This document shows positions 1 through 64,000 of a DNA stretch of 64,000 bases, in pieces. The notes under the pieces are model-generated. The model was not told the origin of the DNA. It did not search any database and saw only the letters and a program-made list of their open reading frames with translations. Location: contig CABYQR010000001.1 in NCBI GenBank assembly GCA_902521155.1, positions 180,279 to 244,278 of the forward strand. Reading direction: 5' to 3'. How positions within the stretch are numbered: position 1 is the first letter of the stretch; each line of letters begins with the position of its first letter. This DNA comes from an uncultured Alphaproteobacteria bacterium (GTDB lineage Bacteria > Pseudomonadota > Alphaproteobacteria > HIMB59). Position numbers and translations under genes: made by a program.

Positions 1-1
1 A

Positions 2-964
2 GTTGCTATTGTGGGCAAAGTACATCAAAAAGGTTTAGAATTTTTAAAAGATAATGAATTTGAGGTGTTAGAGGTCTCAAACTTTGATGATCAAATCTTA
101 AAGAATGAGTTAAAATTTGTAGATGGGATTTTATTAAGAACTACCAAACTGAGTAAAAGTGTTCTTAGTCATTGCACTAATTTAAAAATTATATCAAGAC
201 ACGGGGTTGGATATGATAATGTTGATATTGATTATCTTAATAGGAATAAAATTGCTCTTGGAATAACTTCGACTTCTAATGCTGTAAGTGTAGCTGAGCA
301 CGTAATGTCATTTTTCATATATTTGACCAAGAATTTATCTTTATCAGACAGCTTAGTAAAAAAGGGTGATTTTGAGAGAAAATCAGAATTGCCTAACTTT
401 TTTGAATTATTTGAAAAAAAGGTACTAATTGTTGGTTTTGGCAGAATAGGAAAGGAAGTAGCAAAAAGGTGTCAAGGATTTGATATGAAGGTATATGTTT
501 TCGATTCTTTTTTGGATAGCAATATAATCAAAAAATATAATTGCATTCCCATTGATAAAAATGAAGGTCTCGCCTTAGCTGATTTTGTGACAGTTCATCT
601 GCCACTAAATGATAAAACAAAAAACTTCATATCTAAAACAGAGCTAGATTTAATGAAAAAAAATTCTGTTATCGTAAATACTTCTAGGGGAGGAATAGTA
701 GACGAAAATTCTCTCTACGAAGCTTTGAACTCTAAATTAATTAAAGGTGCTGGTATGGATGTTTTTGAAACTGAACCACCAAGCTCTAATCACCCTTTTT
801 TTAATTTGGATAATATTTTGCTTACCCCTCACAATGCAGCGTTAACATTAGAATGTAGAGAGAGAATGTCGTTAGAGGCATCTGAAAATATTGCTTATTA
901 TTTAAAAGATATGTCTAAGTTAAATAAAGATAATTTAGTAAATAAAAGTTTTTTAAAAGATTAA
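2..964 (+). CDS. D-isomer-specific 2-hydroxyacid dehydrogenase (5' end cut by window)
   Basis: This is an NAD-dependent 2-hydroxyacid dehydrogenase of the SerA/GhrB type. The Rossmann motif VGFGRIGKEVAKR sits near residue 140. The family signature NTSRGGIVDE and a late LLTPHNAA carry the usual Arg/Glu/His catalytic set. The ORF track starts at a GTG, but the frame is open back to base 2 and reads VAIVGK, a normal N-terminus for the family, so the true start is probably just outside the window. There is no ACT domain, so it is more likely a glyoxylate/hydroxypyruvate or sugar-acid reductase than a full-length serine-pathway SerA; the substrate is not readable. It converges on the SMP-30 gene and the stop codons overlap by about 3 bp. 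Confidence 0.85.
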   Translation, partial: VAIVGKVHQKGLEFLKDNEFEVLEVSNFDDQILKNELKFVDGILLRTTKLSKSVLSHCTNLKIISRHGVGYDNVDIDYLNRNKIALGITSTSNAVSVAEHVMSFFIYLTKNLSLSDSLVKKGDFERKSELPNFFELFEKKVLIVGFGRIGKEVAKRCQGFDMKVYVFDSFLDSNIIKKYNCIPIDKNEGLALADFVTVHLPLNDKTKNFISKTELDLMKKNSVIVNTSRGGIVDENSLYEALNSKLIKGAGMDVFETEPPSSNHPFFNLDNILLTPHNAALTLECRERMSLEASENIAYYLKDMSKLNKDNLVNKSFLKD

Positions 965-1833
965 ATTTCACTTAATAATTGTTTTGATCCTTTAGTTTTT
1001 GTTTCAACTTTATATAAATTTCCATCTGTACTATCGTTAATGGGCTCTGCTCTTAATGAGGTCACAAACAAGTTCGATGAGTCTGGACCTCCAAATGTTA
1101 GACAAGTGGGGGTGTTAGTTGGTAAGTTAATTTTTTTTAAAATCTTTTCTTTTTTCATATCAATACAAATTATACAATTGCCTCTCACCCTGGCAGACCA
1201 GTAATTATTTTGGCTATCGATGGTAGCTCCATCTGGAACTCCCACATCATTGAAGATAAGATTAGAGTCTAGTTCGTGTAATTTTTTAAAATCTTGAGAA
1301 TATTCAAATTTTTGAATACGTGCAGTTGGTGTATCAGCAAAATACATAATATTTTCTTCTTGTGAAAAGGCTATCCCATTAGAAACAGTGATATTAGATA
1401 AAAGTTGAGTTAAGGAGAGATCAGGAGCAAGTCTATAGAGACTAGCTATTGGTTTTCTATTTTGTCTGTCTGGGTGTTCATTATATGTTCCAAATACTAT
1501 TCCACCATAAGGATCTACTTTTGCATCATTGATGCGTGTTTCTTTTATTTCAGTTTCGACATCGCATATTTTTTGAAAAGTTGTCAGGGCTTGATTGGAA
1601 ATAGCAATATATTTAGGAAAACCAATAATAAAACCATCTTTTTTTCTGGGAAGAATAAAGCCTGCTCTATCAGGTAAGTTAAATTCAAAACTTTGATTTT
1701 CTTGATCAAGCTTCCAGATTTTTTTACCTTCTATGTCTGTCCACCATATACATTTATCTCTAGGGTCCCAGAAACAACTCTCACCCAGTATGTTTTTACA
1801 TTGAACAACTGTTGAAACTTGAGCACTATTCAT
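961..1833 (-). CDS. SMP-30/gluconolactonase-family sugar lactonase
   Basis: This is a six-bladed beta-propeller metal-dependent lactonase of 290 aa, normal for the family. An N-terminal GESCFWDP matches the GE(S/G)P.W(D/H) metal-site motif. The central SNGIAFS and the later VPDGATID supply the conserved Asn and Asp ligands. It is the last gene of the galactoside operon, 1 bp after galK. No mutarotase is visible, so a role in hydrolysing an aldonolactone from galactose or a related sugar is plausible, but the substrate is inferred from context only. No signal peptide is seen, so it is probably cytoplasmic. Confidence 0.85.
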   Translation of the reverse strand: MNSAQVSTVVQCKNILGESCFWDPRDKCIWWTDIEGKKIWKLDQENQSFEFNLPDRAGFILPRKKDGFIIGFPKYIAISNQALTTFQKICDVETEIKETRINDAKVDPYGGIVFGTYNEHPDRQNRKPIASLYRLAPDLSLTQLLSNITVSNGIAFSQEENIMYFADTPTARIQKFEYSQDFKKLHELDSNLIFNDVGVPDGATIDSQNNYWSARVRGNCIICIDMKKEKILKKINLPTNTPTCLTFGGPDSSNLFVTSLRAEPINDSTDGNLYKVETKTKGSKQLLSEI

Positions 1834-1834
1834 T

Positions 1835-2920
1835 TTAGTTAGATTTATTCTTTCGAGTAATATTTGTAACCAGATAAGAGTTAGGACAATTACTTAATAT
1901 TTTTTCTGTTACAAATTCTCTTTCAGCATTTGATGTCAAGATTACAGTACAACCACCAAAACCGGCTCCAGTAAGCCTTGCTCCCAATGCTCCAAAAGTC
2001 TGAGCTGTTTTAACGATATGATTTAGTTCAGGACTAGAAATTTCGTAATCTTCATTCATGGATTGGTGACTTTCATTCATTAAGCTACCAAAAGATTTGG
2101 CATTATTTGATTTTAAATATTCAGCTGCTTTTTGTACTCTCTCATTTTCAGTAATGATATGTCTTGCCCTTCTATGAATAAGGGGATTTTTTATTTCTTT
2201 TAAGTTATTGATATCCCCTTGACGCAGTGAGCTTATTCCAAGATCTTTTGCTGCCGCTTCTGTCTCTTTTTTTCTTTCATTATATTTTCCCTCTGAGAGT
2301 TTGCGTCTACTTCCAGAATGAATTATAACAAAAGTATGGTCTGAAAAGATTGGAATAATTTCTGATTTAAGATTTTCACAGTCCAAATATAAAGCTTGGC
2401 CAAACTCTGATCTAGCAGAGACCATTTGATCCATTATTCCACATTGAGTTCCAATAAAATGATGCTCCACAAGCTGTCCTATTTGTGCCATTTTGTTAGA
2501 ATTTAATAAAAATCCGGTTGATTGACTAAGGGCTCTTAATAAAGAAATTTCTAATGCTGCCGACGAAGACAAACCTGATCCTGAAGGGATATTGGATGTG
2601 ACGGCCACATCGAGCCCTGTAATAGGATGGCCTTCTTTGCCTATATAATAAGATAAACCTTTAACAAAATCTAACCACGTACCATCAGTTTTTGAGTTTA
2701 AGTCATCAGTATTTTCACCAAATTCTTCAGAAATTCCAACGATTTTTGAGTCTGATCGAAGCTTAAGACTCACTTCAATTTTCTGTTCAATTAAGGTTGG
2801 GAGAACAAAGCCGTTATTATAATCAGTATGTTCCCCAATTAAATTCACACGCCCATGCGCATCAGAAGAAGACGAGGGTGAATATTGGAAGTAGTTTTGA
2901 AATAAGGTTTGACTATTCAT
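1835..2920 (-). CDS. galK: Galactokinase
   Basis: GHMP-family kinase that phosphorylates galactose at C1 in the Leloir pathway. The galactokinase signature GRVNLIGEHTDYNNGFVLP lies near the N-terminus, the ATP-loop IPSGSGLSSSAALE near residue 130, and the C-terminal GARLTGAGFGGC motif is intact. The ORF track starts at GTG 2935. I prefer ATG at 2920, which gives MNSQTLF and matches the usual N-terminal length; a GAGGTG lies upstream inside galT. Either start overlaps the galT end. One oddity: the usual APGRVN reads AHGRVN. It sits between galT and the SMP-30 gene in one minus-strand operon. Confidence 0.95.
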   Translation of the reverse strand: MNSQTLFQNYFQYSPSSSSDAHGRVNLIGEHTDYNNGFVLPTLIEQKIEVSLKLRSDSKIVGISEEFGENTDDLNSKTDGTWLDFVKGLSYYIGKEGHPITGLDVAVTSNIPSGSGLSSSAALEISLLRALSQSTGFLLNSNKMAQIGQLVEHHFIGTQCGIMDQMVSARSEFGQALYLDCENLKSEIIPIFSDHTFVIIHSGSRRKLSEGKYNERKKETEAAAKDLGISSLRQGDINNLKEIKNPLIHRRARHIITENERVQKAAEYLKSNNAKSFGSLMNESHQSMNEDYEISSPELNHIVKTAQTFGALGARLTGAGFGGCTVILTSNAEREFVTEKILSNCPNSYLVTNITRKNKSN

Positions 2921-3968
2921 CAGGTTGTTCTTCACCTCGCAAAATACATGCTGATCTCTCTGGTGGAAGATCTACTAAAAAAAATCCTGTAATTTGCTCT
3001 ACTCCAGCTAGATATTTTAATTTAGTTTTAGATCTTCTGATAGGTTGAAAACAAAGATGAAAATGATGAGAATCCTCATAGCCTCTAGGTGAAAGTTGCC
3101 AAGCAAGGGTGTAGGGCATTGGTGTGTCAAATACACCATCTAATCTTTTGGAAGCATCATGCATTAGTTCTGCAAGATCTTTTTTCTCGTCATCTGATAA
3201 TGAATATATATCTGGTACTCTTCGATAGGGAACAATCCAAATTTCAAAAGGATACCTCGCCCATCTGGGAACAAAACATATGCCAGTAGAGTTTTTTTTA
3301 AGAATTAATTCTTCAGGTATCTTAGATAAATAATTTTCAAGAGGCTTGCCTTGTTGAGCAATAGATTGCCTCTTGATTATTTCTGGAATATGTCCAAAAC
3401 TATAAATTTGTCCATGAGGATGGTCTAAGGTTACCCCTATTTCTTTTCCTTTATTTTCAAAAGGTAATATGTATTTGATATTAGGGTTTTCAAGTAATTC
3501 ATGGGTTCGATTAGATAATGCATGAATGATTAATTCAATTCTTTCTTGAGGTAAATTAGAAAACTGGTCTTGGTGGTTGGAGCTGTAAGAGACTACGTCG
3601 CAAGTACCTGTTGCCTGATTTGTCTCTAATTCTAGGGATGGTATTTTGGAGTCATGTAATTGAAGAGAGCTAAATCGATTAGTAAAGATAGCTACTTCAT
3701 ATTGATCAACTGGAATGTCACTTAGTTCTTTATCATTTGTCATTGGGCAAAGAGGACACTCCATGGTATTTGGAAGGAAAGTCCTGTTTTGACGTGTAGT
3801 GGAATATCCTACCCACTCTGAGCGGGTTGGATGAAATCTTAGATGAGTTTGGTTTCCAGAGACAGGGGGTAATCCCTCAAAAACTTTGTAATTCAGCTTT
3901 TTTTTACTGAATAAAATGAGCTCTTTCCCCTCCCCTCTATTTATCCTTTTAATAAATACATCTATCAT
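2913..3968 (-). CDS. galT: Galactose-1-phosphate uridylyltransferase
   Basis: Transfers UMP between UDP-glucose and galactose-1-phosphate (Leloir pathway). The active-site HPHGQIYSFGHIPE, with the nucleophilic histidine, is present near residue 185. A CPLCP near residue 72 corresponds to the paired zinc cysteines of the E. coli enzyme. A later HHFHLCFQP matches the second histidine-rich metal region. Its ATG overlaps the stop of the upstream alpha-galactosidase as TAATG, so the two are probably translationally coupled. The length (351 aa) is normal. Confidence 0.95.
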   Translation of the reverse strand: MIDVFIKRINRGEGKELILFSKKKLNYKVFEGLPPVSGNQTHLRFHPTRSEWVGYSTTRQNRTFLPNTMECPLCPMTNDKELSDIPVDQYEVAIFTNRFSSLQLHDSKIPSLELETNQATGTCDVVSYSSNHQDQFSNLPQERIELIIHALSNRTHELLENPNIKYILPFENKGKEIGVTLDHPHGQIYSFGHIPEIIKRQSIAQQGKPLENYLSKIPEELILKKNSTGICFVPRWARYPFEIWIVPYRRVPDIYSLSDDEKKDLAELMHDASKRLDGVFDTPMPYTLAWQLSPRGYEDSHHFHLCFQPIRRSKTKLKYLAGVEQITGFFLVDLPPERSACILRGEEQPDE

Positions 3969-5296
3969 TATTTAAAGTGCGGCAGCATAGAACCATGAGC
4001 ATCAACTAATTCATCTACCATTTTCCAAATTTGATCTAAGTTTAATTCTGCTGCTGTGTGAGGGTCGAGCATAGCTGCATGATAAATCGTTTCTTTTTTT
4101 TGAGTCTTGAGTGCTTCCACTGTAAGTTGCTGAACATTAATATTAGTTTGAATGAGATTTGCTAAATGCATAGGGAGGGGGGCTACTGTTTGAGGAATTA
4201 TCCCATTTTTTTGAACAATACAAGGAACCTCGACACAACTATTGTGAGGCAAGTTAGGGATAAAATTTTGATTAAGAACATTGCCATAAATCAAATCTTT
4301 TGAACCAGTCACCATACTTAAAATTATCCTAGAAGCAAACTCCACTGATTTAGTATGTTCTAATTGGGAATTATTTAATAACTCTTTTTCTTGATCTTCC
4401 CAATCTACAATTTGTTTTTCACAGCGACGAAGGTATTCATTAATGGGAATATCAAATTTTTTAACTAAATCTTTTTGATGGTTTTTTATAAACCATGGGG
4501 TGTACTCTGCAAAATGTTCTGAGGACTCAGTAACAAAATAACCAAGACGTTTTAAAATTTCAAATCGCACATAATTAGTACAACCATCCCAATTAGTTCC
4601 AAATGCTCCTGACTCACCCACTTCATGAATTTTAGGATAAAGGTCTTCTGTTAAACCATTTTCTAATTTCTTTTCGAACTTAGTATAAAAAGCCATATGG
4701 TTGATACCAGAACACTCATAATCAATTTGATTTATATCTTCACCTATATCCCTAGCTAGATCAGCTGCTGTTCCTTGAACAGAATGACAAAGTCCAACAT
4801 ATCGAAGATTAGGCACAAAGTGAGAAAGAGCTAAACAATTAATTGCCATGGGATTTGCGTATTGAAGCATCACAGCCTGAGGACATAACTCCATCATGTC
4901 CTGGGCAATTTTAATCAAAATAGGGGCCGTTCTCAATCCGCGCATGATACCCCCAATACCTAATGTATCGGCGATTGTTTGTTGAAGACCATATTTAGCA
5001 GGGATCTTAAAATCAATAACAGTAGAAGGTTTATAGCCACCTACTTGAATCATAACAATAACAAAATCACTATTTTTAAGGGCTTTTTGGCGATCTTCGG
5101 TTATTTCAACAGATGCATTTACTCGAAGAGAGCTTATAATTTTATTTGCAACCACTTGAGATGTCTTAAGCCTTTTAGAGTCGATATCTTGTAAAATAAT
5201 TTCAGATGAGCATAGATCTGGCTCTAGCAAAATATCGGTTAGAATATTTTTCATAAAAACAGTGCTTCCTGCTCCTATAAAAGTAATTTTTGTCAA
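3968..5296 (-). CDS. melA: GH4 family alpha-galactosidase (MelA-like)
   Basis: Glycoside hydrolase family 4 enzymes use NAD+ and a divalent metal to cleave alpha-glycosides in the cytoplasm. The N-terminal ITFIGAGSTVF is the dinucleotide-binding loop. YANPMAINC and GLCHSVQGTA are the NPM and CHSV motifs; CHSV is typical of alpha-galactosidases within GH4, whereas alpha-glucosidases differ there. GINHMAF supplies another metal/substrate region. The start is TTG, a couple of bases after the permease stop. It feeds galactose to the GalK/GalT genes directly downstream, so melibiose or raffinose-type alpha-galactosides (or galactosylglycerol) are likely substrates. The exact sugar is inference. 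Confidence 0.9.
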   Translation of the reverse strand: MTKITFIGAGSTVFMKNILTDILLEPDLCSSEIILQDIDSKRLKTSQVVANKIISSLRVNASVEITEDRQKALKNSDFVIVMIQVGGYKPSTVIDFKIPAKYGLQQTIADTLGIGGIMRGLRTAPILIKIAQDMMELCPQAVMLQYANPMAINCLALSHFVPNLRYVGLCHSVQGTAADLARDIGEDINQIDYECSGINHMAFYTKFEKKLENGLTEDLYPKIHEVGESGAFGTNWDGCTNYVRFEILKRLGYFVTESSEHFAEYTPWFIKNHQKDLVKKFDIPINEYLRRCEKQIVDWEDQEKELLNNSQLEHTKSVEFASRIILSMVTGSKDLIYGNVLNQNFIPNLPHNSCVEVPCIVQKNGIIPQTVAPLPMHLANLIQTNINVQQLTVEALKTQKKETIYHAAMLDPHTAAELNLDQIWKMVDELVDAHGSMLPHFK

Positions 5297-5297
5297 T

Positions 5298-6149
5298 TTA
5301 TCCCTTGCTGGCCCCTAATGTTAATCCAGCAATAAAATGTTTTTGCATCAAGAAGAACATAATCACAGGAGGGATGGCTGCCATGATAGATCCCGCAGAT
5401 AGAAGATGGTATACTGTTACCCACTGACCATTGAGAGATTTTAAACCTGCTGTGATAGGCATCGCATGTTGTCCTTGAATTAAAACTGTCGCCCAAAAAA
5501 AATCATTCCAGATAAAAGTAAAAATTAAAACTGATAAAGCAGCTATGGCAGGTCTTGTTAGAGGAAGAACTATCTTAAAAAATATATTAAACTCTGAAGT
5601 ACCGTCTATTCTTGCTGCTTCAAATAATTCATGGGGTAGAGCTTTTATAAAATTTCTCATGAATAAAGTGCAAAAGCCTGTTTGAAAAGCAACATGAAAT
5701 AAAACTAAACCTGTGACCGTATCATATAGACCCATTTGGTAAGTTAAGTCTCTAACGGGTATCATTAAAATTTGAAAAGGGACAAAATTCCCTGCAATAA
5801 ATGTAAAAAATATAAATAGGTTTGCTTTAAATTTATATGAAGCTAGAGCAAAGCCTGTCATACAGCTCACAGCTACAGCACCTATCACAGTTGGAATAGT
5901 AATTTTAAAGCTATTCATAATATAAGACAGCATCGGTGTATTTTGAAATACATCCTTAATATTGCTAAATAATAAAAATTCACTTGGCATGCCCCAATAA
6001 TTCCCAGCAGTAATATCTCCTAATCCTCTGATGGAAGTAAGCATGATGCCAATTAAAGGAATTAGCCAAATAAACAAAGAGATAGGAATAAGGATTTTAT
6101 ATGAGATCTGGTTGATAAGCGGTCTTTTTTGGATAGGAATTGGAAACAT
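5298..6149 (-). CDS. Sugar ABC transporter permease (MalG/UgpE type)
   Basis: Inner-membrane permease of a carbohydrate-uptake (CUT1) ABC importer, 283 aa with about six hydrophobic segments. The EAA loop ELFEAARIDGTSEFNIFFKI lies near residue 190 and is the docking site for the ATPase. It directly follows the partner permease. Within the operon it sits between the transporter genes and the alpha-galactosidase, so it probably imports an alpha-galactoside. No ATPase gene is present in the cluster. Confidence 0.93.
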   Translation of the reverse strand: MFPIPIQKRPLINQISYKILIPISLFIWLIPLIGIMLTSIRGLGDITAGNYWGMPSEFLLFSNIKDVFQNTPMLSYIMNSFKITIPTVIGAVAVSCMTGFALASYKFKANLFIFFTFIAGNFVPFQILMIPVRDLTYQMGLYDTVTGLVLFHVAFQTGFCTLFMRNFIKALPHELFEAARIDGTSEFNIFFKIVLPLTRPAIAALSVLIFTFIWNDFFWATVLIQGQHAMPITAGLKSLNGQWVTVYHLLSAGSIMAAIPPVIMFFLMQKHFIAGLTLGASKG

Positions 6150-7094
6150 TTAAAGCCCTTTTTTCTCGCTTTGATACATTCGATAAATAAAAAATAAGAT
6201 ATAAAACATCATGATAGTAAACAAAACAGCTGCTATAGCAGATCCATATCCCATTCTATATCCATACTCACTCAAAGCAGTTTCAAACATATAATAAGCC
6301 AATACGTTAGTAGAGCCCCAAGGTCCTCCTTGGGTCATGATGGCAACCATGTCAAAGCTCCTCAAAGATCCAATGACAGTGACAACAATTGCTAAGAATG
6401 TTGCTGGCTTCAATTGAGGTAAGATAATATTTTTAAATAAAGAAAGTCCTTTAGCTCCATCCATTCTTCCAGCCTCAATTTGATCCATATTGAGATTGTT
6501 TAGACCTGTTAAATACAAAATCATACAGTAAGCAATTTGTGGATATATACCCGCAAAAATAATTCCATAAGTGGCAAAATTCTCATCTGCTAAAATTGCA
6601 TAGTTACCGAGTCCAATCGTTTCTAAAAAAGGTCCGATAACCCCTCGAGGATTGTAAAACCAGGCAAAAATAATTCCGATAACTACTTGGGAAATCACAA
6701 ATGGAAAAAAGAAAAGCGATTTAATTAACCTGATACCAAAAATAGTTTGATTTAGAAAAATTGCTAAACCCAGTCCTATAGGAACAGCTAGCATAAAAAA
6801 TATTAACCACTTTAGATTATTCGCCAACGAGATATAAAAATATTCATCATCTAATAATTCAATATAATTTGAAAATCCTACATAAATAGCAGGTGATAGC
6901 CCATCCCATTGCAAAAGAGAAATATATAAAGAATTAAAAATTGGCCAAATTACATATACTAGAAATAATAACAGACCTGGGAATAGGAATATCCAAGGTG
7001 TTAATCTCTGTTGATTTCGCTTCCACCAAGAAGATTTTCTATAAATGGGTTGGGTTGGATTAGGCAAAGTAAATATGGGGTGGCACGAGACCAC
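6150..7094 (-). CDS. Sugar ABC transporter permease (MalF/UgpA type)
   Basis: Second CUT1 permease, 314 aa, with six predicted membrane segments starting around WIFLFPGLLLFLVYVIWP. The EAA loop QIEAGRMDGAKGLSLFKNII is present near residue 210. The annotated GTG start at 7094 lies inside a strong stem-loop and has no visible Shine-Dalgarno sequence. A TTG about nine codons downstream (near 7067) would remove the overlap, so the start is uncertain. It forms a heterodimer with the downstream permease. Confidence 0.92.
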   Translation of the reverse strand: MVSCHPIFTLPNPTQPIYRKSSWWKRNQQRLTPWIFLFPGLLLFLVYVIWPIFNSLYISLLQWDGLSPAIYVGFSNYIELLDDEYFYISLANNLKWLIFFMLAVPIGLGLAIFLNQTIFGIRLIKSLFFFPFVISQVVIGIIFAWFYNPRGVIGPFLETIGLGNYAILADENFATYGIIFAGIYPQIAYCMILYLTGLNNLNMDQIEAGRMDGAKGLSLFKNIILPQLKPATFLAIVVTVIGSLRSFDMVAIMTQGGPWGSTNVLAYYMFETALSEYGYRMGYGSAIAAVLFTIMMFYILFFIYRMYQSEKKGL

Positions 7095-7098
7095 CCCA
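7076..7098 (-). promoter_or_regulatory. Stem-loop between binding-protein and permease genes
   Basis: GGGGTGG and CCACCCC pair perfectly around a 7-base loop, extended by one A-T pair. It begins about 12 bases after the binding-protein stop. No U-run follows, so it is not a classical terminator. In many ABC operons such a hairpin protects the 3' end of the binding-protein message and lowers expression of the permeases; that role is inferred here. It overlaps the track start of the permease. Confidence 0.6.
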
Positions 7099-7109
7099 AA
7101 TTAAATTAG

Positions 7110-8351
7110 TTATTTGTATACTCTTTGACGTACTTTTTCTAAACGCTCAAGAATTTTATTTCTTCGATCTGGGTTAACCATGTATTCTTGGAATCCCTTC
7201 ATTCCCTCTGAAGCCATTTCAGCTGGAGCATCTCTATCGTAGAATTGAGCCATAGCATATGCATTGTTGAGCATATCTAAACCTGCTTCAAGAAATGGAT
7301 CTGGATTAACTTTAGAACCACTATTAACTGGAAGCTGTCCTAATGTCTTGTTCATTTCTTCTTGAACATCGGCTCTACTTAAAAAGATCAAAAATCTCTT
7401 TGCGTCGATCTTATTTTTAGCTCCTGAAGCAATGTGCATTGTATCAGTAGGTGCCTCTTCTGCCATTGGAATACCTGGTGTTATTTCTGGGAATTGGAAG
7501 AAACCAAGATTAGAGTCTCTTAATCCTCCCTCTTTCATAACAGCAACTGAAAAGTTACCCATGACATACATTGCGGCTTCACCGTTGACCATAGGGGCAA
7601 TTGCTTCCTGCCATGCAAGAGCAGCATGATTTTCTAAAAAGTAACCTGGTTTTACTAGTTCATCCCATTTATCAAAAACAGCATGAACTCTGGGGTCGGT
7701 ATAAGGAATTTCCCCTTTAGTTAAAGCCATATGGAATTCATAACCATTAGTTCTTAGGTTTAGGTAATCGAAAACGCCAGCTGTTGTCCAAAGATATTTT
7801 GATCCAATGGTGATTGGAGTAATGCCTGCAGCTTTTAATGTTGCACAAGCAGCTACAAACTCATCCCAAGTAGTTGGAACTGAAATACCATTAGCGGTGA
7901 ATAAGTCTTTTCTATAATAAACACCCCACTGATAATACGTATAAGGAATTCCCCATTGCTTTCCACCAATGGTCATTGGTTTTTTTGCATGAGACATGCC
8001 CTCAGTTAAATTTCCATCAACCCAGCCTGTATCAGACCAAATATCGGATACGTCCTCAACAAGTCCTGCTCTTACGAAAGGCAACATTCTGTTACCAGCA
8101 TACCAATTGAACACATCGGGTGGATTAGTTGTTAAAAAATTTCTGATTGCTTGTTTGTAACCCTCGTGATCAAAGTTGTTAACTTCAATGGTTACATCGG
8201 GATTCTCTTCTTGGAACTTTGTAAAAGCCCAGTCAAATGCGGCCTTAGGAGCTGAGTCAGTTAAGTCGGTATTAATGACCAGCGTGCCTGCAAAAGCAGA
8301 AGAATAACCCAAGCTTGCTATAGCAATTAATGTAGCTAAGATTTTTCTCAT
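7110..8351 (-). CDS. Extracellular solute-binding protein, family 1 (sugar)
   Basis: Periplasmic sugar receptor of a CUT1 ABC transporter, 413 aa. A clear signal peptide MRKILATLIAIASLGYSSAFA is followed by a mature protein with the family-1 pattern (NPPDVFNWYAGN, GIPYTYYQWGVYYRKDLF, VNGEAAMYVMGNF). A strong AGGAGG Shine-Dalgarno sequence precedes the ATG. It is the first gene of the galactoside operon, and a dyad in its leader could bind a regulator. Ligand: an alpha-galactoside by context. Confidence 0.93.
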   Translation of the reverse strand: MRKILATLIAIASLGYSSAFAGTLVINTDLTDSAPKAAFDWAFTKFQEENPDVTIEVNNFDHEGYKQAIRNFLTTNPPDVFNWYAGNRMLPFVRAGLVEDVSDIWSDTGWVDGNLTEGMSHAKKPMTIGGKQWGIPYTYYQWGVYYRKDLFTANGISVPTTWDEFVAACATLKAAGITPITIGSKYLWTTAGVFDYLNLRTNGYEFHMALTKGEIPYTDPRVHAVFDKWDELVKPGYFLENHAALAWQEAIAPMVNGEAAMYVMGNFSVAVMKEGGLRDSNLGFFQFPEITPGIPMAEEAPTDTMHIASGAKNKIDAKRFLIFLSRADVQEEMNKTLGQLPVNSGSKVNPDPFLEAGLDMLNNAYAMAQFYDRDAPAEMASEGMKGFQEYMVNPDRRNKILERLEKVRQRVYK

Positions 8352-8368
8352 TTTTAGTCCTCCTAAAT

Positions 8369-8391
8369 TACCTAATTGAGATAATTAGGTA
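8369..8391. promoter_or_regulatory. Inverted repeat in leader of binding-protein gene
   Basis: TACCTAATT and AATTAGGTA are perfect 9-base arms around GAGAT, lying 18-40 bases upstream of the binding-protein ATG. It is a candidate operator or leader hairpin for the galactoside operon. No regulator gene lies next to it in this window. The rest of the 152-bp gap to galE holds only a weak ATTCAA/TTGAAT dyad. Confidence 0.4.
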
Positions 8392-8503
8392 TTATTTTTT
8401 GTTATATAACCAGAGTAATATACTAGTAATTATCTTCTATTAAAATTAAAAATGAGGGGATTCAATGATATTTGAATGCTAATAACGCATGTAAATAACA
8501 ATT

Positions 8504-9484
8504 CTAATTAGATCTAGAGAGCAGCTTTTCCCATTCCCAAGCAGTTTCTAAAATAGTCTTGAGATCAGAGTAATTTGCAGACCAGTTTAATTTTTCAGAG
8601 ATTTTTTTATTGTCAGCAATCAATTCTGATGGATCTCCTTTTCTTCTGGAGGTAATCTCATAAGGTATTTTGCTTTGTGTAACTTTCTCAGCCATTCTAA
8701 TTATTTCCTTCACACTAAAACCTTTATTATTCCCAATATTGAAAATATCTGATTTCTGGTTTTTAATTAATTTTTCCAATGATAAAAGGTGTGCTTCAGC
8801 TAAGTCCATGACATGAATATAATCACGAACACAAGTTCCATCTTTAGTGTCATAGTCATCACCGTATACCTTGAAGTCTTTTCTTCGACCTGAGGCTGAT
8901 TGTAGAATAAGAGGAATGAGATGTGTCTCAGGATCATGCCTCTCGCCAATCGTTCCATCAATATGAGCTCCACAAGCATTAAAATACCTTAAAGAAATAT
9001 ATTTGAGTCCATAAGCTAGATCGTAATCTTTTAAAATTTTTTCTACTATAGCTTTAGTATTTCCATAAGGGTTAACAGGAGCTATATTTTGATCTTCTTT
9101 TATTGGAGTTAAACTAGGCTCACCATAAACTGCAGCTGTAGATGAAAAAATAAAATTAGAAATTTTTAAATCTACCATGCAGTCAAGTAAGTTTAGGGTG
9201 TTGATGACATTATTATCATAATATTTTTTAGGGTGTATGTAAGACTCTCCAACATTTATAAACGAAGCAAAGTGCATAATACTTTCATAATTATTATCTT
9301 TTAAAATTTGATGTAATTGGTCTTTATTAGACAAGTCACATACATGGAGCTTATAATTCTGGGCATTTACTTCAAAGCCGGTGGATAAATTATCAAGGAT
9401 TTCTATTTGGTGTTCAGTATCTTGAAATCTCTTAATCATGTGGGAACCTATGTATCCCACTCCTCCAACAACTAAGATTTTCAT
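8504..9484 (-). CDS. galE: UDP-glucose 4-epimerase
   Basis: Short-chain dehydrogenase/reductase that interconverts UDP-glucose and UDP-galactose. The N-terminal GGVGYIGSHM is the NAD loop (usual form GGAGYIGS). FSSTAAVYGEP carries the catalytic Ser/Thr region, and YGNTK the Tyr-x3-Lys pair. RYFNACGA and RDYIHVMDLA are typical GalE signatures. At 326 aa the length is normal. It lies upstream of, and on the same strand as, the galactoside operon, separated by 152 bp, so it may have its own promoter, possibly in the gap shared with the divergent aldolase gene. Confidence 0.95.
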   Translation of the reverse strand: MKILVVGGVGYIGSHMIKRFQDTEHQIEILDNLSTGFEVNAQNYKLHVCDLSNKDQLHQILKDNNYESIMHFASFINVGESYIHPKKYYDNNVINTLNLLDCMVDLKISNFIFSSTAAVYGEPSLTPIKEDQNIAPVNPYGNTKAIVEKILKDYDLAYGLKYISLRYFNACGAHIDGTIGERHDPETHLIPLILQSASGRRKDFKVYGDDYDTKDGTCVRDYIHVMDLAEAHLLSLEKLIKNQKSDIFNIGNNKGFSVKEIIRMAEKVTQSKIPYEITSRRKGDPSELIADNKKISEKLNWSANYSDLKTILETAWEWEKLLSRSN

Positions 9485-9602
9485 GAATTAACCTTATAAT
9501 GCTTCCATAAAAAAATTCATAGAAATAATTTTATTGTCAAATATAGCTAATTTATATTAGGTTTGATGTTGTGAGAAAGCCTTTACTTTTAGGAAGAATT
9601 TT

Positions 9603-10670
9603 GTGAAAGAAGTAGATAAAAATACTGATGAATATAGATTATTTATCAAATACTCTAAAGAAATAGGCATGGATCCAAGCATGGTACAAGCTGCTGGGGG
9701 AAACACTTCCCTTAAGCAAGGTAATACTATGTGGGTTAAAGCATCTGGTAAATGGCTACTCGATGCTCAATCAAATGAATTGATGGTTCCAATGAGTGTT
9801 TCTAAAATTAAAGAAGCTCTTGAAAATAAAAGTTGTAACGACACTGATATTTCAAATTGTATCAATTTAGAAATTACTCCAATGGATCTTCGTCCTTCAG
9901 TTGAGGCTCCCATGCACGCAGTTCTTGATTTTAAATTTGTTTTTCACACACATGACATAAATATAAATGCTTTGGCCGTTCAAAAGAATTCTAAACTTCA
10001 GTTTGAGAATGTGCTATCAGGACTTAACTGGAAGTTTATACCCTATATCAAACCAGGAATTGAACTTTGCCGTGAATTGATACGGCAAAAAACTAAAAAT
10101 GATAATGTGTTTATTTTAGAAAATCATGGTCTTATAGTTTGTGGTCAAAGTTTAGAGGAAGTTCAAAAATTAAACCATGAAGTTCGATTTCGTTTAAAAA
10201 AACTTCAAGGAAAAATCTTACATGGGATTAACCAAGAGATTGATGAAGAGGTTAATCTAAAAAATACAGGGTATAAATATTGTAGAGATAATTTTATCAA
10301 TAACATAGCCTTTCAAAAACCATGGATTGATAAAATTTCGAAAGGAGTGCTTCTCCCAGACTTCTTAGTTTTTCTTGGACCAAAGATTTCAATTCTTAAT
10401 CCTAAAGATGAGGGCTTGCAAGATAGGCTTAAGAAACTATCTCAAACGCCTTTGCCCTTTAACTCTTGTATAATTCTTGCCGAAAATGGCGTTCTCATTC
10501 GCGATGATGCCTTAAAAGGGACATTAGAAATAATTCGTTGCGCATATGATTTATTATCCTTAATGCCAGATAGTCTAGATTTAAAATATTTAAACGAAAA
10601 TGAAATTAAAGATCTTTTAAATTGGGAAGCAGAACATTATCGCCAAAAACAAAATATATCTAATCAATGA
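9603..10670 (+). CDS. Class II aldolase/adducin-family protein (deoxy-sugar aldolase type)
   Basis: Zinc-dependent class II aldolase fold. The motif AAGGNTSLK is near residue 30, SVEAPMH near 100 (catalytic Glu region), FHTHDIN near 115 and ENHGLIV near 176; the histidines are the expected zinc ligands. It is 355 aa, longer than FucA (about 215) or RhaD (about 270), with an extra C-terminal domain as in the aldolase parts of rhamnulose-phosphate aldolase/dehydrogenase-like proteins. The GTG start follows AGGAAG. It overlaps the FGGY kinase by 4 bp, so kinase and aldolase probably act in sequence on an L-fuculose- or L-rhamnulose-like ketose. The exact substrate is unknown. Confidence 0.85.
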   Translation: MKEVDKNTDEYRLFIKYSKEIGMDPSMVQAAGGNTSLKQGNTMWVKASGKWLLDAQSNELMVPMSVSKIKEALENKSCNDTDISNCINLEITPMDLRPSVEAPMHAVLDFKFVFHTHDININALAVQKNSKLQFENVLSGLNWKFIPYIKPGIELCRELIRQKTKNDNVFILENHGLIVCGQSLEEVQKLNHEVRFRLKKLQGKILHGINQEIDEEVNLKNTGYKYCRDNFINNIAFQKPWIDKISKGVLLPDFLVFLGPKISILNPKDEGLQDRLKKLSQTPLPFNSCIILAENGVLIRDDALKGTLEIIRCAYDLLSLMPDSLDLKYLNENEIKDLLNWEAEHYRQKQNISNQ

Positions 10671-11953
10671 AAACCAAGAATTCCCGAAATAATATAGCTG
10701 TGTTAGATATTGGTAAAACTCATGCCAAAGTAATCCTCTTTGATGCCATTGAGTTGAAGGAATTGGCTATTTTTCAATCAAATAATAATATCCTTGAGGA
10801 CTCTTTATACCCACATTTCGATGTTGAGTTGCTAAAAGCCTTTATTATCAGGTCATTAAGCGAGCTATCAAAAAATTTCTCTGTGGACTCAATATTTACC
10901 TCAACTCACGGGGCATGTATGGCATTGATGTCAAAAGGTAAGCTTGCCCTTCCCGTTCTTGATTATGAATTCCAAGGCCCAAATCAAATCAAACAAGAAT
11001 ACGACGAGATACGGCCTTCTTTTTCACAAACGGGTACTCCTCGCATGGACGCGGGTCTCAACTTAGGGGCGCAACTATATTGGCAAAATAAGTTTTTTTC
11101 AGATGATTTTGCAAAAGTGGATCAAATTTTATTTTGGCCACAATTTTGGAGTTACTGGTTATCTGGTATTGCTGCAAGTGAAATTAGTTATGCTAGCTCC
11201 CATTCAGATTTGTGGGATATAAGAAAAGAAAAATTTATTGATCTTTTTACTTATGGTATCGACACAAATATAAAATATCCACCTTTAAGATCAGCCGCTA
11301 CGATACTCGGTCCTCTAAGAAAAGATCTCGCGCATGAAACTGGACTACCTAAAAATGTCCCCGTCTATTGTGGTGCTCATGACTCAAGTTTGGCTTTAGT
11401 TTCAGCCTCCTTGAATCAACCCTTGCCCTGTACTATTTTATCTACAGGGACATGGGTGACTCTCTTTGCACTTGGATCTAATAAAACTGATATTCTAGAA
11501 CAACCAGGTTTGATGATTAGTTGTGATTGTTTTGGAAGTTTAGTTCCAAACTTCCGCTTTCCTGCTGGTAAAATTTACGAAAATCTAATGCAAAAGCAAA
11601 ATAAGAATGTTGTCGAAGGGTCAACCATAGAAGCTTCAGATGTTAGCTTGATTAATTTTGAAAATGCAGAGAAAGCTCAACTTATCTATAAGCGCTCCAA
11701 CCTAGAAATTAATTTTCAAGATATAAATACTTTAGAACAAGAAAGAGTTATCTCTCAAATATTGGCCAATCAAACATTAATTGGTTCAGAAATGATAGGG
11801 GCAGAGGGACCAATGATTTGTTCTGGACCATTCGTTAACAATCAGGTTTATTTGAATACAATCAAACAAAATTGGTCATTCAATATATTTTGTGAAGATG
11901 ACCATCTAGGTCTATGTAAAGGCATTGCCAGCCTTGTTAAAAATAAAATATAA
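10667..11953 (+). CDS. FGGY-family carbohydrate kinase
   Basis: ATP-dependent sugar kinase of the FGGY family, 428 aa. IAVLDIGKTHAKVILFD at the N-terminus is the first phosphate loop. STHGACMAL and DYEFQGPN are sugar-site regions. VYCGAHDSSLAL holds the catalytic Asp, and STGTWVTLF is the second phosphate loop. It resembles kinases found with L-fucose/L-rhamnose genes. Overlap with the upstream aldolase gene suggests coupled translation. Ketose-1-phosphate formation followed by aldol cleavage is the likely pathway; the substrate is inferred. Confidence 0.85.
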   Translation: MKTKNSRNNIAVLDIGKTHAKVILFDAIELKELAIFQSNNNILEDSLYPHFDVELLKAFIIRSLSELSKNFSVDSIFTSTHGACMALMSKGKLALPVLDYEFQGPNQIKQEYDEIRPSFSQTGTPRMDAGLNLGAQLYWQNKFFSDDFAKVDQILFWPQFWSYWLSGIAASEISYASSHSDLWDIRKEKFIDLFTYGIDTNIKYPPLRSAATILGPLRKDLAHETGLPKNVPVYCGAHDSSLALVSASLNQPLPCTILSTGTWVTLFALGSNKTDILEQPGLMISCDCFGSLVPNFRFPAGKIYENLMQKQNKNVVEGSTIEASDVSLINFENAEKAQLIYKRSNLEINFQDINTLEQERVISQILANQTLIGSEMIGAEGPMICSGPFVNNQVYLNTIKQNWSFNIFCEDDHLGLCKGIASLVKNKI

Positions 11954-11960
11954 AATCAAA

Positions 11961-13028
11961 CTAAGGTTTTAGAATATATAAATATGAGTCGAACTCATCA
12001 GCAATAAGATAAATTTCCCCTTTATCATTGATCTCCATATCTCTTACTCTGCCAATATGGTCTTGAAATATAATTTCTTCTTTTACGAACTGATTATCCT
12101 GTCTATGAAGAACCGAAAGATACTGAAATTTTAAAGACCCAACCAATAAAGAATTTTGCCATTCAGGAAAAGCCTCTCCTTGATAAAATTTAATACCTCC
12201 CACTGCAATGGATGGAACCCAAATAAAGTCTGGTTTTAATAAACCTGGCTCCCAAGCATTACCATCACCAACCTTAGTTCCAGAATAATTTGTTCCACCC
12301 CATCCTACTTTTTTCCAACCATAGTTAGATCCTGATATGACAGGTCCAATAAAATCTCCACCCTTTGGACCATGATTTGAAATAAAAATAGTATTTGTTA
12401 ATGGATCTAAACTCATGCCTTGAGGGTTCCTCACTCCGATTTGATAAAGTTCGGGCAACCAGTCATCCTTATCTTGATAAGGATTGTCTTTCGGAATGTC
12501 TCCATTTTTATGTAACCTTATAATTGATCCTATAGAGTTAGAAGTATCTTGGGCAATCATGCCTTTTCCTCTCTCGCCGATACTCACGTACAAATAGTCT
12601 CCCATAATTTCTATTCTGGATCCAAAATGCTTAGAGCTACTCATATAAGGTAAAGCCTCATAGATTAATTTTGTATTAATTAAATTATTCCCATCAAGCT
12701 CTCCCTGGAAAACAGCAGTAGTATATTTACCTTTTTTCTTGATAGAGCATGTAACCCAAACCTTATTTCCTTCACTAGTAATATCTAGCAATCCTCCTTG
12801 GCCAAATTGAACTGAGGGAATGTCATGATTAATTTCAGTTTGAGCAAAGCCATTTGTATCAACTAGAAAAATTTCACCAGATTTTTGGGTGATTAGTAGT
12901 TGATTGGAATCTATCCAGGTCAAGCCCCAAGGGGCATTTAAGATAACTGTCGTTTTTTCTAATTTGGCAGCAAATATATCTGCCTGAAAATAGATTAGCG
13001 CTGTTAAAAGAAAAAGAATTTTTTTCAT
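11961..13028 (-). CDS. Secreted PQQ-dependent sugar dehydrogenase-like protein (YliI/GSDH family)
   Basis: Soluble beta-propeller of the glucose/sorbosone dehydrogenase family. Motifs include APWGLTWID, GERGKG, RNPQGMSLDP, ISNHGPKGGDF and GRVRDMEI. The ORF runs to 13088, but the internal ATG at 13028 starts a textbook signal peptide, MKKILFLLTALIYFQADIFAA, so I place the start there. That also leaves a short gap to the divergent CDGSH gene. It probably works in the periplasm as an aldose dehydrogenase; whether it binds PQQ cannot be decided from sequence alone. Confidence 0.85.
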   Translation of the reverse strand: MKKILFLLTALIYFQADIFAAKLEKTTVILNAPWGLTWIDSNQLLITQKSGEIFLVDTNGFAQTEINHDIPSVQFGQGGLLDITSEGNKVWVTCSIKKKGKYTTAVFQGELDGNNLINTKLIYEALPYMSSSKHFGSRIEIMGDYLYVSIGERGKGMIAQDTSNSIGSIIRLHKNGDIPKDNPYQDKDDWLPELYQIGVRNPQGMSLDPLTNTIFISNHGPKGGDFIGPVISGSNYGWKKVGWGGTNYSGTKVGDGNAWEPGLLKPDFIWVPSIAVGGIKFYQGEAFPEWQNSLLVGSLKFQYLSVLHRQDNQFVKEEIIFQDHIGRVRDMEINDKGEIYLIADEFDSYLYILKP

Positions 13029-13063
13029 GTGATCTGATAAACAATATAGCCGAATTACTAAGT

Positions 13064-13321
13064 GTGGAAAATGAAAATACAAAAGCAACTATAGCTAAAA
13101 AAGGCTCCTATATTGTTGAAGTAGAAGAGGGTAAAAAATATTTTTGGTGTGCATGTGGGCTAAGTCAAAGGCAGCCCTTTTGTGATGGTTCTCATAAGGC
13201 AACAGGTTTTTCAACTATTCCCTATATTGCTACAAAGTCTGGGAAAGTTTACTTTTGTGGTTGCAAGCAAAGCAGCGAGAAACCTTTATGTGACGGTACC
13301 CACAATAGACTTATAGATTAA
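13064..13321 (+). CDS. CDGSH iron-sulfur domain protein (tandem)
   Basis: Small 85-aa protein with two CDGSH-type [2Fe-2S] motifs: WCACGLSQRQPFCDGSH and FCGCKQSSEKPLCDGTH. Each gives the three-Cys one-His ligand set of mitoNEET-like proteins. Tandem CDGSH proteins occur widely in bacteria, and their role is electron or Fe-S transfer. The GTG start at 13064 has no clear Shine-Dalgarno sequence. The end is 2 bp from that of the convergent ferredoxin-NADP reductase gene. Confidence 0.92.
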   Translation: MENENTKATIAKKGSYIVEVEEGKKYFWCACGLSQRQPFCDGSHKATGFSTIPYIATKSGKVYFCGCKQSSEKPLCDGTHNRLID

Positions 13322-13323
13322 CT

Positions 13324-14358
13324 TTACTTGACACCTAATTTTTCTTGAAGATCTTTGGAAGAGGTAGTGTATCTGAAAACATACTTTTTATCATCATAGC
13401 AATAAGTAAACATTTTTTTTGCAGCCAGAGCTGCTTCATGAAAACCACTTAATATCAGTTTTAATTTTCCTGGGTAAGTACAGATATCTCCCACAGCGAA
13501 AATTCGAGGAACTGATGTTTCAAAATTTTCTGTATTAACGGCTATTAAATTATTATCTAAATTAAGACCCCAATCTGCAATAGGACCCAGTTCAATCTTT
13601 AGTCCAAAAAATGGAAATACAGCATCGACTCCTACTATGTAGGTCTCATCATCTAATGTAATATCCACTTGACCCTTGCCGTTATCAGTCATTTTTTTTA
13701 TTGTCCCCATATTGAAGCTCACTTCTTTTTGATCAACTAAATTCATGACTTTGTTTACTGAGTCTTGGACACCTTTAAATTCTTTTCGACGATGAATAAG
13801 TGTAATGTCTGAGGCAATCTTATGAAACCCTAATACGTAGTCCAGAGCAGAGTCTCCTCCTCCAGCTATTAAAATTTTCTTCCCTTTAAAATCAGACCTT
13901 TTTTTCACAGAATAAAAAATATTTTTATTTTCAAATTCCTCTAACCCTGGGGTAGGTAGTTTTCTAGGAACAAAACACCCAGAGCCAGCAGCAATAACTA
14001 AAGACTTACATTTGATAGTAGTGTCTAAGTTAGTTGTAACTATAATGTGATCGGCTTGCATATCTATTTTGGAAGTTAATTGATTGAGATGGTAGCTAGG
14101 AGCAAAGGGTTCTGCCTGTTTAATAAGATCATCCGTTAAACCTTGGCCCGTAATTGCTGGGCGAGAGGGAATATCATAGAGATTTTTATCAGGATAGAGT
14201 TCAGCACACTGACCTCCAATTTTATCCAGATTATCAATGAGGTGAGCTTTCATATCTAGGAGACCTAGTTCAAATACTTGAAATAATCCGCAGGGACCTG
14301 CTCCAATGATAACGACATCAGTTTCATGCTCTAAACCTGGGTTGATAGTATTTGGCAT
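13324..14358 (-). CDS. Ferredoxin/flavodoxin--NADP+ reductase (thioredoxin-reductase-like type)
   Basis: FAD/NAD(P) flavoprotein of 344 aa. IIGAGPCGLFQVFELG is the FAD loop, IAGGGDSALDYV the NADPH loop, and FAVGDICTYPGKLKLI the C-terminal FAD motif. The redox CxxC of thioredoxin reductase is absent, as in the YumC class of ferredoxin-NADP reductases. IGGQCAELYPDKNLYDIP is typical of that class. It is single, between convergent and tandem neighbours. It probably supplies electrons to or from ferredoxin, possibly for the nearby Rieske oxygenase, though that link is only proximity. Confidence 0.9.
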   Translation of the reverse strand: MPNTINPGLEHETDVVIIGAGPCGLFQVFELGLLDMKAHLIDNLDKIGGQCAELYPDKNLYDIPSRPAITGQGLTDDLIKQAEPFAPSYHLNQLTSKIDMQADHIIVTTNLDTTIKCKSLVIAAGSGCFVPRKLPTPGLEEFENKNIFYSVKKRSDFKGKKILIAGGGDSALDYVLGFHKIASDITLIHRRKEFKGVQDSVNKVMNLVDQKEVSFNMGTIKKMTDNGKGQVDITLDDETYIVGVDAVFPFFGLKIELGPIADWGLNLDNNLIAVNTENFETSVPRIFAVGDICTYPGKLKLILSGFHEAALAAKKMFTYCYDDKKYVFRYTTSSKDLQEKLGVK

Positions 14359-14405
14359 ATGTTTTTATACTAAAAAAAAATGAAAAAGTTTTATTTAATT
14401 TTAAA

Positions 14406-15293
14406 TTAAATTTTACTGAGAACTTCTTTGACAGTATCACCAATAACAGAGGGGTTTTTAGCCACAGTTACGCCAGCTTCTTGGAGTATTTCAACTTTTT
14501 CAGATGCAGCCTCACCGTAAGCTGTAACGATAGCACCTGCATGACCCATTTTTCTCCCCTTCGGTGCAGTCAAACCTGCAATATAAGAAACTATTGGTTT
14601 TGACATATTCTCTTTTGCAAATTGTGCTGCTTCTGCTTCTTGGGGGCCGCCAATTTCACCAATCATTAAAACAACTTTAGTTTGATCATCTTTTTCGAAT
14701 AATTCTAAAATATCTTTAAATGAACTCCCATTAATTGGGTCACCACCAATTCCCACACTTGTAGAAATACCTATTCCCAAGCTTTTCATTTGTTGAGCTG
14801 ACTCGTAACCTAATGTTCCTGAACGTCCAATTACGCCAACTTCTCCGTCTTTATATATATGACCTGGCATAATACCTAATAATGATTTTCCTGGGCTAAT
14901 AATTCCAGAACAATTAGGTCCAACTAAAGTCATTTTTTCTGACTTTGGGTACCTCTTCATATATCTTTTAACTTTGATCATATCATGGGATGGTATGCCA
15001 TCAGTAATAGCAACACAGACTTTTATACCAGCGTCAGCCGCCTCCATGGCAGAGTCTGCAGCAAATTGAGGAGGGACAAATAAAATACTACTGTCAGCTC
15101 CAGTCTTCTCTACTGCTTCTTTTACAGTATTAAAGACGGGTCTTTCTAGGTGTGTGCTTCCACCCTTACCAGGTGTTACACCACCTACAACGTTAGTTCC
15201 ATAATCAATCATTTCTTGAGCATGGAAAGAACCAATTTTTCCTGTAAATCCTTGAATAATAATTTTGGAGTTTTGGTCAATTAAAACTGTCAT
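14406..15293 (-). CDS. mtkB: Malate--CoA ligase alpha subunit (MtkB; SucD-related)
   Basis: ADP/GDP-forming acyl-CoA ligase alpha subunit, 295 aa. IIQGFTGKIGSFHAQEMIDYG and VVGGVTPGKGG bind CoA. GHAGAIV holds the phosphorylated histidine. Succinyl-CoA synthetase is the close alternative. The details ITDGIPSHDMIKVKRYMKRYP and PGKSLLGIMPGHIYKDGEVG resemble malate thiokinase from serine-cycle methylotrophs, and the gene is locked between mtkA and mcl. The product would activate malate to malyl-CoA. Its ATG is immediately after the mtkA stop. Confidence 0.82.
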   Translation of the reverse strand: MTVLIDQNSKIIIQGFTGKIGSFHAQEMIDYGTNVVGGVTPGKGGSTHLERPVFNTVKEAVEKTGADSSILFVPPQFAADSAMEAADAGIKVCVAITDGIPSHDMIKVKRYMKRYPKSEKMTLVGPNCSGIISPGKSLLGIMPGHIYKDGEVGVIGRSGTLGYESAQQMKSLGIGISTSVGIGGDPINGSSFKDILELFEKDDQTKVVLMIGEIGGPQEAEAAQFAKENMSKPIVSYIAGLTAPKGRKMGHAGAIVTAYGEAASEKVEILQEAGVTVAKNPSVIGDTVKEVLSKI

Positions 15294-16466
15294 TTAATTT
15301 ACCCCTTTATTAAGAATTGATACTGCTTTGGTAGCTGCATCTTGAAGGGAAGAGGCCTCTTCATATTTGATTCCACTAGATCTTAGAAGTTCTTGTCCTT
15401 TTTCTACATTGGTTCCAGCAAGTCTGACGACAAGTGGTTGTTCAACTTTGACCTCATTAATAGCTTTAATAATTCCCTCTGCAATCCAGTCACATCTATT
15501 AATACCCGCAAAAATATTTACTAAGATTACTTTTACATTCGGATCGTTGGATACTAACTTAAATGCTTTGACAATTTTTTCTGGAGTGGCGCCACCTCCA
15601 ACATCTAGAAAATTTGCAGGCTCTCCTCCTGCTAACTTGATCATATCCATTGATGCCATTGCTAGCCCTGCACCATTAATTATATTCCCAATATTTCCAT
15701 CAAGTCCTACATAATTAAGATCTCTGTCAGCTGCATAAGTTTCTTGGGGATCTTCTTGAGATTTGTCTCTCAATTCAGATATTTCAGGGATTCTAAAAAG
15801 TGCATTATCATCAAAAGACATTTTACAATCTAGGGCTACTATATGGTCATCTGCAGTTAAGACTAAAGGATTAATTTCAACCATTGTAGCGTCATATTTA
15901 CTAAACACTTTTGAACAAGCCATAATAGCTTCAGCACACCTATTAATAGATTTTGAGTCAAGACCTAAGCCAAAAGCTATTTCCCTTGCTTGAAATTCTT
16001 GCATTCCTACAGAAGCTTCAATCTTTGCTCGGATGATAGTCTCAGGTTTGTTATTTGAAATTTCTTCAACGCTCATGCCACCTTCAGAAGAAACAACGAC
16101 CATAATACACTCAGAACTTCTATCAAAAACCAAGCCCAGATAAAATTCTTCTTTAATATCTGTTGCTTCCTCCACATAAACTCTTTGAACAACTTTGCCC
16201 TTGGGTCCAGTTTGATGGGTAACTAAACTTTTTCCTAGCAGTTTATTTGTGGCTTCTGATACTTCTTCAAAACTACTACAAACTATTATACCTCCAGCTT
16301 TGCCTCTTGCTCCAGAATGAATCTGAGCCTTCACAACCCATTTATTTCCTCCAATATCTCTGGCTATATACTCAGCGTGCTCAGGTCCATAGGCGACTCT
16401 GCCTTTTGGGATGGAAATATTAAAACCTTTTAAAAGCCGTTTTGCTTGATATTCATGTATATCCAT
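15294..16466 (-). CDS. mtkA: Malate--CoA ligase beta subunit (MtkA; SucC-related)
   Basis: ATP-grasp beta subunit, 390 aa, starting MDIHEYQAKRLL. KAQIHSGARGKAGGI and EINPLVLT are ATP-grasp motifs; GGEPANFLDVGGGA is the succinate/malate-site loop. Several positions follow MtkA rather than SucC: KMSFDDNALFR, IFAGINRCDWIAEG and LAGTNVEKG. SucC typically reads IFGGI(V/M)RCD and EGNN. Together with the adjacent malyl-CoA lyase this points to malate thiokinase. A true succinyl-CoA synthetase elsewhere in the genome would settle it. Confidence 0.83.
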   Translation of the reverse strand: MDIHEYQAKRLLKGFNISIPKGRVAYGPEHAEYIARDIGGNKWVVKAQIHSGARGKAGGIIVCSSFEEVSEATNKLLGKSLVTHQTGPKGKVVQRVYVEEATDIKEEFYLGLVFDRSSECIMVVVSSEGGMSVEEISNNKPETIIRAKIEASVGMQEFQAREIAFGLGLDSKSINRCAEAIMACSKVFSKYDATMVEINPLVLTADDHIVALDCKMSFDDNALFRIPEISELRDKSQEDPQETYAADRDLNYVGLDGNIGNIINGAGLAMASMDMIKLAGGEPANFLDVGGGATPEKIVKAFKLVSNDPNVKVILVNIFAGINRCDWIAEGIIKAINEVKVEQPLVVRLAGTNVEKGQELLRSSGIKYEEASSLQDAATKAVSILNKGVN

Positions 16467-16469
16467 AAT

Positions 16470-17423
16470 TTAAATATCCTTATCTATTTTTTTTGAAATT
16501 AAGTTGTCTATGTTTACAATATTATTTGCCATTCTCTCAGATGCAGCGTCTATCATTCTTCCATCAATTTGAGCTGCTCCCTTTCCCATTGATGCAGCCT
16601 TTTCTAATTCGGTAATAATTCTTTTTGCCCTCTCAACTTCGCTAGAGGGAGGAGAGAAAACATCGTTTGCTAATTTTATTTGGGATGGATGAATAGCCCA
16701 TTTCCCCTCATATCCAATAGCAGCGGCTCTCTTGGCTGCATTTATATATCCGTCTGGATCGTTAAAGTCGCCATAAGGTCCATCCACCGCTCTGAGTCCG
16801 TAAGCTCTACAAGTAGCAACCATTTTTGAGAGTCCATGATGCCATTGATCACCCGGATAGTCAGGATTAAGTCCTCCGATAACAACAGTTCTTGCTCTAA
16901 GGCTTGCTGCATAATCCGCTACCCCAAAATGTAATGCTTCAAGTCTTTGAGATGACTGTGCAATTTTTTCAACATTGACCATTCCAAGAGCAGTTTCAAT
17001 TAAACACTCTAATCCAATTTTTTTTTCTAATTTAAACTCATCTTCTAATTGTGAAAGTAGACAATCAACCATATAGACGTCATCTCTAACGCCTACTTTG
17101 GGAATTAAAACTGTGTCAATATATTTTCCAGAGTGAGTAATGATATCTACTACATCTTTATACATATAGTGAGTATCTAAACCATTAATTCTGATAGAAA
17201 CTGTTTTACCATGGCCTTTCCAGTCAAACTCTTTGAGACCTTTAATAATATTTTCTCTAGCAAGAACTTTATCATTTGGTGAAACGGCGTCCTCCAAATC
17301 AAGAAAAATATAATCTGCATCAGAGTTTAGTGCTTTTTCAAACATTTTATAATTTGAACCAGGTACTGCTAGTTCGCTTCTCTGAAGTCTTGTGTTTTTA
17401 TTAGAGTATAAAGTGAAGCTCAT
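16470..17423 (-). CDS. mcl: L-malyl-CoA lyase / beta-methylmalyl-CoA lyase
   Basis: CitE/HpcH-like TIM barrel lyase that cleaves malyl-CoA to glyoxylate and acetyl-CoA. RSELAVPGSN, FLDLEDAV (metal-binding Glu/Asp), IRINGLDTHYMYKDVVDI, FGVADYAAS and KWAIHPSQI are all typical of serine-cycle malyl-CoA lyase. The ORF track begins at a TTG (17435). I choose ATG 17423, giving MSFTLYSN, which matches known family N-termini. It precedes mtkA by 3 bp, forming mcl-mtkA-mtkB. Confidence 0.88.
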   Translation of the reverse strand: MSFTLYSNKNTRLQRSELAVPGSNYKMFEKALNSDADYIFLDLEDAVSPNDKVLARENIIKGLKEFDWKGHGKTVSIRINGLDTHYMYKDVVDIITHSGKYIDTVLIPKVGVRDDVYMVDCLLSQLEDEFKLEKKIGLECLIETALGMVNVEKIAQSSQRLEALHFGVADYAASLRARTVVIGGLNPDYPGDQWHHGLSKMVATCRAYGLRAVDGPYGDFNDPDGYINAAKRAAAIGYEGKWAIHPSQIKLANDVFSPPSSEVERAKRIITELEKAASMGKGAAQIDGRMIDAASERMANNIVNIDNLISKKIDKDI

Positions 17424-17526
17424 TTTAAATTCCAATTAATTTATTCAATTTTTTTGAAAGTGAAATAAAAAAAAATTTGCTGGTATATTTTATACAATAA
17501 ATATTGCATATAACTATTGATTAACA

Positions 17527-17539
17527 GTGTTTAAAACAC
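17527..17539. promoter_or_regulatory. Short palindrome upstream of mcl-mtkAB
   Basis: GTGTTT-A-AAACAC is a perfect 13-bp dyad in the 149-bp AT-rich gap between the Rieske gene end and mcl. It could be an operator for the malyl-CoA operon. No regulator gene is adjacent, and no clear sigma-70 promoter could be fixed. Confidence 0.3.
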
Positions 17540-17572
17540 GAATTTTTAAAATAAAATTTAGAGTAATTCTAT

Positions 17573-18766
17573 TTAAATGAATGTTAATATTTTTCTCGCA
17601 TACCAATCATGAAAGACATGAGTGGGCTCGTCCATTACAGGAGAAAAGCGACCTCCGTCAAAACCTTTGGCATATCGACCTTTTTGCATTCCCTCGACAA
17701 CAAAAATATCCTCCTCGAATACTGTTTTCCAAAGCTTCGCATTTTCTTGTCGAGTTTCTTGATATTCATCTGATAACATAGATTGATCAGAGTAATAAAT
17801 TTCAATATTTTCTCTTATTTTGCCAACTTCTAAAGGTTCAATAATAAGACTAAAAACATGGTCTTTTTGAACTCCTAATATTAAATTGGGAAACAAAACA
17901 ATATATTCTCCTTTTGTATCCCACTCAGAACCTAGATTTTGAAACTCTGTAAAATATTTTCCTGTTGAGTATTGAGGAATATATTTAGTACTAATCTGGC
18001 CTGAATAGTGTCCATACTCAACTATATTTTCATGGTCTTCCAATTTGGAGTAGCTATTAAGACCTGGATGAATCCAAGGGAGGTGATAGGACTCTAAATA
18101 ATTCTCTACAGCTAATTTCCAATTTGTATGAACATCAAGTTTGAAAGATGAATCGCTCATATCTGAATACATGGGTTGATCAAAAACCGTCCATCGATCT
18201 AACAAGGGTTTGTGAACTTCTTCAAATGGTGGCGCCATTCCATTGGGGTTGACGAAAATAATATCTCTCCAGATATGAGAGCGAACTTCAATTAATGATA
18301 ATTCACTTTTATCTATCTTGGAGTGGTAATTATAACCTGGCCCACCGATATGGGGAGTGGCTAGGACTTCTCCTGTTTGCTTGTAACACCACGAATGGTA
18401 AGGACATCGAATTGCGCCTTTTAAAATTGCAGGCTCTTCAATAAGTGTCATCCCTCGGTGACGACAAACATTTTGAAAAACACGAATTTTTTTATCTTGT
18501 GTGCTTCGAATTAATAAAAGAGGATTTTTAAAATAATTAACTGGCTTAACTGATCCAGGTTGGGGAAAATCTTTAACAAAACCTATAGCAAACCACCCTT
18601 TATTAAATAGATGTTCACCCTCCATCTCGAAGCACTCTTGCCTAATATAATAATCATTAGGTATGCCACGCGCTTCATGGATAGGCTTAAGACATTTTTT
18701 TAATTGATTTTTTTTAGGTATTAGAAATCTATCAATTTCAGTATTTGAATAACTGATTTTCTCCAT
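17573..18766 (-). CDS. Rieske [2Fe-2S] aromatic-ring-hydroxylating-type oxygenase, large subunit
   Basis: Oxygenase alpha subunit, 397 aa. The Rieske centre is CRHRGMTLIEEP...CPYHSW, giving Cys101, His103, Cys121 and His124. The mononuclear iron site is seen as ENYLESYHLPWIHPG near residue 215. It resembles choline/glycine-betaine/carnitine oxygenases rather than classical aromatic dioxygenases, but the substrate cannot be fixed. Reductase and beta subunits are not adjacent; the FNR gene 3 kb away is a possible partner. The neighbouring mcl-mtkAB and SAM-cycle genes make demethylation of a methylated amine attractive, as inference. Confidence 0.82.
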   Translation of the reverse strand: MEKISYSNTEIDRFLIPKKNQLKKCLKPIHEARGIPNDYYIRQECFEMEGEHLFNKGWFAIGFVKDFPQPGSVKPVNYFKNPLLLIRSTQDKKIRVFQNVCRHRGMTLIEEPAILKGAIRCPYHSWCYKQTGEVLATPHIGGPGYNYHSKIDKSELSLIEVRSHIWRDIIFVNPNGMAPPFEEVHKPLLDRWTVFDQPMYSDMSDSSFKLDVHTNWKLAVENYLESYHLPWIHPGLNSYSKLEDHENIVEYGHYSGQISTKYIPQYSTGKYFTEFQNLGSEWDTKGEYIVLFPNLILGVQKDHVFSLIIEPLEVGKIRENIEIYYSDQSMLSDEYQETRQENAKLWKTVFEEDIFVVEGMQKGRYAKGFDGGRFSPVMDEPTHVFHDWYARKILTFI

Positions 18767-18941
18767 AAGAAATCCTTATTTACTTCCTATTTCTATTTCA
18801 GATAAGCAACAATCAGCACATAAAATTATATATTTATCAAGATTTTTGACAAAATTCATAGAGATTTTCTCCAAATTATAGAAAAACTCTAATATAGAAT
18901 TTTATGGGTTTCTAGTTTAAAAAAACTGTAGGGAGAAATAA

Positions 18942-20036
18942 GTGGGGAAGAAAAAATTAAATTTTTTTGATTCAAGAGATAAATACTTATCTTTTATAAA
19001 CTCAACAAATGAGAAAAGTAAAATTGCTTTTGAAATTGCAACTTATTTAAAAAAGACAAAAATAAAAGGAGATGCTTTTAAGATCTTCGATGCAGGCACA
19101 GGAGATGGCACTATCATTTCAACCCTCTTATCAGCTGTTCATGATAAATTTCCAGAAGATCCCATAATAGTTGTTGGAAAAGAAATTAGTATAGATGATA
19201 TAAATGCCCTATTAAGCTACTTAGGATATAGATTTTATGAGCATAAAAATTTAGTTTTTTGTGTTACGAATGTTTCTTACCAAGATATCTACAACCAAAA
19301 TTTTGATGACTGTAATTTTTTAAAGAAAGAGTTAACTGGAAATTCTAGCTTTAGCTTCAATCAACAACTAATGAGTATGAGTGAAGTTATTAAGAAAAAT
19401 TGGGAATTAAAAGAAGATAGCACTTCAACAGTTTTAAGACCTAAACAAAAAAGTTTTATGGCTATTTATCGAAAAGATCAAAAAATATCATTAAATCATC
19501 TAATACCCAAAAATTTGAAGGACATACCAAAATTGTATGACTTTGTTATTGCCTCTCAAGCATTTCGTTTGCGATCACCCTACCAAAGGACTTTAAATTT
19601 AGTTCTATTACCCTTATTAAAAATGCTAGACAAGAAAGGTCAATTATTTTTTATTTATTCTTCTGGCAACGACTTTACTAAAAAAATTTTAAATCAATTT
19701 TTCCCTAAAATAACTCCATATCAATATAATGATCCTAGGGCCTTTATCTCCCATATTTCAAATAGTATTCCTAGTTTTAGGAAAAAATATAAAGTATCTG
19801 TATCGAGTTTTTTATTTTCATTTCTCAATATTTCTTTGTCATCAAAAAGGAAGTTTTCTCCCATGAATTCATTGGGGCTTTGGAATGCAATTACTTATGT
19901 TGGTCAAATATCTGAAGATGAGCAAAAAAAAATATCTATTAATGTAAATTTTCTAGATAAAATAAGCAATATCGCCAAGAAATTAAACTTAAAGTTTAAA
20001 GATAATATTTTGCATTTTCAAAAAAATAGTGAGTAG
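18942..20036 (+). CDS. Putative SAM-dependent methyltransferase-like protein
   Basis: Protein of 364 aa that I cannot assign to a named family. KIFDAGTGDGTII near residue 50 is a class I methyltransferase motif I, followed about 25 residues later by IIVVGKEIS, a plausible acidic-loop strand. The middle and C-terminal parts are Lys/Phe-rich without clear motifs; YDFVIASQAFRL and LLPLLKMLDKKGQLFFIYSSG look like the motif IV/post-IV strands of the same fold. The GTG start follows AGGGAG. It stands alone on the plus strand, divergent from the Rieske gene (175-bp gap) and convergent with trxA. Confidence 0.6.
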   Translation: MGKKKLNFFDSRDKYLSFINSTNEKSKIAFEIATYLKKTKIKGDAFKIFDAGTGDGTIISTLLSAVHDKFPEDPIIVVGKEISIDDINALLSYLGYRFYEHKNLVFCVTNVSYQDIYNQNFDDCNFLKKELTGNSSFSFNQQLMSMSEVIKKNWELKEDSTSTVLRPKQKSFMAIYRKDQKISLNHLIPKNLKDIPKLYDFVIASQAFRLRSPYQRTLNLVLLPLLKMLDKKGQLFFIYSSGNDFTKKILNQFFPKITPYQYNDPRAFISHISNSIPSFRKKYKVSVSSFLFSFLNISLSSKRKFSPMNSLGLWNAITYVGQISEDEQKKISINVNFLDKISNIAKKLNLKFKDNILHFQKNSE

Positions 20037-20039
20037 CCT

Positions 20040-20366
20040 TTAAAGGTGACTACTGACCCAGTTTTTTAAATCCTCTTCAGAGCTTAATCCAATTTTTGTG
20101 TCAGCTACAGATCCATTTTTAAATAACATAATGGTTGGAATACTTCTTATTCCAAAATTAGCTGGTGCTTGAGGATTTTCATCAATATTGATTTTTTTGA
20201 CTGCAACTTTTCCATCTAACTGGGATGCTACATTTTCTAAAATAGGACCCAAAGCTTTACAAGGACCGCACCATTCTGCCCAAAAATCCACTAAAATTGG
20301 TTGTTTATTTGAATCTTCAAGGACACTTTGCTGAAAATCAGCATCTTTAATTTGTTCAATAGCCAT
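20040..20366 (-). CDS. trxA: Thioredoxin
   Basis: Classical 108-aa thioredoxin with the redox motif WCGPC at residues 32-36 and the cis-proline region RSIPT near residue 75. It is a disulfide reductant in the cytoplasm and could serve the ribonucleotide reductase. It follows murU by 16 bp in the tsaE-amgK-murU-trxA run. In many alphaproteobacteria addB and addA lie between murU and trxA; they are absent here. Confidence 0.96.
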   Translation of the reverse strand: MAIEQIKDADFQQSVLEDSNKQPILVDFWAEWCGPCKALGPILENVASQLDGKVAVKKINIDENPQAPANFGIRSIPTIMLFKNGSVADTKIGLSSEEDLKNWVSSHL

Positions 20367-20382
20367 AGTTTTAATATGGGAT

Positions 20383-21027
20383 TTATTTTTGATATTTCAA
20401 ATATAATTCCTTAGTACCTATATGTGGATTAAATGTCGATGTTTCATATCCGTATAGTTTATTTCTCTGAGAGCAATCTTTCCAATATTTTGGTATATCA
20501 AATATTTCTATATAGGAGTTTAGAGCGCCGTGTCTTAGAAAATGACAACCTTGGAATTGTGTATTCTTCTTTATGGGTGGGAAATTTATTGTGGAGTTAT
20601 TAGAAATATCTAGATCAAGAAAATTACTTTTTGAATTAATTAACAAAAGATTCTCAACTAAATTATTTTTTTGGAAAAAGCTCATAGCATTTTTAATTTC
20701 TAATTTAAATTCAGGTTGCCAAAGATTATCAGTATTTAAAATAAAAATATCTTGATTTTGGATTTTTTTTATTCCTCCTCCAGTGCCAAGTATCTTTACC
20801 TCATGAGAGATTTTAATATGAGGATGATTTTGTTTTAAAAATCTATCAAGAATATGAGCTTGGTAGTGTGTATTGACGAAAATATTATTAAACGATAAAC
20901 CCTCTATAAGTTCAATTGCATATTTTATTAAAGGTTTCTGATTTACACTTAGCAAAGGTTTTGGAGTTTTTTCAGTTAAGTTGCCCATCCGTGAACCAAA
21001 GCCTGCAGCAAGAATAAGAGCATCCAT
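20383..21027 (-). CDS. murU: Nucleotidyltransferase, N-acetylmuramate-1-phosphate uridylyltransferase type
   Basis: Sugar-phosphate nucleotidyltransferase of 214 aa. LILAAGFGSRMGNLTEKTPKPLLSV is the NTP-binding signature, and FILNTDNLW gives the metal Asp. It starts directly at the amgK stop. In peptidoglycan recycling AmgK makes MurNAc-1-P and MurU makes UDP-MurNAc; the pairing with the kinase next door supports this rather than a mannose-1-P role. The length is typical of MurU. Confidence 0.85.
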   Translation of the reverse strand: MDALILAAGFGSRMGNLTEKTPKPLLSVNQKPLIKYAIELIEGLSFNNIFVNTHYQAHILDRFLKQNHPHIKISHEVKILGTGGGIKKIQNQDIFILNTDNLWQPEFKLEIKNAMSFFQKNNLVENLLLINSKSNFLDLDISNNSTINFPPIKKNTQFQGCHFLRHGALNSYIEIFDIPKYWKDCSQRNKLYGYETSTFNPHIGTKELYLKYQK

Positions 21028-21996
21028 TTATTTCGTTTTTTTGTAAACTTCCTCAAAGAGCTCACGAAGATCCCAAAATCTGAGATATTCCACATGCTTG
21101 AAAATTTGAGTCCATGTAGCTTTTCGGTATTTTTTTAAATATTGGGGTTTGCCACTTCTATAAAGATTGATCCAATTTCCCAGTATTCTCAAATTTCTAG
21201 CTAAGCTAACGAGATGAATATCATAAATAGTTTGTTTAAGGGGTTGATTACATTTTTTAGCGTATTCTTTAATACATCTATTCTCTACTTTTGATGAGTA
21301 TTGTCGACGTGCATCGAAGATTAGTGAGGCAATATCAAGGCAAGGGTGATTGTAGTGAAGGTCTTGATGATCGATGACAAATATTTTTCTTTTATAATAA
21401 ATGAGGTTCTCAAGAAAAAAATCACCATGCGCTAACCTTGGCTTATATTTAGTAATCTTTTCGAGGTTTTTTTTTAGGGATAACTGTATGAGCCGATTCA
21501 AATAATATCCTATTTGGATCTTATGATCAAAATATCCAATATATGTTTCTATTCCTTTTAAGGCATCTTTCATTAAATTAGTATGGGTCTTCTCAGGGAT
21601 ACCTGAAAATTTTTTTCTTGGCTTTTGAAGATGAATGATGTTTTGAAGTGCCCTAGGAAGAATAGTTTTTATTTCTTCTCTTTTAAAATATTTTGAGGAG
21701 TTATTTGTTGGGTAGTAATCCATTAATAAATACTTTAGAGATTTATTTTCTTCTAGGATCCTAGGTGTCAATAATCCTTGGGACTCGAGAACTTTATCTG
21801 CTCTGAGATATCTTAAAAACTCAGAGGGGTTATTTTGAAAAGATAACATTAAAAACTTTTGATTAGCAGTTTTACAAAGTTGAAATATTTTATTAGATGC
21901 ATCTTTGTTAAAAATGAGTTTTCCACCTGTTCGAATATTTTTTCGAGCTAATTGTTTTTTGATCTTAGATAAGTTTATTGGATTTGTTGAAGCCAT
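21028..21996 (-). CDS. amgK: Aminoglycoside phosphotransferase-fold sugar kinase (AmgK-like)
   Basis: APH/choline-kinase fold, 322 aa. LAHGDFFLENLIYY carries the catalytic HxDxxxxN pattern and FVIDHQDL the metal-binding Asp. Its position between tsaE and murU matches AmgK, the anomeric MurNAc/GlcNAc kinase of cell-wall recycling. The start overlaps the end of tsaE by 22 bp. The product is rich in Lys/Arg and diverged, so sugar specificity is inferred from context. Confidence 0.8.
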   Translation of the reverse strand: MASTNPINLSKIKKQLARKNIRTGGKLIFNKDASNKIFQLCKTANQKFLMLSFQNNPSEFLRYLRADKVLESQGLLTPRILEENKSLKYLLMDYYPTNNSSKYFKREEIKTILPRALQNIIHLQKPRKKFSGIPEKTHTNLMKDALKGIETYIGYFDHKIQIGYYLNRLIQLSLKKNLEKITKYKPRLAHGDFFLENLIYYKRKIFVIDHQDLHYNHPCLDIASLIFDARRQYSSKVENRCIKEYAKKCNQPLKQTIYDIHLVSLARNLRILGNWINLYRSGKPQYLKKYRKATWTQIFKHVEYLRFWDLRELFEEVYKKTK

Positions 21997-22427
21997 TTTG
22001 TATTTTGAGATTGTATATCAATAATTCTTTTTGTTTTTTCTATTTCAATCTTAATAAACAAGGCCTCTTGATAGTATCTTTTTTTGAGACTATTGAGAGG
22101 CCATTCTATTATGAGGCAGTGATCCATCATATAATCCTCTAAATCAATATTAATGTTATTTTCGACTTGATAAAAATCAAAATGAACTAAGTTTACTTGT
22201 TTTAAATGATAGTGATTTTCTCTTTGATATGTAGGGCTGCCCTGAAAATGAAAATTTACTTCATTAATATCTGATAGTGTCTTAATCAAGTGTCGCGTAA
22301 ATGTCGTTTTGCCAGAGCCCATCTCTCCTTCAACAAAGATTATTTGTTTGGAGGCCAATGTAGGTGCCAACTTCTGCGTTATAGCAGAGAGTTGTTCTTC
22401 TCGTTGAACTAAAAAGTGAAGATTCAA
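21975..22427 (-). CDS. tsaE: tRNA threonylcarbamoyladenosine biosynthesis ATPase
   Basis: 150-aa P-loop ATPase required with TsaB/TsaD for t6A37 of tRNA. VEGEMGSGKTTFTRHLI near residue 35 is the Walker A (usual form GDLGAGKTT). GSPTYQRENHY and LVHFDFYQVE match the conserved SPTF and H.D.YR regions. IIEWPL is the late motif. It directly follows metK and overlaps amgK. Confidence 0.9.
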   Translation of the reverse strand: MNLHFLVQREEQLSAITQKLAPTLASKQIIFVEGEMGSGKTTFTRHLIKTLSDINEVNFHFQGSPTYQRENHYHLKQVNLVHFDFYQVENNINIDLEDYMMDHCLIIEWPLNSLKKRYYQEALFIKIEIEKTKRIIDIQSQNTKWLQQIQ

Positions 22428-23600
22428 TTATGCCAATGACTTGAAGTCAGAGACAAGATCTAACGCTTCCCATGAAAAAGCACCCGTACTACTATTATGA
22501 GATCTTCCAAAGTGTCCATAAGCTGCTGTCTGTTCGTAAATAGGCTTATTTAATTGAAGTTTTTCTCTTATTCCTTTTGGAGAAAGGTTCATTATCTCAG
22601 GGATAGCTGCTTCAATTTTTGCCTCATCAATAGTATTGGTTCCTTGAGTATTTACATAAATAGACAAAGGTTTTGCAACTCCGATGGCATAGGATAGCTG
22701 GATAGTGCACTGAGTACTTAAACCTGCAGCTACAATGTTTTTAGCTAGGTATCGAGATGCGTAAGCTGCCGAACGATCAACCTTGGTAGGGTCTTTACCT
22801 GAGAAGGCTCCACCCCCATGAGGGGCTGCGCCACCATATGTATCGACAATAATTTTCCTTCCCGTTAAGCCTGTGTCTCCATCTGGTCCACCAATAACGA
22901 AGTTACCCGTTGGGTTAACATAATACTCTTTGTCATCTAGATCTTTTAATAACTCTTCAGGGATAGAATTTTTTAGAGCAGGGTTGACGATTTCTTTTAC
23001 ATCACTTGGGGAAAGTCCCTCTGCATGTTGTGTAGATATCACCACTGATGTGACAGCATTGGGTTTGCCATCAACATACTTCAGGGTAACTTGACTTTTT
23101 GAGTCAGGTTCCAAGCCCTTCATGCTACCATTTTTTCTTCCCTTAGCCATTAGCTCTAAAATTTTATGAGAATAGTAAATAGGGGCTGGCATTAATTCTG
23201 GTGTTTCAGTACAAGCATACCCAAACATAATTCCTTGATCTCCCGCGCCTTCGTCCTTGTCAGATGAAGAGTCTACACCCATAGCTATGTCAGCTGACTG
23301 TCCATGAAGAAGATATTGAACATCTGCAGTTTGCCAATGAAATCCCTCTTGTTCATAACCTATATCTTTAATACAATTTCTAACTTTTGAGATTATCTCT
23401 TCTTTATCTTCTTGAACAGGGCCTCTAATTTCACCTGATAAAACTACTTTGTTAGTCGTAGTGAGTGTTTCACAAGCTACTCTTGCGAAAGGATCTTTTG
23501 CAATAAAATGATCCACCACTGCATCAGAAATACGATCAGAAACCTTATCAGGGTGGCCTTCAGAAACAGACTCAGATGTAAAAATAAAATCTTTTCTCAT
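22428..23600 (-). CDS. metK: S-adenosylmethionine synthetase
   Basis: Forms SAM from methionine and ATP. Signatures [16 protein letters not shown] at the N-terminus, [12 protein letters not shown] near residue 117 and [19 protein letters not shown] near residue 260 are intact. Length 390 aa is normal. It lies 2 bp after ahcY, so the SAM-forming and SAH-clearing enzymes are co-transcribed. I saw no SAM riboswitch structure before it. Confidence 0.98.
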
Positions 23601-23602
23601 GA

Positions 23603-24883
23603 TTAATACCTATATGTATCTTTCTTGAATGGTCCTTGATTTTCAATACCTAAATAATCACTTTGATCTTTGGACATTTGGGTCAGCTTAGCACCAACTT
23701 TTTCTAAATGAAACATTGCAACCATTTCATCTAATTTTTTTGGTAAAACATAAACTTTATTTTCATAATTTTTATAATTTTCCCACAGCTCTATTTGAGC
23801 TAATACCTGATTAGAAAATGATGCGCTCATAACAAAACTTGGGTGTCCGGTTGCGTTACCAAGATTTACTAATCTTCCTTTTGAAAGAATAATCAGCTTC
23901 TTACCATCTGGAAAGGTTACCTGATCTACTTGAGGCTTAATTTCTTCCCATTTGTAATTTTGTAAATCATCAATTTGGATTTCGTTATCAAAGTGTCCAA
24001 TATTACAAACTATTGCGCGATCTTTCATTTTTCTCATATGGTCTTGAGTAATAATATCTTTGTTACCCGTAGCAGTAACAAAAATATCTGCATATTGGCA
24101 TGCATCATCCATAGTTACAACTTCGTAACCTTCCATTGCTGCTTGTAGGGCACAAATTGGATCAACTTCAGTTACTTGAACTCTGGCACCAGCCCCTCGA
24201 AGACTTGCAGCGCTTCCTTTGCCTACATCTCCGAAGCCGCAAACGACTGCAACCTTACCTGCCATCATTACATCAGTACCTCTACGAATACCATCAACTA
24301 AACTTTCTTTACATCCATATAGATTATCAAACTTACTTTTCGTTACAGAGTCATTTACATTAATGGCAGGAACCTGAAGAGACCCTTTTGATGCCATTTG
24401 CTCTAATCGAAGAACACCTGTCGTGGTTTCCTCTGAGAGTCCTTTTACATTCTTTAAAAGTTCCGGATATTTTTCGTGCATACGAAGAGTCAAATCTCCA
24501 CCATCATCTAAAATCATATTGGGCACCCAACCGTCAGCCTCAATTGTTTGGTCAATGCACCACCAAAATTCTTCTTCATCCATTCCCTTCCAAGCAAAAA
24601 CTGGAGTTCCTGATTGTGCAACCGCAGCAGCGGCATGGTCTTGGGTTGAATAAATATTACACGAGCTCCATCGACATTTAGCACCAAGTGCTACGAGTGT
24701 TTCGATTAGAACAGCTGTTTGAATAGTCATATGCAAACAGCCCATAATATTTGCTCCAGCTAAAGGTTTTGATTCACCATATTGCTCGCGAATTGCCATT
24801 AATCCTGGCATTTCCGTCTCAGCTATTTCTATTTCTTGTCTCCCAAATGCGTGTTGAGATATGTCTTTTACTTTGTAATCCAT
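23603..24883 (-). CDS. ahcY: Adenosylhomocysteinase (SAH hydrolase)
   Basis: NAD-dependent hydrolase that splits S-adenosylhomocysteine to adenosine and homocysteine. [32 protein letters not shown] (NAD loop) and the C-terminal [20 protein letters not shown] are typical. An AAAGGAGGATTTA ribosome site precedes the ATG, among the strongest in the window. The adenosine kinase gene upstream would remove its adenosine product. Confidence 0.98.
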
Positions 24884-24938
24884 TAAATCCTCCTTTTAGC
24901 TAGATTGTTAAAAATAAAATATTTTTTATTGAATGTCT

Positions 24939-25907
24939 TCATGATCTTTTAACTCTGGGTCCAAGCTGTTGAATAACCTCAACTGCTCTCGTATTACCAT
25001 TTTTCAAAGCCTCATCGATAGTCTTTCCTGATAGATAAAAGTCTAAAAAACCTGCCGCAAAATTATCACCTGCTCCGGTTGTATCTAAAACATTTTCTAC
25101 TTTCTCAACAGATTGGTGATTTACCTCTTCATTAAAAAAATAAAAAGCTCCCTCAGCCCCTGAAGTCATTACTACTTTTTTTCCAAAGGCTTTAAAAAAT
25201 AAGCCAACATCTGCCATAGTCTCACATTGACAAAACATCTTTGCTTCATCAAAGTTACAAAATACTAAGTCTACATTTTTAGCAATGAAGTCTTTTAGCT
25301 CATCTCTATGTCTATCTACACAAAAAGGGTCAGAAAGAGAAAGGGATGTTTCTATATTTTTATTTTTAGCCATATCGCCAAATTTTCGTAAAGTTTTTTT
25401 AGTTAAGTCGTGATCCCAAAGATATGACTCCATATAAATGTGATCAATGTCTTTTAAAATTTCTTCATTGATTTCTTCTGGATTTAATTGTGAACCTATG
25501 CCGATGTGAGTTGCCATAGTTCTTTCACCATCAGGTGATACTAAAATATTACAACACCCAGTGGGTAATTCATTTTTTTTCATAATACCTTGAAATAATA
25601 TATTTGCTTTTTGTAAATCTTTAATAAAGGCATTGCCATACTCATCATCATTAACTTTCCCATAAAAGCTTGCTTCATGAGAACCAAAGTTAAGCTCGTG
25701 AACTGTATTACAAACCGACCCCCCAGAGGTCATTAGTGGGGTACTAAAGCTAGATCTAATTTTTTGAATCTGAGACTCTTCTATCAAAGTCATTGAGCCT
25801 TTTGATAGCTCTAATTTACTTATTACGTCGTCATCTACTTGACAAATAACATCTACAAGCGCTGTTCCTACACCTAGAATTTTTTTCACTAGATGAAAAT
25901 AAGGCAT
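24939..25907 (-). CDS. Adenosine kinase-like PfkB-family kinase
   Basis: Ribokinase-fold sugar kinase. VGTALVDVICQV opens the protein, SGGSVCNTVHEL is the substrate region, and DTTGAGDNFAAGFL near the C-terminus carries the catalytic Asp and anion hole. The ORF runs to 25958, but the homologous region starts at ILGVGTA, so I take ATG 25907; GTG 25889 is also possible, and none has a clear Shine-Dalgarno sequence. Adjacent ahcY and metK support adenosine as the substrate. The 54-bp gap to ahcY shows no riboswitch. Confidence 0.85.
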   Translation of the reverse strand: MPYFHLVKKILGVGTALVDVICQVDDDVISKLELSKGSMTLIEESQIQKIRSSFSTPLMTSGGSVCNTVHELNFGSHEASFYGKVNDDEYGNAFIKDLQKANILFQGIMKKNELPTGCCNILVSPDGERTMATHIGIGSQLNPEEINEEILKDIDHIYMESYLWDHDLTKKTLRKFGDMAKNKNIETSLSLSDPFCVDRHRDELKDFIAKNVDLVFCNFDEAKMFCQCETMADVGLFFKAFGKKVVMTSGAEGAFYFFNEEVNHQSVEKVENVLDTTGAGDNFAAGFLDFYLSGKTIDEALKNGNTRAVEVIQQLGPRVKRS

Positions 25908-26101
25908 TTTATTGTGAGATCTATTAAAAAATGGTTTTTTGATATGAAAGTTATACATAAATGGAGATGGGTTTTTTCAATCGGTTTAATCGAATCTAGG
26001 CTTTGAGAAAGAACCACGAAAGTAATGTGAATTAAAGGTTTTAGGAACATATTCGCATATAAAAAAAAATTATTAGAAACCTGTGTATATTTCCAAATAA
26101 A

Positions 26102-26119
26102 TTGTGAATTGAATCACAA
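26102..26119. promoter_or_regulatory. CRP/FNR-family-like binding site upstream of nrdA
   Basis: TTGTGA-N6-TCACAA is a perfect dyad that fits the CRP consensus TGTGA-N6-TCACA. It lies about 140 bp upstream of the chosen nrdA start and about 195 bp from the adenosine kinase gene. Which gene it would control is unclear. Confidence 0.45.
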
Positions 26120-26208
26120 AATTCTATTTGAATTTATTGGGTTTTAAGAATTTAATAAAAATAATTTGACTAGCTTTGTCTATAGATTGTATAGTCACTA
26201 GGCAAAAG

Positions 26209-26224
26209 ACACTAGATCTAGTAT
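26209..26224. promoter_or_regulatory. Candidate NrdR box upstream of nrdA
   Basis: ACACTAGATCTAGTAT contains the perfect palindrome ACTAGATCTAGT and fits the NrdR-box pattern acaCwAnATnTwGtgt with a few outer mismatches. It lies 35 bp before the nrdA ATG. NrdR boxes usually come in pairs about three helical turns apart; an imperfect dyad centred about 30 bp upstream may be the second. No nrdR gene is in the window. Confidence 0.45.
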
Positions 26225-26259
26225 TTTTTGCAGATATACACAGTAACTTGGTAGGTAGA

Positions 26260-28998
26260 ATGGAAAAAAATAACGCAGAATTACTAGATAATTCAACAAA
26301 AAATACAGTCACAAATAAGCAAAACGAAGAAATAAATTTACTAAGTTTAAGTGTGGTTCGTCGAGACGGCTCAATTACACCTTTTAAATCAGATAAAATA
26401 GCTAGCGCTATAAGAAAAGCTTTTTTAGCTCAAACTGATGTTAGAAATAGCCAAAAAATTGATGATTCTGTCGTTTCTATTACAGAAACAATTACAACTG
26501 CCTTAACTAGACGTATCGCCAATGGCGATATGATACATATTGAAGATATTCAAGATCAGGTTGAGTTAGCCCTCATGAGGGGAGAGCACCATAAAGTTGC
26601 TCGTGCGTATGTCCTCTACCGAGAACAAAGAGCTAAACAAAGATATAAGACTGCCCAACTTAAAGAGCAAGTAGGCGCCAAAGTCTCCACCATGGCTGTC
26701 ACAAAAAGAGATGGTCAAAAAGAAGACATCTCTCTTGAAAAAATTACAAATCGAATATCCGTTTTATCTAATGGACTAGAAATTGACTCTATCACTATTG
26801 CTCAAAAAGCCATCCAAGGCCTATATGATGGTATTACCACAAATGAAATTGATACTTATTTAGCAGAAACAGCTGCTGCCTTAACAGTTGAACATCCTGA
26901 TTACTCCTACTTAGCTGGACGAATAAAAGCAAATGCTTTACATAAAGAAACTCCAGGTTTTATTATTTCAACAAAAAATCTATACGAGGACGGGCTTCTT
27001 CGTGATGAGTATTATCAAAAAGTAAATGCTCATGCTGAAGAAATTGAAAAAATCATTGACTATGATCGTGATTACTACTTTGACTATTTCGCTTTAACCA
27101 CTCTCTTTAGAGCTTACCTCCTTCAATCAAACGGTAAAACAGTAGAACGTCCACAAGATTTATGGATGAGAGTAGCGCTATGTGTTTCAGGAGATAAATT
27201 TGATTTTTATCATGTAAAAAAAACTTACGACAGCCTCTCACAGGGTTATTACACGCACGCCACACCTACTTTGTTTAACAGTGGATTAAAAATGCAACAG
27301 CTCTCCTCTTGTTTTTTAATTGGGATGGAAGATGACTCGATTGAAGGAATTTTTAACACTGTCAAAGATTGCGCATTAATTTCAAAAACTGCTGGGGGCA
27401 TTGGACTTCATGCACATAATATTAGAGGTGGTGGAAGTCGCATTAAATCCACAAATGGTAAATCTAATGGCCTCATCCCTTTCTTGAAAATTTTTAATGA
27501 GACTGCAAGATCCGTTGATCAAGGTGGTGGTAAAAGAAAGGGCTCATTTGCTGTTTATTTAGAGCCCTGGCACGCAGACATCGAATCTTTTTTAGAACTA
27601 AGAAAAAATACAGGTGCTGAAGAATTCAGGGCAAGAGATTTGTTCTATGCCCTTTGGATCCCAGATTTATTCATGCAACGTGTTGAAGAAGATGGGGAAT
27701 GGACACTGATGAGCGAACATGAATGCCCGGGTCTTTCTGATACTTATGGCAATGAATTTGTTGAACTCTACATGAGATACGAAAAAGAGTTTCCTGATCT
27801 TAAAAGAATTAAAGCGAGAGCTTTAATGTCAAAAATTATTGAAGCTCAAATTGAAACTGGGCAGCCCTACATGCTATACAAAGATGCAGTGAATAACAAA
27901 TCTAATCAGAAAAATATTGGTGTTATTAAATCCTCTAATTTGTGTGCTGAGATCGTGGAATATTCTGAAAAAGACGAAACGGCTGTTTGTAACTTAGCAT
28001 CTATCGCTCTTCCTAAATTTGTAACCGAAGAGGGTAAGTACGATTACCAAGACTTGTATCAGGTTGCCAAACTGGCAACTAAAAATCTTGATCAAGTTAT
28101 CGATATTAATTTTTATCCAACTGACAAGACTGAAAATTCTAACAGTCGACATCGACCAATTGGCTTGGGCATTCAAGGATTAGCCGATGTGTATTTCAAA
28201 ATGAATATTGCCTACGACTCTGTTCAAGCTCAAATGATTAATAAACAAATTTTTGAAACTATTTATTTTGGAGCTCTAGAAGCATCTATGGAGTTAGCAT
28301 CCGATAAAGGTGCCTACTCTACTTTTAAAGGATCTCCTTTATCTCAGGGAGAGTTTCAATTTGACCTTTGGGGAGTAAAACCTTCTAGTATGTGGGATTG
28401 GAAAGGCTTGATGGAAAAAATTCAAAAACATGGTGTTCGTAATTCTCTAACAACTGCCTGCATGCCAACTGCTTCCACCGGTATTATTTTAGGAAATACA
28501 GAAACCTTCCAAGTTCAAACTTCTAATATATATAAAAGGCAAACTCTTTCTGGGGAATTTTTACTTGTTAATCGTCATTTAGTTAAAGAGCTAATGAAGA
28601 GAGACCTTTGGAGTAAAGAGCTTCGTGATCAGATTATTTTAGAGAATGGCTCTGTTCAAAATATTGAGGGATTTCCTGAGGACCTTAAAGATGTTTATAA
28701 GACTGTTTGGGAAACTTCCCAAAAAACAGTTATTGATATGTCGGCTGACAGAGCACCATTTATTGACCAAACCCAGTCAATGAATTTGTGGCTCTCTACC
28801 CCCACTTTTGGAAAAGTGAATTCAATGCATATGTATGCTTGGAAAAAAGGCTTAAAAACTGGAATGTACTATCTTAGAAGTCGATCAGCTGTCGATGCAG
28901 TAAAGGTTACTGTATCTTCAGAAAAGAAAGCCAAAGAATCTTATGTTAAGGAGACGCAATCTAATGAGCCAGAAGATTGTATAACATGTAGTGCGTAA
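26260..28998 (+). CDS. nrdA: Class I ribonucleotide reductase, alpha subunit
   Basis: Large catalytic subunit that reduces ribonucleotides to deoxyribonucleotides. Two ATP-cone domains lie in tandem (VVRRDGSITPFKSDKIASAI and VTKRDGQKEDISLEKI). HATPTLFNSGL, NLCAEIVEYS and TACMPTASTGIILGNTE are barrel motifs with radical-site residues. The C-terminal CITCSA is the redox CxxC tail. The ORF track begins at 26176; I choose ATG 26260 because GGTAGG precedes it and candidate operators lie in the skipped stretch. nrdB follows after 33 bp. Confidence 0.96.
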   Translation: MEKNNAELLDNSTKNTVTNKQNEEINLLSLSVVRRDGSITPFKSDKIASAIRKAFLAQTDVRNSQKIDDSVVSITETITTALTRRIANGDMIHIEDIQDQVELALMRGEHHKVARAYVLYREQRAKQRYKTAQLKEQVGAKVSTMAVTKRDGQKEDISLEKITNRISVLSNGLEIDSITIAQKAIQGLYDGITTNEIDTYLAETAAALTVEHPDYSYLAGRIKANALHKETPGFIISTKNLYEDGLLRDEYYQKVNAHAEEIEKIIDYDRDYYFDYFALTTLFRAYLLQSNGKTVERPQDLWMRVALCVSGDKFDFYHVKKTYDSLSQGYYTHATPTLFNSGLKMQQLSSCFLIGMEDDSIEGIFNTVKDCALISKTAGGIGLHAHNIRGGGSRIKSTNGKSNGLIPFLKIFNETARSVDQGGGKRKGSFAVYLEPWHADIESFLELRKNTGAEEFRARDLFYALWIPDLFMQRVEEDGEWTLMSEHECPGLSDTYGNEFVELYMRYEKEFPDLKRIKARALMSKIIEAQIETGQPYMLYKDAVNNKSNQKNIGVIKSSNLCAEIVEYSEKDETAVCNLASIALPKFVTEEGKYDYQDLYQVAKLATKNLDQVIDINFYPTDKTENSNSRHRPIGLGIQGLADVYFKMNIAYDSVQAQMINKQIFETIYFGALEASMELASDKGAYSTFKGSPLSQGEFQFDLWGVKPSSMWDWKGLMEKIQKHGVRNSLTTACMPTASTGIILGNTETFQVQTSNIYKRQTLSGEFLLVNRHLVKELMKRDLWSKELRDQIILENGSVQNIEGFPEDLKDVYKTVWETSQKTVIDMSADRAPFIDQTQSMNLWLSTPTFGKVNSMHMYAWKKGLKTGMYYLRSRSAVDAVKVTVSSEKKAKESYVKETQSNEPEDCITCSA

Positions 28999-29031
28999 AA
29001 AATTTTATAAATATATTTTAAGGAGTAAAAA

Positions 29032-30021
29032 ATGATATCTAAGGGATGTAAATCTATTTTTCCAATTCAGCATCAAGAAATATTTGATCGCTATAAACAA
29101 CACGTTCAATCATTTTGGACACCTGAGGAAGTCTCGCTTCAAGATGATTTGAGAGATCTTAAGACACTAACTGAAGGTGAGAGGCACTTTATCAAACATG
29201 TTTTAGCGTTCTTTGCAAATTCAGAGGCAATGATAAATGAGAATCTAGCTTCTAGGTTTTACAATGAAATTTTAATTCCTGAGTCTCGACTATTTATTAC
29301 TATGCAAATGCTTAATGAGTCAATCCATGCTGAAATGTATGGTCTCCAAATTGAAGCTTATGTCGAAGACCCTGATGAGAAAGATAAATTATTTTCTGCC
29401 ATTCAAAACGTTCCGTGTATTAATAAAAAAGCGCAGTGGGTTGCTAAATGGCTAAATGGTAAACAAAATCTTCTAACACGACTAATAGCTTTTGGATTGG
29501 TGGAGGGATTATTTTTTGCAGGATCCTTTTGTGCAATTTATTATTTTAGAAAAAGAGGATTACTACCAGGCTTAGCTCTCTCTAACGATTGGATCGCCAG
29601 AGACGAAGGAATGCACTTTAGCTTTTCTGCTTTAATGTTTAAAACTCTGAGCACGAAGTTCAATAATGGAACGTTATCCGATGGCGATATTAAATCTATG
29701 GACTTAATAACAGAGCTTGTGTCTCAGTCAGAGTTTGAAGAAATAGTCAGAGAAGCCGTGGAATTTGAAAAAGAATTTGTAACTGATGCTCTTCCTGTTG
29801 ATTTAATAGGTATGAATAAAGATATGATGTGTATGTACATTGAAGCTGTATCAGACCGTATTGCTGATTTATTTGGATTTGATCGTGTCTATAATACAGA
29901 AAACCCTTTTGATTTTATGCGAGCTCTTGACGTTCAAAATGTTACTAATTTCTTTGAGAAAAGAGTTTCTGAATACCAGCGTCCAACTGATCGCTCATTG
30001 TCTTTTGATGAATCTTTCTAA
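29032..30021 (+). CDS. nrdB: Class I ribonucleotide reductase, beta subunit
   Basis: Radical-generating small subunit, 329 aa, of the eukaryote-like R2 type. NESIHAEMYG gives metal ligands Glu96 and His99 and the radical Tyr103. HVLAFFANSEAMINENLASRF aligns with the human R2 segment containing the first metal ligand Asp, but here the residue is Glu65. WIARDEGMHFSF gives the later Glu/His ligands. An AAGGAG site precedes the ATG. Its partner nrdA is upstream and a glutaredoxin gene starts immediately after the stop. Confidence 0.95.
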   Translation: MISKGCKSIFPIQHQEIFDRYKQHVQSFWTPEEVSLQDDLRDLKTLTEGERHFIKHVLAFFANSEAMINENLASRFYNEILIPESRLFITMQMLNESIHAEMYGLQIEAYVEDPDEKDKLFSAIQNVPCINKKAQWVAKWLNGKQNLLTRLIAFGLVEGLFFAGSFCAIYYFRKRGLLPGLALSNDWIARDEGMHFSFSALMFKTLSTKFNNGTLSDGDIKSMDLITELVSQSEFEEIVREAVEFEKEFVTDALPVDLIGMNKDMMCMYIEAVSDRIADLFGFDRVYNTENPFDFMRALDVQNVTNFFEKRVSEYQRPTDRSLSFDESF

Positions 30022-30261
30022 GTGCAAGTAAAAATATACAGTAAAGAAAATTGTGTTTTTTGTGTTAAAGCCAAAGCTGTTTTAGAGAAACATAACCCCG
30101 AGGTACTGATGTTAGACGAAGATTATAATCGTGACCAATTCTTTGAAATATTTCCTACTGCAAAAACTTTTCCTCAAATAATTATTAACGAAGAAAAAAT
30201 TGGTGGATATCACGAATTAGAACGTTGGATGGCATTTAACAAACCAGACGATAACTTCTAG
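30022..30261 (+). CDS. Glutaredoxin
   Basis: 79-aa thiol-disulfide protein with the dithiol motif CVFC near residue 11 and TFPQIIIN (cis-Pro) and GGYHEL (glutathione-site) motifs. It starts with GTG directly after the nrdB stop and is therefore the likely electron donor to the reductase, as in nrdAB-grx operons. The CVFC core is less usual than CPYC. Confidence 0.9.
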   Translation: MQVKIYSKENCVFCVKAKAVLEKHNPEVLMLDEDYNRDQFFEIFPTAKTFPQIIINEEKIGGYHELERWMAFNKPDDNF

Positions 30262-30824
30262 TGCCCTCATATAAGTACCAAGAAATATTAAATTTTTGGT
30301 TTGAAGAGTCGTCTTCAAAGGATCACTGGGCTAAAAACAAGGAATATGATCAGAAAATAAGAGAGCGTTTTTTAGATGATGTTGAAAAAGCTATTCGGAA
30401 TGAATATGATTATTGGCAAGATGAGGCTAAGAGTAGTTTAGCACTTGTTATTCTCTTAGACCAATTCTCTAGAAACCTTTATAGGGAAGATCCAAAGTCC
30501 TACACACAAGACACAAAGGCAAGATTATTAGTGACAGAGGGTGTTGACCGACAGTATTTAGATGAATTAGATGTATCAGAAAGACTATTTTATCTATTAC
30601 CCCTCATACATAGCGAAGATCTTCAAGATCATATTTATGTTCATCAGTTGGGCGAAGTTTTTTTAAAAGAAAATCCTAACTATGAAAATATAAAAAAGTC
30701 TTGGGGTGATCACATGGTTGTTATTAAAAAATTTGGTAGGTATCCTCATCGAAATAAAATACTCAATCGAAAATCAACACCAGGGGAAATTGAATTTCTT
30801 AAAGGACCTAATTCCTCTTGGTGA
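30261..30824 (+). CDS. DUF924 family protein
   Basis: 187-aa protein with the DUF924 pattern: ILNFWFEE at the N-terminus, LALVILLDQFSRNLYR in the middle and FGRYPHRNKILNR near the end. The family is alpha-helical, common in proteobacteria and without a settled function. The GTG start shares one base with the glutaredoxin stop, so it is the last gene of the nrd operon. It ends 5 bp from the convergent anti-sigma gene. Confidence 0.88.
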   Translation: MPSYKYQEILNFWFEESSSKDHWAKNKEYDQKIRERFLDDVEKAIRNEYDYWQDEAKSSLALVILLDQFSRNLYREDPKSYTQDTKARLLVTEGVDRQYLDELDVSERLFYLLPLIHSEDLQDHIYVHQLGEVFLKENPNYENIKKSWGDHMVVIKKFGRYPHRNKILNRKSTPGEIEFLKGPNSSW

Positions 30825-30829
30825 TTTAT

Positions 30830-31465
30830 TCAAATATCTTGTATTGGGCCCTTGATAAAACTCAATTTTACAATTTTCTCTAATCCACCCTGATCGCATA
30901 TCACGGCTTCCGTGATGGTTAAGTCTTGATAGTTAAGGTTATCAAATTCTATATTTAAGCAATTTTCATTTGAGTTATTGATGAATTTAGATTTTATGGA
31001 ATAGGTAATTTGCTTTTCAAAAATTCCACTTAAAATAATAAAATCATCAGACTCCCCAGTAATTTTTTGAATCTCTTGAACTATTAAATTTTTAGACTGA
31101 TCTTCTAACATAAACTCAGGTCTATTGTCTTCTATAGATGCAAATTGCATAGTGTTGAAAGTTAATACTGATCCTAAAGAAGCAGCTAAGATAGAGCCAA
31201 TGGTTGGGATAATTCCAATTTTTAATTTTGAAAATTTTTTCCAAATACTCTCCTCTTCAACAAGTAGATTTTTAATTGAAGGAGGGACTTCATCTTTGAT
31301 GATTTTCGCATAAAATGCTTTCACATCTTGATTGATCTTTCTTAAATCTTCAACTTTTTTTCTAATCTCTGGATCAACATTCATGATTGTTTCAAATTCT
31401 TTGAGCTCTTGTTCCTTTAACTCTCCATCAATATAAGAATTAATTTTCAGATCATCAATTTTCAT
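30830..31465 (-). CDS. Transmembrane anti-sigma factor
   Basis: 211-aa protein with an N-terminal cytoplasmic domain (YIDGELKEQELKEFETIM, the usual anti-sigma start), one membrane segment near residues 80-105 (IGIIPTIGSILAASLGSVLTF) and a periplasmic tail of about 105 aa. No zinc-binding HxxxCxxC is visible. It overlaps the ECF sigma gene by 11 bp, the standard sigma/anti-sigma arrangement. It probably holds the sigma factor until an envelope signal is received; the tail has no family I recognise. Confidence 0.85.
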   Translation of the reverse strand: MKIDDLKINSYIDGELKEQELKEFETIMNVDPEIRKKVEDLRKINQDVKAFYAKIIKDEVPPSIKNLLVEEESIWKKFSKLKIGIIPTIGSILAASLGSVLTFNTMQFASIEDNRPEFMLEDQSKNLIVQEIQKITGESDDFIILSGIFEKQITYSIKSKFINNSNENCLNIEFDNLNYQDLTITEAVICDQGGLEKIVKLSFIKGPIQDI

Positions 31466-31961
31466 TTAATCCATCCTTACTTATCAAAGCTTTTAATTTT
31501 TTCCTTGATTCATTAATTCTACTCATAACTGTGCCTATAGGAATATCTAGTATTTCAGAGATCTCTTTATAAGATCTTTCTTCAATTGTAGCTAAAAGAA
31601 AAGTTGATTTTAAATTTTCTGATAATTCATTTATCAATTTATGTATTTTTTTGTGTTTTCTTTTTGAGTCTATTGCTTCGTTAAGATCAATATCATTAGT
31701 AGAAAAGGTATTAGAAAAATCCTCAATATTGTATGTTTCAACTTTTCTTTTTTTTAGTTTATCTTTCCAATCATTAGAAATGATTTTATAAAAATAAGCA
31801 TTTAAATTATCAATATGATTTATATCTTTATTCATTGACAAAATTTTGATTATAGAATCTTGGAGAAGATCATCACCTTTATCAATACTTCCGGTCAGTC
31901 CGTATGAATATCTTCTAAGTTGTGGCACCATCTCTAATAACTTTTTTTTTACTAAACTCAT
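31455..31961 (-). CDS. ECF-type RNA polymerase sigma factor
   Basis: 168-aa group IV sigma factor. Region 2 is seen in YSYGLTGSIDKGDDLLQDSIIKIL and NAYFYKIISNDWKD, region 4 in LLATIEERSYKEISEILDIPIGTVMSRINESRKKL, a helix-turn-helix that reads the -35. There is no NepR-PhyR context, so it is not the EcfG general-stress factor. It is probably released from the overlapping anti-sigma protein. Its own leader carries a promoter with the same elements as the divergent target gene. Confidence 0.93.
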   Translation of the reverse strand: MSLVKKKLLEMVPQLRRYSYGLTGSIDKGDDLLQDSIIKILSMNKDINHIDNLNAYFYKIISNDWKDKLKKRKVETYNIEDFSNTFSTNDIDLNEAIDSKRKHKKIHKLINELSENLKSTFLLATIEERSYKEISEILDIPIGTVMSRINESRKKLKALISKDGLNEN

Positions 31962-31997
31962 ATCTCTTACTTATAGGAGTTTTATCTTAAAGTATAA

Positions 31998-32021
31998 GAC
32001 GAGAGACCACTAAATTTATTC
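31998..32021 (-). promoter_or_regulatory. Predicted ECF promoter of the sigma/anti-sigma operon
   Basis: On the minus strand CGAATAAATTT is followed, 14 nt after GAATAA, by CGTC. CGTC-type -10 elements and AT-rich GAA-containing -35 elements are typical of ECF promoters. It lies 37 bp upstream of the sigma start codon, consistent with autoregulation. The match to the opposite-strand copy is the main evidence. Confidence 0.65.
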
Positions 32022-32037
32022 GATATCGAATAAATTT
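32012..32037. repeat. 26-bp perfect palindrome in divergent promoter
   Basis: The two 13-base halves AAATTTATTCGAT and ATCGAATAAATTT are exact reverse complements with no spacer. The palindrome supplies the -35 element of each of two divergent promoters. It could also bind a dimeric regulator. Confidence 0.85.
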
Positions 32038-32051
32038 TATTTTTATTCGTC
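32028..32051 (+). promoter_or_regulatory. Predicted ECF promoter of the repeat-protein operon
   Basis: CGAATAAATTT on the plus strand is followed, again 14 nt after GAATAA, by CGTC. The -10 element lies 31 bp before the ATG at 32082. Elements and spacing are the same as those of the minus-strand promoter, so both are probably read by the adjacent ECF sigma factor. Confidence 0.68.
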
Positions 32052-32081
32052 ATAGTTAGTATGATAAAAAAGGAGGTTAAA

Positions 32082-33473
32082 ATGGGAATAAATTCAATAA
32101 AAAAAAAGATAATTTCGATAAAACTAGTATCATTTCTGATTATTGCTAATTTTTTTTTGATAGGTAGCAATTTAGAATTAAATAGATTAAACAATAGTTT
32201 TACTAAATTTGATATTTTTCCATCTGCTTTAGCTAAAGAGGATAAAAAAGCTGAAAAGGCATCAAAAAAAGAGACGAAATCTGCTGAAAAGGCATCAAAA
32301 AAAGAGACGAAATCTGCTGAAAAGGCATCAAAAAAAGAGACGAAATCTGCTGAAAAGGCATCAAAAAAAGAACCTAAGAAACTAGATAAAGGTGCCAAAA
32401 AAGAAGATAAAGATCAACAAAAGAAGGTTGATAAGGAGCTTAAAAAACTACTAAAAAAAGCAGAAAAAGATAAGCAAAAAGAAATAAAAGAGTCTCAAAA
32501 ACTTACAGCATGGTCAGATAAAAAATTTGATCAAGCTTTTGAAGGCTATGCAAAAAAAGTTCAACAAGCTCAACTAAAATATCAAGAAAAGATAGCTACG
32601 CTTGTAGAAGGAGATAGTGCCAAAGCAGCCTTTAAAATAGAACAGCAAGAAGACAAACTAGCTAATCGATTAGCTAAGTCTGATAACCAATTTATTGAAA
32701 AAATAAATAATGTATCAAAAAAATTGGAAAAAAGTGAATCTACTTCTTTAGTTCAAAGTGGTTGGGTAAAAGAAGAATTGTTTGCTAAAGATTTCACTAA
32801 TCATGGGCAACGAGTAAAAACTTATGTGGAAATTGCTAAGGCCCAAGGCCTACCTGCATATGTTGGGGCTCTTCAAGCAAACTTTGGTAATCCCTACGAA
32901 ACAGGAATAGATGATCTAAATAAACAAATTGATAGTCTTAATAGTTTCATTGAAGAGGCCAATTTAGAAATTGTTACTAATCAAAATACTATTTCAGATC
33001 TATCAACACAATTAGGTTTGGCTGAAAGTGAAGTTGTTAATTTAATTGGAGAACTAAATTTAAATAACGAAAATCTTGATACTATTACAAATCAAATAGC
33101 TAAAATTAATAGTTCATTAATTGATGAGACATTATCTGAGGATGAAGTATCAATTCTTCAAGAGCAGAAGAATAACTTAAACTTACAACTACTAGAGTTA
33201 TCTGACAATACAGATGAATTAAACCAGCAGATCTCCATTGTTACCAAAGAAGTAAAGAGTTTTGAATCTAGTATTCAAAACCTAGACGTTAAAATCAATG
33301 ATTTAGAGACAAAAATAATTGTAAGTGAGCGAGAAATAGTAACAACTGAAATAGAAGTTGTTGAAACCATTGAAAACGTTAAACCTGGCGTTGGTCAAGA
33401 ATTTGAATGGGAAACTGTCAATCTAGATATTAATCAAGATGGAGTCGTAGATGAAAGTGATATTCAGACATAA
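32082..33473 (+). CDS. Secreted Lys-rich repeat / coiled-coil protein with C-terminal EF-hand-like motif
   Basis: About 463 aa, family not recognised. I choose ATG 32082 because AGGAGGTTAAA precedes it; the track start at 32061 lies before that ribosome site. The N-terminus (KKKIISIKLVSFLIIANFFLIG) looks like a signal peptide or anchor. A Lys/Ala/Glu-rich section has three exact 11-residue repeats (AEKASKKETKS) plus part of a fourth. A long coiled coil follows (LNKQIDSLNSFIEE...). The last 18 residues contain DINQDGVVDESD, a calcium-binding EF-hand/dockerin-type loop. It is driven by a predicted ECF promoter and overlaps the next gene. Confidence 0.75.
   Translation: MGINSIKKKIISIKLVSFLIIANFFLIGSNLELNRLNNSFTKFDIFPSALAKEDKKAEKASKKETKSAEKASKKETKSAEKASKKETKSAEKASKKEPKKLDKGAKKEDKDQQKKVDKELKKLLKKAEKDKQKEIKESQKLTAWSDKKFDQAFEGYAKKVQQAQLKYQEKIATLVEGDSAKAAFKIEQQEDKLANRLAKSDNQFIEKINNVSKKLEKSESTSLVQSGWVKEELFAKDFTNHGQRVKTYVEIAKAQGLPAYVGALQANFGNPYETGIDDLNKQIDSLNSFIEEANLEIVTNQNTISDLSTQLGLAESEVVNLIGELNLNNENLDTITNQIAKINSSLIDETLSEDEVSILQEQKNNLNLQLLELSDNTDELNQQISIVTKEVKSFESSIQNLDVKINDLETKIIVSEREIVTTEIEVVETIENVKPGVGQEFEWETVNLDINQDGVVDESDIQT
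32250..32372 (+). repeat. 33-bp tandem repeats (3 full copies plus part) within coding sequence
   Basis: The unit begins GCTGAAAAGGCATCAAAA and is 33 bp (11 codons). Copies start at 32250, 32283 and 32316, with a partial copy at 32349. The full copies look identical at the DNA level, including third positions, which indicates recent duplication or conversion. Confidence 0.9.
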
Positions 33474-33852
33474 ATTCATCAAAGCGAATATTGGAAGCTG
33501 GCCATTAATTTTAGGGCTAGCTTTTTTTTTTCTCACCCATATAAGCTCTGCTGAAGAAATTATAGACGAACAAGTATACAGTAATTTAACAGAGCAAGAG
33601 CTTGAGGCTGCCACTGTTAATTTAGTATTGGCCTTAGAAACTCTTCCAGATGGTGATCAAGTTGAGTGGAAAGCAGGCCAATACTCAGGTTACGTAATCC
33701 CATCGTCAACTTTTATTAATGAGGAGGGATATTTTTGTAGAGAGTATCTTGAAGTTTTTCAAAAATTCTCAGAATACAACATGTATCAAAACAAAGCTTG
33801 TAGAGACCATGATGGGGAATGGGTATGGTTTGAAACTATTTTTACTGAATAA
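33451..33852 (+). CDS. Secreted protein with 17-kDa surface antigen-like C-terminal domain
   Basis: 133 aa. A signal peptide is visible (IGSWPLILGLAFFFLTHISSA). The C-terminal part WKAGQYSGYVIPSS...YFCREYLEVFQ...KACRDHDGEWVWF resembles the CR.Y...G.ACR..DG.W pattern of the rickettsial 17-kDa antigen domain, here without the glycine zipper. Two Cys could form a disulfide. It overlaps the repeat-protein gene by 23 bp in another frame, with GGAG before the ATG, so translation is probably coupled. Confidence 0.7.
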   Translation: MKVIFRHKFIKANIGSWPLILGLAFFFLTHISSAEEIIDEQVYSNLTEQELEAATVNLVLALETLPDGDQVEWKAGQYSGYVIPSSTFINEEGYFCREYLEVFQKFSEYNMYQNKACRDHDGEWVWFETIFTE

Positions 33853-33885
33853 TACTTAAAATTTATTTTTTATACTCATTTAAAT

Positions 33886-36564
33886 TTAATGAGCTTCGCC
33901 CCAATTTAAGCCACCACCGAAGTCAACTTTAATAGGAGTTTTAAAAGATTTATATCTTTGATGAGACTCCTCCATTAATTGTGTAATTTTAGGGATAATA
34001 TCTTTTTCATCTTTATGTATCTCAAACAATAATTCATCGTGAACCTGTGATGTCATTTTTGATTTAAAATTATTTTTATTTAAGTATTGATGAATTTCTA
34101 GCATTGCTATTTTTATTAACTCTGATGCTGTTCCCTGAATGGGTGCATTGATCGCTTGTCTTTCAGCGAAGGAACGAAGCATAAAATTTTTAGCATTGAT
34201 ATCTTTAATATGAGACTTTCTTCCAAAAAGATTTTCTACGTAACCTAATTTCTTCGCCTTATCAGTTGTTGCTTTCATGAAATCATTGATGTTTGGGAAT
34301 TTCTGAAAATAGTTATCAATGAAAAGCTTTGCTTCAGCATTACTGACGCCTAATTGTTTTGCTAATCCATACTGGCTGATACCATAAATAATTCCAAAGT
34401 TAATAATTTTGGCCATTCTTCTGTCATTATCATTGATTTCTTTTTTATTGAATACTAACTGACCGGTACTTTGATGAATATCTTGATCTTCTTGAAAAGC
34501 ATTTAATAGATTTGGGTCCTCACAGGCCTCACAAAGGACACGAAGCTCGATTTGAGAGTAGTCAAAACTATATAATTCATGATCTTTTTCAGCAATAAAT
34601 GCCGTTCTAATTTTTTTACCTATTTCGGTCCTAATTGGAATATTTTGTAAATTAGGCTCTGAAGAGCTCAATCTGCCTGTAATAGTAGCTGCGATATTGA
34701 AGGTACTGTGAACTCTATCATTAGCATCAGCGCGTTCCGCCAGAGATGAGGTATAAGTAGAAACTAGCTTAGAGTACTGGCGCCATTTTAGGATATGAGA
34801 GGCAATTTCTATACCTTCTGACTCTAGTTGTTCTAAAACTTTAACATTTGTTTGAAAATCTCCAGCTTTAGTTTTTTTAGTCACTTTGACATCGAGTTTT
34901 TTAAGAATTTCAGTTAGCTGTTTTGGCGAACCTATATTGAATTCTTCCCCAGCAATTTTAAATATTTTGCTTTCTATTTTTTCAATTTCTTTATTGAGGT
35001 CTTTTTCTAATTTAGTCAAAAATTTTAAATCAATCTTACAGCCATTTCTTTCAACCTCCTGTAAGACAAGACTGAGTTTTTTATCAATATCATAATAAAT
35101 ATAACTGTCTGGGTTTTGAGATATTTGCTCTTGCAATGCTTCGTATAACTGGTGAGTAGCATACGCATCGTGAGCTGCATAATTAGTTGCTGACTCTAAT
35201 GGGACTTCAGAAAAATCTTTATATTTTCTTTTTGACTCATTTTTAATGACATCCTTAAATTTTTCTTTTTCTTCACCAAAATAATAATAGTACAAGTCCT
35301 CTAGGTTGTGCTTTGTTAAACCATTGTTGACAAAAAAAGACATGAGTAGTGTGTCTTGAAAAGAAACTGTATTAACTTTAAAACGCTTTAGAATAACACA
35401 ATCATATTTGGCATTATGAAATATTTTTAGAATAGACTCATCCATACATAATTCATTAAGTGCTTTTAAGACTTTATTTTGATCTATTAGAGATAATTCA
35501 TTATCGGGTGATTTAAAAGGTAAGTAGTAAGCTTGATTTGAATTAGACAATGAAATACCAATTATATTTGCTTCATTAACATCTAAGCTGTCCGTTTCTA
35601 GGTCAATAGCTAGGGTTTTTTCTAAATTAAGTGAATTAAGATATTCGATCATCTCCTTAGACTTAATTATGGATTTAAATTCAATTTTTGATTTGGAGAC
35701 ATGGGGCTTTGTTTCGTTTGCACTGGTGCGAATTAGTGATTTAAATTCATATTTTTTAAAAAAATCATTTAGCTTTATTGAGTCATCAAACTCTTTTAAC
35801 TTTTCAATTTTGATTGGTAGCTCCAAATCATTTTTTAAAATCACTAATTGATGGCTGATTTTGGCTGACTCTTCATGGTCATGAATAAGATTTTTGATAC
35901 GAACATTTGAGATTTGCTCTTTTTTTTCTAAAAGCTCCTCAAAAGTACCAAATTCATTGATAAGTTTTGCTGCCGTCTTAGGTCCAATACCAGGTACTCC
36001 TGGAATATTATCGACACTATCTCCAATAAGGGCCTGGACATCAGTGATCCTATCTGAGCCTACGCCAAATTTTTCCATAACCTTTGCTTCATCTATCTCT
36101 ACATTTTTCATGGGATCCATAATGCGTGTATTAGGAGATAGTAACTGAAATAAATCTTTATCAGAGCTAAAGACTGTCGTAGGAATTTTATTATCTTCTC
36201 CGTATTTCACATAGCTTGCAATAACATCATCTGCCTCAAAATCTTTTTTCTCTATTACGTCTAAACCAAATGCTTCGATAGCCTCTCTAATAATTCCAAA
36301 TTGGGGAATAAGATCTTCTGGTGCTTCACCTCTATTAGCTTTGTATTCAGGGTACAGAGTATTTCGAAAAGTATTTTTACCTGCATCAAGAATTAGTAAA
36401 ATTTTATCCTGGGGGTGCTCTTCAATTAAGCGTAGCATCATATTACAAAAACCATAGACAGCATTTGTAGGAATGCCTTTTGAATTATTCATGGGAGGTA
36501 GGGCGTAATAGGCACGAAAGATATACCCAGAGCCATCGACAAGAATTAAACGAGACTCAGACAT
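33886..36564 (-). CDS. polA: DNA polymerase I
   Basis: 892 aa with all three domains: N-terminal 5'-3' nuclease (LILVDGSGYIFRAYYA, DFEADDVIA, IPGVPGIGPKTAAKL), 3'-5' proofreading domain with LAIDLETDSL retaining the metal Asp/Glu, and the polymerase with YSFDYSQIELRVL, RRMAKIINFGIIYG and SQVHDELLFE. It fills gaps in repair and removes Okazaki primers. It is monocistronic between the convergent antigen-like gene and regA. Confidence 0.98.
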   Translation of the reverse strand: MSESRLILVDGSGYIFRAYYALPPMNNSKGIPTNAVYGFCNMMLRLIEEHPQDKILLILDAGKNTFRNTLYPEYKANRGEAPEDLIPQFGIIREAIEAFGLDVIEKKDFEADDVIASYVKYGEDNKIPTTVFSSDKDLFQLLSPNTRIMDPMKNVEIDEAKVMEKFGVGSDRITDVQALIGDSVDNIPGVPGIGPKTAAKLINEFGTFEELLEKKEQISNVRIKNLIHDHEESAKISHQLVILKNDLELPIKIEKLKEFDDSIKLNDFFKKYEFKSLIRTSANETKPHVSKSKIEFKSIIKSKEMIEYLNSLNLEKTLAIDLETDSLDVNEANIIGISLSNSNQAYYLPFKSPDNELSLIDQNKVLKALNELCMDESILKIFHNAKYDCVILKRFKVNTVSFQDTLLMSFFVNNGLTKHNLEDLYYYYFGEEKEKFKDVIKNESKRKYKDFSEVPLESATNYAAHDAYATHQLYEALQEQISQNPDSYIYYDIDKKLSLVLQEVERNGCKIDLKFLTKLEKDLNKEIEKIESKIFKIAGEEFNIGSPKQLTEILKKLDVKVTKKTKAGDFQTNVKVLEQLESEGIEIASHILKWRQYSKLVSTYTSSLAERADANDRVHSTFNIAATITGRLSSSEPNLQNIPIRTEIGKKIRTAFIAEKDHELYSFDYSQIELRVLCEACEDPNLLNAFQEDQDIHQSTGQLVFNKKEINDNDRRMAKIINFGIIYGISQYGLAKQLGVSNAEAKLFIDNYFQKFPNINDFMKATTDKAKKLGYVENLFGRKSHIKDINAKNFMLRSFAERQAINAPIQGTASELIKIAMLEIHQYLNKNNFKSKMTSQVHDELLFEIHKDEKDIIPKITQLMEESHQRYKSFKTPIKVDFGGGLNWGEAH

Positions 36565-36596
36565 CTAATGAGACTACCAAAGATTGCGGAGAGATA

Positions 36597-37154
36597 CTAT
36601 TCTTTCGGGGCGTGTTTATTAAGAATTCTTTGTAGTGTACGACGATGCATTTTTAGTCTTCTTGCAGTCTCAGAAACATTGCGATTACATTGAGTGAATA
36701 CTCTTTGGATATGTTCCCATCGAATTCTATCAGCTGACATAGGGTTTTCAGGTGGTGGAGGTAGTGAAGATGCAGTTGCAGACATAAGAGATTTTTCAAT
36801 ATCATCTATATTAGCAGGCTTAGTTAAATAATCATCAGCACCTAGTTTTACAGAAGAGACAGCAGTTGCAATATTTCCATAACTGGTAAGCATTACTGTA
36901 CGACATTCAGGGTTTTTATCTTTAATAACCTTTATAACGTCTAATCCTGATCCATCCCCTAATCGAAGATCAACAATTGCATAATTAAAGTCATTATTGG
37001 TTAAAACATCTAAGGCTTCTTTTTTGGAAGCTGCAGCCGTGACGGTAAAATCTTTTCTTTGAAAAGAGGTTGTTAGACGCTCCCTAAAAGGTTTGTCATC
37101 TTCTATGATAAATAAGGTTTTTTCTTGTTCTATGTTTGTATCTATTTCTGCCAT
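36597..37154 (-). CDS. regA: Redox response regulator RegA/ActR/PrrA
   Basis: 185 aa. The receiver domain has the acid pocket (FIIEDDKPF), phosphoryl-Asp in YAIVDLRLGDGSGLD, and the Thr/Lys motifs MLTSYG and YLTKPA. The C-terminal NVSETARRLKMHRRTLQRILNKHAPKE is the Fis-type helix-turn-helix characteristic of RegA. Its 5' end overlaps the 3' end of the regB kinase gene by 13 bp, so the pair is co-expressed. In relatives RegA controls respiration, carbon and nitrogen genes in response to redox. Confidence 0.95.
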   Translation of the reverse strand: MAEIDTNIEQEKTLFIIEDDKPFRERLTTSFQRKDFTVTAAASKKEALDVLTNNDFNYAIVDLRLGDGSGLDVIKVIKDKNPECRTVMLTSYGNIATAVSSVKLGADDYLTKPANIDDIEKSLMSATASSLPPPPENPMSADRIRWEHIQRVFTQCNRNVSETARRLKMHRRTLQRILNKHAPKE

Positions 37155-38389
37155 GTTAAAGTTACTTCCGCTCCATTGTTATTTTGTACTAAAATTTCAC
37201 CATTTAGATTTTCGATCATTTGTTTTGTTATAAATAGGCCAAGACCCATATTTACCCCTGTTTCGGGCCTAGTAGAATAGAATGGTTTACCAAAATTAGC
37301 TATAAACTTTTTATCAAAGCCAGGCCCATCATCGCGTATTGTAATACTATATTCTGGGCCTTTAGAGCCTACTATGATGAGAATTTCATGATTTGCAAAA
37401 CTAATTGAATTTTTGATAATATTATTCATTGCTATATTAAGCTCTGGGGTAATTTTGATATTAATATTTTTAGATTCCTCATCTGAGCGGTAGTCTAATT
37501 TAATATTCTTGTAGTTGTTATCAAACTGAGCGCAAAGTGATTGTGCGTATGCATCCAAAGACATATTACTAATTTCTTGAGTTAATTCTTTAGACTCAGG
37601 ATTAGTCGATAGGTCTTTGAGGATTGCTTTACAACGATCTAGTTCTAGTTTGAGGGTTTGAATATCTTCATTATATTTTTTATTTAATTGTTCATCTTGA
37701 TCAAAATCTCCAACAATAAGATTAATGGTGTTTAAGGGCGTTCCCAATTCATGAACTGCGGCAGCTGCTAGGCCTCCTACTTTCAAAAGCTCTCTTTCAT
37801 TTTGTAATTGTTCTCTGGAAAGCTCGTAGGCATTTTGAGTGCTTTTATAATTTAGAGAGAAATAGTAGAGATAAAATACTAAAAAGATACTACTTATAAA
37901 TAATGATATCATTATTCCTAAACTATAATTAATGTTAATTTCAGGTCTTACTTCGAGAGGGAGATCTAAATAAAAATTAAAAATTAAAGCAAAGCATACA
38001 AGTGACAAACTTAAGATAGCCATAATTTTTTCTATTGTGAGGTAGGAAGCAGCAATAGCGATGGGTGCTAAAATAATAAAGATAAAGGGATTAGTGTACC
38101 CTCCATTTAATGCAATCAATAAAGAAATTTGTAAGATATCAAAACATAAAAAAATAAAAATTTGTTTTTCAGATAAAACTTTGTCTCCTTTTTTTAAGAG
38201 GTAATAGGATATTCCCACACTCAATAATAAACAGAAGGCGACTAACCAAGATAAGTAGGTAACTTTTAAAGAAAATTCAAAAAAATATTGTGATACTATT
38301 AGAGTTATTGCTTGCCCCGCAAAGGCTATAATCCTTATAAGTAAAAAGTCTGAGGAATTAACAAATAAAAGTTTGTTTTTGTTTTCCAA
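37142..38389 (-). CDS. regB: Redox sensor histidine kinase RegB/ActS/PrrB
   Basis: 415 aa with about six membrane segments. NGGYTNPFIF contains the GGxxNPF quinone-site motif of RegB. AAAAVHELGTPLNTI is the phospho-acceptor H-box. LDRCKAILKDLS carries a cysteine in the position of the redox-active Cys of the family. The ATPase part ends with IRDDGPGFD and GLGLFITKQMIE. The TTG start lies 1 bp after the gyrB stop, giving a gyrB-regB-regA run that I do not recall as common. Confidence 0.94.
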   Translation of the reverse strand: MENKNKLLFVNSSDFLLIRIIAFAGQAITLIVSQYFFEFSLKVTYLSWLVAFCLLLSVGISYYLLKKGDKVLSEKQIFIFLCFDILQISLLIALNGGYTNPFIFIILAPIAIAASYLTIEKIMAILSLSLVCFALIFNFYLDLPLEVRPEININYSLGIMISLFISSIFLVFYLYYFSLNYKSTQNAYELSREQLQNERELLKVGGLAAAAVHELGTPLNTINLIVGDFDQDEQLNKKYNEDIQTLKLELDRCKAILKDLSTNPESKELTQEISNMSLDAYAQSLCAQFDNNYKNIKLDYRSDEESKNINIKITPELNIAMNNIIKNSISFANHEILIIVGSKGPEYSITIRDDGPGFDKKFIANFGKPFYSTRPETGVNMGLGLFITKQMIENLNGEILVQNNNGAEVTLTWQK

Positions 38390-38390
38390 C

Positions 38391-41926
<3,536 letters not shown>

Positions 41927-43036
41927 TTAAATTCTCATTGGCATCAAAATATACAAACTAGATGTATCTTTGGGGTCTTTGACGATGACTGGCGAGGATT
42001 GATTAAGAAGTTCTAAAATCATTGTTTCTCCTTCAACTACATCTTGTAAATCTAAAATATATTTAGAGTTAAAAAGTATTTCCAAAGACTCAGCTGCATA
42101 GCTTGCAGCAACTTCTTCATCTCCTTTATTACTGTCAGTGCTAGTGGCCATAATTTTAATATTATTATTTTCAAATTGAAGTTTTACGGTTGGGGCTTTA
42201 TCTTGATTGACTGTTGAGACTCTATCAATAGCATTGAAGAAAGGCTCAGCCTCTACTTGTAATAATTTATCATTTGAAACAGGTATAACCTTTTCATAAT
42301 CAGGAAATGTTCCATCTATGAGCTTACTAATGATTATAAAATTATCAGCTTCTAAGCTTACCTGGGATTCAGAGCATATGAATTTTACCTTACCCTCAAA
42401 ATCTCCCAATATTCGATCTAATTGCAGAATAAATTTTCGAGGTAATATTATTCCAGGTATATTTATGTTATTGCTTAGATCTAACTCTGTTTTTGCTAGT
42501 CGGTGTCCATCGGTTGCTACGCATCGAAGTGTGGTATTGGTACCATTAGCTATTGTGTGAAAATAGATTCCATTTAGGTAGTATCTGGTCTCCTCTGCAG
42601 ATATAGCAAACTTAGTTTTATTAAATAATCTTTTTACTTGCTGAATTGAAAGTTCAAAAGCATTACTGGGGTCTAAGGTTATAAATTTAGGAAATTCATC
42701 AGCAGACAAGGCGTTCAACTCAAAAACTGAATTATCTGAGTTAATGATTAATCGACTGCCTTCCAATTTACATTTAACAATCGAGTTTTTTTTTGTTTTA
42801 CGAATAATATCTGTAAGAATTCTAGAATTAACAGTAGCTTCACCATTTTTTGTAGAATCAGCAGATACAAATTCTCTGATAGAGATATCCATATCAGTAG
42901 ACCGAATTTCAATCTGACTATTTTCACATTTAATATAAATGTTTGATAAAATTGGTATTGTAGATCTACTATCTACAATAGAACTTACATGAGTTAAGAC
43001 TCTTAAGAAGGCTTCGCGACTAACTCTAAAATCCAT
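41927..43036 (-). CDS. dnaN: DNA polymerase III beta sliding clamp
   Basis: 369 aa, three clamp domains. The N-terminal MDFRVSREAFLRVLTHVSSIV, central CVATDGHRLAKTEL and C-terminal YILMPMRI (clamp end) are typical. It encircles DNA and tethers the polymerase. It is placed immediately after dnaA with no gap. Confidence 0.98.
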   Translation of the reverse strand: MDFRVSREAFLRVLTHVSSIVDSRSTIPILSNIYIKCENSQIEIRSTDMDISIREFVSADSTKNGEATVNSRILTDIIRKTKKNSIVKCKLEGSRLIINSDNSVFELNALSADEFPKFITLDPSNAFELSIQQVKRLFNKTKFAISAEETRYYLNGIYFHTIANGTNTTLRCVATDGHRLAKTELDLSNNINIPGIILPRKFILQLDRILGDFEGKVKFICSESQVSLEADNFIIISKLIDGTFPDYEKVIPVSNDKLLQVEAEPFFNAIDRVSTVNQDKAPTVKLQFENNNIKIMATSTDSNKGDEEVAASYAAESLEILFNSKYILDLQDVVEGETMILELLNQSSPVIVKDPKDTSSLYILMPMRI

Positions 43037-44401
43037 CTAGGAAGTTTGCAATATTCTAGTCAAAAGTTCAATATCTTCTGCTAGGTTTGGGTCATTTACC
43101 ATTATTTCTTCAATAGTTTTTATAGCATGTATAACTGTAGTGTGGTCTCTTCCTCCAAATTTTCTTCCTATTTCAGGCAAAGATCTTGTTGTAATCGACT
43201 TAGCTAAATACATTGCTACTTGCCTAGGTCTAGCAACTGAACGAGATCTTCTTGGAGAATGCATGTCAGAAAGCTTAATATTATAATGTTCAACGACTTT
43301 CTTTTGAATTTCATCAATAGTAATTTTCCTAGAATTTGTTCTTAAGAGATCTTTTAGAACATCTTTTACTAGGTCAACTGTTATATCTGAGTCTTGCAAA
43401 GAAGCATGAACGGCTAATCGGTTGAGTGCACCTTCCATTTCACGAACATTATTTGTGATTTTATCTGCAAGAAACTCTAAAACATCTGTTGTTAACTTCA
43501 TAGATTTTTGTTCTGCTTTTGCTTGGATAATGCCTAGACGAAGTTCATAAGTCAAAGGATGAATATCTGCAACAAGACCCCAGCCTAAACGAGATTTTAA
43601 TCGATCCTCAAGACCTTCGAGGTCAGCAGGAGATTTATCAGCTGAAATAATGATTTGTCTTTTTTTATCAATTAAAGTATTGAAAGTGTGAAAGAATTCT
43701 TCTTGGGTATTATCTTTACCAATAATAAACTGAACATCATCAATCATTAAAACATCAACAGAACGAAACTGCTCTTTGAAGCTCATAATATTTTTAAATC
43801 GAAGAGCTTTAATAAACTGATACATAAATTTTTCTGCAGTTAGATAGACAACATTTTTTTTAGGATTTCTTTTTTTTATGTTCCATGCAACTGCATGCAT
43901 TAGGTGAGTTTTACCTAACCCAACACCTCCATAAAGAAAGAGGGGATTAAAGCTTACAACTTCAGATTGAGCTACTCGTTGAGCTGCTGCGTAAGCTAAC
44001 TCATTAGGTTTGCCAACAATAAAGTTATCAAAAGTGAATTGAGGATCTAAAGGTGCAGAGATATCATCGTAATACTGGTCGTCTTCATCTTCTTTATCTT
44101 GAAATACTACTTCAGTTCCTGGAATGATACGGTTATTGTTTTCTTTAACTAATATCGATAATTTTTCAACCGTAACACCCAGGTCTAAATAAGATCTTTT
44201 TATCACAGAGGCATAGTTCTTGATAATCCAGTCTCTTAAAAATCTAGTGTGAACAGATAAAGTTAAAGAGGCCCCTATTTGACTTTCAAAATGGATAGGC
44301 TTAATCCAATTTTGGTAGGTGTCTTTATCAAGTGATTTTTTTAACTCAGATCTAATTAAATCCCAAGAAATATCAATGTCTTGATCAGTGTCGTCTTTCA
44401 A
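43037..44401 (-). CDS. dnaA: Chromosomal replication initiator protein
   Basis: 454 aa. Domain III has FLYGGVGLGKTHLMHA (Walker A) and VDVLMIDDVQFI (Walker B). Domain IV contains RPRQVAMYLAKSITTRSLPEIGRKFGGRDHTTVIHA, the DnaA-box-binding helix-turn-helix. The TTG start has GAGGAAGGG upstream. I found no DnaA boxes (TTATCCACA type) in the adjacent gaps. Confidence 0.98.
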   Translation of the reverse strand: MKDDTDQDIDISWDLIRSELKKSLDKDTYQNWIKPIHFESQIGASLTLSVHTRFLRDWIIKNYASVIKRSYLDLGVTVEKLSILVKENNNRIIPGTEVVFQDKEDEDDQYYDDISAPLDPQFTFDNFIVGKPNELAYAAAQRVAQSEVVSFNPLFLYGGVGLGKTHLMHAVAWNIKKRNPKKNVVYLTAEKFMYQFIKALRFKNIMSFKEQFRSVDVLMIDDVQFIIGKDNTQEEFFHTFNTLIDKKRQIIISADKSPADLEGLEDRLKSRLGWGLVADIHPLTYELRLGIIQAKAEQKSMKLTTDVLEFLADKITNNVREMEGALNRLAVHASLQDSDITVDLVKDVLKDLLRTNSRKITIDEIQKKVVEHYNIKLSDMHSPRRSRSVARPRQVAMYLAKSITTRSLPEIGRKFGGRDHTTVIHAIKTIEEIMVNDPNLAEDIELLTRILQTS

Positions 44402-44461
44402 TTTTTAAGCCCTTCCTCTATAAGATCCGGTATTAAAGCATGAAAATAAAAAATTAAGAAT

Positions 44462-44490
44462 AAAAAAAAGATTTATTTTTATAAATAAAT
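44462..44490 (-). terminator. Probable intrinsic terminator of rpsT
   Basis: On the minus strand, ATTTATT and AATAAAT pair around a 6-base loop and are followed by a C and a long U-run. The stem is only A-T, so it is weak, but its place about 17 bp after the rpsT stop and before dnaA fits. Confidence 0.5.
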
Positions 44491-44506
44491 TTCTTGTAAA
44501 ATTTTT

Positions 44507-44773
44507 TTATTTAGAAATTGCAGAAATATCTTTTTGAAGTTTAGAAATAGTTCGTGATGCTTTATTTAGATGCATGATTTTTTTTTTGGTAGACTTATGC
44601 AGTATAGACATAACTTGCTTTAATTTTGCCATTGATTCATCTACCTTTTTATCTTTTATAAGCTTATCTATTGCTTTAAGCTGAGTAGAGACATTGGACT
44701 TAACACTTTTATTTACAGCATTTCTACTCTCAGATTGACGTAATCTTTTTTTAGCTGATTTATGTTGTGGCAT
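44507..44773 (-). CDS. rpsT: 30S ribosomal protein S20
   Basis: 88-aa, Lys/Arg-rich ribosomal protein. MPQHKSAKKRLRQSESRNAVNKS and the C-terminal MHLNKASRTISKLQKDI match bS20. It sits between mutM and dnaA, as in many alphaproteobacteria. Confidence 0.97.
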   Translation of the reverse strand: MPQHKSAKKRLRQSESRNAVNKSVKSNVSTQLKAIDKLIKDKKVDESMAKLKQVMSILHKSTKKKIMHLNKASRTISKLQKDISAISK

Positions 44774-44831
44774 ATTATAATTTATTAACAGGTTGTTCTT
44801 TTAATTGCGTTAATAACTTATATAGATTTTT

Positions 44832-45647
44832 TTATTTTTGTAAAGTGGGTGAAAAAAAAGTGGAACGACCACTCTGAATTATTTTCTTGATTGAAAATGA
44901 TTGTTTTTTGAAAATAACTTCAGATTTTTGATATACCTCGAACATATTTTGGAAGCTTCCTAAAGTTCCATCTGGGGATTTATAATCGTTAATAGAAGAT
45001 CCCCCATTTTTTAAAGATAATTTTAAAACATACCGACAAGATTTGATTAATTTAAATATTTCCTCGCGATTAAGAGAATTAGTCAATCTTAAAGGACTAA
45101 GCCTACAATGAAATAGTGCTTCATTGGCATATATATTGCCTAGGCCTACAAAAATACTTTGATCTAATAGAGCCTGTTTTATGGAAACAGATTTTTTTTT
45201 AAATTTATTAGATATTTCAGAAATATTTATTTTATCTACTAATAAATCTTGACCATAATTATTAAAAAAAGATTTTAATTCTTTGTTATTTAATTTGAAA
45301 AACATCCCGAACCGTCGAGGGTCATTGAAAACAACATAAAACTTATCAAATTCTAAAACTACGTGGTCATGTTTTTCTTTTTGGTAATTTTCTTTCAAGT
45401 AGAATTTTAATCTACCGCTCATTCCTAAATGAATAATAAGAAATGACTGAGAGTTTAACTTTACAAGAATATATTTTGCAAACCTTTTAACTTCTATTAT
45501 TCTTTTTCCTTTAATTGAGTTAAAATCATCTAGATTAAGGTTTTTTCTTAATCTTTTATTTGATTTTTTTATAGAAACAATTTTTTTTCCATTAACTTTC
45601 TTACCTAAATATCTTATTGTGGTTTCTACTTCTGGAAGTTCTGGCAT
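44832..45647 (-). CDS. mutM: Formamidopyrimidine-DNA glycosylase, zinc-finger cysteines missing
   Basis: Removes oxidised purines. The N-terminal MPELPEVETT carries the catalytic Pro2 and Glu3. HLGMSGRL and the helix-two-turn-helix region (FVGLGNIYANEALF) are conserved. The C-terminus aligns with the usual zinc finger (VYQKSEVIFKK...GRSTFFSPTLQK), but all four Cys are replaced (Phe, Gln, Ser, Leu), while GRSTFF with the DNA-contacting Arg is kept. Length 271 aa is normal, so this is a 'zincless' finger rather than a truncation. The start codon overlaps the divergent ubiE start. Confidence 0.93.
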   Translation of the reverse strand: MPELPEVETTIRYLGKKVNGKKIVSIKKSNKRLRKNLNLDDFNSIKGKRIIEVKRFAKYILVKLNSQSFLIIHLGMSGRLKFYLKENYQKEKHDHVVLEFDKFYVVFNDPRRFGMFFKLNNKELKSFFNNYGQDLLVDKINISEISNKFKKKSVSIKQALLDQSIFVGLGNIYANEALFHCRLSPLRLTNSLNREEIFKLIKSCRYVLKLSLKNGGSSINDYKSPDGTLGSFQNMFEVYQKSEVIFKKQSFSIKKIIQSGRSTFFSPTLQK

Positions 45648-46347
45648 GGATAATAAAAATAGTTCAAATCAATATAATATTACAGATATTTTTGAAAATG
45701 TATCCAAGGCAAAATATGACTTAATGAATGATATTATGAGTTTTGGAGTCCATCGTTTATGGAAAAAATATTATGCAGATTTAATAATTGATAAATTTAG
45801 GAATAATCAAAAAATTCTAGATATTGCCAGCGGAACTGGAGATATTTTTAATCTTTTACCGTTTTCTGAAAACCTTTATGCCATTGATCCTATTGATCAT
45901 ATGCACAAAATTTCTATGAAAAAAAATAAGAAAAAAAAAATAAATTATGAAATTGGATATGTAGAAAATCTTCCTTATAAAAAAAACTTTTTTCAAGTTG
46001 TCTCATGCACTTATGGAGTTAGAAATTTCCAGGATAGGATTAAAGGTTTTAGAGAAATTTATCGATGTGTAAAGAAGAATGGGTATTTTTTTTTTATGGA
46101 ATTTGGCATTCCAAAAGCCACCTTAATTCAAAAACCATATGAATATTTTTTAGATTATTTTCTTCCTTTTAGCGGGAGCATTGTAGCAAAGGATAGACAC
46201 AGTTATAAGTATCTTGCGGATAGTATTAAAGAGTTTCCTAACACGCATCAAATTCAAAAAGAGCTTGAAAAAATTGGCTTTTCCCACATTGAAACAATTG
46301 ATTTCATTTCAGGTGCGAACAGCATATATATATTGCAGAAAAAATGA
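45646..46347 (+). CDS. ubiE: Ubiquinone/menaquinone biosynthesis C-methyltransferase
   Basis: Class I SAM methyltransferase, about 233 aa. VSKAKYDLMNDIMSFGVHRLWKK is the UbiE signature. ILDIASGTGDIF is motif I, and YGVRNFQDR and MEFGIPK are later motifs. The ORF track start at 45619 lies inside mutM; I choose ATG 45646 (MDNKNSS). It heads an eight-gene plus-strand run to fabI. No promoter space exists between it and mutM. Confidence 0.95.
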   Translation: MDNKNSSNQYNITDIFENVSKAKYDLMNDIMSFGVHRLWKKYYADLIIDKFRNNQKILDIASGTGDIFNLLPFSENLYAIDPIDHMHKISMKKNKKKKINYEIGYVENLPYKKNFFQVVSCTYGVRNFQDRIKGFREIYRCVKKNGYFFFMEFGIPKATLIQKPYEYFLDYFLPFSGSIVAKDRHSYKYLADSIKEFPNTHQIQKELEKIGFSHIETIDFISGANSIYILQKK

Positions 46348-46862
46348 AAATTTTACTAATAATAACGAGTAGCGTAGGATGCTATAAGGCGCTAGATTTA
46401 ATAAGAGAGTTTCAAAAAAAATCTATTAATTTTGAAATAATAGCTACAAAAAATACATTTGAATTTATCTCACCCCTTTTACTAGAAACTATCAGTCACA
46501 AAAAAGTTTACAGCGAACTCTTTGATCTAGATATGGAAAAAAATATTGGTCATATTCAATTAGCAAGAGATAATACTCATATAGTAGTATATCCAGCCAC
46601 AGCAAATATTATTTCAAAATTTGCTCAGGGGTTGTGTAGTGATCTGGCTTTGACGTGTATGATAGCTGCTAATAAACCTATTTATATTGCTCCTGCTATG
46701 AATAAAGAAATGTGGGCTAATTCTTTAATTCAAAATAATGTAAAATTACTTAAAGAACACGGACATCATTTTATAGGACCAGAAGATGGTTCGCTTGCAT
46801 GTGGTGAATATGGAAGTGGTCGTCTAGTGAACCCAGGAGAAATCCTAAATCAGTTAAAATAA
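46344..46862 (+). CDS. coaC: Phosphopantothenoylcysteine decarboxylase (CoaC half of CoaBC)
   Basis: HFCD-type flavoprotein, 172 aa. IGHIQLARD has the catalytic His, PAMNKEMW the Asn, and LACGEYGSGRL the active Cys loop. Normally it is fused to CoaB; here it ends at TAA exactly in the linker, and the CoaB part continues in the same frame. It overlaps ubiE by 4 bp. Confidence 0.92.
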   Translation: MKILLIITSSVGCYKALDLIREFQKKSINFEIIATKNTFEFISPLLLETISHKKVYSELFDLDMEKNIGHIQLARDNTHIVVYPATANIISKFAQGLCSDLALTCMIAANKPIYIAPAMNKEMWANSLIQNNVKLLKEHGHHFIGPEDGSLACGEYGSGRLVNPGEILNQLK

Positions 46863-47495
46863 TTGAAAACAGCTTTAATTACTATTGGATCAACAAGGGA
46901 ATACATAGATCCTGTTAGATACATATCAAATGAATCTTCAGGAAAACAAGGTATTTCTCTTATAAAGGGATTACTAAAAAAAAATTACAAAATTATTTGT
47001 TTACATGGCTACCTTAAAGTTAAACCAATCATCTCAAGGAAAATAAAATATATATTTACGCCAAATGCTAAAAGTATGCTTCAAGAGGCAAAAAAGAATT
47101 ATAAAGTCGATATAGCAATCTTCAATGCCGCTGTATCAGACTTCTATGTTAAGAGTTTTAGTAAAAATAAAATTAAAAGCAAAAAAGGTTTAACACTTCA
47201 ATTGATAAATAATCCCGATATCTTAAAATCTATTTGTTCCTCTCAAAAAAAACCTTTAATTACAGTTGGCTTTGCCTATGAAACTAATAACTATTTAGAT
47301 AATGCTAAAAAAAAATTAGAAAATAAAAAATGTGATTTTATTGTTCTCAACTATCCTTTGAAAAATGATTTTATATTTAATAATAATTTTAATAATGGCG
47401 GCATACTTGACAAACAGGGTAACTACTATGAAATTGGCAATGTCTCAAAAACTGTTTTTGCTAATAAAATAATCAAACATATATTAGAGATCTAA
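46863..47495 (+). CDS. coaB: Phosphopantothenate--cysteine ligase (CoaB half of CoaBC)
   Basis: 210-aa ligase domain of CoA synthesis. GSTREYIDPVRYISNESSGKQG is the nucleotide-binding signature (usual GPTRE). FNAAVSDFYV and VGFAYET match other CoaB motifs. It begins with TTG directly after the coaC stop and in the same frame, so one stop codon separates the halves of what is a single protein in most bacteria. No Shine-Dalgarno sequence is clear. Both halves look intact, so two-protein function is more likely than decay. Confidence 0.9.
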   Translation: MKTALITIGSTREYIDPVRYISNESSGKQGISLIKGLLKKNYKIICLHGYLKVKPIISRKIKYIFTPNAKSMLQEAKKNYKVDIAIFNAAVSDFYVKSFSKNKIKSKKGLTLQLINNPDILKSICSSQKKPLITVGFAYETNNYLDNAKKKLENKKCDFIVLNYPLKNDFIFNNNFNNGGILDKQGNYYEIGNVSKTVFANKIIKHILEI

Positions 47496-47496
47496 A

Positions 47497-47949
47497 ATGA
47501 CTAAAAATCCAAAAATAAAGATAAAATCTAAAAATAATGATATCTCAATCCCCTCATATGAAACGAAATCCAGCGCAGGATTAGACTTAAGAGCATATCT
47601 TCCAGAAGGAAATATTAAACTCAACCCCAAAGAGACAAAACTTATTGGAACAGGGCTTTATTTTGAAATACCAGAGGGGTTTGAAGTTCAAATTAGACCT
47701 CGCAGTGGATTAGCTCTTAAAAATAGAGTGAGTGTTCTTAATAGCCCTGGAACTATTGATGCTGACTATCGAGGAGAGATAAAAATTTTATTAATTAATC
47801 ACGGGTCTGAACCCTTTATAGTAGAACATGAAATGAGGGTTGCTCAAATGGTAGTGGCAAGGTACGAGAGAATAAAATTTGAAGTAGTTAAGAGCTTATC
47901 TGACTCAAAAAGAGGAAGTGGTGGATTTGGATCAACTGGAACCAACTGA
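47497..47949 (+). CDS. dut: dUTP diphosphatase
   Basis: 150-aa trimeric dUTPase. Motifs in order: SSAGLDLRAY, RPRSGLALKN, GTIDADYRGEI, RVAQMV and the C-terminal RGSGGFGSTG, all complete. It lowers dUTP and supplies dUMP. Its last 32 bp overlap the moeB-like gene in another frame. Confidence 0.97.
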   Translation: MTKNPKIKIKSKNNDISIPSYETKSSAGLDLRAYLPEGNIKLNPKETKLIGTGLYFEIPEGFEVQIRPRSGLALKNRVSVLNSPGTIDADYRGEIKILLINHGSEPFIVEHEMRVAQMVVARYERIKFEVVKSLSDSKRGSGGFGSTGTN

Positions 47950-48673
47950 TAAAATAATAGAACAGTTTGGAAGACAAATCTTGGTTCCTGGCATTAATGA
48001 AGAGGGGCAGATCATTCTTGCGAACAGAAAAGTTTGTATTATAGGCTTAGGTGCATTAGGTACGATTGCATCTCAATACTTGGTTAGATCTGGTATTGGT
48101 GAAATATCTCTAATTGACCCAGATACTATTGAGGAATCTAACCTTCACCGACAAATTAATTATGACCTTAACGATATAGGTGAATTGAAATCAGAAGTAT
48201 CTAAAAAAAAACTTCAAGAAATTAATAATACAACAAATATTTTTAGCTATAGCGAAACATTTCAAAGCTATCTTCAAAAAAACCTAAAATATAAATTTGA
48301 TATAATTTTTGATTGTACAGATAGTCATCAAAATAAAATTTTATCTTCAAAATTTTCAAAAAAACAACAAGTACCTTTTATTTCTATATCTATTAACTCC
48401 TCTGAAGGTATTTATTTTTCTCAAAATTATAAAAAAAATTCATCTCTACCTTGCTTTGAATGTTTATTTCCCCAAACAGATCAAGACCATCGATGTTTAA
48501 ATAGTGCAATGATAGGTCCTGTTGCAGGTATGGTTACTAGCTTAGCATGCACAAAAATTATTTTTGCTCTTGCAAGTAATTCTTTGAGTTTAGAAAATGA
48601 AATCAGTTTGATTGATCTTTTGACATCAGATATAAACAAACTACAATTATCTAAAATTAATTGCCCGCATTAA
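47918..48673 (+). CDS. ThiF/MoeB/HesA-family adenylyltransferase
   Basis: E1-like enzyme, 251 aa, which adenylates the C-terminus of a sulfur-carrier protein (MoaD/ThiS type). QFGRQILVPGINEEGQ starts the domain. IIGLGALGTIASQYLVRSGIG is the nucleotide loop, and ESNLHRQINY carries the Arg contact. The first zinc pair CFEC is present. The protein stops at NCPH, where MoeB normally ends its second CxxC, so one zinc Cys is missing. GTG 47918 or 47921 starts it inside dut. The partner carrier is unknown. Confidence 0.87.
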   Translation: MVDLDQLEPTDKIIEQFGRQILVPGINEEGQIILANRKVCIIGLGALGTIASQYLVRSGIGEISLIDPDTIEESNLHRQINYDLNDIGELKSEVSKKKLQEINNTTNIFSYSETFQSYLQKNLKYKFDIIFDCTDSHQNKILSSKFSKKQQVPFISISINSSEGIYFSQNYKKNSSLPCFECLFPQTDQDHRCLNSAMIGPVAGMVTSLACTKIIFALASNSLSLENEISLIDLLTSDINKLQLSKINCPH

Positions 48674-48674
48674 A

Positions 48675-49190
48675 ATGAATTCTTTTACTCCACAATCCAG
48701 CTATTCCTATGAAGAAATTATCGAATGTGGAAAAGGAAATCTTTTTGGTGCTGGAAATGCGCAATTACCAGCCCCTCCTATGTTGATGTTTGATCGAATT
48801 ACTCAAGTAGATAAAGATGGTGGGGTAAATGGGAAAGGCCAAATTATTGCTGAATTAGATATCAAGCCTGAGTTATGGTTTTTTGAATGTCACTTTTTAG
48901 GAGATCCAGTTATGCCTGGTTGTCTTGGCTTAGATGCATTGTGGCAAATGTTAGGTTTTTATCTTGGATGGTTGGGATATCCAGGTAAAGGAAGAGCTTT
49001 GGGTGTTGGAGAAATAAAGTTTGTAGAAGAAATTAAGCCCGATAAAGAATTAATACAATATAAGGTTAGTTTAAAAAAGTCTCTAAGCAAAAAAGGTTTT
49101 TCAATTGGTTATGGTGATGGTCATATAATTCACAAAGATAAAATTATTTATCATGCAAATGATTTGAAGGTAGGATTATTTAATGAATAA
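48675..49190 (+). CDS. fabA: 3-hydroxydecanoyl-ACP dehydratase/isomerase
   Basis: 171-aa hot-dog enzyme that introduces the cis double bond in anaerobic-type unsaturated fatty acid synthesis. [23 protein letters not shown] contains the catalytic His and the Asp. [12 protein letters not shown] is typical. It overlaps fabB by 8 bp. Confidence 0.97.
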
Positions 49191-50400
49191 TAAAAGAGTA
49201 GTTATTACAGGATATGGAATTGTTTCTTGTATTGGAAATAATAAAGAAGAAGTTTTATTAAGCCTTCAAGAAGTTAAATCTGGAATAAGTCATTGCCAAG
49301 AATACGAAGAGCTTGGTATGCGCAGTCATGTTCATGGTAAGCCTTCTATCAATATTCAAGAAAATGTAGATAGAAAGATACTTCGTTTTATGGGAGAGGG
49401 TGCTGCCTATAATTATATTGCTATGCAAGAAGCAATTCACCACTCCGGACTGGATGACAGTCTGGTTTCTAATGTTAACACTGGTCTTGTCATGGGTTCA
49501 GGTGGGCCTTCAACATATCAATTACAACAAGCTTTTGATATTGCAAGAGAAAAAGGCGTAAAAAAAATTGGCCCTTATATGGTAACTCGTACAATGGCAT
49601 CTGGTAATTCAGCAACCTTAGCGACACCCTTTAAAATTAAAGGTGTGAATTATTCTATTAGTTCAGCCTGTTCTACAAGCTTGCACTGTATTGGCAACGC
49701 ATATGATCTTATCAGACACGGTCAGCAAGAAATAGTTTTTGCAGGTGGTGGAGAAGAAACTCATTGGACAATGTCTATTTTATTTGATGCGATGGGTGCC
49801 TTATCAAGTAAATATAATGATAACCCCACTAAAGCATCAAGAGCTTATGACTCCGACCGAGATGGATTTGTCATTGGAGGTGGTGCAGGAGTTCTTGTAG
49901 TCGAAAGCCTTGATAGCGCCAAATCTAGAGGGGCTAACATACTTGCTGAAATTCAAGGGTTTGGACAAACATCAGATGGCTACGATATGGTTCAACCTTC
50001 TGGAGAAGGTGCGGTTAGATGCATGCAAATGGCTACAGAAGGTAGACCAGTAGATTATATTAACTCCCACGGAACTTCCACACCCGTTGGGGATATGATT
50101 GAATTGAAAGGAATTAGAGAAGTATTTGGTGATAATGTCCCCCCTACTAGTTCGACCAAATCTCTTACTGGTCATTCACTAGGAGCAACCGGTGTTCAGG
50201 AAGCAGTTTATTCATTATTAATGATGGAAAATAATTTCATGGTGGAGTCGGCAAATATCTCTAAACTTGATGATCAAGCCGAGGGGATGAATATTCTTCG
50301 TGAAAGTAAAAAGGACTTAGAAATTAATTCTATTTTGTCTAATAGTTTTGGCTTTGGGGGTACAAATGCCTCAATTTATATAACCCGCTATAATGACTAA
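49183..50400 (+). CDS. fabB: 3-oxoacyl-ACP synthase I
   Basis: 405-aa condensing enzyme. Catalytic Cys is in [12 protein letters not shown], and the two His are in [11 protein letters not shown] and [19 protein letters not shown] ends the fold. With fabA upstream it elongates unsaturated chains. It overlaps fabI by 8 bp. Confidence 0.97.
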
Positions 50401-51178
50401 AGTTTTAGAGGGCAAAAGAGGTCTTATTGTTGGAATAGCAAATGACCATTCTATTGCATGGGGTATTGCTAAATGTTTGAGTGAGGAAGGTGCAAGTATG
50501 TATCTTACCTACCAAAATGAATCTATTAAAAAAAGAGTAGAGCCCCTTTCTCAAAAGATAAATTGCCTAGGAATTATGCCTTGCGATGTTTCAGAAACCT
50601 CATCACTAGAAAATGTATGTGATGGCATTGAGGGTAATATTGATTTTTTTGTTCATGCTGTTGCCTATTCTGATAAAAATGAACTAGCAGGTAAATACTT
50701 AAATACTTCAAAAGAGAACTTTTTAAAAACTTTGCATATTTCCGCATACTCCCTTACTGAGATGACAAGATTGCTTTCTCCAAAAATGAATAATGGTTCA
50801 TCTATCTTGGCTCTTACGTATTATGGGTCAACTCGATATATGCAAAGTTATAATGTCATGGGAGTTGCAAAAGCAGCATTAGAGACATCTATAAGATATC
50901 TTGCTGTAGATATGGGAGATAGAGGAATTAGGGTTAATGCTATTTCTGCTGGACCAATGAGAACTCTAGCTGGAGCTGTAATTAATAAATCAAGGCAGAT
51001 TTATAATTATACCATTAACAACTCACCAATTAAAAAACCATTATCGCTAGACGATATTGGTAAATCCTCTGTGTACCTCATGAGCAATCTATCTAAAGGT
51101 GTTACTGGTGAAATTCTCTACGTTGATAATGGCTACAACAAAGTAGGTATGAGCATTCAAGATTTATCTAGCATTTAA
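50393..51178 (+). CDS. fabI: Enoyl-ACP reductase (NADH)
   Basis: 261-aa short-chain dehydrogenase. [20 protein letters not shown] is the FabI nucleotide motif. [23 protein letters not shown] carries the Tyr-x6-Lys pair, and the first Tyr is conserved. [10 protein letters not shown] is also typical. It ends the plus-strand run and overlaps the convergent helicase gene by 15 bp. Confidence 0.96.
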
Positions 51179-52366
51179 GTTCTTTTTCGTTTTTTTCCTA
51201 CCAGATTTAAAAGTCATCTTATGAAACTTTCTAAAAGATTTTTTTACTTTCTTTCTGCGTGAGTCTGTCTTTTTTTTTGGTGGTTCTGCATTTGGATTAA
51301 TTAATTTTTCAATTAGATACCAATTCTTGGTGTCAGCAGATGTTAAAAAAGTTAAAGCTCTTCCTTTAGCACCTGCCCTTGCAGTTCTGCCAATGCGGTG
51401 AATATAGTCTTCAGGATTTTGGGGAATGTCATAATTAATGACATGTTCGATATGAGGAATATCTAAGCCTCGCGCAGCTACATCCGTAGCTACAAGTACT
51501 TGAAACATATTTTTCCTAAATTTGAGGAGGACTTTTTCTCTTTTACTTTGCCTGAGGTCTCCATGGATAGCTTCTGCATTAAATTTGTCTTTTCTAAGTT
51601 GAAGAGCGATTTTATCAGCACTTCTTTTTGTTTTAACGAAAAGGACAACAGACCCGTTTCTTTCAAGTAATTCTAATTTTAGTTGCTGAAATTTTTCTTT
51701 TTGATTTACGTTTTTAACTTCTTGCTTAACATCAATAATAGGAGTGTTTTCTTTGCCTACATTGACTCTTTGTGGATCAACCATAAATTTTTTGGCCATA
51801 TCAGCTATTTTTTTGGGGAGAGTAGCAGAAAATAGTAGTGTTTGATGAGTAGGTAATTTCTCAATAATTGATTTTATATCATCAACAAAACCCATATCTA
51901 ACATGCGATCAGTTTCATCTAAAACTAGAAAATCAAACTTATTTAATTTTAAGCTTTTTCTCCTTAGATGATCTTGCATACGCCCTGGCGTACCTACAAC
52001 TAATCTTGCTCTTTTTAATTGTCTTAATTGTTTTTGGATAGAGTCACCTCCTATAATTAAGGCAGAGTCTAAATTATTTTTATTTGAGGTTAAGTCTTTA
52101 AGTGCTTTTAAAACCTGCAAAGCCAGCTCTCTAGTCGGTGTAAGAATTAAAGCGCAACTATCTTTATTCAATGTAAGGTGATTGACTAAAGGAATACCAA
52201 AGGCATAGGTTTTACCCGTACCAGTTTGAGCAGTACCTAATAAATCTTTACCATTTAGCGCCAATGGTATTGAAAGGTTTTGAATAGGGGTTGGTTTGAT
52301 AAGATTGAGTTTTTTTAGAGCGCTTAAAACCAAAGGTGTAATAGCTAGATCAGAAAATTGTTGCAT
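51164..52366 (-). CDS. DEAD-box ATP-dependent RNA helicase
   Basis: 400-aa RhlE-like helicase. Motifs in order: Q motif (PTPIQNLSIP), GTAQTGTGKT (I), PTRELALQ (Ia), VLDETDRML (II, DETD variant), FSATLP (III), VATDVAARGLDIPHIEHVINYD (V) and HRIGRTARAGAKG (VI). The tail is very Lys/Arg-rich (DSRRKKVKKSFRKF), suited to RNA binding. It stands alone between fabI and pnp. Motif II reads DETD instead of DEAD. Confidence 0.95.
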   Translation of the reverse strand: MQQFSDLAITPLVLSALKKLNLIKPTPIQNLSIPLALNGKDLLGTAQTGTGKTYAFGIPLVNHLTLNKDSCALILTPTRELALQVLKALKDLTSNKNNLDSALIIGGDSIQKQLRQLKRARLVVGTPGRMQDHLRRKSLKLNKFDFLVLDETDRMLDMGFVDDIKSIIEKLPTHQTLLFSATLPKKIADMAKKFMVDPQRVNVGKENTPIIDVKQEVKNVNQKEKFQQLKLELLERNGSVVLFVKTKRSADKIALQLRKDKFNAEAIHGDLRQSKREKVLLKFRKNMFQVLVATDVAARGLDIPHIEHVINYDIPQNPEDYIHRIGRTARAGAKGRALTFLTSADTKNWYLIEKLINPNAEPPKKKTDSRRKKVKKSFRKFHKMTFKSGRKKTKKNLNAR

Positions 52367-52485
52367 GATTATTTGAAAAAAATATTGGTAAAACCTATTA
52401 GGTTGGATCTAGTATCACGAAATAAGAATATAACCTAATTAATAATAAATGTGATTATTAGCTATTGTGATATGAAACTGAAAGC

Positions 52486-52518
52486 AATAGCACAAATTTC
52501 TTAACCATTTGTGCTATT
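52486..52518 (-). terminator. Stem-loop downstream of pnp
   Basis: AATAGCACAAAT and ATTTGTGCTATT pair perfectly over 12 bp with a 9-base loop, 13 bp after the pnp stop. No U-run follows on the minus strand, so it may be a 3'-end stabiliser or a factor-assisted end. The rest of the 165-bp gap to the helicase gene shows nothing else. Confidence 0.5.
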
Positions 52519-52531
52519 ACAAAAATATAAA

Positions 52532-54595
52532 TTAAACTTCTTTCATGCTGAGTTTTACTTTACCCGCACGATCGACATCGAGAACTTTTACTTGAACTTC
52601 TTGTCCTTCTGATAAAACATCAGTTACATTCTCAACTCTTTTTTGAGAAATTTGAGATACATGAAGTAAGCCATCTCTGGCACCCATAAAATTAACAAAA
52701 GCACCAAATTCAACGATTTTAACAACTTTACCATTATAGATTTTTCCTATTTCTGGCTCTGCTACGATGTCTTCCACCATTTGTTTGGCAGTATTAATAG
52801 ACTCTTCATTGCTAGAGGCAATTTTGACAATTCCATCATCATTGACTTCAAGTTTAGCACCTGAAACTTCAACAATATTTCTGATCACTTTACCACCAGA
52901 ACCAATAACATCTTTGATCTTGGCTTTATCAATTGAAATAGAAATTACTTGAGGGGCATGTTTGGAGAATTTTGTTCGAGCTTCTGGTAAGGCTTCCGAC
53001 ATTACTTCAATTATATGTTTTCTGCCTCCTGAAGCTTGGTTCAATGCTATCTCCATAATTTCCTTCGTAATACTTGTAATCTTTATATCCATTTGAAGAG
53101 AAGTAATACCATCCATGGTACCTGCTACTTTAAAATCCATATCTCCTAAATGATCTTCATCACCCAAAATATCGCTTAAAACAACAAAGTCGTCTCCATC
53201 TTTTATAAGACCCATCGCTATGCCGCCAATATGTTTTTTAATAGGCACACCTGCTGACATTAAAGCCAGAGAAGATCCACAAACTGTAGCCATAGAGCTT
53301 GAACCATTAGATTCAGTAATTTCTGAAACTAATCGGAGCGTGTAAGGAAAATCTTCTTTTGAAGGGAGCATAGGATTGACAGCTCTCCATGCAAGCTTAC
53401 CGTGTCCTATTTCTCTTCTACTTGTAAAACCTGATCTTCCTACTTCTCCAACTGAGTAGGGAGGGAAGTTATAATGAAGCATAAAATGCTGTTTATGCAT
53501 AGGATCTAGGGAGTCAATCATTTGCTCATCATCACCTGTACCAAGTGTCATTACAACAAGAGCTTGGGTTTCTCCTCTAGTAAACAAGCTAGAGCCGTGA
53601 GCACGAGGAAGAATATCTAATTCACATGTAATTTTTCTTACCTCATCAAGTTTTCGTCCATCAATACGACTTTTGTTTTTAATGATATCTCCACGAACAA
53701 CATCTTTTTCAATATCTTTAATAATTGTTGTTGCTGAAAGTACCTGATCATCTTCCACATTTTCTATGATTGAAGATCTAATTTCGCCGAGCTTTTGGCT
53801 TCTTTCTTGCTTATCAGTCAGACCATAAGCCTCTCTAATAGGATCGGCTATTTTAGAAGAAATATCCTTTTGCAGTCCTTCATAAAATTCAGGAAGAGTT
53901 GGTACTTCAAATTTCTTGATTTCAGTTTTTCCTGCAAATGTCTGAATTTCTTTAATAAACGTTTGATAAAAATCATGTCCAAACATTACTGCTTCGAGCA
54001 TAGTGCTCTCGGGAAGTTCTTTGGCTTCTGACTCAACCATCAAAACACCCTCTTCTGTTCCAGCCACAACTAAATCTAGAGTTGAATTTTCTAGTTCTTC
54101 AATGGTTGGGTTTGCAACTAACTTTCCATCTATATGCCCTACTCTAGCAGCACCTAGTGTTCCTGCTACAGGTAAGCCTGATACTGCAAGCGCAGCTCCC
54201 GTGGCATACATCGCAATAATATCTGGGTCTACAATTCCATCATAGGAAAGTACTGTGAGAGTTACTTGTGTTTCGTTTTTAAAATTTTTATGAAAAAGGG
54301 GTCTAATAGGTCTATCAATTAAACGGCAAATTAAAGTTTCTCTTTCCGTTGGCCTTGCCTCTCTTTTAAAAAATCCACCAGGAATTTTTCCTGATGCATA
54401 ATATTTTTCCTGATAATTAACTGTTAATGGAAAAAAATCGATATCAGGTTTTTGTGTTTTGGCAGCACAAATGTTTGCCATAACCATGGTTTCACCACAA
54501 GTTACTACAACAGATGCATCTGCTTGTTTTGCAATTCGATTTGTTTCTAGTTTGATTTGTTGGTTTCCCAACGTAAAAGTATGTTCTATTTTCAT
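52532..54595 (-). CDS. pnp: Polyribonucleotide nucleotidyltransferase (PNPase)
   Basis: 687 aa. Two RNase PH domains, a KH domain (ISIDKAKIKDVIGSGGKVIRNI) and an S1 domain (GKVVKIVEFGAFVNFMGARDGLLHVSQIS). FTRGETQALVVMTLGT and FPPYSVGEVGRSGFTSRREIGHG are catalytic-domain signatures. It degrades RNA 3'-5' with phosphate. It follows rpsO, with a weak AGACT/AGTCT hairpin in the 38-bp gap. Confidence 0.98.
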   Translation of the reverse strand: MKIEHTFTLGNQQIKLETNRIAKQADASVVVTCGETMVMANICAAKTQKPDIDFFPLTVNYQEKYYASGKIPGGFFKREARPTERETLICRLIDRPIRPLFHKNFKNETQVTLTVLSYDGIVDPDIIAMYATGAALAVSGLPVAGTLGAARVGHIDGKLVANPTIEELENSTLDLVVAGTEEGVLMVESEAKELPESTMLEAVMFGHDFYQTFIKEIQTFAGKTEIKKFEVPTLPEFYEGLQKDISSKIADPIREAYGLTDKQERSQKLGEIRSSIIENVEDDQVLSATTIIKDIEKDVVRGDIIKNKSRIDGRKLDEVRKITCELDILPRAHGSSLFTRGETQALVVMTLGTGDDEQMIDSLDPMHKQHFMLHYNFPPYSVGEVGRSGFTSRREIGHGKLAWRAVNPMLPSKEDFPYTLRLVSEITESNGSSSMATVCGSSLALMSAGVPIKKHIGGIAMGLIKDGDDFVVLSDILGDEDHLGDMDFKVAGTMDGITSLQMDIKITSITKEIMEIALNQASGGRKHIIEVMSEALPEARTKFSKHAPQVISISIDKAKIKDVIGSGGKVIRNIVEVSGAKLEVNDDGIVKIASSNEESINTAKQMVEDIVAEPEIGKIYNGKVVKIVEFGAFVNFMGARDGLLHVSQISQKRVENVTDVLSEGQEVQVKVLDVDRAGKVKLSMKEV

Positions 54596-54633
54596 CTTCC
54601 TCTTTTCTACTTAATAGACTAATTAAAAAGTCT

Positions 54634-54888
54634 TTACTTTTTTCTTAGCTTTAGTTTGTCTGCTACTTCTGTATATTTTCCTGCATTCCTCTTCTTTAAA
54701 TACGCCATCAATCTATTTCTTTTACCAACCATCATCAGCAGACCTCTTCGAGAATGAAAATCTTTCTTATGTATTTTGATATGTTCTGTTAACAGATTAA
54801 TTTTCTTTGTGAGAAAAAAAATTTGGGACTCTGGCGAGCCAGTGTCATTATCAGCACGTGCTATATCGTTTATTTGTATTTCCGACAT
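54634..54888 (-). CDS. rpsO: 30S ribosomal protein S15
   Basis: 84 aa, slightly shorter than the usual 89. [43 protein letters not shown] is the uS15 signature. It lies between truB and pnp in the conserved order. An AAAAGGAGTACCG ribosome site precedes it. Confidence 0.97.
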
Positions 54889-54938
54889 CGGTACTCCTTT
54901 TCAAATTAAAACATCATCTGACCAGGATGTCGCCCAGT

Positions 54939-55634
54939 TCAAATGGCAATTAGATGGCTATGTAAATCATTTATGCTTGAGAAATCAAGGATTTTCTCAT
55001 AAGGAATAGCCTGATTTAGTGTAAAAGCACCAATTTTCAATCTTTTTATCATGCTCGCGTAACCAATATCTCCTAAAGATATTGCCAGATCTTGAGCAAA
55101 AGCTCTTACATAGAAGCCAGTTTGGCAATTTAATTCCAACCCCATATGGGTGTTATTAGAATATAAAATTTTGAGACTGCTAACAGATACCTCTTTATAG
55201 CGCTCTTCGATTATTTCGTTTCTTCTTGCTAGTTCATAAAAATTTTTACCTTTTGATTTATGGGCTGAAAAGTTTGGAATTTTTTGTTGGTAGGTGCCTA
55301 TAAAATTTTTTAAATAATGAGTTCTTTCACTAATGCTATGAGAAATTGGCTTCATCTTTGAAAATCTTCCCTCTGAATCCAAAGTATTGGTTGTTGCTCC
55401 AAAACGAATTTCAACTATATAGCTTTTTTTTTCATTATGGACATTTGGAATTTTTTTAGTGGCTTTATTGATTCCAATCAATAACAAGCCCGAGGCAAGT
55501 GGGTCAAGGGTTCCTGCAAATCCAATTTTATGAAAAGAATAACGAAACTTTAACTTTCTTATAACACCAAAAGACTCTATACCTTCTGGTTTATCTATTA
55601 ATAACCATCCATTACTTGAAATCTTTTCTTTCAT
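54939..55634 (-). CDS. truB: tRNA pseudouridine(55) synthase
   Basis: 231 aa, shorter than E. coli TruB (314), with the C-terminal PUA-like part missing. LLIDKPEGIESFGVIRKLK and KIGFAGTLDPLASGLLLIG carry the catalytic Asp. GFYVRAFAQDLA is the late motif. It modifies U55 of tRNA. It lies between rbfA and rpsO. Confidence 0.95.
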   Translation of the reverse strand: MKEKISSNGWLLIDKPEGIESFGVIRKLKFRYSFHKIGFAGTLDPLASGLLLIGINKATKKIPNVHNEKKSYIVEIRFGATTNTLDSEGRFSKMKPISHSISERTHYLKNFIGTYQQKIPNFSAHKSKGKNFYELARRNEIIEERYKEVSVSSLKILYSNNTHMGLELNCQTGFYVRAFAQDLAISLGDIGYASMIKRLKIGAFTLNQAIPYEKILDFSSINDLHSHLIAI

Positions 55635-55640
55635 AAAGAA

Positions 55641-55985
55641 TTATAAATTATCTAGAAGTGATTGTACTTTTAGTGAGTCTTGAAAAGATTGGTCAAAGAT
55701 AAAAGAGACTTTTGGAGTATATTTACTAGTAAGCGTTCTAGCAATTAAGTTTTGTATTTCTCTCAAGTAAAGCTTATTAAATTCTTTAAATTGTTCGTCT
55801 GTTATATTATGAACAAGAAAAACCTTTGCAAACCTTAAATCTTTGCTGACTTTTACTTCGGTAATTTCAAATCGAGCAGAGGGAAATCTTGTCAGATAGT
55901 CTCTATGAGTAACAAGATATTCGGATACTAGTCTTTTAATGGAGAGTTCAAATTTTTTGGTTCGAAAACTTGGCTTATTGTCCAC
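55641..55985 (-). CDS. rbfA: 30S ribosome-binding factor A
   Basis: 114-aa KH-like maturation factor for the small subunit. The ITEVKVSKDLRFAKVFLV strand pair and LTSKYTPKVSFIFDQSF region fit the RbfA fold. Its position between infB and truB confirms the call. Confidence 0.92.
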   Translation of the reverse strand: MDNKPSFRTKKFELSIKRLVSEYLVTHRDYLTRFPSARFEITEVKVSKDLRFAKVFLVHNITDEQFKEFNKLYLREIQNLIARTLTSKYTPKVSFIFDQSFQDSLKVQSLLDNL

Positions 55986-55986
55986 A

Positions 55987-58002
55987 CTATAATTCTTTTT
56001 GAACTTCCTTAGTTATATAAAATTCAATTTCATCTTTGACTAAAATATCAGAGTAATCTTTGAACGAAATACCGCATTCGTAATTTTCTCGAACCTCTTT
56101 AACATCATCTTTAAATCGTTTTAGTGTTCCCACTTCACCACCATGAATAATTTTACCTTCTCTGACCAATCTGATTTTAGCAGAGTTGGAGACAAATCCA
56201 TTAGTTACAAAACACCCAGCAATAGTGCCGAATTTTGATGAATTAAAGGTATCTCTGACTTCTGCGTGACCAATAATTTCCTCTTTGGTATCAGGAGTAA
56301 GAAGTCCTGATAGCATTTTTTTCATATCATCAATTAATTCATAGATAATAGAGTAATACCTAATATCAACTTTATCTCTTTTTGCGATTGTTCGGGCTTG
56401 GGGGATAGCGCGGATATTAAATCCAATAACTACTCCTTGAGCAGAATTAGCTAAACTCACATCACTCTCGTTAATGGCTCCGATCGCATTATGAATAACG
56501 TTCATTTTTACTTCATCATTGCCCACTTTTTCAAGAGAGGAGACGATAGCTTCAAGGGAGCCTTGAACATCTGCTTTAACAATAATAGGTAATTTTTTTA
56601 CATCGCCTTTAGAAACATTTGCCATCATTTCTTCTAGAGAAGATTTTTTAATGGCAGAAGTGTCTTCTAATTTCTTTTGATCCTTTGCCTTTTCAGTTAT
56701 GTCTTTGGCTATTTCTTCATTAGGCATGACAAAAACTGTTTCACCTGCTTGAGGAACTGAGTCAAAACCCAAAACTTCAACCGGCATTCCAGGGGGTGCA
56801 GTCTTAACTCTTTTACCTGATTCATCAAATAAAGCTTTCACTCTGCCAAAAGAGGAACCACATGTAAAATGATCTCCCTCATTCAGAGTTCCATTCTTGA
56901 TAATTACTGTCGCAACAGATCCCTTACCCGTTTCAATTTTAGATTCTACCACAATGGCTTCTGCTAACTTGTCGTGTTCTACGTTCAAATTTAATATTTC
57001 TATTTGTAATAAGATATTATCTAAAAGTTTATCTAAGTTTGTTTTTTTTATGGCAGAAATTTCTGTTTCTAAAACATCGCCGCTAAAGCTCTCTACGACT
57101 ACTTCATGGCTTAACAAATCATTTCTAACTACATTGGGGTCTACATCGGGCAGGTCAATTTTATTGATGGCTAAAACAATAGGAACTTTTGCTGTTTTAG
57201 CATGGGAAATTGCCTCTATAGTTTGAGGTTTCACACTATCGTTTGCAGCAACAACTAAGACTACTACATCAGTTAAATTTGCACCACGGGAACGAATATT
57301 TGAGAATGCTGCATGACCAGGGGTATCTAAAAAAGTAATAGGTTGGTTTTTATGCTTGATTTGATAAGCGCCGATATGCTGAGTAATTCCGCCTGACTCC
57401 CGTGCTGTAACGTTAGTGTTTCTCAGTGAATCTAGTAAAGAAGTCTTTCCATGATCAACGTGACCCATCACAGTTACAATAGGTGGTCGTGGCTGTATAT
57501 TAGATTTTGTTGTTTTTTGGAAATTTGCAATTTCATCGTTGAGACTAATTGCTGTTTCTCTTTTAGGAGTGTGACCTAATTCTGTTACAATTAACTCCGC
57601 TGTATCTCCATCAATGAATTGGTTTGCAGTGGCCATGATACCATTTTTCATTAATGCTTTTACAACATCACCTGTTTTTTCTGACATACGACTTGCAAGT
57701 TCTTGAATTGATATTTTGATAGGAATATCTACTTCTCTAACAATTTTTTGTGAGCTTGTTAAATTAGGTTTATATTTTGTTTTTTGCTTTTCTCGATTTC
57801 TTTTTGTTTGGGCTAAGCTCGGCATTTTTTCATAATCTGGTTCTTCGTCTAAAATATTGTTAACAGATATTGATGATAGTTTTTTTTGAAAAGCAGTCGT
57901 ATTTAGAGTCAATTTTTTTCGAGGCGCCGCAGCACCTGCTGCTTTAGGAGGCGTGCTTTTAGCTTTAGAGCTTGGTGTAGGAGTCTTATTGTCTTTTGTC
58001 AT
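55987..58002 (-). CDS. infB: Translation initiation factor IF-2
   Basis: 671 aa. G-domain motifs VTVMGHVDHGKTSLLDSL, FLDTPGHAAF and AINKIDLP are complete. The IF2-specific C-terminal domains (MPVEVLGFDSVPQAGE, IIVKADVQGSLEAI) follow. The N-terminal extension is short compared with most alphaproteobacteria (often over 800 aa), and the start contains a Pro/Lys/Ala-rich segment. It places fMet-tRNA on the 30S subunit. It follows nusA by 10 bp with no ylxR between. Confidence 0.97.
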   Translation of the reverse strand: MTKDNKTPTPSSKAKSTPPKAAGAAAPRKKLTLNTTAFQKKLSSISVNNILDEEPDYEKMPSLAQTKRNREKQKTKYKPNLTSSQKIVREVDIPIKISIQELASRMSEKTGDVVKALMKNGIMATANQFIDGDTAELIVTELGHTPKRETAISLNDEIANFQKTTKSNIQPRPPIVTVMGHVDHGKTSLLDSLRNTNVTARESGGITQHIGAYQIKHKNQPITFLDTPGHAAFSNIRSRGANLTDVVVLVVAANDSVKPQTIEAISHAKTAKVPIVLAINKIDLPDVDPNVVRNDLLSHEVVVESFSGDVLETEISAIKKTNLDKLLDNILLQIEILNLNVEHDKLAEAIVVESKIETGKGSVATVIIKNGTLNEGDHFTCGSSFGRVKALFDESGKRVKTAPPGMPVEVLGFDSVPQAGETVFVMPNEEIAKDITEKAKDQKKLEDTSAIKKSSLEEMMANVSKGDVKKLPIIVKADVQGSLEAIVSSLEKVGNDEVKMNVIHNAIGAINESDVSLANSAQGVVIGFNIRAIPQARTIAKRDKVDIRYYSIIYELIDDMKKMLSGLLTPDTKEEIIGHAEVRDTFNSSKFGTIAGCFVTNGFVSNSAKIRLVREGKIIHGGEVGTLKRFKDDVKEVRENYECGISFKDYSDILVKDEIEFYITKEVQKEL

Positions 58003-58012
58003 TGATTAATTC

Positions 58013-59515
58013 TTAACTATTAAGATATATCTCCCTTGCATCCATAATAATTTTTTCAGCAATATTTTTTTCTACTCTTTTTTGAAGAATCCCCTCTTTG
58101 CCTACTAGTTCATCTGTAGCTAAATCTGCTAAGTCTTGTCGGGTGAATATTTTATTATCAATTAGTGTTGAAAGCATTTTATTATCTAATTCTTTAATAT
58201 TTTTTAGATAGTCATCTAGGCTAGACTCTTGAATAAGTTTTTCTAGTTCAGCTTTTTCATTTTCCATAAATTGTGAAGCACGGGCATAAATTTCGGTAGC
58301 AAGTTCAGTATCAAAGCCTTCAATTTTTTCAATATCGTTGACTGTGGCATTAACAATTTTTTCAATGCTGTTATATCCCTCTACAGCCAGTAACTGGGCA
58401 ATCATATCCTCTAAGTCTAGTTTTTCGGCAAAGAGTGCTGTTACTTGTTTGAATTCCTCTTGACGCCTATCCGCATCTTCTTTTTCCGTTAAAATATCAA
58501 TCTCTAAACCCGTTAAAATAGAGGCTAATTTAACATTTTGACCTCTTCTACCTATTGCAATACTTAATTGATCTTCTGGTAAAACAATTTCTACACGATT
58601 GGAATCTTCAAACTCGTTAACTTTAGCTACTTGAGCAGGTGATATGGCGCGTTGAACAAAAAGGGATTTTAGCTCAGACCAATTCACAATATCAATTTTT
58701 TCACCTTGCAATTCGTTCACAATTGCTTGAACCCTAGATCCTCTCATTCCAACACAAGCTCCAACAGGGTCTATAGACTTATCATTGGCTCGAACAGTTA
58801 TTTTACCTCTACTGCCTGGGTCTCTTGCAACTGATAAAATTTCAATTTGACCTTCGTATATTTCTGGAACTTCTTGGACAAAAAGTTTTGCCATAAATTG
58901 AGGATGGGTTCTTGAAAGAAAAATTTGATGTCCTTTAGATTCTTCTTTGATATCAAAAAAATAAGCTCTAATACGATCACCTGTCTTAAAATTTTCTCTT
59001 GGTATTAATTCGTCTTTGCGAAGGAAGCCTTCGGCCTTTCCTAGATCAACAATAATATTATTAAACTCAATTCTTTTAACTATTCCAGAAAGGATTTCAC
59101 CTACGCGATCTTTGAAGTCATTAAACTGTCTTCGTTTTTCTGCTTCACGCACACGGGAGTATATTACTTGTCGTGCCATATTAGCAGTGACTCTTCCAAA
59201 ATTTACTGCAGGAAGAGGGATATGTACTTGGCCTCCGATTTCTACATTTTCATCATACTTTTTAGCATGATCTAGAAGAATTTGATTAGCTTGGAGAACA
59301 GGGTCTATAGTCTCTACTACATCTTTAATATGTGAGAGGGTAATGTTTCCAGTGAAACGATCAATAACGGCTTTAATGTTATTATCCATTCCATATTTTG
59401 ATTTTCCAATTATTTCAAAAGACTCTTCAAGAGCCTCCATTACTATGTCTTGTTCTATGCCTTTCTCTTGAGAGACAATTTCTGCAACTTTTAAAATTTC
59501 TGTGTTATTTAGCAT
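58013..59515 (-). CDS. nusA: Transcription termination/antitermination factor NusA
   Basis: 500 aa. The N-terminal RNAP-binding domain (ILKVAEIVSQEKGIEQDIVMEALEE) is followed by an S1 domain (GEILSGIVKRIEFNNIIVDLG) and two KH domains (VGACVGMRGSRVQAIVNEL, LSIAIGRRGQNVKLAS), with helix-hairpin repeats at the end. ATG 59515 has no Shine-Dalgarno sequence of its own. A terminator lies 14 bp upstream, and a possible leader ORF ends at the start codon, so expression is probably by readthrough. rimP is not upstream. Confidence 0.97.
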   Translation of the reverse strand: MLNNTEILKVAEIVSQEKGIEQDIVMEALEESFEIIGKSKYGMDNNIKAVIDRFTGNITLSHIKDVVETIDPVLQANQILLDHAKKYDENVEIGGQVHIPLPAVNFGRVTANMARQVIYSRVREAEKRRQFNDFKDRVGEILSGIVKRIEFNNIIVDLGKAEGFLRKDELIPRENFKTGDRIRAYFFDIKEESKGHQIFLSRTHPQFMAKLFVQEVPEIYEGQIEILSVARDPGSRGKITVRANDKSIDPVGACVGMRGSRVQAIVNELQGEKIDIVNWSELKSLFVQRAISPAQVAKVNEFEDSNRVEIVLPEDQLSIAIGRRGQNVKLASILTGLEIDILTEKEDADRRQEEFKQVTALFAEKLDLEDMIAQLLAVEGYNSIEKIVNATVNDIEKIEGFDTELATEIYARASQFMENEKAELEKLIQESSLDDYLKNIKELDNKMLSTLIDNKIFTRQDLADLATDELVGKEGILQKRVEKNIAEKIIMDAREIYLNS

Positions 59516-59553
59516 TATGTTTTCTGGTTAAAAAAAAAGGCGGGACAACCCAC
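59515..59553 (-). CDS. Possible 12-codon leader ORF upstream of nusA
   Basis: A GTG right after AAGGAGGAG opens a 12-codon frame (MGCPAFFFNQKT) whose TAA overlaps the nusA ATG as TAATG. The Shine-Dalgarno-like run is only about 2 nt from the GTG, closer than normal, so initiation is doubtful. If translated it would cross the terminator hairpin and couple to nusA. Confidence 0.3.
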   Translation of the reverse strand: MGCPAFFFNQKT

Positions 59554-59554
59554 C
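59530..59554 (-). terminator. Intrinsic terminator/attenuator between trmB and nusA
   Basis: On the minus strand GGTGGG-TTGT-CCCGCC forms a six-pair stem (one G-U) with a 4-base loop, followed by nine U. It starts 14 bp after the trmB stop, and its U-run ends 14 bp before the nusA ATG. It has a G+C-rich stem in a very AT-rich region, so it is the clearest terminator in the window. Confidence 0.82.
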
Positions 59555-59567
59555 TCCTCCTTGTTGG

Positions 59568-60212
59568 TTAATAATTTTTAAGAACGCTAAAATAGAATAG
59601 TTTATGATTTTTGTCTAAGGCTTTTTTTTCAAATTTCGTATTTAAAGCATTGAATTCATTATATTTCCAAGAATCTGGGCCTATATCTTTAATTATATAG
59701 TTAAATTGATTCATTAATATTAGTGCTTCAAGAAAATAATCTGAGTGGTCCGTGGCGAAATGAATAAAGCCTTTTTTTTTCAATTTCTTTGAAAGGTCCT
59801 CTACCAGTAAGGCATTAAAAGTTCTTCTTTTTTTATGTCTATTTTTAGGCCAAGGGTCTGGGAAAAAAACCCTGATACCATTAAAATAATTATTTGGGAT
59901 AAAAGGAAGGATGTCTTGTATATTTAAATGAAAAACTAATAAATTTTTTAATTTATTATCAATAGAGTTTCTAATAGCTCTCAAGACACCATCAGCAAAA
60001 ATATCACATCCTATAAAATTAGTTTGAGGATTATTTTTGGCATCTTCACTGATCTTCTCTCCATCGCCAATGCCTATTTCTAATACTCGAGGTGTTTTGA
60101 TATTTTTAAATATAGAAGTTGAGGGAAGAAGTAATTTATCTTGGAGATGCTCCAATCTGGCAAAAGATTTTCCTTTTTTTCTTCCAAAGTATTTATTTTT
60201 TGATTCGAACAT
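59568..60212 (-). CDS. trmB: tRNA (guanine-N7-)-methyltransferase
   Basis: About 214 aa SAM enzyme that makes m7G46. FGRKKGKSFARLEHLQ, VLEIGIGDGEKI (motif I) and VFFPDPWPKNRHKKRR (TrmB signature) are clear. The ORF track start (60230) is a TTG inside the ribosome site; GGAGGT lies 10 nt before ATG 60212, which I take. The start overlaps the end of lnt by 20 bp. Confidence 0.94.
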   Translation of the reverse strand: MFESKNKYFGRKKGKSFARLEHLQDKLLLPSTSIFKNIKTPRVLEIGIGDGEKISEDAKNNPQTNFIGCDIFADGVLRAIRNSIDNKLKNLLVFHLNIQDILPFIPNNYFNGIRVFFPDPWPKNRHKKRRTFNALLVEDLSKKLKKKGFIHFATDHSDYFLEALILMNQFNYIIKDIGPDSWKYNEFNALNTKFEKKALDKNHKLFYFSVLKNY

Positions 60213-61671
60213 AAAGAAAGCTACCTCCAAAGATTAAAAATAGAAGAAGCATAATAATATTTAGAGTTGATGGACAGAAAGGGGGTGATTGATTGAGTGG
60301 ATAATTGTAATAAAGAAAATCTTTTTTATCATTTGAAATACTTTCAATAATATTTCCCTTTTTGTCAATGATTGCAGAAATTCCTGAAGGTGTAGATCTG
60401 ACTAAAGTTTTACCAAACTCAACGCTTCTTAATAAGGAATTAGCTAAATGCTGTTGTGGTCCGTACCACTTACCAAACCATGAATCATTAGATATTTGTA
60501 AAACTAAGTTAGATTGACATATGTTTTTATTAATATGCTTATAGTAAAAAATGGACTCAAAACAAATCATAGGTACTGCCTTAATATTTTTTGGTAAGTT
60601 TATAAGAGATTGGTCATCTCCTGGGATATAATTCATACCTAAGTTTAGAAAACGACTCAAAAGTGGTTTAACCCAAGGTACATACTCACCAAATAAAACG
60701 AGTTTTTGTTTATCATAATGTTGATTAATTTTGCCTTGATGGTCTATGACAAAAAAACGATTAAATAATTGATTATTTTCAATAGCACTGGAGCCTACTA
60801 TCAATTTTTGATCTTTATCTAAAATACCCCCCAATCTGCTTAAAAGGCCGGGTCTATTATTCAAATCAATAGGCAAAGATCCTTCAGGCCAAATAATTAA
60901 ATCAACATTGGAGGTTTTGCTAAGAGCAAGAAGTGTTAGCTCTTCATATTTTTGAAAGTTGTCAAGAACATCAAAATCGGTCAAGGACTCATATATGTTT
61001 GGTTGAATTAATAAAATGTCTAAAGAATTTTCTATATTTTTGACATTAGGTTCTTTTCCAAAAAATCCTGATAAAAAGATTATCAAAACAAGGGAACTAA
61101 TACTCAACGATAATTTTTTTTTAAGTCTTATTAGTGAATAGAGCATTAAACCAATACCTAAATGAATAATTACTCCAAGACCATAGACTCCCACGAAGGG
61201 AAGAGATTTTAAGACCCATAGGTTTTTATAATAAATTATAGCAGAGGGATTCCAAGGAAAGCCGCCCATTAGAAATTCTTTTAAAAGTTCTACAATGCTT
61301 AAACTTAAAGGAAGCAAGAAAAATTTTAATTGTGAGTTATGAAATATTTTTAAAACAATATTAATTACAGAAAAGCTTAAAAAAGAGATAAATGAAGCCA
61401 ACAATAATATTAAGATAATGCCTAAAAATAAATAGCCTAGTCCCCCTGAATAAAAGGATTGAATTATCCAGCTTAAGCTAATGAAATTAATTATGAAAAA
61501 AAAAGTAAATATAATCTTCTTGGAAAAATTTACTTTAGTTGTGAGAGAAAATAAAAATAAGCTTAATCCTGCCCAATAAAATATAGAAACACCAAATGGA
61601 GGGAGAGAGAATAAAATTAAAATAGAACAGAATGATATTAAGAAAAAAGGTCTTTGAATTAAAAAATTCAA
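60193..61671 (-). CDS. lnt: Apolipoprotein N-acyltransferase
   Basis: 492-aa inner-membrane enzyme with several N-terminal membrane segments and a nitrilase domain. The catalytic triad is visible: Glu in WPEGSLPID, Lys in YDKQKLVLFGEYVPW and Cys in VPMICFESIFY. A last membrane helix (LNIIMLLLFLIFGGSFLYV) ends it. It N-acylates lipoproteins. It follows corC by 1 bp. Confidence 0.95.
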   Translation of the reverse strand: MNFLIQRPFFLISFCSILILFSLPPFGVSIFYWAGLSLFLFSLTTKVNFSKKIIFTFFFIINFISLSWIIQSFYSGGLGYLFLGIILILLLASFISFLSFSVINIVLKIFHNSQLKFFLLPLSLSIVELLKEFLMGGFPWNPSAIIYYKNLWVLKSLPFVGVYGLGVIIHLGIGLMLYSLIRLKKKLSLSISSLVLIIFLSGFFGKEPNVKNIENSLDILLIQPNIYESLTDFDVLDNFQKYEELTLLALSKTSNVDLIIWPEGSLPIDLNNRPGLLSRLGGILDKDQKLIVGSSAIENNQLFNRFFVIDHQGKINQHYDKQKLVLFGEYVPWVKPLLSRFLNLGMNYIPGDDQSLINLPKNIKAVPMICFESIFYYKHINKNICQSNLVLQISNDSWFGKWYGPQQHLANSLLRSVEFGKTLVRSTPSGISAIIDKKGNIIESISNDKKDFLYYNYPLNQSPPFCPSTLNIIMLLLFLIFGGSFLYVRIKK

Positions 61672-61672
61672 A

Positions 61673-62500
61673 CTATTGGGGTTTTAGTCCATGAACAACT
61701 ACTTCAAGAATTTTTCTAGAAGAAACTTTGTGTATGGTAAAAGAAAGTTTTTTATTAATTGTAAATTTTTCTTTTTTCTTAGGGATGCGCCCTGCTAAAT
61801 TAAAGATAATTCCACCTATTGTTCCTACATCTTCTTTTAAATCTTCAGGAATGAGTACATCAAACTCTCTCTCAAAATCATCTACGAGCATTGCTGCATC
61901 CATAATTAAATTTTTATTACTCTGGCGATAAAGAGGAGCTTCCTCTGAGTCATGCTCGTCTTCTATCTCACCCACTATTTCCTCAACAAGATCTTCAATG
62001 GTCACTAAACCTGCTACACTATTAAATTCATCCATGACAATGGCTAGGTGGATATTTTGTTTTTTCATTTTCTGTAGGAGGTTAAAGACAGGAGTTGCAG
62101 AGGGAATATAGATAACCTCTCTTAAAAGACTCTTAATATTGAGTGATTTATTATTGATTTTCTTGAAGATATCCTTGATATGGACCATACCCAGACAGTT
62201 TTCTAAATCTTCATTTACAACAGGCATTCTAGAATGAGCCTCTTTATTAATTATTTTTATAAGGTTAACTTTATCAATTTTTTGATCAAGGTAGATAATC
62301 TCACCTCTTGGGATCATGACATCATCCACAGTCTTTTTATGTACTTTTAAAAGATTATTAAATATTTTCTTTTCTTCATTCTTAGCAATTCCAGAGCTGT
62401 CCGAATTAGAAGATATTAAGTCAATAATTTGTTTTTTGAACTTGTCTTCTTGAATTAAGTCTTTGACAAGTTTGATCGCAAGATTTTTTTTAATCTTCAT
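61673..62500 (-). CDS. corC: CBS-domain protein CorC/HlyC-like
   Basis: 275-aa soluble protein. Two CBS domains (VDDVMIPRGEIIYLD and REVIYIPSATPVFNLLQKMKKQNIHLAIVMDEF) are followed by the CorC_HlyC domain (DVGTIGGIIFNLAGRIP). It lacks the membrane DUF21 part, as in E. coli CorC. Linked with Mg/Co efflux or envelope function; the role is not certain. It overlaps ybeY by 11 bp. Confidence 0.9.
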   Translation of the reverse strand: MKIKKNLAIKLVKDLIQEDKFKKQIIDLISSNSDSSGIAKNEEKKIFNNLLKVHKKTVDDVMIPRGEIIYLDQKIDKVNLIKIINKEAHSRMPVVNEDLENCLGMVHIKDIFKKINNKSLNIKSLLREVIYIPSATPVFNLLQKMKKQNIHLAIVMDEFNSVAGLVTIEDLVEEIVGEIEDEHDSEEAPLYRQSNKNLIMDAAMLVDDFEREFDVLIPEDLKEDVGTIGGIIFNLAGRIPKKKEKFTINKKLSFTIHKVSSRKILEVVVHGLKPQ

Positions 62501-62939
62501 GTACGGGTTTTAATCCTATAAATTTCATAAACATATTTTCTAGAAATCTCATATTACTTCTTGATTGTCTATCATAGTGCGAATATCCAAATAAGTGAAG
62601 TAAACCGTGGCTCACTAACATAAAAAAACTTTGTGAATTAATAGTATTATTTTTGTTAAGAATGTAGCTATCGGCAATAGCAATATCACCTGAGGCTATT
62701 TCATCAGAAAAGGATAATACATCTGTGACCTTATTTTTTTTTCTAAATTCTTTATTCAAAGATTTTATTTCATCATTAGAGACAATTTTAATTGTAATTG
62801 AGGTTTGGTTTTCATTTAAATGAAGTGGTTGAAAATATTCAGATAGTTTTTTTAGTCTTCCTTTCGAATTATTGAGGAATTTTTTAAGTTGGCTGTTACC
62901 AATAAATTCTATAACAAATTTTTTATTTTTAATTTTCAA
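62490..62939 (-). CDS. ybeY: Endoribonuclease YbeY
   Basis: 149-aa metal-dependent RNase for 16S rRNA maturation. VSHGLLHLFGYSH gives the three His ligands. The usual GYDH is GYSH here. KVTDVLSF is the other family motif. It sits between phoH and corC in the conserved order. Confidence 0.93.
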   Translation of the reverse strand: MKIKNKKFVIEFIGNSQLKKFLNNSKGRLKKLSEYFQPLHLNENQTSITIKIVSNDEIKSLNKEFRKKNKVTDVLSFSDEIASGDIAIADSYILNKNNTINSQSFFMLVSHGLLHLFGYSHYDRQSRSNMRFLENMFMKFIGLKPVHED

Positions 62940-62941
62940 AT

Positions 62942-63898
62942 TTACTTATCGTATGCGTTTATAATTTTTTCCACTAAAGTATGACGGCAGACATCACTAC
63001 TATTTAAATGAACAAAGCCAATATCTTTTACTTTTTCTAATTTTTCCATGGCATCTTGCATGCCACTCTTAGCATTATGAGGTAAATCTTTTTGGCTCAG
63101 GTCTCCTGTAATAACCATTTTAGAATTTTGTCCTAATCTTGTAAGAAACATTTTCATTTGAGTAGAAAGAGTATTTTGTGCTTCATCAAGAATGATGAAA
63201 GATTTATTTAATGTTCTTCCTCTCATAAATGCTAAAGGAGCTATTTCTATTAAATTATTCATCATTTTTCGGTCTATTTCCTCTACAGGCATCATTTCAT
63301 AGAGCGCGTCATATAAAGGACGAAGATAAGGATCAATTTTTTCTTTCATATCTCCAGGAAGGAAACCTAATCTCTCCCCTGCCTCCACTGCTGGTCTTGA
63401 TAGAATTAATCTATTAATTTTGCCCTCTACAAAAAGACTTACGGCATAAGCCACTGCTAAATAAGTTTTTCCAGTACCGGCAGGTCCTACAGCAAAAACA
63501 ATATCCTTAGATCTCATCAGTTTGAGGAAAATTTCTTGGTTCTTGGTTTTAGGGTAAATTGTTTTTAATTTAGTGGTAATTTGATATTTCTGATCTTGTT
63601 CAATTTGTTCTTTAATATAAGCAGGCTTAGCCAAATCAATATTATTTTCAATTTCTTCTGCAGAGATGTCTTTGTTTTTTAACTTCACGTATAAACCTTG
63701 AATAACATAATAGGCTTTTTCAACAGGATCTCTACTTCCTTTAATAGAGAGAAAGTTTCCTCGAGTATAAAGCTTTACCTTAAATTTATCCTCTAAGACT
63801 TTTAAATTTTTATCATGGTAGCCAAATAAGCTTGATAGAAATTGATTGTCATCAAACTCTAATTGTTTTTGATGGGAAGAAATATTAGCCGTAGCCAT
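62942..63898 (-). CDS. phoH: PhoH-like ATPase
   Basis: 318 aa. FAVGPAGTGKTYLAVAYAVSLF is Walker A and FIILDEAQNTLSTQMKMFLTR Walker B. The N-terminal KH-like segment (VKLYTRGNFLSIKGSRDPVEKAY) is present. It is linked with RNA metabolism and YbeY. Its ATG overlaps the miaB stop (TAATG). Confidence 0.95.
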   Translation of the reverse strand: MATANISSHQKQLEFDDNQFLSSLFGYHDKNLKVLEDKFKVKLYTRGNFLSIKGSRDPVEKAYYVIQGLYVKLKNKDISAEEIENNIDLAKPAYIKEQIEQDQKYQITTKLKTIYPKTKNQEIFLKLMRSKDIVFAVGPAGTGKTYLAVAYAVSLFVEGKINRLILSRPAVEAGERLGFLPGDMKEKIDPYLRPLYDALYEMMPVEEIDRKMMNNLIEIAPLAFMRGRTLNKSFIILDEAQNTLSTQMKMFLTRLGQNSKMVITGDLSQKDLPHNAKSGMQDAMEKLEKVKDIGFVHLNSSDVCRHTLVEKIINAYDK

Positions 63899-64000
63899 TA
63901 AGCTCTTTCACCTATAAGTGAATGCATTTTAACATCTTTGATTTGAACTGGAATAATTTGGCCAATATGATTTTCTTCTCCTTCAAGAGCAACGCTTTGG
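63898..64000 (-). CDS. miaB: tRNA-2-methylthio-N6-dimethylallyladenosine synthase, C-terminal end only
   Basis: Only the last 33 codons lie in the window, too short for the ORF track. The frame reads QSVALEGEENHIGQIIPV and ends DVKMHSLIGERA, the TRAM-domain end of MiaB. The stop overlaps the phoH start. The conserved miaB-phoH order supports it. Confidence 0.85.
   Translation of the reverse strand, partial: QSVALEGEENHIGQIIPVQIKDVKMHSLIGERA

Follow-up and report, generated by a model that had tools for sequence, protein, structure and literature searches.

In the 64-kb stretch of DNA analyzed here (hereafter, the window), the intergenic region between an ECF sigma factor gene and a divergent gene for a secreted-looking protein very probably carries a back-to-back pair of promoters for that one sigma factor, in which two opposed -35 boxes (CGAATAA) lie 4 bp apart and form a palindrome. 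The original prediction, that one promoter is present in two mirrored copies and is read by the ECF factor encoded alongside, is, at the level of sequence comparison, strongly supported by homologous loci and by mapped promoters of the ECF26 group. The features of the locus are as follows:

30830 to 31465, minus strand: membrane anti-sigma factor gene (211 aa), with an 11-bp overlap onto the end of the sigma gene
31455 to 31961, minus strand: gene for an ECF sigma factor of 168 aa that has only regions 2 and 4 (Pfam Sigma70_r2 and Sigma70_r4_2)
31998 to 32022, minus strand: predicted promoter of the sigma operon, with CGAAT at 32022-32018, N16, and CGTC at 32001-31998; predicted transcription start at ~31989
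32012 to 32037, no strand: 26-bp palindrome, with opposed -35 boxes (CGAATAAATTT on each strand) flanking a central GATATC
32027 to 32051, plus strand: predicted promoter of the divergent secreted-protein operon, with CGAAT at 32027-32031, N16, and CGTC at 32048-32051; predicted transcription start at ~32060
32082 to 33473, plus strand: gene for a secreted-looking protein (463 aa) with an N-terminal hydrophobic segment and a coiled coil, preceded by GGAGG
33451 to 33852, plus strand: gene for a secreted-looking protein (133 aa), a stand-alone anti-sigma periplasmic domain with a CR..AC..W signature

The sequence at 32012-32037, AAATTTATTCGATATCGAATAAATTT, equals its own reverse complement over all 26 bp, beyond which the symmetry ends, and exceeds in length every other perfect palindrome in the window, the runners-up being three of 18 bp. 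On both strands, GAATAA is followed outward, after exactly 14 nt, by CGTC (32028-32051 on the plus strand and 32021-31998 on the minus strand), and these are the only two matches to GAATAA-N14-CGTC in 64 kb, against 0.04 expected; two or more matches were reached in none of 100 shuffles. On each side, the palindrome takes in the -35 box plus the initial 4 nt of the 14-nt spacer, while both CGTC elements and the remaining 10 nt of each spacer lie outside it, so the two CGTCs represent independent agreements. Since CGTC begins at only 0.08% of strand positions in the window and stands at the 14-nt offset for 2 of the 82 GAATAA sites there, the second CGTC is not a by-product of the palindrome. 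The original prediction was therefore accurate as to the palindrome between the two genes, the GAATAA and CGTC spacing on both strands, the position of the CGTC elements and most of the spacers outside the symmetry, and the independence of the two CGTCs. A search against Rfam gave no match. Elsewhere in the window, two perfect 18-bp palindromes (37899-37916 and 38388-38405) are also centered on GATATC, and lie inside and just upstream of a histidine kinase gene.

On protein similarity, the sigma factor encoded in the window is a distant relative of alphaproteobacterial ECF26-type factors. It has the two-region architecture of that group, its nearest homologues are alphaproteobacterial ECF factors (25-36% identity), and RpoE6 from Sinorhizobium meliloti was retrieved with the same query at 29% identity. 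The core of its recognition helix, IPIGTVMSR, is common to most of these homologues, including the promoter-bearing ones. In a tree of sigma factors, it falls with the alphaproteobacterial set and apart from RpoE-ChrR, on a long branch whose placement inside the set is without support. The anti-sigma factor encoded downstream also has the ECF26 layout: an N-terminal anti-sigma domain that matches the anti-sigma factors of homologous loci (profile, 7.2e-13), a single transmembrane helix, and a periplasmic domain of a helix and beta-strands, with two invariant cysteines kept (alignment and predicted topology); a structure search with it against the PDB returned no significant match. The hallmark of RpoE-ChrR (ECF11), a cupin-containing ChrR-type anti-sigma factor, was not found in the window pair, and neither were those of EcfG (ECF15), as the -35 element is CGAAT and not GGAAC, and the neighbors are a membrane anti-sigma factor and secreted proteins and not NepR/PhyR. 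The one other ECF factor detected in the assembly, on contig C7, is of the RpoE-ChrR type, with a partner assigned as a cupin from reading its sequence.

Both window sites read CGAAT-N16-CGTC and so agree with the ECF26 pattern of a GGAATA -35 element and a CGT at 16-17 nt from GGAAT. Promoters mapped for the ECF26 group in S. meliloti have -35 GGAAT(A) and -10 CGTC or CGTT (PMC6180224, PMC6527743), GGAAT with CGTC being a published consensus (PMC6527743). When eight S. meliloti promoters listed in PMC6180224 (Table 1) were aligned by box, they followed [GC]GAAT-N16/17-CGT[CT], one of them with TGTC. The window -35 element, CGAAT, is one base off the commonest ECF26 form, GGAAT, and the CGAATAA...CGTC form of the window sites is also that of one mapped promoter, SMc01022. 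We infer that the window sigma factor would recognize both of its neighboring sites.

The window cluster is unique to one assembly, and the comparison of conservation therefore rests on homologous systems. Upstream of 41 sigma homologues, picked on protein similarity alone, GGAAT-N16/17-CGTY directed at the sigma gene was found in 18 cases (0.24 in dinucleotide shuffles), a divergent copy in 14 (0.17 in shuffles), and a pair no more than 100 bp apart in 10 (none in any of 200 shuffled sets); because the pattern was refined on these same upstream regions, the exact counts are somewhat favorable, although the gap to the shuffles is very large. Under this pattern, many of the homologues have one of the two promoters only, or none. 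A scan for mirrored promoters in 385 genomes of the class matched six, with five matches in front of such sigma genes (four of these already known when the pattern was written) and one elsewhere. The mirrored-promoter scan also independently recovered the mapped RpoE6-dependent promoter of the divergent protease SMa0142; PMC6180224 describes the arrangement of rpoE6 and a serine protease as one widely conserved for ECF26. In four mirrored loci, Pfam confirms that the divergent gene encodes an S8 protease, and those of G217 and G283 appear protease-like from sequence reading alone. Among eight named plasmid loci, one carries a mirrored pair: plasmid pcSHIWSD5 of Shinella sp. WSD5-1 (NZ_OZ012599.1), with boxes 27 bp apart and a divergent gene annotated as an S8 peptidase. 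Searches within the family or order around homologous genomes covered one to three genomes each, and their main gain was the pair G283 and G386, from one genus, in which spacers and center have diverged but the boxes and -10 elements have not. In open-licence papers, we found no account of back-to-back -35 boxes for an ECF factor.

Three other explanations of the palindrome were weighed against a pair of promoters for one sigma factor. It is unlikely that one site only is an active ECF promoter, with the other operon transcribed through a housekeeping sigma factor and the mirror copy vestigial. This would find a precedent in S. meliloti rpoE6, where the only ECF promoter close to the start is the divergent one and expression seems to be driven by RpoD/RpoH (PMC6180224), and in the several homologues with a single site. 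However, the two window sites are equally good and are the sole such sites in the window, and no housekeeping-type consensus promoter into either gene was found in the intergenic region.

It is more improbable still that the palindrome is an operator, at which a dimeric transcription factor controls both genes by repression or activation, the CGTC elements being of secondary importance or there by coincidence. Perfect symmetry over 26 bp, with half-sites about one helical turn apart, would indeed suit a dimeric regulator. In the homologous loci, however, only the -35 boxes recur, and the sequence at the center is not conserved; the gap between opposed boxes is 4 bp in the window (between the CGAAT cores; the tightest pair among the loci compared), 8-9 bp in three homologous loci, and 21-97 bp in the others. 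A fixed operator would not allow a gap that ranges over 8-97 bp among homologues, and on this variation the operator reading was rejected. Moreover, CGTY is kept at N16/17 on each side, and the cluster encodes no other regulator gene. Spacers that stay at 16-17 nt while the box-to-box gap varies argue for two promoters sharing space and not for a fixed operator, and the most fitting reading of the palindrome is thus a pair of opposed -35 boxes with 4 bp between them. Chance, that is, an AT-rich palindrome that happens to lie beside a sigma gene in an AT-rich genome, is scarcely credible: the window has ~33% GC and does hold the shorter palindromes, but GAATAA-N14-CGTC is far in excess of expectation, a mirrored pattern modeled on the window matched the window's own genome and 0 of the 161 others in the order, and a like arrangement is present in homologous loci.

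The sigma factor appears to be dedicated to this single intergenic region, serving two promoters, that of its own operon and that of the divergent secreted-protein operon, because only the window sites adjoin an ORF start; at 78% completeness, the assembly may lack further targets. The promoter scan covered 1.05 Mb of the 1.11-Mb assembly (~94%). A relaxed consensus gave 14 distinct matches, which is not above shifted or reversed controls (7-17), and among these 14 the two window sites were the only ones within 120 nt upstream of an ORF of at least 80 aa. The genome scan for GAATAA-N14-CGTC-type sites upstream of genes that had been proposed as a check thus left only the two window sites in promoter position. 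The third genomic occurrence of GAATAA-N14-CGTC runs into the start of the following reading frame, apparently an acyl-CoA synthetase-like gene, and was taken as a chance match.

In the back-to-back promoter pair, the two -10 elements are separate, with 54 bp from one outer end to the other. In S. meliloti, transcription of SMa0142 and sorT has been mapped to start 9-10 nt past the -10 element, and the same rule applied to the window places the two predicted starts ~70 bp apart, with leaders of ~22 nt for the divergent operon and ~28 nt for the sigma operon. Two polymerases at such a distance would overlap, so the promoters probably exclude each other, with one polymerase bound at a time. The original prediction had further suggested that this competition could give a switch-like or balanced output. 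At the E. coli bidirectional promoters that have been tested, the basal level of activity does not suffice for competition, which is seen only under strong activation of one direction (PMC12825309); on this precedent, the switch-like alternative was not upheld and a balanced output is the more plausible. The two products would be made in a roughly fixed ratio.

The four-gene cluster sits between DUF924/nrdB and polA, flanks that are mostly 80-95% identical within the genus. No match to the window sigma factor above the cut-off was found in the other 161 genomes of the order, from which the cluster is absent, and the equivalent chromosomal spot in 20 relatives holds other genes or nothing. The cluster is thus an insertion peculiar to the species or strain, at a position whose content varies. 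This nrdB-polA spot (30022-33886 in the window) holds in relatives a hydrolase-like gene, a transporter together with bactofilin-like genes, an unknown membrane protein, or almost nothing, as named from reading the sequences. A scan for the sigma factor over 85,000 species returned only remote matches in Bacteroidetes and Planctomycetes, and none was found in viral contigs.

The divergent operon comprises two genes, the second overlapping the end of the first by 23 nt, and the products of both are taken to be secreted from their hydrophobic N-termini. The 463-aa protein has K/E/S-rich 11-aa repeats and a C-terminal DxNxDG EF-hand-like motif; no protease domain was found in it, in contrast to the RpoE6-type locus with its divergent S8/serine protease gene. 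Its repeats are encoded by in-frame 33-bp tandem units (32235-32399), the copy number of which could differ among strains, and divergent genes of homologous loci have acidic repeats at a similar place. The 133-aa protein was matched at 5.1e-7 by a periplasmic-domain profile built from the anti-sigma factors of five homologous loci; no other ORF in the window was significant, and reversed sequences gave no match. The CR, AC, and W positions are common to this protein and the anti-sigma periplasmic domains in the alignment. AlphaFold models it as one helix followed by beta-strands (mean pLDDT, 80), and models the periplasmic part of the window anti-sigma factor as helix then beta-strands as well, with lower confidence; a structure search with the free domain against the PDB gave no significant match. 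In the divergent operons of two other alphaproteobacterial loci, L097 and L101, a gene for a low-complexity secreted protein likewise precedes one for a free anti-sigma-type sensor domain, and the pairing of secreted protein and free domain is thus recurrent. The low-complexity proteins there (L097, 2114-2611; L101, 765-1346) end in EEEQDMISRGW and EQEQDMISKGW, respectively, which resemble the C-terminal tail (EE..L....W) of homologous-locus anti-sigma factors, and mimicry of the sensor tail is possible.

We propose that an envelope signal would cause the membrane anti-sigma factor to release the sigma factor, and that holoenzyme with the released sigma factor would bind one or the other -35 box. 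In one outcome, the sigma/anti-sigma operon would be transcribed, giving autoregulation together with its own brake; in the other, the divergent operon would be transcribed, yielding the secreted coiled-coil protein and the free sensor domain. Sigma factor, anti-sigma factor, and free secreted sensor domain would then be produced from one point, and it is conceivable, if rather doubtful, that they form a closed feedback unit in which the free domain titrates the signal or a sensing partner and so tunes or ends the response. This feedback role is a proposal only; the free sensor-domain protein suggests an unexplored route of feedback onto a membrane anti-sigma factor. The locus would also offer a minimal self-contained sigma module for circuit design.

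Among known systems, the window resembles the ECF26 factors of S. meliloti (RpoE1, RpoE3, RpoE4, and RpoE6) in promoter elements, spacing, and predicted autoregulation (PMC6180224, PMC6527743), in the order of sigma gene then anti-sigma gene, and in the domain layout of the anti-sigma factor; as with RpoE6, the sigma factor would also control a secreted protein encoded divergently from it (PMC6180224, PMC6527743). It differs in the low identity of its sigma factor (29% to RpoE6 and 25-36% to the others), in its CGAAT -35 element, and in a divergent gene that encodes a coiled-coil protein and not a serine protease. In the divergent S8-protease/ECF loci (Shinella NZ_OZ012599.1, G452, G217, G299, G386, and G283), sigma and anti-sigma genes likewise face a secreted gene, with mirrored GGAATA...CGTT/C promoters in between; the -35 gap there is 8-27 bp, compared with 4 bp in the window, the target is a protease with acidic repeats, and a free copy of the sensor domain is absent from the regions read. 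L097 and L101 (family f42) share with the window the low-complexity secreted protein and the overlapping or abutting gene for a free sensor domain, but their repeats are of glycine/aspartate, and the search for a divergent promoter of the standard pattern gave no clear example. That ECF26-like loci repeatedly set two outward copies of the sigma factor's own promoter back to back may be considered a testable family trait, and it would give a natural setting in which to measure competition of polymerases between identical promoters served by a single alternative sigma factor. The bidirectional promoters of E. coli and Salmonella described by Warman, Grainger, and colleagues are similar in their symmetry and in directing polymerase either way, one at a time. 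Those promoters share a symmetrical -10 element and have starts usually 18 bp apart (PMC10268837), whereas the window has opposed -35 boxes and predicted starts well outside the 7-25 bp range that goes with a shared symmetrical -10 element.
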